Below are positions 1 through 64,000 of a DNA stretch of 64,000 nucleotides, piece by piece. A program made the position numbers and the translations under genes. The notes under the pieces are model-generated. The model was given only the letters and a program-made list of their open reading frames with translations, was not told the DNA's origin and did not search any database. Each line of letters begins with the position of its first letter. The stretch's first letter is position 1. The stretch spans positions 24,796,697 through 24,860,696 of the forward strand of contig NC_134509.1 of NCBI RefSeq assembly GCF_027942865.1, read 5' to 3'. Origin of the DNA: Odontesthes bonariensis. Its lineage: Eukaryota > Chordata > Actinopteri > Atheriniformes > Atherinopsidae.

Positions 1-1792
1 TGATTTTACACACTTCTTAAAGTGTTTCCAGGACCTGAGCTGTGCAACTTCAATTTACAGATGAGGGACGCTGCGGCCTACGAAAGATCTGTGGTCAGAT
101 CTTAAGGCATCAGTGGGGATTAGTGTTCAGGATTGAGTAAACTGACCTTAGACCTGTGAGCAAAAGCAACTTTTACCTCATAGGGGCCGATCCTGCTGGG
201 GAGAGGTAGAATGTATCCAGGGGGGGACATTACATTATGACAACAATCAGAGTAGAAGAAGCCGACATGTATAAGTATTTCATTTTACTCTGTTAAACCC
301 TAAGGATGTTCATTTGTATATACAATTCACTGCCATTTTTGGTGGCCATACGTGCCTGACTTTCCTTTCTTTTTTGTTTTTAGTGGATGCTTCTTTTTCG
401 GTTCATTACTCTCGAGGATAAAGTAAATTAATTTAGCAAATTGAAGACGAGTATTGTGGGAAAAGACTGCTTAAAAAGCCAAATGTCCTTCTTTGACATT
501 ATTTTTGAAACATGGGCTCTGTGGGATTTATCAGCCATGCAGCAATAAAAATCACATTTAAAAGGGTTTTTTCTGGGTTAAGAAATCTTTGTGATATAGT
601 AAAAGGATTCTTATGTTTTCCATCTGAAGTTATTAAAGACACCCTGCATGTGCCAAACAGAAGACTTTATTTGGAGAGTCATAGTCACATTTGACCTTTA
701 AACTTGAAGCTAGCTTTTAGATGGACAAGAGGAAGGGACTTCTAGTTGACTAAGCACTTATTTAACATGTTTTCAAGTAAATAATTAACTCGCAATAGCA
801 TTTCGCCCTCCTCGGCTTGTTAAAGGAGCAGCCTCAAATTTCCTCCAGGCTCTTGGTGACACTGAATTTTCTCAGCTCTGTTTTTTGGCCGTTTACAGGT
901 CTCAGTATAAACTATTCTACATAGCTTGTGTGTGAATATCGATCACAGATTAACACCTCTGCCTGCAGCAGTGAGAATCACACACCTGTCGCTAGTGGGA
1001 CTACTGGTTTACTTTGTGCCTGACAGTTCTGGAGGTTGTAGATCAGATTACACTCAGTGGTTTTTATGTTACTGTATCTGAGATATTTGTACGAGTGGAT
1101 GGACCTGTTTGTCCTTTTTGACTAAATATGTGCAGAAATTACTGACACCAAATGCATTAAAGACACTGCTGTTGATTCACTTTCTGCAGTCAAAGGGAGG
1201 AGTTTAAAGGAGCTTTTAGGGAAGAAAAATGAATGAGAGTGGAATGTGCTATAACTGAATCTTTAAGTTATATTTAGATTGAAAAGCTGTGTATCACAGC
1301 TGCTCTTAGCATAGAGCTTCGCTGTTTTTTTTTTCATGCTACAAAAAGTCATTTTCCAGTCATTTTTTGTCCTGTGAAAGTTGCAGCTTGTCATTAAAAT
1401 CCACTTTGAGCAACATGAGTAAAAAATTTGCAGTGCTTCATGCTGTCTTAAAGTGTAACAAGGCCAAAGCTTTGACATTTATTGTATATTTTAAGGTAAA
1501 AATGACCTCTTAAAATAGCAATTGTTTGACTATTGTACAGTTCACCAAGGTACATGCCTCAGAAGCAAGGAGATTGGAATGATTTATGAATGAGAATGAG
1601 CTGCTTAAAACCTATTTTGCTTTTGTTTCTTCTTTTTGTCAACACTGAGCTGAAGTTTCTTCCCTTTTGCTTTCACCTGTTGGTGAAAGAAGCACAAATC
1701 TGATTTACTTGTGTTTGAATAAAATTATTAATGGCCTATTTTGTCAAATTGAGAACATTGCTTCATTCATTCAGTAGTTTTTTCCCCCACAG

Positions 1793-2092
1793 ATTAAGAT
1801 TAGATGTATTGTCATGCATACACACAAAATTTGTCCTCCGCTTTTAACCCATCCAGGTTGGCACCTGTTGACACACTCAGAGACAGATTCCAACCTGGAG
1901 CGGTGGGCAGCCAGTCACAGCGCTCGGGGAGCATGGGGGTACAGTGCCCCTGCTCAAGGGCACCTCGGCCATGACAGCTGGAAGAGTGGGCTGTCAGTTC
2001 CACCAATTTTTTGAGTGGCGAGAGTGGGAATCAAACCTGCCAACCTTCCGGTTATTGGACGACCGACTCTAACCACTGAGCCACGGCCAAAG
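1793..2092 (-). repeat. tRNA-derived SINE, reverse orientation
   Basis: Read on the minus strand, the right end starts with a tRNA-like head containing GTGGCTCAGTGGTTAGAG (A-box region) and GGTTTGATTCC (B box). A body with the phrase 'cttgagcaagg' style tract follows, then a tail of repeated short T/A-rich units ending near 1793. The same head is on the plus strand at 43289-43570, and the same tail portion recurs at 17742-18296, so this is a dispersed family. The B box and A box are the expected RNA polymerase III internal promoter. Exact family name not assigned. Confidence 0.75.
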
Positions 2093-2554
2093 ACTACCCT
2101 CTCATTCCAGCCTGCCTGCCAGCTCACTGTGCAGCCTTGGAGCATACCAGGATTTAAACTGGTTATTTTGGTCCTCACATGGATGTGAGAGTTGGATTAC
2201 ATATCACACAGTTAGTGCACACCGATTTAAAAAAGAAAATTTCTCACTCGTCAGTAGATAAAAACCCAACGGAACTAAAAGAACGAGACAGAGTCTAAAA
2301 CCATATTTGACTTTTGACCTTTTCCTGACCTGCAACATATAGCCAAATGTCAATACTTTCAGAGAGAATATCACTTCTGAATGAAAAAAAAACAAAACAA
2401 ACAAAAACATTTCATCATCAAAAATATAATTTAACACCTGACAATATAATACTTAGAAAAGTTACTGAAAAATCCCAATACAAAAGGGTACAAATATTGA
2501 CACAAGTTAGTTAAATTGATGGCCGAGTTGTTAGACTCCTTATATTTAAGTGCG

Positions 2555-2634
<80 letters not shown>
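2555..2634. repeat. (CA)n microsatellite in the tk1 3' UTR
   Basis: About 80 bp of almost pure CA dinucleotide with a single T interruption at 2581. It starts some 40 bp beyond the tk1 stop codon, so the tk1 mRNA should carry a GU repeat in its 3' UTR. Likely length-polymorphic. Confidence 0.95.
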
Positions 2635-2636
<2 letters not shown>

Positions 2637-2677
2637 GATTGATTTCCAAAGTTATACAGCAAGTGTCATTTTTGTCC

Positions 2678-5318
2678 TCAGAGTTGGAGAGTAGAGAAGA
2701 GTTTCCGGGGAAATCCGGGATCCACGACTTTTCCTGACAGAGCATGCTGTGGAGTTTCCTTCCTGAAGGGTGAACTGTTCTCTTTGTCAACCATCAGACC
2801 GCCGTAACACTTTCTACAAACCGCCTGGTATTTGTCAGCTCCACCGATCACTTCGACCTATGACACAAACAAGAGGCGGTCGATAAAAGGCCTTTCCAAT
2901 GCTAAATACATGAACATGTGTGTTTTGTGCATAACAGTAAACCGCTTTGGAACAGCCTTCTGTCAAATAAAAGTGCACCATCAGCATTTTTAAAACGGCA
3001 GAAGACATTTGTTCTCCTTGGCTTTCAACTGTATTTAATGCTCTTAGTATTTGAACCTTTTACCCTTAAAAAGGACCTCATTTTAGCTTTATCTGCTTAT
3101 TTCTGTTGGTTTTATGATTGTTACTGTGCGTTAATATTGTGTACAGCACTTTGGTCAACTGCGGTTGTTTTAAATATGCTTTATAAGTAAATTTGATAAG
3201 ATTCATCTTGCTAATAGTGTGTAAGGAAAGCAGCACAAGAGGTCAAACTGGTGGACTACCAATACAACAAAGTCGAGCTGGTATTTCTTCAAACCTTCTT
3301 GAATGTTTGTTCAGAGCCCCCCCCCCTGGCTCATCACCCTCTGAAAGGTCCTTCTTTGCACTATTTGACCAGTTTTCATAACTTCTAGATTTGCTTCCTC
3401 ACCTCCTTCTCGGCTCCGAGCCTCTTGGTGTAAGCAGCTTCTTTGTAACACTGCATGCAGACGGCATTGAGCTTCACCACGCTCTCCGCCAGAGGGACGA
3501 GGTTCAGGATGTTTCCAAATGGCTACAAGAATGCACAGGAAAGAAAAGGAAAAAATAAGAATTACGTACCAGTGAATGAATGGAGGTATAATTGCATTAC
3601 AATGACAGAATGGACACTATAGTTTTTGGAATAATGGGCTCATTAAATTATCTGTTAATGCTGCCCTTGCAGATTGTTCCAGTTTTTCTTGAAAATGAGC
3701 TTCTTGTCTGGGATATTTCATTACATCTGTCCCCACAGTGGTACTCAGTGTGACACTGACATGATACTCACCTTCCTCTGGAAGGTTCCATCCAATGCGG
3801 CTACAATGACCGTCTTCCCTAAATTGGCCATCTCCTCACAAAACTCCACCGTGTCTGGAAACTACGATACGAAAAGAAGAGCAGATTAGTGCCAATAGCA
3901 CCCCTCTTTGGTCCATAAAACATCCTGGTCTCCAACGGAGGTGAATTTTAGTTTAAGAATAAAATATAAAGTATTTCAATCACTTACAAACTGGCCTTCA
4001 TCAATTCCAATGACACAGGCTCGTAGTGCCAAAGACCGAACATCTCCAAGACAGTTGGCAGGTACAGCTTCCATGGTGTTTCTAAAACAGGATGAGAGAA
4101 GAAATAATGAAGTGTCTTCTTACTTTTCCTGAAAAAAACTCAATCAATATTAGTATCTATGAATATACATACTAATTCCAAACCATGAAGTATGACAGGA
4201 AAATTTACATAGTGAGGAACGTCTCCACAAGAGGTCATTGTGTGCTCAGATTGACTAAACACAGCAGCTGATGCAGCGACTGATATTTACATAATTTTGT
4301 CTTTCACGTGAAATTGACCTTTTAAAACACAGGACTTATTATTTTACTCGTTTGTGTGTCATAGCAAGAACCAAACTTGCTCTTTACCATGTTGAGACTC
4401 AGCTGTATGAAAGCATATTTACTCTTTTACATCATGTTATATTGCCAATTGGGTTCCTTCAGGACAGTTGTTAAGGTTGGGGAATTGCACACATAGTTGC
4501 ACACCTAACTTCCTCCTATACATGAGTTTGTTTCTATAAATAAGAGCAGCTTAGGAAAATAGAAAGATCATAAATACAGGGGGCTTACTTGTCATGTGTG
4601 GCCATGCCTGTGTCAGAATAACGAGTGTCTTTGGCATATTTGACCAACAAGCAATTGTACTGGGCTATCTGGAAACGGCGCACTCTTCTCATCAGTTCAG
4701 TGCTGCAAAAACAAGATTTAGTCAACACAAATTTGGTCAAATTGTACAATGTACACTTTAGGATACCTATATAGTAATACTACATAAAATATATATTGTA
4801 GAAACCAGATTAAATTAGTCATAAGTCCTATATGTGAATGTAAAAAACCATTATATTAATGCATAACAAGTTACTGTACAACATTAATCTGGTTCATGAA
4901 TGGGAGCTGGATAAACAAAGCAGAATTGGCGGGATGGTGAAGTTTGGACGGAAATTGTAACAGAGACGGTGTTTTAATATGATTTTAAACACTGAACATG
5001 AAATTCACTGAGCAGCTTCGTCCATAAAACCTTGTTTACACGTTTTTTATGAACGGATTATGAGCAAATAACTCACCTTTTTCCTGAAAACATCGGCCCA
5101 AAGATGACCTGCAAACAACAACGAAGAAGATTAGTCTCAGGAAGACGCTTGTAGATTAGAGTCTATAACTATATGCCGAACTTTCTTTATGTTTATAGCT
5201 TATTTATGTCCTTGTTAGCTAAATTAGTTGAGAGAAAGTTGCAGATACTAACCTGAATTTGTCCCCGTGCGTTCCTTGGTGAGTTTGGTAAAACTCTTGG
5301 AAAATCTACGCAGTCCAT
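2678..5318 (-). CDS. tk1: Thymidine kinase 1, cytosolic (7 exons, complete)
   Basis: TK1 phosphorylates thymidine to dTMP with ATP in the cytosolic salvage pathway and is S-phase specific in vertebrates. Exons in transcription order: 5318-5253, 5108-5077, 4702-4589, 4081-3988, 3861-3772, 3522-3403, 2857-2678. All introns are GT-AG and the joined frame is 231 codons, close to mammalian TK1. The start [11 protein letters not shown] precedes the P-loop GPMFSGKS (residues 26-33). The Walker B/catalytic segment DEGQFF begins at residue 98, and zinc-type cysteine pairs are seen in 'VCMQCYKE' and 'VCRKCY'. Near the C terminus is a KEN tripeptide (197-199) matching the APC/C-Cdh1 degron of TK1, which explains loss of the enzyme at mitosis. 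afmid starts about 1 kb away, divergently. No damage is seen. Confidence 0.97.
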
Positions 5319-5427
5319 CTTTTATGTAGATAAACTTTAACAAAAGTAAACAATTAAAAGAAAACAGCTGAAATAAATATTTAAAAGGTGCGTAACGTGC
5401 TATGAAAGCCTGAAGCTAATCTTTGAA

Positions 5428-5438
5428 TTCCGCGCGCC
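5428..5438. promoter_or_regulatory. E2F-like site upstream of tk1
   Basis: TTCCGCGCGCC resembles the E2F consensus TTYSSCGC and lies about 110 bp upstream of the tk1 start codon. Growth-regulated TK1 promoters are classic E2F targets. This is only a motif match. Confidence 0.4.
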
Positions 5439-5470
5439 GGCAATGCAGAGCGAATTTATCAAAGTTTCCA

Positions 5471-5563
5471 CCAATGGATGTTGAGTCTGTTGACACGTGA
5501 CACTGTTGACCAAACAGCTTCTTCAACTATCTGCTTCAGCTCAGAGCTAGAGTACTGACCAAT
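5471..5563 (-). promoter_or_regulatory. Pair of CCAAT boxes, inverted relative to tk1
   Basis: CCAAT occurs at 5471-5475 and 5559-5563 on the plus strand, so both are inverted with respect to tk1 transcription. The mammalian TK1 promoter also relies on inverted CCAAT boxes bound by NF-Y. The spacing of 88 bp is wider than typical helical pairing, so cooperative action is inferred only. Confidence 0.45.
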
Positions 5564-6373
5564 GAGAGCACAGGGAACTGCAGCGCCTCGTTTGTAACTT
5601 TATTAACAATTCTGACAACACATCGAATCATAACAACAGAAAGCAGAAACAAAATATACGATCGTGCAGCCAAGATATAAAAGAGCGGTAAGGTGTTAGT
5701 TGCACCTTGTAGATAAATACAACTTAAAAAATTTATCGTATTACCCAATAAAACCTAATCTGTTCAATCATTTTTCTATCTGGTATTCTATCTTCTGTTC
5801 TAAGTCAGTTTCACCCAATTTCGACAAGTTTGACCGATTTCAAGGAAATTGGTTTTGGATTATGCATCAACTGAAATATAGCATGCCTTATTTCTAGATT
5901 TTAAATGTCAGGTTGGAGGGAAACCCCACCCTACACTTCCTCATGTCAGTTATGTGATATAGACAAAAGCAAAACTGAAGCCCAGTCACCAAACATAACA
6001 TTACGAGCGTTCTGGGTTAGATTTTTTATTCCTTCCATCGGCAGTTTTTACATGCGCAGCTCCTGTTTTTATAGCAAAACATGACTTTCACTTTCTCGAT
6101 TTACATGGTTAATAAAATAAAGTGGAAAAGTGCACATAGGTTCTTTCTCTTCTGCTTTTTTATGTGTAGAAGGAAGCAATTTCATGTTGGTAAACAAATA
6201 GATAAGTAAATGAATGAACGAATCCATAAGTAAATGGATAAAAGAGCTGTTTCCTGAATCGACCGAGCACATGACCCCATGATCTGTGTGTTTACACAGT
6301 GAGGGGTTCACTGTGTAAAGTCCAGACTTGCAGGACCTGTTGACTGGATCACTGGGTCACTTGAACGGACAAA

Positions 6374-9300
6374 ATGATGCACTGGACAAAAATGGAGAAA
6401 GACGTAAGAGTTTAAGAGTGTTCTTTGATTTTTCTGCGTGATTTACTATGTTGAGGAAGTAGGAATTGTTGTGACTATGTGTCAAAACTAGGAATTAGGG
6501 ACTATCAGTAAATTTCCTGGCGCTTTGTTTGCTATTTCTCAATAGCTGATTCTCACGAGACTTACCTACTTTATCGAAATAGATTTTTCCATTTGCAGAT
6601 TTGCATTAAAAAGTAAAATTGCAGTTATTTCATACTTTGTTTCCCCCCCCCCATCAACTCAGACGCTATTTGAACAAATAGTTCAAAACCTTATGGAAGT
6701 TTTTCTGTGCCATCAGAGTTTGAATACGAATTTCTAATATCGAATTTTTACAGCATCAAAATCAGACTCTGAATTTGAAAAACCAACAGTGGAAAAAAAA
6801 AATCATCTTAAAAAAATTCAGTGGAAAAATAACCAGACTCAACATCCGGGTAAACAGGGAGAAGCAATCGATCCCTGTCTCAATTCATCCAACGGCAGCC
6901 AATCAAGTTACGCTACATTGGACAGATCAGCCATGTCCACCAACGCGGGTGATGGTGCTTCGGTGAGTGAGTTTAATTTATTTGCCATTTGTGTTAATAA
7001 AATTGAGTAATAGATATTACTCAATATCGATTGAGCTGATCTGATGAATTGAGACAGGGATCGATTGCTTCTCCCTGTTTACCCGGATGTTGAGTCTGGT
7101 TCTTTTTCCACTGAATTTTTTTTTTTCCACTGTTGGTTTTTCAAATTATAAAATGATGACTGCCTCCCAAAAGAATAAATATGTTAAGAAATAAGAAAAT
7201 ACATGCGAAAATATATACAGAAATAAATTGATAAATGTGGAAACGTAAAGAAACAATACATTTCTTGATTTATTTGTCTTATTCTTTTCCAATTTTCTTT
7301 TTATATTCAATTTTTCACTACATTGTTTTAGCCATTGCTATTTCCTCTGAGCCAATCAGATTTAACCATGAGTTTTCTGCTTCCTCTTCTTGACCCTTGT
7401 TGTTGTTTAAGCCTTCTTCATCTATTTCTAATTAATCCTGACCTTTCTCAGTAAAAATGTGAGAAACACTGCACTCATAGACACTCATGTCAGATCTACG
7501 AGGCCTAAATTAAAAGCTAGCTTGAATTAGTCTTAAAGATAAATAAGTGTTAAAGGGATAAAGATGAATAAAAAACATTATGCAAAGATATACAGAAAAT
7601 CACAAAGTAATTTGCATGCAAAAAATACATCTAAATAAATCTTTAAAAAGTAATAAAATACAATATTTTGTTTTTTGTCTCTATACATCCACAATAAGTT
7701 ATTATTTATCTATTTGTATTTTCATTTCCACGTTTATTAATCTATTTTGTTTAATAATTTTCCAATTTATTCTTTCGCTGCCCCCGTATCGGTCTATAAG
7801 AGGCTGAACGTTTGTGACAGCAGGGTCAGTTGGACCACCGGGGGGCGCTGTTCACCGTGTGCTTATCACCCCTGATGGTGGCTGGTGTCTCAGCTTTCAT
7901 GGCCGCGCGGCTGACCGGAGTCTCTCTGTCAAACAGGAGCTCGAGAGGCAGTATTCCCCCAGCAGGTGGTCCCACAGGATGTCGGCGGACGACGTGATCA
8001 AGGCCCACGTGAAGGCTTTAAAGGAAGGTGGGTTTGTTTTGAGTAAAGACGATCATTGTTTATCAGTAAACTTGGACACGTTTGCGTGTCCACGCAGGCC
8101 GAGAAGCGCCACAGCAACACAGGTGTTGGCCAGATTGTGTTCAGCCGTAAATATCCACATCCCTGCCGGATATTTAAGTTTGGAAAGTGGGGCATTTGTA
8201 CGAATCTCAGCCGAGGGGCTGCCTGTAAAGGCATGCGTCATGTTTCTGAGAGGACCCCTTCTATGGAAGTTTTTCTGTGCCATCAGAGTTTGAATACGAA
8301 TTTCTAATATTGTATTTTTTTTATTATTATTTTTTTTTTAGATGTTGAATATTTTTACACCGATTTTTGTTTTTAGAAATTGATTTTTTTTACACTATAT
8401 CAAGATAAAAACTACTACATTAGCGTGTTTTAAAGCCTAATAAGTTAGGAAACCTCATCCCACAGATCATTTTTTACAGCATGACATAGCAGGAAAAGCA
8501 CAGGTGTTCTAATAATGGCTGCATTCCTCTCATCCCATTTTCCGGCTTGCACAGCCTCTACTCCTCTCCTGGACCCACTTCCTCGCGTCTTAGGAAAGGA
8601 GTCGAGGAAGAGGAAGCAAGGCAACAGGCTTTTAACAAAATGAGACATGCTTGCTTCAGAGCCGTTGAGGCTACACCATCAAACGATTGTTTTGTTGCAA
8701 ACTACCACTGTATTGAATAATTTTGGTAAGATAAGTATAGTCATGGGGATTGATGTGTCACAAATGCCGAAACTTCTTCCGCAAAGGATACACCAGTATG
8801 TCCTTGCTTATATCTCCCCCAGCAAGCCTCCTCACTCCTCATTCTGTTCTCCATTTTAAGGTTTGAGACTTCTTTTAAAATATTTGTCCGTGAATGACTT
8901 CTGGCTCACAAGCAGGTCGACAGAGGAGTCACAAATTAGACAAATGAGATTAACCTTTAAGAGCGGGTCCTGCTACTGTGAGCATGGCTTACTGGGAAGC
9001 TGAGTGGAACTGAGCCATTATTCATGTAATTTTAGGGTCAGAAAACATACAAAAGTCCCGTTTTTCCCAGTGAGATATTAAGCAGGATTTATCAAAAGTA
9101 AATATACGTAATCTGGATATAACGTCCTGATGTTTGATGCTATGTGCTGTTCAGGTACAGAGCGAGCCCGTGGTTGTGCTCAGACTTTACTCAATGTGCC
9201 GTACGGGGAGGGAGATGGAGAGAAACTGGATGTGTACATTCCCAGGACCAACTCTCTGGGTACGGACTCATCGTTGCATTTCATGTATGCTGAAACTAGT

Positions 9301-12300
9301 GTCAACGCATGACGATAAACGGGCCTCGCCTCCTCTCTTTCAGACGTCAACCTTGTTGTTTACCTGCATGGAGGCTACTGGCAGTTTCTCAGGTACGGCC
9401 GACGCTCTCAGTGGAATCTGTTTGATATTGTAAAGCGTGTTTAGGTGTCTTCATTTTTTTCAGGGGTTTTTGTTTTTGTCTGTTCAGCAAGGACGAATCT
9501 GGATTCATGGCTGTTCCTCTCATTGATAAGGGTGTAGTTGTGGTTGCCGTTGGTTACGACATCGCCCCCAAAGGTAGAGCCTTTTCATATCTTTTTCTGC
9601 TGTTTCTGGTCCAGTGGTAAGACGGATGATTCAAGGAGATGAACTGCAAATGTCAGCCCTCTGCTTTGTTTCTTTTATCAGGCAACATGGACCTGATGGT
9701 ATCACAAGTTCGCAGGAGTGTGGTTTCTGTCGTTCAGCAGTATTCTCACATCAGGTCATTTTCTTTTCTGTTATTTTAATCGGAGAGAGGAAATGGATGG
9801 TGTTCCTGTTTGTTTGCAATGAACTCTCTCTGGTCTCTAACTCAGTGGTCTTTACCTGTGTGGCCACTCTGCTGGGGCCCACCTGGCTGCAATGGTGCTC
9901 TCCACCGACTGGTCACAGTACAGCATCGCTCCTCAGATCAAAGGTGAGATATGGAGGATAATGCCTTGCCTCATTGTGATTAACAGTATACTGAAGAAAC
10001 TTAAAAATACAGTACTGTGCAAAGGTCTAGAACCAGCCATGGTTTTTGTACTTATTAGCCGCATTTGGACTGTAGGAACCTTTGGCAGTTCTTATAACCT
10101 TTTAATCCACGGGGCCGTTTTCTCCTGCATTCGGACATACAGGAACTCGGGACCATCACCCTCAGTTCCTGTAACCATTTTAGCTCCTTCTCCGAGGCTG
10201 GGTCTTTTCTAGGTTCTATAGGAACACATCTGACGGAGGTGTTTGGTGGTCGGTAGCTACGGCCCATGTCATGTTGTCACGGCTGAAATGTTTTACTCAT
10301 ATGACACAGACACAACCGGCGCGTGTTTAATAAGTTAAACTTACACGTTGTCTCCTTTGTCTGCGGCGCTCTGCTCTCCTTTCTTCCTTCATGAAATGAA
10401 AAAGTATCTCCTGACTCTCTCTGTGAGCTCTTCCAGCCTCGATATTAGACGCCCGATGTGATTGTCCATGATTAATATCACCATCATGCAGACCATGAAC
10501 ACGGTGGCCTCCCCGCTCTCCATATTAGCTTCATTGTGTTTTTTTTCTTTTTTTTTTCTTCTCTCCTTACTTTTACCAGGTTTTGTTTTGTTGTTGAATG
10601 TGGCGCTAAAGTAACACGTTGCTGTCGCAGACGGCTGCGTCGCATCAGTCTCTATCAGGTCCCGACTCATGTGTGAATTCAAACTGAAACAGTTCCCCTG
10701 GGGAAGGACAGTTATCAGAACGAAATTCGAGGAGGACACTCTGTCCGAAAGCGGCTATTGACAGGAAAACTGGAAACGGGTGGCTTCTTGACAGCCACTC
10801 TTCCACAGAGACCATTTCTGATGAGGCTTGGGCCAACAATAGATGGATCAGCTGAAGGTCCAGATCCATCTCTCAGCTCCTGTCAGGTTTTTGCTGGACT
10901 TTTTTTCTAATTTTGTTAGGCCTGACACTTCTTCTTTTGTCCTCCACTTGTCCAGTTTCCTCAAAGTTTTTAAGGACACACTGCACACCATGCTGAGATA
11001 TGCCAAGTTTTCAGCTAACGTCTCTTTTGGAATCACCCTGTAAAAAAAATACTATTTGACATCTGTCAAACGATGTTATCTTTGGCAAATGATGTGTCTT
11101 TGTGACAGGCTGCTAGTAACAAAATGCCTAAAGATGCATTTTAAAATGGGTTCTTTGCTAAATTGTCTGTTTTGTGGAGATGCAACACTGGTTCATCCCT
11201 TGAGTTGGGTGCCTTTTTTTTTTTAATGCTTGAATGGTTCAGTGTTTGGTGGCTTAACTAACAAAAAAAAGAACACATTCCTCTGAAAATGGTCGCATAC
11301 AAGAACAGGACTGAAAATGAGGGAAAAAGCAGCCGATCAGAAAGTCTGGAGAACTATCTGCTTAGAAATATAAAGAAATGAGGGGTGGTTCAAGACTTTT
11401 GTGCAGTACTGTACATTGTTGATATACAAATGTGTCAGAATTGATATACTGTTATCTTTTCACTGGTTCTATCATTTTCTTTAAGGCGCCTTCCTTGTCA
11501 GTGGCATATATGATCTCCTGCCGATCCTGTCCACCTACGTCAACGAGCCTTTGAAGATGACAGAGTATGTATCCGCACACATCCGGTTTTACCAGCAGTA
11601 GACTTATCACTCATAATGTTTCTTTCTGGATGAGCACACTGACATAAAGAATTCAGCACAAACGGATATTGCATCACTCTGCCTCCCTCTTGTTGTCCAA
11701 GTACAGGAGAGAATTTGAGGGTGCGATTTGGCTTTGGCAGCGACTCTAGAAGATTTAAATATACAGTTTTCTTTGCGAGATGAACAGATAACTGCACTTA
11801 AGTTTTTCTTGGAAAAAAAGAGGACATTTTCGGAGTTTTGTCCACCGGGTACGTTGCGCTGACTACGTAATCCTTCTTCATCGCTCTGATTGGTTGTTGC
11901 GCCATCCTATTGTGTGGCGTTGAGTGCAGAGGCAACTTAACAGACAATCGTTTATCCCTTGATCACTGCCCTTTGTTTCCTCTTCTTGCTCCCGCTCCGT
12001 GTTATTTAATGTTGGGGTTAACAAAGAGGAAGGCTTGTCATAAAGATGACTGTATGCATGGGATTACACAGAATACCTTTTTATGAATATGAGCCTCAAT
12101 CTAAGATGGTGAATTGCTCATGGAAGGGTGGACGCCTGATCTCATTACTCACAGCATGTAAACTCACACAGTTTCCTTCGTGAACCTGATTACTGTCTGT
12201 AATTCAGTTTGTCAGCTTTTGTGGGAGAGCAGAGCCTTGACACATTGTCCAATTACACATTGTGCCTTGTTGTGCCCGAATCATGCATATCGTTTGAGGT

Positions 12301-13392
12301 TAGGATGAGCTCTGTCTAGATAATGGCGCAAATGAGGCGCCGGCCTCGGACAGCAGGTGCGGAAGAGAGATTGGGTTTGGGCCACGTACGCATTGAATGA
12401 TACAGAAGTGAATAAAAGATTGTCACAAACTGAGGTCAAAGGGAATTTCCATGCATGCCGCCATGTACATGTCTCTGTGTCGTTCTGATCAAAAAATTCC
12501 CCATAAGAGGCTGACCTGACGAGTCCGGCTCCTTTTTCTCCCCGACGTGATATAAACCGTGTTTTAGGACAATACAAAAATACTCACCAATCTGCTGTAA
12601 AGCATTGATTAGAAATGCAATAACATCAACTTATTTTGCTGTGGAAAAAACTTAAAAATCGTCGCTTTCAGTAAAAGCTGAAATCACATCATGTGTTTTA
12701 TGAATGAAAATAGCTGTGACACATCAAATAATTGGATCAGGGTCCTGATAAGGTCAATGAATCCTGTAAAAATCTATTTGTATGACCCTGCTGTAAATGC
12801 CACGGGGTGGTATAGAGAGCATCGTGAGAAAGTGTGGATATCATTGTGTCGGTGTGCCTGTGTCTAATTGTTTTCTGCTGGTCGGTCGTGCCTGTCAGTG
12901 CCTGATCCCTTTGTCTCCGGGCTGTCTGCTGTTGGCAGGGAGGTGGCGGTGAGGAACAGCCCCAGTAAGCTCGTCCCACAGCTCAAACTCTCCTCCTCCA
13001 GCTGTCAGATCGTCGTTGCTGTGGCTGAGAACGACTCACCGGAGTTTCGAAAGCAATCAGAAGAATACTGCAAAGTCTGTACTCATGAGCTATATATTAA
13101 AATCATGCATTTAAGGCTTTATTTGGTCAACAAACTGCAACCTTTTAACACCCATCACGTGCTCAGGTTGATCAGTTTTTCTCCTATTGTCATGTCAAAA
13201 CCTGAATTTATATCGATGGAGGAATAGCAATGAATGTACTTTTACAAACCAGAACCAGGAAATGTTTTTTTTTGTTTGTTTTTTTTCTTGATAGATACTT
13301 TTAAGTTATCCATATATTCCTGGTGATTAATGATTAATTAAATGTTCTATTTTATGTCTTATTTGGGGAAAGTAGGAATATTTTATGGTGAG

Positions 13393-13434
<42 letters not shown>

Positions 13435-15292
13435 TTAATTGATGCTGTGAAAGGAGCCTTTTAAAGGTGGGGTCTGTGATGTTTTCTGGAGCATTTTTTT
13501 TATCATATTGTCTGAAAACCTCCTCACGACCCCATTGCACCCACTAAAATAGAATGTTTGGGGAAAAAAACTAAATATTTTAGTCCATCGTAGAGGGTGT
13601 AGCAAGAGGAAATGTCTGACCAATAGAAGTAATGATGAGAGTTACTTCTATTGGATTCTGACACGCCAATCAACCGTCAGCCCCTCTCCCCCCTCCCCCC
13701 TGCGCATTCACAGACTCGTGACTCGTTCATGTGTTTTGAAGGCGTGGTTTCGAGGGCTGGACTGAAGGGAGAGGCAAGGTTGTGTATTTTCAAAAATATA
13801 GCTTGCAGGAACCGTTTTTTCCAAGATCTCAGACCCCACCTTTAAGACGGAATGCACCAACTCCATGAAGAGTAGTTTTTCTGTTTGAACACACAAAGCT
13901 GCTTTTTCGTGATCAAACTAGATTTTTAATGGATGCTGTTTACAGAGTTGTTGTAATGATGGATCCTGAGGCAAATCAAATTAACATCTCTGAAATGATT
14001 GTGTATACGTTCCTTTTCCTTTGCTGTTTTTGTCACTGCTTCTCTTTCTTTTGTCCTTTAAGACTTTGGAAGCATCAGGACTGAATGTGACCATGGAGGA
14101 TGTGGCAAATACAGACCATTTCAGTATCATTGAGAAACTGGTGGAGGAGGAGTATCATCTAACAAAGGTACACAAGCAAGCAGAACCTCAATCATTTAAA
14201 TTCAGTTTAGAAGATGAGATCTCCCTAAAGAGTAAAACAAAATGGAAACTTTAACCTCTTAGCATCCGGTTCCTTAATACCAAAAATACCAGAGGGTGTG
14301 TGTGTGTATGTATATATGTGTGTGTGTGTATATATATATATGTATATGTATATGTGTACATATACACCTTTTTTTTTAGAAAAAAACTTTGATAAAAGTA
14401 GAAGCACTGATTCAACTTCTTTCCTCACACATTCACCAGTAACTGCTTCTTCAGCCAACAACAGGAACAGCTCACTTGGATGAGGAATAAGTTGCTGCTC
14501 TGCTTCACTTTCATCCATGTTGTTAGTTTGTGGCTCTTTTTGTCACCAACGTTACGCTGCTGTCTCCCTTAGTTATGTTACGCCTTGTTAAATCTGTCCT
14601 GTACCAGTGGATATCCTAAGGAATAGGAATTTCTAAATGTTACTGCCCCATCCATGAAAAATGAAATGAATTTAGATACTAAATGAACTTGCATTCAAAC
14701 TAGTGTAGCAGGTCTTATTTTAAAATGTATTGAAGAAAGTAGAGATGTTTGGGTTAAAATGCAGCTGATGAAAGTAAAAAATAAGTCGAAATACAAAAAG
14801 TTTCTATTAATTTAATTTAGATTGACACTTATTCAACATGTTTGTGGCACTATAGATGGGCACTGTCGACAGTATTTTAATCAAATATTAACTCGGCATC
14901 TTTATGGATATTTTTATTATCGGGGTTCCCATACAGCAGGAATTGGATTTTAGTAATTACCAAGTAGATGAGTAATAAGGAAAAAGATGGAAACTTTTGA
15001 TCTTTACCATTTTTCTTTACCAAAATATGAAATTCATATTTTTTTTTTTTTTTTTTTTTAAAGAAACATGTTGGAAAGGGCAGCCATGAAAGCCAGAATG
15101 ATAACTTTGTGATACGAGAGCTCAGGCCAGAGCTTGATGATAAACATGCATATTTTCTTGTTTCAATGTCAACAATCAATAAAGAATTTTGATTCAAATT
15201 TGAAGATTTGGGTCTGTAAAGGTGTGAAATGTGTAGTGATCCTGTGTTTTAATCTCCTGCAGCTTCTCTTGGAGATGATGGGAAAGAGCTGA
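6374..15292 (+). CDS. afmid: Kynurenine formamidase / arylformamidase (11 exons)
   Basis: AFMID hydrolyses N-formyl-kynurenine to kynurenine plus formate, the second step of tryptophan catabolism. Exons: 6374-6403, 7937-8027, 9155-9259, 9344-9392, 9488-9573, 9682-9754, 9846-9943, 11486-11564, 12939-13074, 14063-14167, 15263-15292. All junctions are GT-AG and keep frame, giving 293 aa (mammalian about 300). The tiny first exon encodes [10 protein letters not shown], joined in phase 0 to [12 protein letters not shown] chose it because the human N terminus has a similar W-K-M-x-x-E-L-E pattern. Alpha/beta-hydrolase features are the HGGYW oxyanion-hole motif (84-88), nucleophile Ser153 in GHSAG, Asp236 in ENDSPEF and His268 in TDHF, a full triad. 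Introns hold several transposons. The exon 1 assignment is the least certain part. Confidence 0.95.
6692..6740 (+). repeat. 49-bp direct repeat, copy 1 (afmid intron 1)
   Basis: A 49-bp stretch starting TATGGAAGTTTTTC and ending TTTCTAATAT is repeated without a mismatch at 8262-8310. It appears to be a piece of a dispersed AT-rich repeat. The two copies bracket afmid exon 2. Confidence 0.85.
6772..7147. mobile_element. Palindromic MITE in afmid intron 1
   Basis: The ends are inverted copies (AATTTGAAAAACC and GGTTTTTCAAATT), and about 105-115 bp of each arm is complementary, including a matching block around ATCGATCCCTG on the left and its complement near 7065. The 150-bp centre is not palindromic and carries no gene. 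Length and structure fit a non-autonomous foldback DNA element. Family not recognised. Confidence 0.75.
8262..8310 (+). repeat. 49-bp direct repeat, copy 2 (afmid intron 2)
   Basis: Identical to 6692-6740. It is followed by AT-rich sequence with T runs, consistent with a remnant of a dispersed repeat. It lies just downstream of afmid exon 2. Confidence 0.85.
10010..11411. mobile_element. Tc1-like element in afmid intron 7
   Basis: Terminal inverted repeats CAGTACTGTGCAAARG (left) and its complement ending CAGTACTG (right) are each flanked by TA, the Tc1/mariner target duplication. The right part around 10830-11040 matches related copies at 16.2-19.7, 25.3-26.6 and 48.7-50.8 kb. The left-middle part (about 10075-10720) does not match those copies and is probably a second insertion. 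No intact transposase frame remains. Confidence 0.75.
13395..13431. repeat. Poly-T tract (37 bp)
   Basis: Uninterrupted T run in afmid intron 9, immediately upstream of a TTAA-flanked MITE. Simple repeat. Confidence 0.95.
13465..13841. mobile_element. TTAA-flanked MITE in afmid intron 9
   Basis: The ends are AGGTGGGGTCTG and CAGACCCCACCT, perfect inverted repeats, and each is abutted by TTAA (13461-13464 and 13842-13845). TTAA duplications are typical of piggyBac- and Kolobok-type transposition. Inside, 13617-13655 contains a second short hairpin built on CCAATAGAAGTAA and its complement. No coding capacity. Confidence 0.85.
14296..14366. repeat. TG/TA compound microsatellite
   Basis: Alternating purine-pyrimidine tract of TG and TA dinucleotides about 130 bp downstream of afmid exon 10. 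Alternating tracts of this type can adopt non-B DNA. No evidence of function. Confidence 0.9.
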
Positions 15293-16182
15293 AGTGTCCT
15301 GCTTGATTCAACATTCAGCTCTGAACAGTCTTCATGCAACAACACTGAGAAAATATGCATTATTTCAGGTCTGAACTACGATTAACATCCAGTTTCCGTC
15401 CACTTTGAATCCACAGTAAGGTGGTATCGGTTGTTTTTGAATGACCATCTAGTTTACTGTTTTTATTATTTATTATGAACTTTTGTATGTTCGAAACACA
15501 TCTTCTGAGAACATTGCGTGCCTAAAGCCTCGTTGCTTCAAAGGCGGTGACTGTAGCAACTTTGCCCATATTCAGTCCCAAACACGAGACTGAACAACCT
15601 TTTGTGCACAATGTTTTTGTCAGGAAACGCGGTTCCACTGCATACAAAATGTTGCAGAGGCGATGATTAGCTTTGGCATATTTCCAGTCTTCTGTAATCA
15701 GGTGGACCTTTCTGGTTTGTTTTTTTTTTTCTTTTAGAACAATAGTGGCATATCATTCAAACCGACTGTAGCTTTTTACTGTTACTTCCATCGTTTGCTG
15801 ATGTCTCACCCAGGAATCGTTAGTGTGTTGTTGGCAGGTGTTGATTTTGAAAAATGTATATTTGCACTTGATCCTGATGAAGTTGAAGAACACTAATATT
15901 CAGATAGACATTTTTAGATATCAGATGTTACTGAAGTGAAACAGATGCACATTAATACTCACTGCTATCACACTAGCCTCTCATGGTTTGTCTTCATGGT
16001 AGATTATAACAATAAATTTATCTTTAAGAATGAATGCGTCTTCAGTGTGTGTGGATTGGATGTCAGTGATCATGACAGTGAATGAAGCAGGGGTGTCTTG
16101 TACTGCTTCCAAAGAAGCAGGACTGTGCGTGCTAAAGATGTATTTATTCCAACTATTAGGAACTGATGCAGGGTCCAGGATG
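15293..16182 (+). other. Probable afmid 3' UTR
   Basis: Sequence after the afmid stop codon has no further gene. An AATAAA at 16011-16016 on the plus strand is a plausible cleavage signal about 720 bp beyond the stop. The Tc1-like element that hosts the large transposon nest begins right after this region. Confidence 0.5.
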
Positions 16183-17203
16183 TACAGTACTGTGAGAGTC
16201 TTGAGACGCCCCTGGACATTAATGGAAATGCAGCACATGAGGCAAAATTAGAGTTTGTGCACGTCTAACAAACCTGAAAGTCAGTGTTTGGGGTGAACAC
16301 CTTTATTCTTCAACACAGCCTGAACCGTCTTTCTTTAAGTAGTCTTCAGGAATAGTTCTCCAGGCTTCTTGAAGGACATTTCAAAGCTCTTTGGAGGTTG
16401 GCTGCCTTTTTTCTTTAAGATGATCCCACACTGCTTCAATAATGTTGAGGTCCAAGCTCTGGGGAGGATTCATCCCTCATCAGACCTGTTGCCACTGAGG
16501 CTTGGGCCAACAGTAGATGCAGACATCCAAAGTCTCCCGGAAGCTCCGGGAGTCTCCCTGATATTGATAGTTAATCACGGATGCCCGCGAGTCGGATAAA
16601 ATATCCCGGATTTTAGACTATTCGAGGGAGTTTTTTTTTTTTTTTTTTTCAATGCGAGTGAGAGCGTGCAGGCAACACAATAACTCGTGCACCATGCGCG
16701 TTTCGACTGCGCAGGCACGAGAGAGAGGGGTGTGGGGAGAGGTGTGAAACCTGTGCGTATGTGTCCAAAGCGATGTTCTGTTCAACGAGCGTTCAAGGCG
16801 ACTGCTGGTCAGAGGGCACGCTGATTGGTTTAGTCAGCAAAATAAGCCAATAACGTTCGGTGTGGGAGGGCTTCGATTTACTCTCTGACAGTCACCTAAG
16901 TTACCACTCAAAGCTGTGCATCCTGCCAAATGGCAGAGGGTGAATCCTCGAGTAAAAAAAACGAAAATATAAGACTCATTTTACAGCAGAATATACTAAA
17001 GTATACCCATGTGTAGAGAAGGTGAAGAATGATGACACCGTGGCGAGGTGCACAGTATGCAATAGTGACTTCAGTATAGGGCTCGGGCACACGCGTTGCA
17101 TTCTGGGATATGGTCGCCATATTGGAGGCACAATCTCGTAAACAAACCCTGAGGCAAGACGGAGATCAAGGACCAAACAGTGAGAGAAAAGTGACAGAAA
17201 AGC

Positions 17204-17434
17204 ATGTTAAAATCGAAGAAAGGATGTGGGATATACCGGGATACATTACAGAAGGAAGCCAGAGATCGGTACATACAGAAGATTTGCGTTATAAACGGAC
17301 TGGACCCTTATGAAATACCAAGCAAGGAATGGAGTGTCGACGAAGATTTACTGCCGAAGTTCACCCTTTCGGACATAATTGCGTATATAGTATGTGGTGT
17401 CAGTGCTTATACTTTGCAACAGTTTCAATTATAA
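17204..17434 (+). pseudogene. Truncated unknown transposon-borne protein
   Basis: An open stretch encodes YRDTLQKEARDRYIQK, then DPYEIPSKEW, then FTLSDIIAYIV, then AYTLQQF, ending at a stop. From memory this resembles the N-terminal part of large uncharacterised teleost proteins often annotated with SWIM or YqaJ-like nuclease regions. That link is an inference. It lies just inside the left terminus of the THAP transposon and reads inward. Everything downstream of it is missing, consistent with an internal deletion. Confidence 0.4.
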
Positions 17435-17741
17435 TGACACTTTACACTTTTGTCATGTTACTCTACTTGTAAATAAATAATGAAACACACACACTTGGCT
17501 GTATCTCAAAGCATATTTATTTCAGACGACTTCAACTTTGCACAACACTCCTGCTCATGGTGGTCAGAGTACAACACACAGACACAATCTTGTCAAAGAA
17601 TGTTTTGTCTTCACCTTCGCATAGCAAAACTATGTTGATAGGTACTTTTGCTGACAAAAAGGTGTATTGTTTCTGACAGTTCCAATCGCCCTTTCCATGT
17701 GAATTTGGAGATGGGCAATTTTCCTTGTATTTTCCACATTA

Positions 17742-18296
17742 AATTAAGATTAAGATTAAGATCAGATTTCAGGGTTCCTACAGGTTTCTTCAAGTCAAAT
17801 TTAAGTCTTTTTAAGACCTTTTTTAAGACCATTTATAAAAAAAATAATACCTATTTCACGGCCTATTTCACAGACCTACCAGCAAAGAAAAACTTTTTTT
17901 TTTTTTTTTTAATTTGTTAAAATTAAAATTGGTCTGTGTCAGTGCTGTAGCAATGTGATCGGACCCGGGGCGGAGCGGTAGCGGCAGCGTTGCGTTCTCA
18001 ATGATTGGTTCCGCCACTCTTCATTTAGGCTACGTTATTTAGGCTTTTCAAAATAATAGTAGCCTTGTTGACAAATGAAACGTTTGAGGAGAATGTGATA
18101 CGGAGAAGTTACTGCACAAATTTTAAGACCCAGATATCAAAATTCAAGACTTTTTCAAGTCTTTTTAAGGTATTATTTCCAAATTCATAAATTCAATGCT
18201 TTTAAGGCTTTTTAAGACCCCGCGGGAACCCTGAGATTTATTGTCATGTATACATGCATACACACGAAATTTGTCCTCCGCTTTTAACCCATTGAG
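17742..18296 (-). repeat. SINE tail fragment split by a MITE
   Basis: The repeated TAAGAT units at 17742-17769 and the block at 18234-18296 (CATACACACGAAATTTG, CTTTTAACCCATT) together match the tail end of the SINE at 1793-2092. They are separated by a MITE with an AGATTT duplication. The tRNA-like head is absent, so this copy is truncated. Confidence 0.7.
17770..18233. mobile_element. hAT-type MITE, innermost insertion of the nest
   Basis: The ends are CAGGGTTCCTAC and CGGGAACCCTG. AGATTT abuts both sides (17764-17769 and 18234-18239). Just inside both ends are complementary blocks on the theme TTTAAGTCTTTTTAAGACC. There is no coding capacity. CAGGG ends fit non-autonomous hAT elements. Confidence 0.75.
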
Positions 18297-18376
18297 ACAT
18301 CCCTTGCTTCCAACTGACAGTGTCCTCTTGTGAAGGCGGGGATCTTTACCTCAGCACACAAAAGTCTGTAACTTAC

Positions 18377-18617
18377 CAGAATGAAAATGCAGAGAACACA
18401 CTCTCATCGACACCGGGATTGAGTGGAAAGTTATGCTTGGTCGTCTTACAGCAGCGATCCATGCTAGTCGACGACGCTTTGTTATCTCGGACACTTGGTC
18501 TCCGTGGGTGCGCCTCCAAGCAGGAAACCGGTAAAAAGATAAACCATTTACGATTTCCCCCCCATTCCTGTCACGGCTTACGCTATTGCACCCCACGACA
18601 CAGCAACGTGCGACCAT
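18377..18617 (-). CDS. THAP zinc-finger exon of a transposon gene
   Basis: On the minus strand an ATG at 18617 opens MVARCCVVGCNSVS and continues for about 80 codons to CSLHFHSG. A splice donor GTAAGT follows directly (18376-18371). Cysteines in CCVVGC, the central W in RRLAWIAAV and the closing C-S-L-H-F fit the C2CH THAP domain, a DNA-binding fold found in P-element-type transposases and domesticated regulators. The domain itself has no stop or frameshift, so it may be recently active or still transcribed. Downstream exons cannot be found, and the element is internally deleted. It sits just inside the right end of its transposon. Confidence 0.7.
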
Positions 18618-19093
18618 AGTGGCAAAGACAATAAGTAAAATAGATAAACCAACGAAGAAAGTTCCAAGACCAGGCGGGAATACGTCTGCGCGCAGTGGAA
18701 AACAATGTAAACAAAACAGTTCTGAGCCTCCAGTATGGCCGCCGCTCACGTAGTGACGTCACGTGCCCGAGCCCTATTGCCCACGGCGGACTTAATGACT
18801 GTAAAACATGTGGAGGTAGGTGAACGCGCCATCATCTGCATTTTATTTCTGTAGGTTAAATGCTATATATGTTATAAAATGTTATAAAATAAAGCAAAAC
18901 GTATCAAATACTTATTTAAAGTATCAATACACATTTAGTTACTAAATTGTGTAGGCCTATATCTAACTAGCCAGCTACAGTATCTAACTATCTACTGTAT
19001 ATCCAGCCTGTCTAAGCCTTTTAAAAATCCCCAATTTAATATGTTGATAAATAGGCAAATTTAGAGACCCCTAAAATTAAATAGGCACGTGGC

Positions 19094-19113
19094 GGGGGGG
19101 GGGGGGGGGGGGG
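19094..19113. repeat. Poly-G tract (20 bp)
   Basis: Run of 20 G in the hAT-like element near its right end. A long homopolymer like this is prone to length error in assemblies. Confidence 0.9.
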
Positions 19114-19799
19114 TTTCGATAAGCATCTCCCTGAAATGAGTTTTTGGAACTTGGGATGTCTGTAGATGTATAAGCTAAAGGTCCACATGTATCTCTCAGG
19201 TGCTGGGTCACTCTCGGAGACTGTATCTGCTGTGCATTGTTTTATTTAGGCCTGACACTTCCTCTTGTTGTTCTCTGAGAATCACCTGGTTGGTGCAAAA
19301 ATACTATTGATATCCGTCAAACATCATCTTTGACAGTTTTTGTAGATGCATCTAAAGAAAAATGGGAACAAATGATGTTTTTCTGACAGACTATTGGTAA
19401 CAAACTGCCTAGAGACACCATTTGAAACTGGTTCTTTGCTATTATCTGATTGGAGTTGGGTGTTATTTATGCTTAAATGATTAATAGGTCAGTGTTAAGT
19501 GGCTCAACAAACAAAAAAAAACACCCCCTCTGAATCATAATCAGTATAATGACTGGATGAAAATGAGTGGGGGGGGAAAAAAAAAAACATTTGAAAGACC
19601 TTCAGAAAACCTGGAGAACTATTGCTCAAGAGGACTTTGAAAGATTAAAAGAAGATCTGGGTGTGCTTGGAGCCAACATTATGAAATGAAAGAGGATCAA
19701 GACTTGCCGGTTGGCTCTGTTTGTACAGTTAATGATACAATCTGTGTTAGTCGTGAGTTTTGTGACACATTCTAGATAATAAGTAAAGTGTGGGCAGTT

Positions 19800-19920
19800 A
19801 GACGCCCAGTTCATCCAAGGTAGAGTCTCGGGGCAGGAGGGGCTAATCGCCGACAAACTTCTCACAGAGTCGCCTGTCCGACATGGCCAACCGAGCGGAC
19901 TTATACAGCCTCCACAACGG
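19800..19920 (+). promoter_or_regulatory. cant1: Candidate cant1 5' non-coding exon and promoter
   Basis: A CpG-richer block ends in CACAACGG followed by the donor GTGAGT at 19921. It could splice to the acceptor at 24046-24047 upstream of the cant1 start codon. An ATG at 19883 opens MANRADLYSLHNG and would run into a stop soon after splicing, so it would be an upstream open reading frame, not the cant1 start. Transcription start not placed. This is the best candidate because no other donor with similar context was noticed. Confidence 0.4.
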
Positions 19921-20727
19921 GTGAGTCTTTTGGGTCTCACGAAAACGTCGACTGGATAAATGTTTTACGCAATCAAGCCTCATTATAGATGGTGACATTG
20001 GCCTGGTAAATGTAAAAAATGAAGCAGGAGTTGCTAGTTGGTGTTAGCTGGGTGGCTAGCATTTGGAAAAGGAGCCGTTGGACAAATATAACGGCTGTGA
20101 AACGAACGCGTCCTTCATCTCTAACACAGCCGCCTAAACTCTGCCGTTAAACACGTTGAGCCATTTCACTTTTCAGTTTGAAGCTTATTTGTGTCTAAAA
20201 CAGATAGTTTGTAGAAACTTTAGTAAGCTTCGCCGGTTCCGTTTTTTTTCCCCCTGCCTTCGTGGCCGTGAGGATAGAGGCAGCTCGCGGGGAGAGTCTG
20301 AGATAACATCGATGCTTTGGGTTTTGTCACCATATCTACAAGTACAAGAAAAATGTAAACTCAGTTTGTTGTGTTTGGTTTTTTTTTTCAAGCCAAGGCG
20401 CAGCAGTTTGCCAGCTGTTAAAACGTAATTGGTCCTTGTTGTGGTAACGTGGTTCTCTGTTACATAATGTCCTGACAAATGGGAGTCAGGGGTGTGTTAA
20501 AGTGACGCTCGTTGTTTAGCTCTGAGACCCCCAATATACGTACACACCAACATTTAGACTGTTGTTTGAATGAAGATGGACGTTATATGAACTAATGTGA
20601 AAGCTGAGCCAGAGCTGGAAACATGAGGATCACATCTTGTGGTTAAAGGGATATTGCAACCTTTTTTATTATTATTTTGTTGGAGGGCTGCTGATGTTAT
20701 CTCTGTGAAGATGGTCCTGACGTTCAA

Positions 20728-20875
20728 AATACATCCATCCATTTTTCTATAGCTGTTTAATACAATTTAGGGTCGGTGGAGGTGGTGTACAAGACCCCGG
20801 ACATATCGCCAGTCCATCAGAGGACCAGCACAGAAACAAATGAGACAAACAACCATGCCTGCATGTTCAAAGTAC
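20728..20875 (+). repeat. Dispersed teleost repeat fragment with A-rich tail
   Basis: The segment beginning CATCCATCCATTTTTC and running through CGCCAGTCCATCAG to AAACAACCATGCCTG resembles a very common fish interspersed repeat. A purine/CA-rich AAAACAAAAC tract follows to about 21060 and generates spurious lysine-rich frames. Family uncertain. Confidence 0.5.
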
Positions 20876-21373
20876 AACAAAACCAGAAAATTCACAGCAC
20901 AACGTTTCAGAAAATCAAAACAAAACAAGAAAAAATGTCACAAAAAAACAAGAAAATGCAACAAAACAAAACAACAAGGAAACAGAAACATCAGCCAAAC
21001 AGAAAGCGTGATATGTCATAAACCAAACCAGACAACATTTAGCAAGATAAGATGGTAAACTGTACGTCACAAAATATAATAACAAAACAAAATAACTTAT
21101 TTTAATTTATACTCATTTTCTTTAGGAAATATGACTTAAGTTATCAAAGAGGAAAAACCTTGTTCTGTGGCTGAAGAGCGGAGATACTGTAGTTCTGGGA
21201 GAACTGAACAGTTTTTCATCACCGTTTATCTGTGTGGTGTCGTCTGAATAGGTGGAGAAGCCACAGGTGGTTATCTTGGCTCACTTCTTAGGTGTTTGTG
21301 GGAGTAAACAACAATCCGGTAGGCATAGGAGAAAAGCCCTTTATTTCTAAACTGAATCTGAGGGGGGGCTTAA

Positions 21374-22028
21374 AGGATAAGACCGTTTTTTTGACATTGG
21401 GCCCTTGATTTCACATTATAACATGATGTTCTACTCACCCCTGCTTGTTGTTGAACATTTGGAGCTGTTCCGAAGATATTCGAGAGGCGTCTGGCTGCTC
21501 TCTTGAGATATTCGGCCATGAAACGGTTTCCTATGGGCAAGCTCATACAGGCACAAACTATGCTGTTTATAATTTATTAATTACTCTACACTAGAACTGA
21601 TAACGTGGAGGTGCGTCGCTTACTTAAAAAAATCCGGGTTATTGTAATTTTGATTTTTTTGTCGTAAAGTGGGTGTTACTGACGTCCTCGTCGTGCTACT
21701 GCCACAGACAGCCCACAGACCTGCTGCCTATTTATTCATTCGGCTAAAATTCAAAATTAGTAACCCGGATTTTTTTAAGTAAGCGACGCACCTCCACGTT
21801 ATCAGTGCTAGTGTAGAGTAATTAATAAATTATAAACAGCATAGTTTGTGCCTGTATAAGCTTGCCCATAGGAAACCGTTTCATGGCCGAATATCTCAAG
21901 AGAGCAGCCAGACGCCTCTCGAATATCTTCGGAACAGCTCCAAATGACCAACAACAAGCAGGGGTGAGTAGAACATCATGTTATAATGTGAAATCAAGGG
22001 CCCAATGTAAAAAAAACGGTCTTATCCT
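21374..22028. mobile_element. Long foldback MITE with TTAA duplication
   Basis: The left end AGGATAAGACCG and the right end CGGTCTTATCCT are inverted copies, and TTAA abuts both (21370-21373 and 22029-22032). The arms are complementary for about 280 bp each, nearly perfect, around a loop of roughly 100 bp at 21650-21750. The element has no coding capacity. It would form a very stable hairpin if transcribed; it lies in the presumed first intron of cant1. Confidence 0.85.
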
Positions 22029-22836
22029 TTAATGTGTCAGACTTTTAAAAAAACAAAACAAAAAAAACTCTCAAAACAACTATTTCTTTGTCCCCTGAAA
22101 TGTTTTTTTGTTTTGTTGCATGTTGCCATGGCAAAAGAAAAAAGGGTACATTTTTAAAGATTTCATAGCATTTTCATGACAACTAAAAGTATCTGGATGG
22201 ACATTTCAGATGGAGAGAAACGGCCCTCATTGAAAAGGACTCGTTTTAAAACTTAGAGGCACCTGTATGCGCTCACTAAACACTAACTGCTGCCCGGGGC
22301 TTTTATTCATACTTCTTCATTTATTTTTAAAACCCAGACTCTTCCTTCTACAGGAAAGAGGAGAGACTTGAGATCGTGTACCGCAGAGAATAGGAGGAGA
22401 CTTGGTGAGAGCAGTTATTCATGCGAGAGCTGAAGGAGCGTGGAGTTTGTTGTGGGATGTGTGCGAAGGCGAACAGCACGATGGTTGGAGCGTGTTCAGG
22501 GGAGACGAGGCAAAGGAAGGGTGAATAATTCAACTCTTCATACAGCGAGACTGTGTTTGGGTCTGTGCTGCTGAGGGATGGGAAATATGGGCCACGCATT
22601 CAGTGTTGACAATACCGTCTTTATTTCTTGGCCAAGTGTTCTATGTGTGGTTAAAAGAGCGTGTTAATCGACAAGTGTGAACTTGTTTAGAGGGCAACTG
22701 AAGAGGCACCGGGGGAAAAATATGTGATGTATGATTTAATTTGCTTCAGCAATACCAGATGCCCTCTGTGATGTCTGTGAGCTTGTTAGCATTTCTACAC
22801 ATATCTTTAAACTATCGTAGGAAACGGGTAACAAAC

Positions 22837-22839
<3 letters not shown>

Positions 22840-22879
<40 letters not shown>
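22840..22879. repeat. Poly-T tract (40 bp)
   Basis: Uninterrupted T run in the presumed cant1 first intron. Simple repeat, length likely unreliable. Confidence 0.9.
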
Positions 22880-22884
<5 letters not shown>

Positions 22885-24005
22885 TGCTATTTCTCCCTTG
22901 ATTGTCCTGTAACATTTCTTTCAGGAATGCTGAATCCTGATTTATCTGTGCAGCAGTTGTTTAACACATGCGACTTAAACTGAAAGGCACTGCATTGTGT
23001 GGCTCAGTTCAGGTGGGCATTAGGCCCATCTTATGCAAGACGGGAGCTCTTTTTACCGTGCCAGTTGATTGCTGCTGATAGCGGAGGGATTGAGGGTCAC
23101 CTTGGCACGCCTCTTCTTACAAAACAAGCACAGCTCTCGAATTTCAGCTGGTAGCGTGTCTGTTCGGCTTTCCTGTCAGACGTGTAACCTGTTTGTGGAG
23201 GCTTGAATGGATCAAAGAGACGGTCTTAAATTTAAAGTAGGTAGTGGCGTGTTATATCAGCCTACAACCACGGCTATCTTAATACAAAGATGTCTCTTAG
23301 CTTCTTCTGTGTGAAATAGTGCTGCTGATTTTCTTTTTTTTTATTTTTACTAGTAAGTGGTCACCTGGCTTGTAATGATGCCATCTTTGCAAAAAAAAAA
23401 TCCACTGAAATGGGGACTGGCCCTGCCTCAGATACATCAGTATTATGTAATCTCTGCCATCAGAATCAAAAGTATAACAGGAGGTTAACTTTCTGCTACA
23501 CAAGTAAAACACTAGTCTGAACCACTAAAAAAACCACGTTCATGTACAGATTCTGGTACAATTGTCCTCTTATACTATCTGGGTTTTAATCGCATGTTTG
23601 TTTGTTTTTTAAGACATTACAGTTACATCACAAGTTACATCACAACATTTACTTAAATTCTTCCTGTTTACTGAAATCGTCTGAGCACATTTCTGGTGGC
23701 TGGCCCGACCTTCATCCTGAGGAAGTAGGTCGTGCCAGCTACCTACTCGGTGTGTGTGGCCCGCGGAGCACAACAAAGCTCTGCTGTGAATACGAGAACA
23801 ATAGGAACAATAGGAACAAGAGTCCATTTGATCGACTTGTTGTCCTTGTTGTTTTCCCTCCTTCTCTGAACTAAGTATTTTTAAACTTTAATGTTGTGAA
23901 AGTCTAAACACATGTTGTGATGATGTATATTAATATTTTACCAACGTCAAACTTGACAGGCTGATTAAAATGCAGTTTTCTTTTTCAGTTGATTAACCTA
24001 TCCTC

Positions 24006-24036
<31 letters not shown>

Positions 24037-24106
24037 CCCCCCCCCAGTCGGTGGTAACATTCATCCCCAGCCCACCCCTGCCAAAGACGATGAAGACGCT
24101 ACTTCC

Positions 24107-27100
24107 ATGAACTCCTTTGGTATTGCCGTTAGAGGCCTTCTGCTGGCCTTAGCATCCATGACGCAGATTACCATCTCAGATATGCGCTTCCACCCAAGAT
24201 GGCGTGCAATAACTGTTGCCACCCTGCTGGCTTTGGTGCTCATGTTATATCTGCACCGGACAGCAGGGGACAGAGACTCTCCAAACAAAAGCTACTACAG
24301 GGACAGGGATCGTAGTTTTAAGATGGCCAGTGAGGGAGAGAACTTCATATTCAGGGACTCTTATAGACAAACTGCACAGAACCTTGCTCGGCACCGTAAA
24401 AGGGAAAAACCTTACAATGACACGTACCCGTTAAGTCCACCGGAGAGGACGCGGCACGGCGTACGCTACCGTATCGGTGTGATCGCAGACCTGGACACAG
24501 CATCACGAAGCTCCAAGGATCAAACGTGGTTCAGCTACATGAAAAGAGGCTACCTGAGTGTCTCAGAGGGCGCTGACAGACTGGAGGTGGAATGGGATGC
24601 TGACCCGGTCACCCTGGAAAGCCATCTAGCCGAGAAAGGACGAGGTACGTGGACATGGTCACTGTTACAGCTGCACGTATCTGTAGTGTTTGTGTGTTCA
24701 GATTCTTAAGTTTTGTAACCCTCTGCCTGATTAACTCTGTAGGTATGGAGTTGTCGGAGCTGGTGGTGTTCAACGGTCACCTGTACAGTGTAGATGATCG
24801 CACAGGTGTGGTGTACAAAATTGAGGGAAGCCAGGCCATCCCCTGGGTTATATTACCTGATGGCGATGGCTCAGTCTCTAAAGGTAAGTCTCCAAGCTGT
24901 GGAACGGCGGCTCGGGTGGCTACTTAGTGCAATAAGTCTCGTCTTGTGTTCATAGTACAGTAAGATATCAAAGTTGCAACTGAAAAAGCTGATCCAACCT
25001 TTCTTAACTGGCAAACAAAAGCTTCATTTTAGGACTCATTTTAGCCCACAGTCATGTTCTTCTTTGATCATTTCGTTATGTTGTGTGTGCAGGATTTAAG
25101 GCAGAGTGGCTTGCGGTGAAGGATGAGCACCTGTTTGTTGGAGGCCTGGGGAAGGAGTGGACCACGACATCTGGGGAAGTCGTCAACAACAATCCAGAGT
25201 GGGTGAAAGTCGTCGGCTACAACGGCGAAGTGGCACATGAAAACTGGGTGCCTTACTACAACGCCCTGCGCAGTGCAGCGGGGATCAAACCACCAGGTAC
25301 TGGTTTTTAAAAAAAAAAAGTTTTTATTGCAGTACTGTGCAAAAGCCTCGAGCTAGCTAGGAAACATGTGCAAACATAAATGGAATTAAAGTATATAAGA
25401 TAAGAGTTTTTTTTTTTTTTTTTTTTTTTTGTGTAAATGTAAATTAAGAAATGTGAAGAAATTCTGTGTCTTTGCAACAGGCTGCTGGTAAAGCGTCTAA
25501 AGATCCCATTTAAAATAGGTTCTATGCTAAGTTGTCTGTTATGTCGACACAACACTGATTCATCCCTTGAGTTTGGTGCCTTTTTAATGCTTTAATAATT
25601 CATAGATCAGTGTTAAGTGGATTGAAAATGAGTGAATGAGCCAAATGGAAAACTCTTTCAGCAAGCCTGGAGGAATATTATTTAAGACCACTTTAATTCT
25701 ACTAGAGGGACTAGATGTTTCAGTCTCTAACGATTCTGCAAATTCAGCCACAACCAGTGACTGCTTGGTTCAGCCACAGCAGGGAGTTCTTTTATTCATT
25801 TCCTGCCCTCTGATACCCAACTCCTTACCCAACTCCTTACCCAACTCCTTACCCAAAGCCTTGCGGTGGAGAAGGCGACAAAGCCCCTGCAACCCACTTC
25901 CCCTAGACAAACTCTCACCATCCAACCATGCTGATCTGCCTCTCTGTCGCCGTGGTAAAAGCTAGGAGGGAGATGGTATAACCTAACATTCAGCCAATTT
26001 CAACATGCTGCCAGGCGGTGGGAGTTCCCTGTGCTGTTATGCAAAACTGGAGCTCTTGAAAGTAGGCTTTGACCGGTGTTGTTGTTGCCTCTGATGTCTC
26101 ACATTTCATGTGGTGCTGATCCAAAGGCGTTAGCAAGGTCTAGGAAGACTACACGCAGATCTTTCTTTTCCTTTTGGCTGCCTGAAACTGGTGCCTGACA
26201 GTACTTGAATGCTCCCAGCATCTGGAAAAACCACCTATTCCTGCCTTCTTCACTGAGGAGTCAATATAGTTGGCAGAACTGGTCAATGTTTGAGGAGATT
26301 TTCTCTTTGGCAATTAGGATTCATTCCTGCTATAAGCAACTATCGTGGAATGACTACGGTAGCTTTTTCCAGGCCACAAGCATTAGCTACCAAAGGTACC
26401 TTAGGACACCCAGAGTGTTCTTATAAAACTTATATGGAATGCCGTTCGGCCCGGGGGGGGGCAGGTGATGATTTTTCCCACTCAACTTCATTCCATGTCG
26501 GTAGCTTTGTGTCGATCTGGTATTAGAAGAAAGTCTGGCTGCTTGAAAGGAAAATATAAAGAAATGAGGTGTGGATCAAGACTTTTGCACAGTGTCGTAT
26601 ATCTCTGTCATCTTCTATTAAAAAAAATCTGTACATCTTAGTCTTACAGGCAAAATGTTGTTTGATGAAAAACTTGCAAAACAGATGGCAGCTCTTTTTC
26701 TAATTTCCCAATCCTCAATTTTGTACTTAGAAGCACTATTGACGATTCAGCGAAGTAACGGTAAGTTTCACTTTAAGCTCTCTGTGTCGAAGGTGGTCCA
26801 CCTCTTACTGAGCTGTCTAAAAAGTAATATAACATAAATATATATTACACTAATATAACAAAACAAGCTTTGCATGGATACTCAGAGGTCCCCTTTTCTC
26901 TCAGAAGCATCTCTCTGAGGAAAAGAAGGTTTATTTAAAATGACATCAAAAGATTTTAAAGGACATTTGGACTTTGCAAAGTCTCCGAGGCTATGAAATA
27001 AAATCAAACTTTTAATCCTGTGACTTCTTTGATTTTACATTTATTAGTAAACCTATTTATGTTGGACTTATGTCTACTTGCTCCAAGGATCCTTAATCGC

Positions 27101-28119
27101 AGTCAGGGTTAAATAGTCACTTGCACAAAGGAAACGCAGTATTTGTACACGAATATAATTTATTGTTGGGACACATAAAATAACCACTCTGTTCATTTCT
27201 GGTTTCTGGTACATTGCTGTAGCTGTCTGCTGTTAACCTATTTGTTAGCATCTTTGGTTCTTCTTGTTGTAGTTCTGTAGCTTTAGATCAATGTTTCTTA
27301 TTGGTTGTCTGTCATTGAAGAGGCGGATCATTCTTCAATGTTGAGCTCATAGCTGTCACAACAAGGGTTAAAATGCTAAGCTGACAACTTTAGTATGATC
27401 ATGATTGTTAGAATTAGTTAAACGGGGTAGCCTGAAGATCATGTGGCACATAGTGACACCTGCATGTTTTCTTGTTCTAACACACTTCAATTGAATCGGC
27501 TGCATCATCAAACTGTGCAGAAACAAGGCAGTGACCCATTCATCTGAATCAAGTGTGCCAGTTACAGCAGTCGGTAAATATAATAGTATAAATATAACCA
27601 TCCTCCCTTCTTCTGTGGTGTTTGCATTATTTTTTTACAACAATCGTAGCTGAGAGCTTTATTTTTGTGGCAGAAGAAAGTGTTTTAAAAAGTGGAAATA
27701 TATACGCTCCATAAATCCTAACGCATATTTCTGTTACCTCTCCTGTAGGCTACCTTATCCATGAATCAGCAGCTTGGAGCAATCGTCTCCAACGTTGGTT
27801 CTTCCTACCTCGCCGTGCCAGTCACGAGCACTATGAGGAGACGGCAGACGAGCGGCGTGCCACCAACCTCCTCTTGTCCACTCCCGCAGACTTTAGCTAC
27901 ATAAACGCGCAGCGTGTCGGACCACTCGACCCCACCCACGGCTTCTCCTCGTTTAAGTTCATTCCGGATACGGATGATCAGATCATCCTGGCTCTGAAGT
28001 CTGAGGAGGACGCAGGCAGGATCGCCACTTACATCATTGCATTTACACTGGACGGCCGGGTGCTGATGCCCGAGACAAAGATCGGAGACGTGAAGTATGA
28101 AGGGCTGGAATTTATCTGA
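24107..28119 (+). CDS. cant1: Calcium-activated nucleotidase 1 (4 coding exons)
   Basis: CANT1 is a calcium-dependent apyrase-type enzyme of the ER/Golgi that hydrolyses UDP and GDP and supports proteoglycan synthesis. Coding exons: 24107-24644, 24743-24883, 25093-25296, 27749-28119. All junctions are GT-AG in phase 1, giving 417 aa (human 401). Residues 34-49 ([16 protein letters not shown]) form a type II membrane anchor. Family blocks follow in order: [101 protein letters not shown], and the terminal [13 protein letters not shown]. Intron 3 of the coding part holds a Tc1-like element. The acceptor before the start-codon exon is a very long T/C run. The converging neighbour is oga. Confidence 0.97.
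25815..25856. repeat. 12-bp tandem repeat, three and a half units
   Basis: The unit ACCCAACTCCTT is repeated three times and followed by a partial unit. It lies inside the foreign middle of the Tc1-like element. Confidence 0.9.
26040..26460 (-). pseudogene. Non-LTR retrotransposon reverse transcriptase remnant
   Basis: On the minus strand, conceptual segments include [10 protein letters not shown] (near 26440) and [15 protein letters not shown] (near 26130). The latter is the catalytic-domain block typical of LINE reverse transcriptases. Several stop codons and frame changes separate the segments, so it is dead. It is nested within the Tc1-like element at 25330-26597. Confidence 0.65.
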
Positions 28120-29370
28120 ACGACAGGGCTGAAGGTTTTCTTTCATAATTAGACGAAAAGAAGTCGGCTATTACATTCCATCTCAGTTTTACTGTGAGAT
28201 ATGACCAAAACTTCAATATTTCATACTGAAATGATGAAGTGTCATCAACCACGGACCTGCTGACTGTCCCCAGCCAGCCAATACAGGAGAAGATTTTTAA
28301 TGATTTTAAGTCACAACTACTTCATATCAGTGCTGCTAGATGCCTTTTTATTTTGTTTAACTCTGAGTTGAACCACCTGGTTGGACTTGAGACTAATACA
28401 GTCCTCGTTCCAGGAAAGTTGGGAAACTAACATGATTTAAAAAAAATGTCTTTAATTGGAAACGGTACAAAGACAACGTATCAAATGTTGAAAGTGAGAA
28501 TTTCCCCTCATTATTTGGCACCGTAACAATAAAACCTCTTTCACATGCGTTGGAACAAAAAAAGAGACATCTTGGTTAAGCTGCTCCTGTTGTAATTCAC
28601 CAACAGAGATTGATTCGTGTTCGTATCGACTTTAACACTTCGGTCCCGGAAAGAGGTTAACCGTGTTGCACTGAAGCGTTACGAAATGTTTTTAATCCTT
28701 GTTTTGCTGTTGTATTCCCTTCATAACGTGTCAAATGTTTTCAGCTTCGGAGTGCCGATAACAACCTTCTCTACAGCAGAAAGGATGCATTTATCAGACA
28801 GTTTTTCCCCTATTTCTCAGTCTGCATTGAGAGCTTTAAACCAGAGAGGGCGGTGGTAAATCTGTTTGTTTGTCTCCCATCAAATCAAAAAGAACATGTA
28901 TTTTAAAAAAAACAAACAAAAAAAAACAAAACATTTTCTCAGTTTCAACTTTTGATATGTAATTTTTATTTTTATTTTTTTTTAAGTGCCATTTTCACTT
29001 CAGAACACAGTGTAAATGTTTAATTCAAATGAATTGGTTTCAGTTTTGAATCTTGTGTTCAGTGTCCCAGCTTTTGTGGAATCAGACATTCAGACACGGG
29101 CTGGGGTGGATCTCCACTGATGCAGCTGAACTCTGCTGCTTGGACATTCAGGGGAACAAAGATTAGACACGAATGTCCTGACATTACTTGAAATCTTAAG
29201 CTCAACTCATGTCTGTTTTACAGTCTGGACACAATGAACTTCATCATTATACATACACGATGCACATCTTAAACTGAATATTTTATGCTTTTAAAGCAAG
29301 ACAAACGACAGATATTTAATTAAAGATTAAGCCTTAATATATTTCCTTTGTATCCTCTCAAACCAAAAAC

Positions 29371-29376
29371 AATAAA
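29371..29376 (+). terminator. cant1: Candidate cant1 poly(A) signal
   Basis: AATAAA on the plus strand about 1.25 kb beyond the cant1 stop codon, followed by T/G-rich sequence at 29394-29412 suited to a downstream element. Confidence 0.5.
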
Positions 29377-29440
29377 ATGGATCCCTTTGTGTAACCGTCT
29401 TGTTGTGCTTGAGTGCATCACAAAAACTGGTATCGACATT

Positions 29441-29446
29441 TTATTG
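29441..29446 (-). terminator. oga: Candidate oga poly(A) signal
   Basis: AATAAA on the minus strand about 230 bp beyond the oga stop codon. It lies some 70 bp from the opposing cant1 signal. Confidence 0.55.
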
Positions 29447-29676
29447 TACCGACTTGAAACGACAGGTTTATCTAAAAATAATCACTACATTTTTCATTCT
29501 TCATGTCTACAAAATTAATAGCGCGAGGCAATTTGTTTTGTTTTTTTTAGCAGATTCAGTGATTTGAGTGAAACATGGAAACCAAATGACAGATTATCTG
29601 ATATGAACAGACAAGATGGTGCAGATCAGTTTTACAAGCCTCGAAGTCAGCGATTATTCACAGACTTCAAGTCCGT

Positions 29677-32600
29677 TTACAGACTTGTTGCCATGACAAC
29701 GACGTCTTCCGGTAGACCGTGCACATGCACGGGTTTGAAGGAGCCCAGTTTAGAGAAGAAATCGAGCATCCTCCGATCGCTCTGCCTCAACTCACAGAAC
29801 ACCCCTCTGGACCCTGAAACACAAACCAGGACGGTGCTTCTGTTCAGTGACGAAGCAAGAGAAAATGGAACGGAGCACAATTTAGATCCAAAAATGTTTG
29901 CATCCTTTAAACTATTAAAGCTGTGGTATTAAAATCACAGCAGATTACTACGTGAACATCAATGGGATTAAATTTAAACTGCTTTTAGGGGCATAAATAA
30001 GGCAAAGAGTGGAGGAGTGCCCCCTTGTGGTGACTCCTTGTGAGCTCTAATGAGCAGGACTTTTCAGTTTCATGAGGCTCATCTTATTGGTCCAACCTCA
30101 GCCTCTATGTCTGCGCTCTCCTCCGTGACCCAGAAGCCGTTCACACCCAAATATTTTGGATATTTAAATTCACCCAGAGGAGAGAAGCCATAAACTGTGA
30201 CATCTGAAGGAGGCACGACGCACCCATCCCACATTATGAACTGTATTAAAAGTAAATGTATACTTTGGCGCAAATGCAGTGGCGTCGCATCTCTGGTGGG
30301 AGGGACTTAGACACGAGGAGAGGACTCGAGTGTGTGAAAGTGCAAATGATGGCTTGGACCTACCGCTGCTCCTGATGGAGGACAACAGCTGACCCATCAT
30401 GCGCTTGGTTGGAGATGGATCAGTGACCCGGGGAAGCACTTGCACAACAACCAAGGAGGGGAAATCCTCACTCACTACCCTCTGGAAGTAGTCAATAACC
30501 AATAATCAAGTCATGCTGCATTTCAGGGTGATCACGCTGTGGAAAACAATCAAATCTCGCATTTCATCACCTGAATTTTGGCCGCAGCTGGTTTGGCATC
30601 AGTGAGTGCCAGCGCGTAACCACACACCCCAAACTCATCCTCCACGACAAGAGCACACTGAGGGGAGGGGGAGATGTCACCTCCTGACAGGCTGCAGCGG
30701 GACGGCAGGAATGTTACAATGAGGCTGACGACAAAAGCAGAAATACTCGGGACAGAAAACGGAACTTTTTTTCCTACCCATCGCTGATAAGTGGAGGCTG
30801 CGCCATCAGAGGGGTTCTGCCCTCGTCTCCTCTCTGCATCTCCTCAAAAATCTTCCGCACCTCCGTCTTAGACAAGAAACTGTTATTATTATTATCATTT
30901 CTGATTTTCAACCTTTAGGTGACACAGTGGGGATCCGCACCTTGTCCTCGCTGCAGTACGGTCGTATGCTGTAAACCGCCGTCATGGGGGGCTGTCTGAA
31001 CAGGTCCCTGATTCCATGTCCCGGCAGCATCCTCTGCGAGCACAAACACAGAATATACCATACAGCATTTCACTCGCTGAATGTGGGCCTTGTGATATTA
31101 CTGACAGTTGTGAGTGTGCACAAGTCATTGCAGAGGTTTGGATACCTGGAACTCTCCAGAGAGGCCTCCTCTAAAGCCCCAGGGTTCAGGATCATCGTTC
31201 ATTAACTGGGCTGAGGGTTGACCCTGCCCCCCTGTGGTAAAACAAAATGACAACCGGCAGCTTCAGAGGGCAGCGCTATAGTATAAGTGCCACATTTACA
31301 GGTAGCATCTGTCATCTTCTCCTTCCAAATGCAGAATTTCCTGCTTTTATGTCACAGCTCATCTGCTCTGTCACTGTTCTTTACATTTAGTGGAGTAGTA
31401 CCAAGTAGTCATTATCCAGGTAGGAAATGCATTCTCACCCAGCGTTTTTACGTAGGCTCGTGCCAGACCGACCCCGCTCTTGATGTCACAGATGTAGTTG
31501 TACAGGTCGTACAGAATGCTGCGGTTCGGGGCGTTTGACAGGCGGTTAAACATCTGCACCACGGCTTCGCACATGTTATCAAACTGCTGCGCTCTGGAGC
31601 ACCACTCTGCAGTCTGAAACACGCCGGTAAATGAGCCGTCTGTGTGAGGACACTGAACAGAATCATCAGCATTTAGCAAGCAGAAAGCGTTACCTTGTCC
31701 GTCTGTGCAGTAGCAGCATGACTGTTGTTTCTGAGCCAGTCCAGCTCCTGCAGCATGGTTCGAGCTGTGGTCCCGTACTCGTAGGGCAAGTAGAAGAGGT
31801 CTGACAGCAGCTTCAGGTCATCCAGAGTCAGAGGCTCAGCTGTGTACAGCGGGTTCTCCCCAGGTCCAGGAACATAGGGGCTCTCACCCGTGTCCGTCTG
31901 CATGGACTCCTCATCCGACGACTCTTTCTTGAGACGAGCTTGACGACAAGGTCCTGAAAGTGCAGAGAGAGTGCCGACAACTGAATTTCTCCCCCGTTTC
32001 TGCCTTTCGAGATCGATAAAGTGTCTTTCATGGGACTCTACCTCCTGGCTGGTCTGTGCTCATGAACTCCTGCAGCCAGTCAGAGAGGGCCAGGGTCAGG
32101 GCTTTGTGTGGACTGTAGAAGGGGTCCTGCTCTTCTTCGCCTGGTGACGCAAGTCAGAGACGGAGAGACAGTTTTTAAGCTCCTTGACTCTACAATAAAA
32201 ACTACAATCACATCATCAAACCGTTAATCCCACAATAAAAACATTAAATCTTCTTAAAGCTCTTCAAAACATCAGTTTGGGCTTTAGTTGTGTGGGGTAT
32301 GTTCAAAAGAGCAGCACAGATTTACACTTACAGTCCAGAAATAAGCACATATGAGCAAATTTGGATAATTAGATTATGGTTATATAATGTCAAAGTTAAT
32401 AAACAACAATAACCGATAGTATTTCAATAATGAAGTCCCAGGTAAAACTATTGGCACTCTTCAGTAATTGAAGTTAAGGATTGTGAAGAAGAATCTGGAA
32501 GCAATCAGTCCCCCCTTTTTGTGAATCCTTCATTTTTAGGTTAATTCAGGTAATGGAAACGCTAAAGATTAAAAAAAAAACCAATGCATATCAGTTAAAG

Positions 32601-35600
32601 ACAAACTAGACTCTCACCCATTTCCACGTCTCTTGATCCTCCATCAGGGGATGCTTTGCACCATGTTGCCAGAGTGTGAATGGCCACAAAGTTTGGGTAA
32701 AACTCACAGTTGGGGTTTGTGAGGACTCCTTTCAGTTTGGGAAGGAGCTCAGTGGGTCGGTCCTATTAAGAAAAGAATATTTTCACGTTGTCACACTGGA
32801 GCTCCAACAGGCCATTGTTAAAGCAAAGTAAAAACACACCTTATAAGGTCCAAGAAAAATCCTTTGAGGATCATAATCGTTGGCATGAATATTGTCCCAG
32901 ATGACGGGGGCCCTCTTCAGGACAGAGGACACCTCGTCTATGGATTCAACAGAGATTTTGTGCGACACCACTTTTGGACCTAAATAACACAAAGGAAAAA
33001 AGGGGTTAAAGAACCGTATTTGGGGTCATTTGTGAAATCAGTAAAACCTTACCGGTCCACAGTATGTCGATGCCAGGAAGGAGCTTGTCTCCCACAGTGT
33101 GCAGGTAGGAAGACTGGGAAACGTTGGGGGTGCAGAAGGCCGCACAATAGTCTGGGGACAGATCGGGAGTAAGTGATGGAAAACCACAAGAAAGATTAAC
33201 CCTGTTCTCTTCCACATACACTCATCGGCCACTTTATTAGTAACACCTTGCTAGTAAAAAGTTGGACCAACTTTTGCCTTCAGAACTGCCTTAATTCTTT
33301 GTGGCATACTTTCAACAAGGTGTTGGGAACAGTCCTTCAGAGATTTTGGTCCATATTGACATGATAGCATCACGCAGTTGATGCAGATCTGTCAGCTGCA
33401 CATCTATGATGACAATCTCCCGTTCCACCACATCCCAAAGGTGCTCTGTTGGATTGAGATCTGGTGACTGTGGAGGCCATTGGAATGCAGTGAACTCATT
33501 GTCATGTTCAAGAAACCAGTTTGAGATAATATGAGCTTTGTGACATCCTGCTGGAAGTAGCCATCAGAAGATGGGTACACTCCATTAATTCAGAGAGCAC
33601 GACAGGCTCTGCTGCTGTAGCCCATCTTCTTCAAGGTTTGACGTGTTGTGCGTTCAGAGCTGGTATTCTGCATTCCTTAGTTGTAACGAGTGGTTATTTG
33701 AGTTACTGTTGCCTTCCTATCATCTCAAACCAGGCTGCCGCTCACTGGATATTTTCTCTTTTTCCAAACATTCTCTTTAAACCCCAGAGATGTTTTTTAA
33801 TGAAAATCCCAGAAGATCAGCAGTTTCTGAAATAGTCAGACCAGCCCGTCTGGCACCAACAACCATGCCACGTTCAAAGTCACCTAAATCCCCTTTCTTC
33901 CCCATTCTGATGCTCGGTGTGAACTTCAGCAAGTTGTCTTGACCACCTCTACATGCCTAAATGCACTGAGGTGCGGCCGTGCGATGTTATCAGCATGATT
34001 AGCTGTTTGCGTTAACAAGCAATTGAACAGGTGTTCCTGATAAAGTGGCCGGTGAGTGTAGTTTTTAGATGACTGTAAATCTGCCTGCCCTAAACTGAAC
34101 TGCATATTGTATGGTTCATGCTCATTTCAGCATAAGTTTGTTTCTCTGACCTGTTGGGCAGAAGAGGAAGGTCTCAGGTTCTCCCAGGTGCTGGTACACC
34201 TCGTTAGTGACAGCCACCTGAGCGTGGGCGAAGGAACTGAAAGCATCCTTATCAGCTGGACACATCTCGGTCTCAATGTCGTCAAAGAGTAAAGAGAAAG
34301 ACCTGCAGCCAAACGTCTTCACCTGAAAAAGAGCAGGTGTGTTGATACACTGAGTTTCCTTTCAGGATAATACAATTAACTTGAACGTGTGCATGTCAGG
34401 GTCAATGATTTGGCCCTAAAAAAGGGGGATTGCACCATGAATTAAACACATTTTCTGCAGCAGCTCAGTGCCACCAACTGACCCACCTGTAGTGTTTTAC
34501 TGCTCAAGTTGTCATATTAAGTATTCATCTGTCCCAAACAAACCCTCAGAGAGCCATAAAGTTAAATACAGCCAGCGCTCCACCCTTTATCTCTACCTGA
34601 TCCAACTTCCTCTTCAGGGCGGCCACTTCTCTTGGGTTGGAAAAGGTAACGTCCAGGCCAGGAGAGATCGCATAGATGAACTCAACATTGTGCTGCTTGG
34701 CTGCTGAAATCAATGCAATCAGTTGCTCTAGGAACAGAAGACGGGACAGAGAAGAAACGCTGTTTAACGCAAGAGTGAACAAAAGCTTGACAGTATTTGA
34801 TAGAGATCCCTGCTCATCCGTTTGCAGCTTTTTGCCAACACCGACATCTACACAACACTTGGAAGGATTTCATATCAGTTTTCAATGCAGATGTGCCTGA
34901 AAGTAAAACATTTATGAGAATCTGCAGAGATAAACGGTGATACGGTCCAATTTGTGTCTGTTTAATTGGGTTTAATGTCAAATCATCATCCCCGCCCTTT
35001 AGTCTGTAACACTGATAACATCCAGAGATGCACCAAACTGAGCAATCGAAGCATCTCTGGGGAGATAATGATGACTCAGAGTGGGACTTTGCTGTGACAA
35101 CGATAGACAATAAAAGCAGTCGATAGCCTCCTCTATAAGGCTGAGCTGAGTAACTTTTAAACTTTTTGCTACATATGCAACAAAACTCACATGTATTCAC
35201 AACTTATGTTTATGTCAGTAAATGCCTACTGAAATGCAGCTGGAGAAACACTTCTAATGATTATTAAAAATGACTGCAGTTACATTACATTAATTCATTT
35301 AAACAGTAGGTAGCACCACTACCTACTGAGTCTCCAGTTAGCTCAGTAAATTAGTTTATTATGGAATAGTTAAAGGGCTAATAACTGTAGTTAAAAATGA
35401 CCACATTCTTTGCATTTTGGATTGTTTACTTTGTTCAGTTTGTTATTGAATGTGTGCACAGTTGTGAAGGAGGATCTGACTGCCAAAATTTCCACAAAGA
35501 TTTAAGCACGTGCTCAGTTTTACAACTCCAAAACAGTTGGGACGCCGTGTAAAAAGTAAATTTAAACAGAATGCAATGATTCCCAAACCTCATAAAGCAA

Positions 35601-37347
35601 TAAAACACAGAAAACACAACAGATGCTGAAAGTGAGACATTTTTCATGAAACATATCAGCTCACTTTGAATTCGACGACAGCAACACGTCTCAAACAAGT
35701 TCGGAAAGAAAGAAACAGCTGGGGGACATGATGGAACTAGTTATGTTGATTGGTTATAAGTCAGTAACATGACTAGGTATAAAAAGAGCATCTTAGAGAG
35801 GCAGATTTTGCAGTAATTTCAGAATAATGCTCCTCAATGTAAAACTGTGAAGACTTTGAATATTCCATCATTTACGGTGCATTTATGACACCAAAAGTTT
35901 CAGAGAATCTGGTGACATCGCTGTACACAACGGACATGGCTAAAAAAAAAAAAGTATTGGATGTCTGTGATCTTCAGGCCCTCGGGCAGCTCTGCATTAA
36001 AAACAGGCCTGATTCTGACCTGGGAATCAATGCATGGGCTCAGGAACACTCGTCTGTGAACACAGCTCACCTGCCCTCCACAAATGAAGGTTAAAGCTCT
36101 GTCATGCAAAGAAGAAGCCACATGTGAACATGATCCAGACACTCTGCCGTCTTCTCTGGACTAAAACTTATTATTCTAATGGACTGAAGCAAAGTAGAAA
36201 ACAGTGCTGTGGTCAGACAAGTTCAAATATGAATTCTTTTATGGAAATCATGGACGCTGCATCCTCCAGAATAAAGAGGAGAGGGACCGTCCAGCTTGCT
36301 ATCAGCTCTGTTCAAAGCCTGCATCTCTGATGGTATGGAGGTCCATTAGTGCCTACAGAACTGGCAACACGCACATCTGGAAAGGCTCCATCAATGCTGA
36401 AAGGTACATACAAGTTTCAGAGCAACATATGCTCCCATCCAGATGATGTCTTTTTGTTCACATTTTACGCAGCGTCCCGACATTTCTGGATTTGGGGTTG
36501 TAAGACATTTGTAGTTTCAGTTAACTGACTGAGTGGAAGATCCATCGAGCATTGCGTTTTACATCAGAAAAGCTTTTTAACAAAAGTATAGTATAACAAA
36601 ATTCCGACTGCTCGAACAATCTGAGATTCACTTCCAAGAGATAGATCAGAGATTTGAGACTCACCGGCCTCTTCAGGAGAGTACAAGTCTCTCCAGTACA
36701 TCCTGTGTTTGTAGTCATCCTTTGGGGCGTACAGATATGTGTTCAGACCCCACTTCTGCTCCCTGTGAAACCCAAACATAATATCAGATCATGTACAGTA
36801 TCTCACTCTGGAAACATGGAAATAAATCTCAGCGTGTCACCAGGAAACACTTGATCATAACAAACAGAGGAAATGTTTATTGTAAGCTACTGCTGTCTTT
36901 GTCCTGAAACTAAAATTAAGGAAATCATGCATCAGTTTCAGTGACAGATATGAAATAAATCCATTTATTTTGAAATGTGTTTTAAAGAAAAACATGTAGC
37001 CTCCTTGGGCTGAGACTCTTAGGAAACATACCTTTTAAACAGCTCTGTTCTTTGCTCCATAGTCCATGGTCGCCCATAAAAACCTATATCAATCAAAGGT
37101 CAAGTTACATTTCAAATGATATAATCCTGCCATACATAATCAATACATGACTAATATCCTTGATGCATTTTAATCCTTAAATCTTAATATGGATGTTCTT
37201 GGTTCTGGAGGATCCGATCCAGCTGGACCACCAGAGTTCAGACCTCTGAGGTGGTCTGGGCCCTCCAGCTTGCTCACCTTCCACCACCCCGCTGATGAAG
37301 CGCCCACCGCTGCGGGGCCGCCCCTTGGCACTGCCTGGTGTCGACAT
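29677..37347 (-). CDS. oga: Protein O-GlcNAcase, compact form (17 exons)
   Basis: OGA removes O-linked N-acetylglucosamine from nuclear and cytosolic proteins. Exons: 37347-37278, 37083-37032, 36762-36665, 34727-34597, 34322-34151, 33151-33053, 32979-32840, 32762-32618, 32140-32042, 31953-31694, 31613-31439, 31231-31146, 31033-30941, 30866-30778, 30691-30571, 30481-30364, 29813-29677. The frame stays open for 694 codons. The GH84 barrel begins [12 protein letters not shown] (24-35). Asp131-Asp132 in LLFDDIE are the catalytic pair, and [10 protein letters not shown] (235-244) binds substrate. A stalk helix region ([13 protein letters not shown]...) and an acetyltransferase-like C terminus ending [10 protein letters not shown] follow. 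Human OGA is 916 aa. Here the acidic linker after the barrel is very short, and about 45 residues are missing in the C-terminal domain. This could be the second teleost paralog (oga-like). Confidence 0.95.
33219..34058. mobile_element. Tc1-like element, internally deleted, in oga intron 5
   Basis: The ends are CACTCATCGGCCACTTTATT and the complement GATAAAGTGGCCGGTGAGTG, each with a flanking TA. The left half and right half match the reverse strand of a widespread fish Tc1-like transposase. For example, the minus strand near 33450 encodes the segment translating to [17 protein letters not shown]-like sequence. The element is 840 bp, where intact relatives as I recall are roughly 1.2 kb or more. 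The missing middle removes most of the catalytic region. Confidence 0.85.
35523..36500 (+). mobile_element. Tc1/mariner-like element in oga intron 3
   Basis: The termini CAACTCCAAAACAGTTGGGACGC and the complement of CAACCCCAAATCC...GTCGGGACGC are inverted and flanked by TA. The interior plus strand retains a conceptual stretch reading [16 protein letters not shown] and [16 protein letters not shown], like the middle of Tc1-type transposases. The rest of the catalytic domain is deleted or frame-shifted. The element splits the 1.9-kb oga intron 3. Confidence 0.8.
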
Positions 37348-38411
37348 GTTTTCATGTAAAAATAAAAGCTCTACTCTTCCTCCGTGGGTTCAACAATGCT
37401 CATACAGCTGCTCCAGCTCTGGCATGACTCTGTGCACCAGCCTTTTAGTGAGATTCACTTTTATTGCACCATCCTGTCACGCCTGCGCAGAACGGTGATT
37501 GTGCAACATGACGCTTTATAGTCGAAAGCTATAAAAGCTCCGGCCGCAAAAGAAACTCAGCTATTGTTTAGTGATGATTCTGCTCACCTCAGGTTCAGAC
37601 GCATGTTGACTATGCGTGTCCAACTACCGGGTGGACGTCTTAAAGGGACAGCGTACCTGTGGCTTAAAGGGACAGTTCACCAGTAAACATTCAGAGGAGA
37701 GCAAACAAACACTGGATATATTTCATTTAACGCAGTGTGGTGTCATTTAAAGTCATAAACTGTACATTTGGTGATATACGGAACTGTTCTTGTTTCAGTT
37801 CCCATGTAAGTATTATGTGGAGTCACATGATTTTGGAGAATCTCAACAGTTTCTGACAGATACACCAAAATGTCCCAAACACTGTGTCATCCAGTAAAAA
37901 TCTTTATAACCAAACACTTCAGGGACTCAAAAGGAGCAATTTCCTCATAAAAACCCTAACATTAAGAAATCTATAACAAGGAAACAGAACCAAACAGACC
38001 CACGGACACTGGACCAATGGATTCAAATGCATGTACTGAATATTTATGAGATTGAGTCAACAGCATCTCCAGTGAAGTTCAATGTTTATGTCAACTGAGA
38101 GATAATAAGAATAAAATAACAACATTATCATCTGGAATATTCTGTCCTGTAGTGATAATTTGTGTCTGATGTGGCATCTTCACAATGAGAAATCAAAATC
38201 CAAGTTAGAGGCTATTCAAGTCACATATTTCCACTTAAAATGAATAATCGAAAGATGCTAGTTTAAAAAGTTTCAACACCAACACAAGGTGTCAACTGCT
38301 TTACTTTAAAGTCCACTTTCAGGACTACAAAGACTGTAATTCAATACAGAAATATACAGGAAGCTCACAATATGTCATGTTAGTTCTCAGTCGAAGAAGT
38401 CGTGATAATCC

Positions 38412-38522
38412 TTAAGACCGAAGCAGAGGTTTCTCTTGTTTCCTCAAGACATTTCTCTTGTAATTCAAGAGGTTTCCTCGGTCATCGCTGATCGGTTGGG
38501 AGTCCACGCATTTCATCAGTAC
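38412..38522 (-). other. Possible orphan exon, unknown
   Basis: On the minus strand, an AG at 38524-38523 precedes a 37-codon open stretch beginning VLMKCVDSQPISDDRG and ending in TAA. Codon choice looks coding-like, but no partner exon or known protein was recognised. It overlaps no annotated gene and lies between oga and pprc1. A chance frame is equally possible. Confidence 0.15.
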
Positions 38523-39189
38523 CTTGAGTCATGAAATTAAGAATGTTTAAAACATCTGAAGGAAAGAAATATTACTCCCAAACATAAACCTCTATCCATA
38601 CACCCATACAACATAACTTAACCAAATAAAGTGGGAATAAAAGTCTGTCAGGAAACGGTGCAACTACATGAAGTTTAAAGTTAAGCAGCGTTCTTCCGAC
38701 AATAGCTGTGATGTTGTGTAATCATGCAGGACAAGTTAGGCTGAGATTAAAGGTGTTCACAGACTTTTCTACTTCAATGTTGCACAGTATCGATGAGCAA
38801 AACACTTTCTTTCTAGCAACCGTGTGTTCATTTCATAACCATTTTTGGCTTATTCTGAGCATTAACGTTGATGATGAGATTACCAACCTGTCAAAAGAAA
38901 CAGAAGCAGTGAGAGCCAGAGATAAGAAGACTGCTGAGTAACGCAGTTTACACCCCGATATGAGATATTTATGCGCTCACTTACAGCTCCTTTTTCTAGA
39001 AAACTTCAGGACTGAAGTCCAGCTGTGTAACAATAACGACTTTGCATGTTTCTTGCCGCATTAAACACAAACACTGTTCGTGACAAATCACGAAACAACT
39101 TTAAAATGTTTCCATGAGGAGATAGTTTCAGTGAACAGAAAAGGAACCACGAAAAAAAAAAGCGGAAAAACACAATATTATTGTTATTC

Positions 39190-39195
39190 TTTATT
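39190..39195 (-). terminator. pprc1: Candidate pprc1 poly(A) signal
   Basis: AATAAA on the minus strand about 285 bp beyond the pprc1 stop codon. Confidence 0.45.
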
Positions 39196-39478
39196 ATAGA
39201 AATCTTTGATAGTGCTTTGGAATGCAACAGAAATCGTGTGAGTGCTACATAATTGGACGTTTTAACTTTACAGATCAAAAGTTCATGCTTTTAACAGTGC
39301 AATGTGGTTGCTTATATGAATTTTACAAATTAATTATTGCATGCATACGCAGTGTATTAAAGACAAAACATGAAAAACAGAAAAAAACATAAGATTTTGC
39401 TACATAAACGTGAGCACGATGCCCTGAGGTCGATGTCTCTCCATCGTTATTTTGCTCCCGTGTTGCTGCACGGCTCTG

Positions 39479-42400
39479 CTACCTCTTCATTCCTCTCTGA
39501 GCCTGTTTCAGCAGCGAATCAAAGTCGAGGTCCTCGAACCGGCTCCTGGGGGGGGGCGACTCTGCATCTCTGTTTGCATCTGAAGAACAAACAACATTTA
39601 CACATTCACTTAAGAGTTCAGTCAAATTTAGGGAGTGGGCGAAATAGTCACAGGGCTGCAAATGGTATTTTTACACCCTGTTGTACTGAAAGTTGATTAA
39701 AAGTTCTTCATTTTGGCCTCCAGCGTGCATGTACATTCACATTACTGATAAAAGGTCATCTAAAAAATGATTTTCAAGAAGAAAAAGCTAGAAAAAGAAA
39801 CAAAAATCTCTCCATTACATTTGAAGTATCAATGATACAATTCCATGACCATTAAGAATCTGTAAGAAGTTATAAATGTAAATGATACATAATTAACTCT
39901 ACTTCAGTTAACTGTTAAAGTTATTGTGTGAGAAGTTGAGCATCTGTCATTTATCATCATTAGATCTGCCTCTTAGCAGCTCAGGAAACAAAGCCTGGAG
40001 TGTTTGTGAAAACTTAGTGAAAACACAAGTGTTAAAGTGTTATTGGGGCTGTTGTTCGGGCTCTCGACACCAAGCCGACAATCGGCCGTGACGAATATCC
40101 TGAGTCGTCTTTTTTGTGATCGTGTAACGCTCTGTCGGCTCCGTCTGATCTCGCTGAGGCTTTTTACTGCCAATTCATCCCGTTAAATAGCTGTCAGATC
40201 TGGCACTGACTGACCACTACGATGGGCTGTTCAGCGCAGTGAATCGACTCTTTAATAAGTTACTAAATGTTCAACCGGGTTATTTTTTCAATACATGAAG
40301 CTAAAGTGCTTTCTGAAAGCAGTCACGCTCACGACAAACCTTATGATGCGTTAGTTCAAACTGAAACCCAGGTTCTTGAGTCCTAAAGCTGTAACCGAGC
40401 TAGAAACATACAGGATAATAAAAAAATGAATAATAACTGACTTTATACAAACTTTTTTTGAACTTTATAGATACTTTTATAGACTCCCTTCTGCGTGTCA
40501 AAGTTGTGTACATTGTACATCGGAGTTGGCAGTTAGAGGAGGTCTTTTTCCCCTGATGCTGCAGATGAGATGAGCCATAGCTGGGGTGTGTGCAGCTGAA
40601 CAGCCTTTACATGGAAATTCTACATTCATGCGGCTACTTAATAAGAAATCTGACGTATTGCTCTAAAAACCTGGAAATTCAGGGTGTTTTCTCGGTGTTC
40701 AGGTCTCACCCAGATCAGCGTAGTCTGAGTTACAGAACTGCCTTCGTCCACCAAAGCAGATGTCAAACGGCAGCTCATCCGGCCTCCGCAGTTTTCCACC
40801 GTTGTCGATGGCTGCAAAAGCATCCTCCGTGTTGTAGAATGTAACAAAGGCGAAGTGGTCGCTGTGAGGGTCAGAAACGGCAGGTTTGAATGTTGATAAA
40901 ACTGTTGATTATAAAGAAACCAGACGTTTTAAACTGTAACTGAGCGTTCTTACCCTCGATCTCTAAAGTGAAGCGACACACATTCCACCTCTCCAAACTG
41001 CGAGAAGCGCTCCCTCAGTTCATCGTGCGTCATCGTTCTGCCGATGCGGCCGACGTACACCACCCTGCGCTCATCCTGTGGGAAGAGATTAACACAATTA
41101 CTCCAAACTGAAGACAGAGCACCCATACATCTGCGGACAGCCTGTAAAATGTACTCACTATGGCTTTGAGTTTCTGAATCCTCATCTCGTGCTCCCTCCT
41201 GAGCCTCCTGGACTCTCTGCTGCTGTGGGAGCGACGGGTGACGTTGAGGAAGACGGAAACAGAGATCAGCAAGGCTGGCTAAGGTTTATTTGGTTTCATC
41301 TATATGATATGATCTGATTAACTCACCTGCAAACTTCTCTCCATCGTCTGCGGCATATTCGTGGGGAAGGTGACCGTGATGGAGATCTGGAGCGGGACCA
41401 AGATCTGGATCTTGACCTGCTGTATCTGGGGTAAGACAACCTGAAGGGCTGAGGAGGGGAACGGGAATCACGGTAAGAGGGCGACGATGAGCACGAACTG
41501 CTCCCTGAACGCCTGCGATGGATTCTGCGAGACAAACAAATGGAAGATGAAAATCCAGCACACAAAGGTTGAAGTGAAAACACAAACTACACAGGAGGAA
41601 TAACTGAGCACCTTGGTCTTTTTGGAGAACACGATGCAGAACTGGAGGAGGAGGAAGAAAAAGAGGAAGAACGGGAACTGGAGCTGGAGTCGGACTGTTG
41701 AGATCTCCGATGTCTCCTCTTGTCCCGTCCTCTGGCGGGAGGACTGGGTGGAGGTGTAGGAAGACTGCAAGCGGCGGTCCTGTTGGTGTTTGCTCCACCA
41801 TCCTCTGCAGCAGAGCTGTCAGAGAACACATCAGCCTCTGACCTGGTCCTGGGTTGTTCTGAGTGATGTGGCGACACAGACGCCGTTTGTCCATCTGAGA
41901 TGTTTTTCTGCTCTTTTCCAGCTCTTGAATTCTGAGCCGTCACCTGCGGTTCTGTGGTGGTTTCTCTGAGTAAAGAGGATTTAACTCCGCTACGCTGAGA
42001 GGCGCTGACAGGAGAGCAATCCACAGGCCCGCAGTAATCATGATCGCAGGAGAAATATGAAAACACGTGAGTGGGGGTTTGAGCTGCAGGTGACTCTGAT
42101 GGGCTCGTGTGAATCTTCCTGGACGGTAAAGGACGAGGGTCAATTATCTTAATGGCCTTGGATGGAACATTTTTCCGTCTTGCGGGCGGCTCTTGGCGAG
42201 TGCTCAGGATAATTTCATTGCAGAGGGGCTCGGGTGCGTCCACAGTCTGGAGATACGGCAGATTCCCTGAACTACTCAAAGGTTCAAGTGGTTCCACAGA
42301 GGGAGTTAATCTGGAGCTCTTTTCTGATCCTGCAGGCTCAGGTCTGTGTCCATCTGTTTGTGTTTTTGAAGGTGAAGTAGCACAAATGAGTTCATCACAG

Positions 42401-45400
42401 TCCTCTATGGCTGGGGGACGAATAAAAAGAGGGAAGAGGTGAGTTTATCTCTTCATCACCAGATTTTCTTTTATGATACAAAAAAAAAGGCAAGTTTATC
42501 TATTTGACTTTTATTTTAAAATACAAAAAACTTCATCAAAACAAAACCCTTTTTCCTTTTTCATGATAAATAAAAAACAGTTTAAAAAATAACTCATACA
42601 TATACAATAGGGTCCTTGCAGTTTCACTGCTCGGTCTCTAATTAAAGGAGAAAAAAGCGTTGGATGCTATTTTCTATTAAAAGAAACAAACAAATGCAGA
42701 CCGGATGCTTCCACCGAGGCCACATAAAACATTCCTGCATACCGACCCGGATCTCGATCTGTTTATCCAAGTCGGGCAACGACCACCTCTTCAACCCCCA
42801 TAAAACAAACCACATAACTTCCAAAGCAGCAGCCTGTTCATTTACAGTAAGGAGTACCAACAGGGCTGAGCAGACACAGCTGCTATGTGTATGTGAAAAG
42901 AAATTCTCTGAACACTGACCGTAACATAAATAAGACCATATTCCAGCGGAATAGGATACTCCATTCATACTTCCGTTTCCATTTTACAGAGCATGTCCAC
43001 ATTATATCTCCTAATGCAACTGCTAAATCTGAACCCATCCAAGCTTTAAATTGCAACCATATCTGTAAAAGCATGAGCTACTCGGGTTCCTCACATGCCT
43101 CAAAAATGTGTCAACCTTGCTGTTCTGTGCTGAAATGTGCTGGAGCTGACATTACCAGATTTTGTGGCAAAAACAAAGCAACCAGGAATATGAAAAGAGG
43201 CCCAAAACAAGAGACAAATTATTGTAATTTTTTAAAAAATTGCTCAAAGTGGCTCATAATAAGCAAACCTGGCAGCTCTGGAGCCTGAGGGCGGTTGTGG
43301 CTCAGTGGTTAGAGTCAGTTGTCCAATAACCAGAAGGTTGGCAGGTTTGATTCCCACTCTCGCCACTCAAAAAAAAAAGATTGGTGGAACTGACAGCTGG
43401 AGGGGTGTCAGTCCACCTCCTTGTCACGGCTGAGGTGCCCTTGAGCAAGGCACTATTTTATCTCCCTTTGTATCAATGCGTGCTGCCACCTGCCGACGGC
43501 CGCACCCGTTTCAGGGTGTTTACTGCTCGGAAGCAGGGGACTGCACGGTCTACACAGCCTGTAGTGATACGAAGGTAGAGAGAAAATAGCGCCAAGCGAT
43601 TGTGAGGTCTGACTTTTTCTGGATGAACGATTTTGTGATGCAAATGTATTACTCTTTTGAACGCATATTGTTTTGAGAAGCAAAAAGCTTTATTTTTGTG
43701 GCCCCAGCAAACTAGCCGGACTACTGTCGTCAACGCCAAATCGAGGCTGGAACTCGGCTCACAGGACGCAGCGGGGGGTAAGTCAAATTTAATAAATAAT
43801 ATTGCTAATATGGGATGTCATACAGCTTCATGTCAAAAGAGGCAAACTATCCCTTTAAGGAAACTGCTGCTTACACTGTATTTGACTGGATAAACGCTGT
43901 AGTGAAGTTACTGAGATGAACTCATGGTGTGCTGTTACCCACTTACTTTCCTTTAAATGACTGATTATGAAAAGCTTACAGAGTAACCCAAAGACACGCT
44001 GGCTAATCGTCATTAATCAGTCCGCTCACCTTGAGTTTCTTCAAATTGTTCCAGCAGGCTGGTCAGATCAGGCGCTTCAATCCCTGATGGAAAAAACAGA
44101 CACATTAAAAGAATACTACTACACATAAGAGGATAAATGCTCCTAAAAACGGAGGGTTCAGGTTTGTTTTCCCTCTTTTTCAGTATAGAAACAAAGTGAA
44201 AGTTACACGGTTGCTTTGTTTTTCTTCCTTAAATCTCTAAATCTACCTTCTCCTCGCTTGTTCAGATTCAGATATACTTTATCAATCCATGGGTGGAAGT
44301 TGTTTGAGACAATGCTCCATTAGAGATGTGAAGAATAAACACAGTTTACCTGATTCGGCTCTACCGCCGGGTGGAGGCGGTGATGGTTTCTGGGACGAGC
44401 CGCCGGCGTGGAGGGCGTCTGATCTGGGAGGATCGAGGTGAGGAGGAGGCTGAATGAGGAGCGGTGGGAGGGAGGGAGGATTCTTTGGTGTTCTGCTCTG
44501 TGAAACAGACCCAGTTTGTGATGACGGTACAGAGCAAACTTCTGTCAACCTGGCCTTCGCTTCCTGAGGCTGTGCATCATCCGGGTTAAAACCTTTGTTC
44601 AGTGACGACACACAAGACTTTGGTCCTGATGAGTTTGCCTGATGCTGAGGAGTTGCGGCTGAGGATTCCTCTTGGAGGCTGACCGTCTCCACACTGGGCT
44701 CTGCTGAGGGGTCTGGAGTGGATGGTGATGGTATCTGAGGAACTGGCATGGGGAGGAGAACAGGATTTGGGGGATCACTGCTAAGAAGATGTGGCTTCTT
44801 CACTGGACTTTTCTTGCTCTGAGGCACAGTGACATTTGGGTTAGCTTTGATGTCTGGCAGTGAACTAGCGGGTGAGATAACTCCGGATTCAGTCTTGGGG
44901 CGCTTTAATCCGCTACGATGTAGAAAAGTGGCTTCAGGGGTGTGCAGTGAAGAGGAATGATGGGTCGAAGTCTTGTAAAGAGGTTTATGGAGATCAGGTG
45001 TCATCTTTGGTCGATTCTGTCCCTGAAAGCAGAAGATGGGGGTCAGCTCTTTGGGGGGCTCAGAAACAGAGGGCCACTTGGTGGTGTAGTCCCCCTGTTT
45101 CTCCACCAGGGGCCGTCTCTTCTGGCGAAGCTGCCTGTACTGTTGGAGGCTGAGCGATTTAGCCTTCGTCTCACCTTTTTTGACCGTCTCTTCTTGAACC
45201 TCAGCTTTATCGTCATTTCTTTCGGAGGACAGTGCTGGGAGTTCAAGTGCTTCTGTGCTCTTCGGAGGAACTGACTCGGATTCGCTTGTGTGCCCACTCA
45301 CAAGACTTTCCTCATTTAATTCCTTTTCCACTGCTTCACCAAACAGAGTCACCTGAACCGGACCGAAGCTCACCCTCTTCCTCTCTCTGGATGGCGCAGC

Positions 45401-48400
45401 TCTGGACGAGTTCCCATTAAGCAACACGCTCTTCAGAAGTTGCCTGTTATCTCTTTTTCCATCCGCCTCGTCTTCATCTTTCACAGCTGCCTCATCATCA
45501 GATACAACATTTATCTCTTCATCGCTCTCCCCGCTGGGGCGTTCATACCTCCACACCTCTTCCTGAGAGAAGAAGGAGGCATTTTTCCTCAATTCGTCGC
45601 CCTCCTCCACGTGCAGCTTCAGACTGTAAGAGTGCATGAGCTTAACGAGGCTCACAAGAGAGGTTGAGGTGAAAACCTCCACTTCAGCCTCTGCTCTCTT
45701 ATTGTTTGAGGAAAACATCTGGCTTTGTTTTTTAAAGATCAGAGGAAGACCATTTGTCTCTGCTTTGCACTCCCGGTCGTCTTCTCCATCAGTCTTGGTT
45801 TTGAATGTCATGTTTGGCGGTTTGGGTCGAGGTCGAAGTCTGTGGGCAGCTGATAGCGCCTAAAGAGAAGAGACGGGACACAAGCTAAAGGTTGATAACA
45901 GGATAATAGAAATGTCTTTGTGTCATTATATGACCACTGCCAGCTAATAATCACAGAATATCAGTGAATTTCTCTCTCTTTTTAAATAAATTAAAGCAGA
46001 TCTCACAGTGCAGCTGGCGTCATTACCCTGAGATTAAAAGTATATGCATCCAATACTAATGCTGCATCTATATTTCCTGTTTGGGCTCTAAGCTATCAGC
46101 CACACTGATGTTTTAACACGTCATTCATGCAGGTGTTGCTTCTCTCTTCCTCATCCGACTATGATCATAATTGGGGGCTCCAGCGGATAAACAGGTAACG
46201 AATATCCATGCCAGGACTTAGTGTCCTGCGGTCATGTTTTTAACGCAGACAAATCCGGTCTGCATGGTCTCTGGATTTCATTTTGTCTCGTGTTTTCTCC
46301 ACACAGCTGTTTATATGCAGGCAACCGAATCCTGCTGAATGAGATTGGTCAGTACGAACGAAAACCAAACAAAACAGGCTGCAAACTGAAAGCAGGAAGT
46401 TTCTGGTACCAGAAATGTAGTCATTTTGGCTACAGATGTTTGTATATTTATGACCATCTGGCCTGTTAAAGGCAGAGTGGCGGCATGACTTCAGCACCAT
46501 GTGAAGAGTCGGGTGACAAGTGTGATGAGGAGGCAATATTTGATTAAAATGATAACAAATCTGCAGGTTTTCAGGCCTTCAACTTTACTATCAAGGCCAT
46601 TTCTAGCTTTCCACATCTACTAGTGTGCAAACATCTAACCTGTGTGGAACACAACTGCACACGAGCCAAGAAGACAAAAGCTCAGGTTCCCTGATGATGC
46701 TCCAGTTCTGTGAGCACATGAATAGTCCGTTTGGAGTAGAGTCTGCGTGAGGAGGTCTTTAAACACATGAAACATGTGAGATGTTCAGGACAATGTGCGA
46801 GCCGTTTGATCTGATCTTTTCCCAAAGTTCACACAAGCGCATCACACAGCGAGGCGCTTTCTGCTGGAGATGCGAGAGAACTGCCGTCTAGAGCCGTGAT
46901 TTTCAGCCAGAGTGCACGGCGAGATCGTCGGGCGTTGAGCCTCTGTGTCTGTTATAAGTAAGTAAATCCTTCTCCATGTCAGTAGGTAGCTCAAATACGA
47001 CCCTGTATATTAAAGACAGTAGTTCACTGATGCAGCGATGGATTTTAAAGTTTTTACTTGACTACTTTCAAGGAGTTTCCCATTCCAGTAAACAGAGCTA
47101 CTTCGACATTTCTCTTTTTCGCAACTATATAGGCTGAGCTTCTCAAGTGTGACTATTATTAAAACTAAAAATAAAGCTGTTGTGTAAGAACTTTGTGCAT
47201 GCCTTTCTTCATCTTTTTTTCAGCTCGGTGTTCATCTAAACACTGAGTGAGAGACTGGGCTTTTATCATGAATAGCTGCATTGGCTTACAACAAGTCGGT
47301 GTGCTGCAGGATTTTTTTCAATGTGAAAGTGTGCTGTGGTTCAAAAGAGGGTGAAAAACACTGGTCAGTGTTAAGAGCACACAGGAGGCAGCATGTAGAA
47401 AATGCTTTTTCCTTCACAAAGTGCTGAGATCAGCAGACGAGGCTCCTCGCTGCGCTGGGAAAGCAGCGATATTTCTGATTTAAAGAGATGCATAAATACA
47501 TCACAGATTATTTGTTTGGCATCATCTTGTGAAGAATATCTGAACTGCAGTTTGAATTAAACTTCCAACTTACACAGATGCAGACGCAGCGAATTGGCCT
47601 CAGCTTACAATTTGTTTTCAGGCTTCAATCGAATATCGTTCATAAATATAATAAAGTTTATTTCAATGTTATCTTTGGCCTTTTCTTCAAGTTAAAGGTT
47701 TGTGGGCTTGATTTTATCTGCGCTATCATGATAAATTAAATCATCATGTCTAAATTAAATTAATTTTATTGATTACTGTTTACCGGTCGTATGAAGAAAT
47801 AAAGTAGATCTGAGAAGTAATGAGTTCTGGATAATACGTTTAGTCTAATTTCGGTTTCAACCCACCACTGAGTCGACCCTGTGGTCCGAGTGGCCGAGGA
47901 GCTCCGAGTCTGGCAGGATGTCGAAGGGAGACAAGGTCCTGCCGTCATCCTCCACGCTGTCCAGCATCTCCGTCAGGGCAGACAGCAGCGTCTCGCTTTC
48001 TTCCTCCGCATCGTTCTTGCTCTGAAACAGAGAAGCTGATTTTAACACTTTAACCTCTGGTATAAAAAAACCAAAAAAAAACCACTCTCATAGTGATGCC
48101 CCTTGGCTGGACCTCTTATTGATCAGCTTTGCCTCTCACCCCAGACGCAACCGTGGAGTCTTCAAAGATGGCCAAAATGGAGTGATCCACACAGGACTGT
48201 GCGTCCATGTCGACGCCCTCCACTTCACCTCTGCTCAGGACCACCTGCAGGCACACAGAAAAAACATCATACTGCTACTACTTTATCCATAAAGCACTTT
48301 AAAAACAACCACAGTGGACCAAAGCGCTGAGAAAAAGTACAGCGTAAGTAAACAAGTGGCTTTCTCACACTACTTTCTCTTGGGTGTGACCAGAAGCCGA

Positions 48401-51400
48401 TTAACAGGAAAACAATGAGCTTGATTCCAACTGTTCCAGCATAAACAGGAAGAACCGCCTGTTCTGACTAAGATTGAAGCAGAACTATGAAGAAAACAGC
48501 AAAGCAGCGATGAGGCTCGCTTTGAGGTAGTTAATTAAGAAGTTAATAATCATGATAATATCTAATCTGTAAGAACCGAGTGACCAACGACTTTCTTATC
48601 AACAAGTGATGATTTAAGCTAATCATATTTCTAAAACGACAAACATACTGAAACATCCTACAGTCCTGTGAGAAAGTCTCGACTCGCCCCTCATTTCTCT
48701 ATATATTAGCAAGAAAACAGGGAATAGTTGTAGTGATTTTTCGAAAAATAAACATAATTACAGTTTAAAAAGGTAAAATCAGAGTTTATACAGATTTAAG
48801 GAGCTTGTGAGTCAGTATTTGTTCTGAGCTCCTTTGTTCTTCATCACAGCCTGAACCCTCTCAGACAAGCTTTCTGTCATTTCTTTAAGGAGTCTTCAGG
48901 AATAGTTCTCCAGGCATCTTGAAGGACATCCCAAAGCTCTTCTTTGGATGTCGGCTGCCTTTTGTTCCGTTCTCTGCCAAGATGATGCCACACTGCTTCA
49001 GTAATGCTGAGGTCCGGGCTCTGGGGAGGATTCATCCCTCCATCAGACCTGTTGCCACTGATTTTCAGTCCACTTCTGGTGTCATTTGGCACAGCTCAGC
49101 CTTTTCTCCCTGTTTCCCTTCCTTAAAGCGATACTCCGGAGTAGATTCAACCTGGGGTCATTTGAACCGTGATATCCAGCCAAGTAGCCCACCCGCAGTT
49201 TTTTCGATATTGGCTGAACATCAGCTGAGTTACTGAGTTATCCCGAATAGCTTCGTACAAGGGTTAATGGATCCTGGCAGTATCTCCAAAATTACCACAC
49301 TAAAATCACATGCCATGACACCAAACTTCTACAGTAGTACAAATATGGTCTGTACTCACAAAACGATGCATTTGGAAGTTTGAAAATAGTCCAAGAGTTT
49401 ATTATTATCAACACAAGCCTGATAGCTTTTCTGCTGCTAAAGCTGCGTCGACGTCACTTCTGGGAGCTGGGAGCTTCAAAGTAAGATGAGGGTTGATCTA
49501 CTACTGTAGACAACAAAGTATATGCTATATTCTACATGTTTTTTTTATGAATTTTTATGTTGTAGAGTTGTGAAATTATTTTATCAATGGAGAAATTGAG
49601 CAGCCTTGCTCTGTTGTCTACAGTTGTAGATCAACCCTCATCTTACTTTGAAGCTCCCAGCTCCCAGAAGTGACGTCGACGCAGCTTTAGCAGCAGAAAA
49701 GCTATCAGGCTTGTGTTGATAATAATAAACTCCTGGACTATTTTCAAACTTCCAAATGCATCGTTTTGTGAGTACAGACCATATTTGTACTACTGTAGAA
49801 GTTTGGTGTCATGGCATGTGATTTTAGTGTGGTAATTTTGGAGATACTGCCAGGATCCATTAGCGCTTGTACGAAGCTATTCGGGATAACTCACTAACTC
49901 AGCTGATGTTCAGCCAATATCGAAAAAACTGCGGGTGGGCTACTTGGCTGGATATCACGGTTCAAATGACCCCAGGTTGAATCTACTCCAGACTATCACT
50001 TTAAGGCTACGGCTACACGAGAACGAAACGAGGTTTTTTTTTGAAAACGGGTACGAAAATTCTTGCGACCACACGGAAACGCGCTGCTGTCCAGACGAGA
50101 ACGGATGAAAACGATGAAACGATGCAGTACACACGCCGCTGTGTCACGCCACGCTGTGAGACAATAGAGAAGTGTTAAAATTGGCTCACAGCGTCAACGT
50201 GTGACTGACGCAAAAACGTTTTAGCTGTAACAATGGAAACGAAACGAGGCCGTTTTCAAACTTTCCCACTCTGGAACCCGTTTTCAAAAACTATCGTTTT
50301 GGGGTAGTGGGAACGCCGGCTCCGTGTGGCCGCGACAGCGAAACGATAAGAAAAAGTATCGTTTACAGTGAAAAACGTTTTCGTGTAGCCGCAGCCTAAG
50401 GACATCACTTTCAGATCCTGTTCATCTGCTGTAGATAGTTTTTTAGGCCTGACACTTCTTCTTTTGTCCTCCACTTTTCCAATTTCCTCAAATGGACACA
50501 CTGCACACCATGCTGAGAACCACCTTATTGGTGGAAAAATACTATTTTCTGTCTGTCAAACTATGTTATATTTGGCATTTTTCATGGAGAGATGGGAACA
50601 GGCTTTGGGACAGGCTGCTAGTAACAAAGTGCCCAATTTAAAATGGATTCTTGTTTTAACACAACACTGGTTTATCTCTTGAGTTAGGTGCATTTTTTAC
50701 GTTTGAATGATTCCCAGGTCAGTGTTAAGTGGCTTCACAAACAACAAAAACTATATCATTGGAAGAAAAATGTAAATGAGAGATGATTCAAGATTTTTTG
50801 CACTGAAAAAAAGAAAGTTGAATTATTATCAATTAACAAAACAAAAACCTAAAACATTATAGATTCATTCTTCTGTTTTGTATTCACTTTATTATTAGAC
50901 TTCCTTTGTTTTGAGGACTTGTGATCAGGGTTGATTTTTTTTTTTGCACCGATTTAGGCAGCAAATACAGTGGAAACTGGACTCTGACTGTATTAAAAAC
51001 ACAGAAAAAAATAGCTGGATGCGTGTTTTAATTCACAAACATTTAAATCTCAAACTAAAAGCAAACTTGCTTTGAACAAAGTGCAGCATATGCTGAAGAG
51101 TTGAAAGGTTTATTTCCTGGTTAGATGAACGCGTGGTTCGAGGCTGGTGTAACATCTGGGCTGCAGATAATTAAAGAATCTTTGAGACAGGGTGGAAGTT
51201 TTTATCTGGGGGAGTTTCTGCTTTAAAAACGTCACACAGGAACATCACAGGGAGCATACACGGGGGGGAAACATCGCAGGGTGCAGCCTTATCTGAACGA
51301 CTTGTTCTTCAGGAGGAACAAACTGGCCTCCAGTCACTTTCAATGCGACAATAAAATCATTGTTTTGATTCAAACCGAGAAGATAATATTTTAACTAATC

Positions 51401-51727
51401 AGGCAACAGCTTTAAGTGGTCTGTCATTCAGCTGCTTCCTCGCCTACGTGGTCCAAACTTGAGGCTAATCGATTTGCTCAGCCATCTACCTGATCACCAC
51501 CTCAGTAGTACTACAGTTTCAGCCACGTGTCGCCATGCGCGCATGTGGCCTCGCGGGGCCGGCGAAACACGCCCAATTACAGCAGCGAAAAACGCCCCTG
51601 TATGGTTCGTGTGATGTCAAATTAGCAAAAGAGAGGAAACCGGTACCTCATTGAGGGTGTTGGAGGCCATAAACTCGCTGTTGCTGGTGTTTAAATTGCC
51701 GTCTTCCCCCCTCCACCGCGCCGCCAT
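39479..51727 (-). CDS. pprc1: PGC-1-related coactivator PPRC1 (11 exons)
   Basis: PPRC1 (PRC) is a nuclear transcriptional coactivator that drives mitochondrial-biogenesis genes with NRF-type factors. Exons: 51727-51647, 48244-48140, 48021-47866, 45859-44350, 44083-44030, 42410-41612, 41524-41327, 41222-41159, 41075-40954, 40861-40710, 39579-39479; about 1113 aa (human 1664). The start MAARWRGEDG resembles human MAAR. An activation-domain motif LLSALTEMLD lies at 74-83, followed by LSPFDILPDSELL. SLSLQQYRQLRQKRRP and APDLTSLLEQFE are PRC-type blocks. DHDY (about 758-761) is the HCF-1-binding motif. Serine/arginine repeats lie in exons 6-7. The RRM spans about 994-1070 with RNP2 VVYVGRI and RNP1 HFAFVTF, and the C terminus is FEDLDFDSLLKQAQ. 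FDICFGGRRQFC favours PRC over PGC-1alpha or beta. The exon 8 acceptor has a CAGCAG ambiguity of one residue. Confidence 0.95.
43289..43570 (+). repeat. tRNA-derived SINE in pprc1 intron 5
   Basis: The tRNA-like head has the A box TGGCTCAGTGG (43298-43308) and B box GGTTTGATTCC (43344-43354). An A-run and the body with GAGGTGCCCTTGAGCAAGG follow. Same family as 1793-2092, opposite strand. The 3' tail found in that copy is not complete here. Confidence 0.75.
43571..43860. repeat. Partial TTAA-type MITE after the SINE
   Basis: The block ends in AAACTATCCCTTTAAGG, like the terminus of a TTAA MITE. No matching left terminus was found, so it may have been truncated by the SINE or by deletion. Confidence 0.4.
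48877..49092 (-). pseudogene. Tc1-type transposase C-terminal remnant
   Basis: The minus-strand frame contains PPQSPDLSITEAVWHHLGRERNKR, then EELWDVLQDAWRTIPEDSL. The first part is the last catalytic block of the Tc1 DDE domain (usual form WPxQSPDLNPIExLW), here with Asn-Pro changed to Ser-Ile. The N-terminal two thirds are absent. Confidence 0.8.
49127..50000. mobile_element. 874-bp foldback MITE with TTAA duplication
   Basis: The ends AGCGATACTCCGGAGTAGATT and the complement of AGTGATAGTCTGGAGTAGATT are inverted, and TTAA abuts both sides (49123-49126 and 50001-50004). The arms of about 385 bp are nearly perfectly complementary around a central loop of about 100 bp near 49510-49610. It has no coding capacity. 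Confidence 0.9.
50005..50396. mobile_element. 392-bp MITE, TAA duplication, abutting the foldback MITE
   Basis: The ends are GGCTACGGCTACACGAGAACG and the complement of GGCTGCGGCTACACGAAAACG. TAA abuts the left end (50002-50004) and right end (50397-50399). A 3-bp TAA duplication fits Harbinger-type elements. The interior is rich in AACGAAACG motifs. No coding capacity. Confidence 0.8.
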
Positions 51728-52259
51728 CTTGCTCCTCCACATGGTCCACTGGCAGGCCGGACGGAGACACGTGGTCACCGGCTGCAAGCGGGCAGAAAGC
51801 CCCGATCTGAGATCAGTGTGTAACCGCCAGGTTTGTTAAAAACAGCGACACGGCGGGAGGAAATCTGACGCCAGATCAGCTGGAAGTTTCTCACGATTTC
51901 CGCATTGATTCGGATATTTATCTGGTCTTTAATCTTGTTTTTTATCTTGAATTATTTTTATTTTGCCACCAAGACACACCAGTCAACTGACCATAAAACT
52001 TCCTTTTAGTCTTTTGAGTTTGTTATAATACAAAAAATTTAAAGATCTATCGAAAAGTTAATATTTATCAAAGACGCACGGAATTTACTTTGAGACACGT
52101 TACTGTCATCGATTACTTCAGTTAAATCAGAATATTTTTGCAGGTTTCAATGCCGTTTTTTTAAAACTACACATTTAGTAGCTCCAAAAACATAATATAG
52201 TGTCTGGATGACACAAATGACGCTCACAAATCAACAGCAGACTTTTAAGACTAAATAAT

Positions 52260-52540
52260 TCACCTTATAAGCCTTTTATTGAGAGAATATTTACAGTGTA
52301 AGTGGGAGTGCTTTATAGACCAACAGTGGTATTTTAAATTCAACTCTTTGGTGGACAGGAAGCCAGTGTAGACACTCAGGACTGGAGTGATATGATCCAC
52401 TTTTCTGGTCTTCGTGAGGAAATCACTCTGACACGTTATTCTTTTCAACCTTAGAATATTCTTCAGGTGATGGTCGGCTGACTTCATCACTGATTTTTAA
52501 CTGCCTCCAAAGACAGTGATCTCTTTCAGTTTAACTGAAG
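52260..52540. repeat. Degenerate interspersed repeat fragment
   Basis: Contains GCCAGTGTAGACACTCAGG and GGAGTGATATGATCC, phrases close to the dispersed teleost repeat at 60675-60860. No clear ends; family uncertain. Confidence 0.4.
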
Positions 52541-55500
52541 GAAATTCTAGATCATCCAGTTGTTTATTTGTTCAAGGCCCTTAATGAGTGTTAGTAAAGG
52601 ATTATAATCTCTGGGGATGTGGCGATGCAGATTTGTGTGCCACCAGCATTACTGTGTTAGCATATTTTGTTGCGTTGCATAATTATTTGCTAAACCAGCT
52701 CGTGTTTTCTGTGGGATCAGTGCAGTTATTAACATCAGCAGGATCATATCATATTAGACCATGCGTTAATCGTTCCTTGAAGTGCTTATCAAAGTAAAGA
52801 CTGCTTTCTAATGTATGTGACATAACCAGAACAAACAGTTTATCAGCATGTTCAGACATTGGAATATTGATACTTCTAACTAGCATTTAGTCTTGTCAAG
52901 AATATAGGCATAACGTGAGAATTACTGACTCAGTTGATTAGAAGTGGCTCTTAATAAGATTTTGTTATTCTAGTCTCTTGACACTCTTGACAGTAATTTA
53001 AATGTATTCATGTATTTATACTGTTGACTGTACTGTATCAAAGTGAATATTGAGTATATTTATCTCTGGCATTTACAGTAGTTTCCGAGAATTTGGCTAA
53101 TTTTTTGCTCTTTGGCTCACCCAACAGATGTGGGATGTAACACCACCTAAATAAAAACAAATCTCACTGTGAACACTGTACATGTACAGCCATAAGAAGG
53201 AATTTGTTGTCATGTTGAAGAGACCACGAAGATGCCATCAAAATTCATGCAACCATAAAGCAGATGGTGTCGGGCAAGGCTGGAAACCAAAGTCGTGAAC
53301 TGCTGTATATGATCCCCGGAGTGCTCCAGGGCAGTTTCAGGCCCGGGAATAAGCACAAAATAAGATCAATGTACTTCAAAACAACTAAGACATGCATAGT
53401 TTTATGGTTCGCAAACTTACTGAACTTGAACCGTAAACCCAAAAGTTAACCTTTTTCTTTTGTTACGTTTGTTTTTTCCACTTCATCTGATGCAGCTCTG
53501 GACTTTGTTACCTCAGACATGATCAATCTTTATAATATGTTTCCATTATAAAAGCACTTCTACAAACCAAAATTTTCAGCTCTTTCTAATTACATTTTGA
53601 TATTAACTGCAAAAGTCATTTGTTTTTCTTATATTGCCTATTATTGTAGCCTTCCCTTCAGCTGGTTCCAGTGGTGCAGCCTCAAGCCTTCAGGTCTTAT
53701 CCAAAGATGAAACAGAAGAGATAAACTGAATAGAAGTTGATTAAGTTTATTTGGAGACATCTCAGTGTCCAATCAAAAATACCAGAGAGGCTGCGGTTCA
53801 CCATTTTTCTGACAACCGCTTCACATGAGTGAGTTTGGCAGAGCTGGAGAAGACTTAGCAGAAATGCTGGAGGGCTGAAATGTCAATGTGGCCAGATAAG
53901 CAGATCCCCATTCACTGAGTTACGCCCCAAGACAATTTTTTGTGAACATTTTTTAAATATACAGTATTCAAGAACACAGATTAGTTTTCCGAGATTTGTA
54001 ACTGCTTGAGTAAGACTTAAAAACCCAACAATCTCGCTGTGTCTGCCTCCACCTGTCAGTGGATGTGCTCTTGCAGACCAGACAAAGCAGGTAAAGCAGG
54101 GGACACGTTACATCCAACACCTGGGTAGTCAGCACTGGCAGCCCCCAGAGATTTGTGCCCTCCCCTCTTCTCCCCTCCCTCTGCATAAAAAAGAAACGGC
54201 ACCACAGGAGATCTGACAGTTTAAACTGCTGACATTTGCAGTGTTTTACCAGGATGTTGACAGCTCCGCATACTGCAGGAGGTTGAACAGCTGGAGCTGT
54301 GGTGAGGGCACGACTACCTGCATCTGAACACACTCAAAACTGCTGAAATGGCAGTGGACTTCAAGAGGAGGCCCACTGAACACTCCCACCACCATCGAAC
54401 TCCATGATAGCATGCATCACTGTGGGAGCCCAGCAGTTATAAACAGAGATGAACCCAGGTCTTCCTTCAACCTGCTGCAACTTCTCTCCTCTGTCAGGCT
54501 CAAAGCACAACAAAACATCAAGATTATGGAGCAGTGCTTAACTTCTGCTACCACACTGTCTATTTCCTGTTCACAGCCCATAAGATAACTGATACTGCAC
54601 ACATCTAATATTTATTTCAGCACTCCATACACACTTATATATTTGCATCAAATCTCAACGTTAACATATTTAAGATTTGGTGCATCATTTCAGGGCTTTG
54701 CTTTGGTGACTGTAGCAGTCTTATTAAAGCTAAACTCTGCTGAACGTGTCACTGTGGAGTCAGGAGCTGCAGCAGATTAACACTTCTCTGCAGGGACCCT
54801 CGGGTCATGAGGCCACAGATTGTTAGACTCAAATCCTACAGAGATCGCTGCTTTCCAGCAGCAGCAGCTTTTACTGTAGAATGAGTCAATTTGCTATAAA
54901 TGCAGGACATACAGCTAAATTGACATTTCGATCCTCAGGGACCGACGCTGCAACAAGCAGAAACAGTAGAAAAATAATAGAATAAAATAATACACACAGT
55001 AGAGAAAATATTGACATCCAAAAAAAAAGGGAAACGCAAACCAAAACTTAAAAAGAAAGTGCTAAACAACCATAAATAAATAGTAAAATATACAGTGATA
55101 ACATAAGGCAGATTACAGGTGAGGTGAGGTCTGTGTGCAGGGGGCAGGAGGGCATAGAGCTCACACTGTTTTTATATTTGCTTTCTATTCAGACATGTTT
55201 TTCTGCAATTATGTTTGCTTTATCTTAAGTTTTTTATTTTTGTTTTGTAATATTTTAATGTTTTTGTTGCCACATGGAAAACACTCTGTACATTTCCTTT
55301 TCAAAGAAGCTTTATTCACTTCTGTCGCTCACATATCTTCCCATTGAAAGCTTCCTCTTATTAGTAAAATGATTACTTCGATTAAGACCATTTAATTATT
55401 TTATTTATTTTTTCAACAGAAATGCAGTCGTTTGCATCAATGCCCAATAAATAAAGTGAAGTCAAATAAACACCTAGAAGCATAATTTAGATGTATTTTC

Positions 55501-56359
55501 CACAATAATCCTGAGGATGACATGTAAACAGAAAAAAACTATCTGTTGTGAGTTTAAACAAAAAAATCCTCTCACTTATAAAGACACTACCAGTTGAAAT
55601 TTAGATACGGACATTTAAAATATACTTTATTTGAATTTTAATATAAGATGTTTTGTGTTCTTGGCTGATTTAGAGGCTGAAAATCTCCACCTATGAGTCA
55701 CACTGATAAACATGCAGTTACTCCTTTTTGCAACTAGATGGCATTTTTGTATATCTTTCGACAACCTCCAGCAGTCTCTTGTTTTCTGTTAATTTCTCGT
55801 ACGCTGATTGCTTCATGCCAGCTACATACATCCACAGCCGGAGATATTCAAATATTCATACAAAGAATAGAGTGGCTGCACACTAAATGCAGGTCCATCA
55901 CCTTTCTGTTTGTGTTATCTTGTGTTTCGTTTTTTTTCTTCCTGTGGACTGTGCATGTGTCTGGCTTCTTATCTTGTTCATGCCAGCGAGGAGCTGACCT
56001 TTCTGCTGAATGTCATGTTGGAGTCAATCGTGGAAGTGGAGGTGATGTCATTTTGGAGGGAAATTTGCTCGTGGTCAAATGCTTTGAAAAGGCGCTACAC
56101 ATTTCTTCTCAATTCATTTTGTACCTCTTACCTGCCACATTGTACATCTGCCATTTCCCCTTTTTACGTCATTTTAAAATTTTAATTTAATGTTTAATGT
56201 TTCTGTTCAGTTGCCACATCCCTGTCCACATGAACCACCTCCTGCCTCGATTTCCGCCACCCTTGAAACACATTACCATCTGAAACGGGGCCAAAGCATC
56301 CTCAAGTCTCCAGCGGACGAGGTGTTGTGTGTTCAGGAGAGTGTGCACAGGCATGCTGA

Positions 56360-56363
<4 letters not shown>

Positions 56364-56406
<43 letters not shown>

Positions 56407-56438
56407 GGGGGGGCATGGAGGTGTGTGTGTGTGTGTGT
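56364..56438. repeat. (TG)n - poly-G - (GT)n compound tract
   Basis: A TG tract runs into about 23 consecutive G (56391-56413) and then a GT tract at 56421-56438. It produces glycine- and valine-rich false frames on both strands. Length is likely unstable and hard to assemble. Confidence 0.95.
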
Positions 56439-58194
56439 CCTGTGTAAGTGGGTCACCTTACTGCTACATCCTGCGCTTAACCACCATGTCAGTACATGGC
56501 CCCACGCACACACATTTAACCCATGCTGCATTCACTGTCCCACTTTTTAAACTCAGTTCGGTTAGGCTCCACAGAGCGCCAGGCTTCCCTCTGGGTCCTG
56601 TGGGGGGGGGGGGGGGGAAGAGTGACACTAGTAAAACAATCTCCCTCTGCTGATGTTCTTTCATGTCTCCTCTCATGTGTTGCTCATCGCTTCCTCACTC
56701 TTGACCTGCACAAGGACTCTGGTGATGCTCTTTTGGCATGTTTGAATTTTTAAAGAACCCGGGAGGTGTAAGGATTCAGATGTATGCTTTCCACTCTCTG
56801 TCTCACTCACTCTTGGCTGCATTCGTGAGTGTTTTTCTATATGGCCTCCAGTCATCTTGGCTGCTCAGTCATGCAGTGTTTTTTTTCGTATGCACTTCCG
56901 TGACCTTTCAAATATTGTGTAACACTGGGAGCAGTGAGTTATAAAAAGGCAAAAGCACTCTGATCTTTAACTTGACACCAGGGGAAACATAGCATTCACA
57001 GGCCTTAAACTCAGACGATGCAGTTGGGGAGTTGTTTAGCTTTCGTCCTCGTTTGATTTTTCTTCTCTTTAAGCAAGTTTTCTTCTTTTGCTTTCATAGC
57101 AGAGGGGAGGAATCCCCTCCCACAAGGCTCAGAAAACATCTGTTAGTAACAAACGAAAGCCTGAGAGAGATAGAAGGAAGAAGAGGAAAGGGAATTACAT
57201 CAATACAGAAAAAACAAGGGTGAAGAAAGAAGAAGAAAGCATGAAGGGGGGTGGAAAGGAGGTGGAGAGAAAATGACAAGACCTTCACCTGATGAGACCA
57301 CCCTTTCTACAGAGCAGCAGAGGTGAGGCACTAACCAGCAAGAGGTTGTGGCCTACAGGTGTTAAGGTTCCTGCGCACATATGCGCACACAAACCTGCTC
57401 AGCGTGGTAACAGAAACCAACATCAATAATGTAATCGAGAGAAACAGGATGCAGATTCTTCCTTACATAAGAATTCACAGAACAGCCTCTGTCACTCTCT
57501 GCTTTGCCCTGAGGCTGGATGCACACAAGATATCCTAAACTAATTAACCACCACATTTGCCTTTCAAACAACTTTTCCACATAAGTGTGCTGCAACAAAG
57601 GCATGAGAGTGGCCCCTTTTTTAACTTCTGTCTACAGACTCTGGGTGATTTGTTTCACCCGGAGGACCAACATTTTTCAGGCATGTTTCTGTAGTCCCTT
57701 ATTTGCAGGCTTGTCTGAAACAGGCATGTTGATAGTAACGAGCTGGGAACTGAGCTTTGTGTCTACTGTGTGGAACTAACTGTCAAGCAAAAGAGGTTCA
57801 GCTGGGAGCGTAGAAACCTATCACGAATGAGACCAAATCCAAATATAATAGGTCTAAAATGGTCTGACCACTATCGAAAGTGTCTCTGTTAAATATGCTC
57901 AACACGAATTTTGATCCGGTGCCATCAGCAGGTCTTTGTGAGGGTGAGGATGACACGAACCTTTATTAGCTGTCAAACACCAGCAAATTCAGCTGTATTG
58001 TTTACATGTGAGCAGGAAAGTTTAGTGTTTCTTCTCATCTAATGGAACATGGAATCACCTCTCGAAGGATGATCGAGTGGATAAAGATTTTTATCTTTAT
58101 CTTTATTTTTTTATCTTTTAATAAAACTATTTCAGTTAACAGCTGAACATTCTGGCTTTGTGAAACATTTATGAAACAAACATATTCAAGCAGA

Positions 58195-58560
58195 GGAAAA
58201 AAGTATGGAACCATTCAATCATGAGGAAAAATGATGGGCTCATCCTATAATTAGCATCTTTAAACCTCCACAAGTTTGAATCTACAAATGAGTCAGCTGT
58301 TAAATGAGAGTGTCTGCAGCTGTTGCCCCTGATTTATTGGCATGAAACGTGGGCCCCAACAAGGGAGCTGTCAGTGGAAACAATGGAAAAGATTATAAAA
58401 CTCCTTCAAGCAAGCAAAAGTCAGTGGTTGTTCCCAGTCAGCTGTGTCTAAAATAAAAAAAAATGCAAGCAAAATGGGAAGATTGTAAAAGGACACCCAA
58501 GAAATGGACTAAATCGATTTATCCCACTTGGCTCTAAACAGCGTTTTAGGCTGTGTCTTC
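58195..58560 (+). mobile_element. Decayed Tc1-like remnant
   Basis: The segment with AAGGGAGCTGTCAG, AAGATTATAAAACTCC, GTTGTTCCCAGTCAGCTG and GTGTCTAAAAT resembles the N-terminal helix-turn-helix coding region of fish Tc1-like transposases. It has frameshifts and a stop in the conceptual frame. No termini were found. Confidence 0.55.
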
Positions 58561-59879
58561 GCTTAGCTAAAGAGGTGGATAAGTTCCTCGGCTTCTGGTA
58601 GAGACAACACCACAGCAGAAAGTAAACTGAGTCTTGGATTCCACAGGTGGGCTCAAAAACCTTTTCGAAGGAATGTCAGGGGGGCTCTCTCTGTGTCCTC
58701 TGGTTGTTTTTTTTAATTTGCTATAAAACCTGCATGTGGCTAAAACATGTCCATTTTTTTTCATAGGTAAATTCTTGCAGTGATCAAGGAAAGCAGACAG
58801 AGCAGTTGAAATACTCAGAGTCCAACAAATTCTGTTGCAAGGCAACACAGCGGGCAGCTATGATACTCGATTAGCTCCAAAATTGCTCTTTTTTAAAATA
58901 CCCCTTTGTTATTTTCCTTCTCCAAACATTTTCCTCTTGCTCTCGTTCTGTGTTTATAGTCTGTCTTTTGTACTTTAATCTCTTTTCACAGCATCTTTGA
59001 TTATGTCTGTGTGATGTGAGTTGGGACCGTCGGCTGACTGATTAACTCCTCGCGTTTGTGAGCCTGTATATGAAAAATTATGGGGAGGTGTCGGCATGCG
59101 TTGTACACATGTGAATGTAGAAAGACATGAAGTGGTTTCTGTGTGGGCAGGTGTATGTGTGAACCCGAGTTTCATTTCTAAAAATCAGCACGTATGTAGA
59201 GGCTCATCATGATTTTGCTATCCTTTTTCTGCCACATTGCCATGGCGACAGTGCCCTCCCGGGGTAATGGGGGGACGAGTGCGCCTGAGCTATTTATTCT
59301 CTTTTTCTCCCTCCCTCTCTCCATCCATCGCCCTCTCCTTTCCTGCATCTCCATTTCCTTCCACCTCTCTCAGCCACTCCATCTCTGCCCTCTTCCTCCT
59401 GCAACCTCGTCGTCGTTCTTGTTCTCCCTCCTTCCTCTGTTCCTTCTTCCCATCACTGATTGGCTTAGAGCTCACCCCCTCAAAACGAGATACTGCCTAA
59501 TGAGACAGAGGGTGAGGAAGACAGGGAGGGGGGGACAAAGAGCAAGTGTCTTAGAAAAAGAGAAGTACTAATATGTGGGGGAGGCGATCTATGCAGACTT
59601 GTGTTCCTATTTTTAAGGAAAAAAGGGAAATTGGTGAAATCAATTTTAGGGAGACTACGCACTCTGATTATATGTCTGTTTGAGTACAGACATGTTGCTT
59701 TGTGTCACATGTGTGAACTGTTATGTGTTCAGTCCTAAGAGGTGTTTTGGTGGTACTATGGGATCAGTTGGGGTCATAACTTTTTAATGGCTCTGAATCC
59801 CTAAGAGAGCAATTTGTATATCTATCACTTAGATTGGGGGTTCTCACCTTTCCTTACTTTCAACCTTCAATTAATTTAA

Positions 59880-60870
59880 ATTTCAATTCATTTTAATTTA
59901 TGTAGCGCCAAATCACAACAAATATAATCTCAAAGCACTTCAAAGATAGTCTAATTCAAGGTAATATGATCATAATCCATCAAATAAAACTGATTAAAAT
60001 ACAAAGTAATCCAATTCATACAAAGCCAATTCAGAAAAGTTGTCTAGCTGAAACCAATACATTGCATTGATTCTTCTTTTCGATCCAATCTCCCGTCCTG
60101 AGCGTTTACATGAGCGTGTTCAGAACACGCTCATCATGGTGTGATGAAAAAACTCTTTTTACAGGGAGAAACCTCCATCAGAACCAGACTCGGGAAGGGT
60201 GAACATCTGCTACGACTGGCTGGGGGTCAAGAGGACAGGAAAGAGGGGACAAAAATCACAACACCAGGCCAGGGATACCTGCTGAGAAAGAGAAACACAA
60301 GTTAATGACAACAATAATGTCATATGAACATGGAGAGTAAAGAGAGCAGAGGGAGGAGAGGTACATCATGGGAGGTCTCACAGCTTTCTAGGCCTAGAGT
60401 AGCATAACTATCAGATGTTTCAGGGTCACCTGAGCCATCCCTAACTATACGCTTTTTCAAAAAGGAAAGTTTTAAGCCTAATTTTAAAGGTGGAGAGGGT
60501 GTCTGCTTCCTGAACCCAAACTGGCAGCTGGTTCCACAGAGAGGGGCCTGATAACTGAGGGCTCTGACTCCCATTCTGCTTTAAAAACTCTGGGAACCAC
60601 AAGTAAACCTGCAGTCTGAGAGCAAAGTGCTCTGTTGGGAAAACAGCCAACTATGAGATCTTTAAGGTATGATGGAGCTTCGTCATTAAGAGCTTTATAT
60701 GTGAGGAGAAGAATTTTAAATTCTATTCTGAATTTAACATGAAGACAATGAAGAGAAGCTAAAACTGGAGAAATATGATCTCTGGAGAAAATTAGTTCTC
60801 ATCAGAACTCTGGCAGCAGCATTTTGGATCAGAGTTCTTTGGACAGCTCATTGATATAGAATTATGGTCC
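59880..60870 (-). repeat. Dispersed repeat with LINE-like peptide relic
   Basis: The minus strand at 60441-60650 reads through PSLWNQLPVWVQEADTLSTF and KIRLKTFLF, a pattern common at the C terminus of fish LINE ORF2 proteins. Surrounding sequence (CGCCAAATCACAAC, AAACCTCCATCAGAACC) is typical of a common long teleost repeat. No intact frame; family not settled. Confidence 0.5.
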
Positions 60871-63389
60871 AATTGTGAAGTAACAACTGCAACCACTAGT
60901 AGTCCATCTCAGATGGACTTCACTTGATAAGTTTTTATTTTTTTACCTTTATGCTTGAATGTTGCTTGTTTTGGAGTTTGTGTTATGCTGGGAGCCAGAT
61001 GTTGTTTGATGCTAGAGGACTCTAGCTGCGAGACAGCAGGACAGCTGAAATTAGTGAACAAACCAACACTTTGGATTTGAGTCCTTCTTAAAGAAATCAG
61101 TCCACAGGTTGTTAGCCTTTGGAGAAACTTGTGGAAGGTCTAATTCTTTCAATTTTGTTAGACTTTGTTACTCATTGGCCAGTACATATCTTCACATTCT
61201 CACATATAGGATCATGATGAGCTGCCTCTCAGTCATGGAAGGACCCTTCACAGCTGATTTTTCCAGGGTTCCGTGTCATTAATTCTCACTGAAGGACTGT
61301 TCCAATGTCAAGGATCCTTCAAACTACTTAGTCTTTCATTGTGTGAAATTCTGAGGATGCTTTTGTGTCATATCAGCGTTCTCAAAACACCCACAATGAA
61401 TGTTCTAAATGCCACAGACAGAAGATGGATCGACATTGGCGCATTATGTATTTAAATGTAACCAACCAACATCAGAAAGTTGATAGCATTGCAATGTGGA
61501 CAGCAAAGTATGAACTGCCAATACATATGGCTGCTAGCTAACCAGCTAATAGCTGTTTTACGGCCATGTGTGTTTTTTATTTGCTGTGTGTAGGGTGTAA
61601 TTGGCTGTGCGGTTTCTGGAAACAAATTCGCAAACATGATGGAAAAAGTGGGAAAAATTAAACACAAAATGAAATAGTTTGGAAATACTAACAATTCAGA
61701 TCTTTCAGAGACCTATTTCACAGCAGCCACTTTGACACGAACTCATAAACACAGCTGTCATAGTCTGTTCTGTTTAGGTAAGTAGCTTCAATCATAGTGA
61801 TTAATGACACCAGTGTTTACCAACTACTTATGCAGTGACAAATGTTCAGCTGACACTGGTGTATGCAAAGTACATATAAGGAAGTGGCCAGTTAGTTGAG
61901 CTTAGCATTAACTCTGGAAACAAAGTAAGACTACCGAGCTGCCTTAAAAGTAATAAATTAATTTAACCACACTTCCAAAAGAAATAACAATTTCACAAAT
62001 TGCATATCGTTTGTTTAATTTGTTTAAATTAGACCACAAAAGTTGAACCATGACTGAGTTTTCTACATTGTTGTGGTCCATTATTTGGACAACGTCGTTT
62101 AATACTTATTGGCTGAGACTCCTGATTATTGCACAAAACTACTGTCAACAAAGTTTTTTGATTGTGAAACGTGTTGGACGCCTGGACAAACATTACTATT
62201 TCTCAGTTTCTGGGGAGACTGGCTGGGCACTGTAGCTTTTATAAAACACTGAGGTACACGTTGCATTTGTTTGCGACTATTTTCAGCTGGAGTATTAATA
62301 GACATTTGGTGTTGCGTGTTTTTAGCAGCAGGACACCACAGGATTAGTGTGGAACTTGTGTCCAAAGTCCAAAAAGTGTGTAAGAAGATATCTCTCACTG
62401 TCTGTACAGCAGATGTGTTTTTGGACAATAACAGAGCTCTATGGCACAAATGAATATATGAATACACACTGATTTAACTGGCAGTGGGATCAGTTGATAG
62501 TTTGATAATTAGCAAGGCACAATGTATTACTAGATGTATTCTTTATTTTGTAGAAAACCTGGGCCTAAAAACTCACAAATATGCACAAACTTGAGCATCT
62601 AACAGTGAAAAACAAATGATGTGGTGATGTAGGAAGGATTGGAAGGAGATGGAGACGGTAGGAGGGAAAGGTGGAATGGAAGAAAGAGTAATAAGGGAGG
62701 AGAGGCACAGCGAGGGAGGAGGGAAGGAGGCGGGAGGGCAGGAGAGATAAATGGCCGAGGAGACAGCAAGATGAGTGAAGCAAGAGAGCAACACTGTGTG
62801 ACACACTGCAGACGGGAAGAGTAACGGAGCGAGAGTGGACGGGTGAGAAAGGGAGGCAGAGGGAGGGGAGAGGAGGCACGTCAGATGCCCCCTCCTCCCT
62901 TTTTCCTCACCCTCTTCCCTCCCCCTGCCCTCCCTGCCATGTAGAAGACCTTTGCTGGATGGTAACAAGCCACTTACACAACTGCAGCACACACACATAT
63001 ACACACTTAGAGCCAGATTTCCTGAGGATCATTGTGTGCGTGAACGTTTGTACGTGTGTGTCGTTGTAGTAGGAGAGGTGAAAAACAGCCTCTACATATT
63101 TTAAGGGAAAGAAAAAACAAAAAGGACCCAAATCACATGGTTGTTGTTCTCTCAGATCTGCCTCTCAGGTCACTTTGACAGTCCACTCTGTTTCACCCTC
63201 CCTCTCGAGCACACAGCCTCTCGTTCCCTCCCTTTCTCTTCCTCTTTCTCTGTCTCTCCTCCCACCTGAGCTGTAATTTGCAGGGCTGATGAGGGTGAGG
63301 GCAGAGCAGAGGCAGGAGCAGATTTCTCCTCAACACACTCACACTAACACACACTCGTTTACAGTGAACAACTGAGAGAATCTGATCCT

Positions 63390-63414
63390 TTGTGTGTGTG
63401 TGTGTGTGTGTGTG
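63390..63414. repeat. (TG)n microsatellite near ldb1
   Basis: Twelve-fold TG tract about 250 bp upstream of the ldb1 start codon, possibly in its promoter. Confidence 0.9.
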
Positions 63415-63652
63415 CTCTTTTTTAACCTCTTCTTCCCTTCCTCTCTTTTCCTCCCTCGTCTTCACTCCCTCCCTCCTTTCTTTTTGCTCCCTGTTGGTGC
63501 GTGTGTCTGTGTGTGTGAATCGTGGGGATAACAGACGCTCATGTGAGCAGCCTCAGTGGCGGCAGCGCTGACTGGTGAGAAAGAGGAGAGGAGAGGCAGA
63601 GAGCAGGGATAACAGAGCCACCACCATCATTCTGATCGGATTCACACCAGAC

Positions 63653-63658
63653 ATGTGA
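63653..63658 (+). promoter_or_regulatory. ldb1: Start-stop upstream codon pair before ldb1
   Basis: ATGTGA: an AUG directly followed by a stop, ending 4 nt before the ldb1 start codon. A second ATGTGA is at 63541-63546. If both are in the 5' UTR they would be minimal start-stop elements, which stall or re-direct scanning ribosomes. Confidence 0.4.
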
Positions 63659-63662
63659 GAAG

Positions 63663-63690
63663 ATGTCCGTGGGCGGCTGCGCGTGTCCCG
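63663..63690 (+). CDS. ldb1: LIM domain-binding protein 1, first coding exon (partial)
   Basis: ATG at 63663 encodes MSVGGCACP plus one base of the next codon, followed by the donor GTAAGT at 63691. Vertebrate LDB1 isoforms start MSVGCACPGCSSK. The match of nine residues with one extra Gly, the phase, and the head-to-head position next to pprc1 (as in human 10q24) support ldb1. LDB1 is a nuclear adaptor that dimerises and binds LIM-homeodomain and LMO proteins. Everything after exon 1 is outside the window; 63691-64000 is intron. With only 28 coding bases, the call relies on N-terminal identity and synteny. Confidence 0.75.
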
Positions 63691-64000
63691 GTAAGTAACT
63701 GCCGAGGTGATGGTTGCCATTAACAACAGCCCTGCTGCTGCCAGTGGCTGACTTTTTCTGGTCATTGTTGTTGTTGTTTTTTCGTTGGTGAGTGCAGCCG
63801 CTGCTGTGGCGTGACTGGGGCAGAGAGATGGGAAAAAGGTGCCCCGGGGCCCTGGGGCTCTGTTTGCAAAGGCTCATGGGAGGTCACCCTCTGTGAAGCC
63901 TGGGAGAGGATGAAGAGCAAGGAAAATAGACTAGAATAGATGTATCTACATGTTGCCTCACTTTTATCTGAAGCCGGATCGCAAAGTGGCTTTTTTACCG

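Follow-up and report, generated by a model that had tools for sequence, protein, structure and literature searches.

The window analysed here is a stretch of 64,000 nucleotides from Odontesthes bonariensis, located on contig C4 of the genome. At positions 17078-18775 it contains a transposon with terminal inverted repeats (TIRs), inside which two coding fragments converge. Along the element the order is TIR, N-terminus of a YqaJ-type gene (+), C-terminus of a transposase (-), THAP exon (-) and TIR. The 13-bp TIRs are perfect and, together with the palindromic AT at each side, form a perfect inverted repeat of 15 bp. The original prediction of a TIR transposon with 13-bp repeats and two inward-facing gene remnants is borne out by the pairing of 17078-17090 with 18763-18775 and by the convergence of the THAP exon with the 17195-17434 frame. 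Three features escaped notice at that stage: the C-terminal piece of the transposase, an old insertion resembling a LINE tail, and a 464-bp element nested within it. The features are as follows:

17076-17077, no strand: left target-site duplication AT, repeated at 18776-18777
17078-17090, plus strand: left TIR AGGGCTCGGGCAC, a perfect inverted repeat with 18763-18775
17195-17434, plus strand: part of the N-terminal exon of the second ORF (YqaJ type), with an ATG at 17204; the internal deletion cuts after LQQF
17535-17738, minus strand: C-terminal end of the DDE transposase with its stop codon; a frame change lies inside; 55% identity over 40 aa to L059
17740-18295, minus strand: insertion splitting the transposase remnant; it measures about 81 bp in copies of the 1222-bp family and is interrupted here by the nested element
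17770-18233, no strand: nested 464-bp non-autonomous element with inverted ends CAGGGTTCC/GGAACCCTG and a 6-bp duplication AGATTT
18296-18361, minus strand: further transposase remnant (22 aa) from the C-terminal region of DDE_Tnp_4, placed by comparison based on copy L026
18371-18376, minus strand: GTAAGT, the splice donor of the THAP exon, read from the sequence; only a few bases separate it from a deletion joint downstream
18375-18617, minus strand: THAP exon (Pfam THAP PF05485, E 4.6e-11)
18763-18775, minus strand: right TIR, pairing perfectly with 17078-17090
18776-18777, no strand: right target-site duplication AT, read from the sequence and also found in sister copies

The THAP exon scores 43.8 bits against PF05485 (cut-off 23.9) over profile positions 1-58 of 87, so that the C-terminal part of the domain is missing. 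By recognition of the motif, we take all four C2CH ligands to be present. The earlier description of a clean C2CH THAP exon with a splice donor stands for the domain match and for GTAAGT. A PDB sequence search with the exon gave two matches (E 0.41 and 0.67), neither of them named as a THAP protein. At the other end of the element, the 17195-17434 frame matched no Pfam family. In alignments of 78 aa it shares 47% identity with an exon upstream of the YqaJ gene in the relative L059 and 90% with the long copy L084, in which the frame goes on past the deletion point. The transposase end, with L026 as query, matches L084 in two stretches, of 44 aa (93% identity) and 22 aa (86%), and the relatives L059, L060 and L069 at 50-55% and 68-74%. 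For the 22-aa DDE_Tnp_4 remnant, the corresponding values are 91% to L084 and 77-82% to the three relatives.

The insertion of about 81 bp is present in L026 and absent from L084, where both sides are contiguous. It has a TGACAATAAA-type tail resembling a LINE 3' end. The nested 464-bp element, hAT-like as we judge it by its ends, lies inside this insertion at a site that is unoccupied in L026. The window copy is thus a 1222-bp element enlarged to 1698 bp by a nested insertion, and 1698 bp is not the basic unit; in alignment it has 476 extra bases relative to the family, mostly those of the nested element.

The element is hosted by a flanking frame (16956-17077 and 18778 onward) which, with one AT removed, runs on briefly across the insertion. 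We take this frame to resemble a BED-type zinc-finger/hAT-derived ORF; its zf-BED match in Pfam is weak, and was obtained with an approximate query sequence containing one error.

A young family of 1222-bp copies

Across the 945 Mb searched, the 13-mer terminus (at most one mismatch) occurs 404 + 363 times, compared with 159 + 123 for the reversed-pattern control. Most of the exact matches listed on contigs C1-C7 form inverted pairs about 1.2 kb apart; the shared termini of the family are seen directly. The 2-bp duplication is equally direct: it is perfect in 22 of 24 distinct full-length copies, and 20 of the 24 have AT on both sides, in line with the earlier remark that the duplication does not resemble that of a P element. 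The others comprise one GT/GT, one AC/AC and two AT/GT copies. Since the GT/GT and AC/AC copies fix the boundary, the leading A belongs to the element and the TIR begins AGGG. Among the 20 AT/AT copies, inspected by eye, the base to the left is A or T in 9 copies each and another base in 2; the base to the right is T in 9, A in 10 and another base in 1. A or T precedes the duplication in 18 copies and follows it in 19; the combination of A before and T after is found in 4 of the 20.

The amplification is young, because 21 aligned copies differ from the 1222-bp consensus by 0.70% on average (0.17-1.80%). The YqaJ-side exon gave 613 first-look candidates in the genome. Among the best 150, which were scored and which include the window, the exon is 100% identical at one other place, and 92-97% identical at the rest; 6 of the 150 carry a stop. 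The copies sampled were the exact-TIR sites listed first on contigs C1-C7 and three taken from the best-scoring protein matches, and such a sample is by its making biased toward young and intact copies.

Three other sites were longer than the basic unit. Two of them, L010 (2.0 kb) and L011 (1.5 kb), align over the 1.2-kb unit with gaps. The third, L009, has 5.2 kb between matching TIRs and was rejected as an autonomous copy: it is a copy of the 1.2-kb unit, spanning 500-5736 of that locus, with an insertion bearing an uninterrupted 1280-aa frame, which we take from reading it to be a LINE (endonuclease plus reverse transcriptase).

Long relatives and a second lineage

To reach the long copy, the genome was searched for sequences like a related transposase, and twelve short stretches around DDE matches were then checked. 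Only one of them (L072, extended to L084) has 97% DNA identity to the 1222-bp family. The other eleven comprise L073 and L076, with DNA matches at 63-75%, and nine stretches without a match at the threshold applied. L070 and L071 are related more distantly. L084 and the 1222-bp unit share four blocks, of 93.5% over 368 bp, 96.8% over 313 bp, 97.7% over 258 bp (the block that holds the THAP exon) and 82% over 102 bp. Comparison of the two places one deletion joint after the YqaJ N-terminal exon and a second a few bases past the THAP splice donor, and makes the loss of the transposase core directly visible.

On one strand of L084, Pfam recognizes HTH_Tnp_4 (E 2e-18), DDE_Tnp_4 (E 4e-27 and 1e-15) and THAP (E 5e-7). 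The other strand carries the YqaJ N-terminus, a PHD finger (E 3e-7) and a YqaJ-like tail, which has no Pfam match of its own and aligns over 53 aa, at 60% identity, with the end of the YqaJ-matching ORF of L059. One terminus is kept with 1 mismatch, followed by AT. The THAP-side end is lost and adjoins a stretch that, from its reading, we label Gypsy-like reverse transcriptase. L084 is decayed: both the THAP exon and the transposase are broken across two frames, and a large part of the YqaJ domain has been lost. The expectation that longer copies would encode both proteins was therefore realized in part, in that L084 preserves remains of both genes but is broken, and no intact autonomous copy with AGGGCTCGGGCAC TIRs was found among the TIR places listed on contigs C1-C7. 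Long copies with nothing but a P or Kolobok transposase, the outcome named beforehand as fatal to the original prediction, are not what was found, since the transposase of L084 is of the DDE_Tnp_4 type.

Three related loci complete the picture of the long form. L060 and L069 both have Pfam matches to THAP, HTH_Tnp_4, DDE_Tnp_4 and YqaJ in the same convergent order, and the AT-flanked TIRs of L060 are 5.27 kb apart. Their THAP exons are 50-51% identical to that of the window. L059 has HTH, DDE and YqaJ matches; nothing in it matched the THAP exon of the window significantly. In L069, the HTH-DDE (425 aa) and YqaJ (474 aa) frames are uninterrupted and accompanied by a THAP exon; its transposase is 53% identical to that of L084 over 240 columns. 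A search of L069 with the window fragment did not recover a YqaJ N-terminal exon, nor were TIRs located there.

A second lineage, B, has the TIR TGAGAATGAGGAGT. A search with the YqaJ N-terminal exon of this lineage yielded 795 first-look candidates, of which 150 were scored (74-100% identical to the query), and it seems that lineage B also has many short copies. Three of about 2.3 kb (L085-L087; the element in L087 measures 2365 bp) are all AT-flanked, and in each of the three the THAP exon, the N-terminal YqaJ exon and the final 44 aa of the transposase are preserved. When mapped on L060 and L059, L087 has several deletions at positions unlike those of the window family. In both lineages there are AATAAA/ATTAAA candidate poly(A) motifs near the transposase end, although such hexamers are common by chance. 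It appears, then, that two ISL2EU lineages in one genome have each yielded an abundant short derivative in which the same pieces were kept and the joints differ.

Origin of the short copies and alternative explanations

We consider it about 95% probable, on the basis of sequence comparison, that the 1222-bp element is a non-autonomous member of ISL2EU (PHIS / PIF-Harbinger-like), a group also called IS4EU, and that it arose by deletion from a parent as follows. The parent would have had TIRs flanked by AT and, between them, two convergent genes, one for a THAP-HTH-DDE_Tnp_4 transposase and one for a YqaJ-exonuclease/PHD protein. One internal deletion would have taken the transposase core and most of intron 1, and another the YqaJ gene almost entirely. 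The transposase remnant would also have received a short LINE-tail-like piece. The resulting 1222-bp copy would then have multiplied to hundreds, presumably through a transposase made elsewhere, acting in trans on the shared ends and inserting at AT sites. The window copy would later have gained its nested small element and so reached 1698 bp. The original prediction of a deletion derivative of an undescribed autonomous element is thus upheld as regards the deletion from a two-gene element, whereas the kind of element is a published one.

It could be argued that the short copies are kept for a product, either a truncated THAP protein or a YqaJ N-terminal peptide, that regulates transposition. 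The retention of the THAP exon, its donor and the candidate poly(A) motifs, and of the same coding parts in the second lineage, would fit such a role. However, the THAP domain is cut before its C-terminal part, and a selection test gave little encouragement. This used 21 copies, namely the 24 oriented distinct full-length copies minus L009, L010 and L011, left out for their length. In the THAP exon, 28 non-synonymous changes were observed against 28.1 expected under neutrality, with 5 stops, so that no purifying selection was detected among these short copies. The YqaJ-side exon had 24 against 28.0 (P 0.09) and the transposase tail 7 against 10.7 (P 0.03, from a small count and uncorrected for multiple tests), slight deficits that could reflect chance or the choice of copies. 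A fourth piece, of 54 bp, had only one change. Maintenance for a regulatory product is thus quite improbable.

A broader version is that the whole kept set (THAP exon, YqaJ N-terminal exon and transposase C-terminus) was selected, as a long cis-acting region or as a unit in which a THAP fragment competes with the transposase. The KP repressor of P elements follows a similar logic. Two lineages are too few to call the shared retention selected, and we regard this as unlikely.

The remaining possibility outside known groups, a new and undescribed two-gene superfamily, draws on the fact that the element in the window is by itself too short to be classified and that its YqaJ-side fragment has no Pfam match. 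We judge it very improbable, as the long relatives possess the ISL2EU protein set and the AT duplication.

Under the ISL2EU assignment, the window element is ordinary in kind, a young internally deleted copy among hundreds. Its interest is that a seemingly unclassified element now has a place in a known group, where it is joined by a long relative and by short copies from a recent burst. In addition, two derivatives with different joints in one genome offer a case for asking why short ISL2EU derivatives keep both gene ends.

Comparison with known systems

P elements have an 8-bp duplication, their own transposase type and a THAP domain at the transposase N-terminus. The last of these is the one feature shared with the element described here, and descent from a P-like element (THAP plus P transposase) is ruled out for practical purposes by the 2-bp AT duplication and the unrelated DDE_Tnp_4 transposase; L084 has HTH_Tnp_4 alongside it and no P-transposase family at E up to 0.01, and a convergent YqaJ/PHD-type gene is present. 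Kolobok elements, with a TTAA duplication and a THAP-containing transposase, are suggested by the association of THAP domains with Kolobok, and were dropped with next to no probability left because the duplication is AT and the transposase matches DDE_Tnp_4. PIF/Harbinger elements likewise have a DDE plus HTH transposase and two genes, but according to a published survey (PMC4482050) their own traits are a 3-bp TWA duplication and a Myb/SANT protein, compared with AT and the YqaJ/PHD type in our elements.

The assignment to ISL2EU rests on the domain set and the AT duplication, set against the published definition. The survey defines the group by an AT duplication and by two ORFs, one for a THAP/HTH/DDE transposase and one for YqaJ, and puts autonomous elements at about 4840 bp on average (PMC4482050); PMC9179366 names the same pair of ORFs and records the group from teleosts. 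It is because the THAP/HTH/DDE and YqaJ proteins of the long relatives and the AT duplication fit this description that we assign the element to ISL2EU, and the label "unclassified" no longer applies given the THAP/HTH_Tnp_4/DDE_Tnp_4 and YqaJ/PHD remains in L084. Nor is a two-gene architecture with a THAP protein unusual, as had been supposed, since most autonomous ISL2EU candidates have it (PMC4482050, section 5). Among the papers listed for ISL2EU MITEs and for YqaJ/THAP transposons, none describes the 1222-bp family, judged by title and abstract opening. The survey itself remarks that its method may have overlooked non-autonomous copies (PMC4482050).

Some differences from the group are apparent. 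The TIR of the window family begins AGGG and not with the usual GG, which is no ground for exclusion as ISL2EU TIRs are stated to start so usually, not always, and the published A|AT|T target (PMC4482050) is not strictly kept in this family. The basic unit is a 1222-bp non-autonomous element, and the long copy is broken. In two of the traits that define ISL2EU, the resemblance is close: AT flanks the window family on both sides in 20/24 copies, and THAP, HTH_Tnp_4 and DDE_Tnp_4 lie on one strand of L084, if with THAP and transposase in two frames each. As for the second ORF, Pfam recognizes YqaJ in the relatives L059, L060 and L069; in L084, of the same family as the window element, this ORF is reduced to its N-terminus, a YqaJ-like tail that Pfam does not match and the PHD finger.
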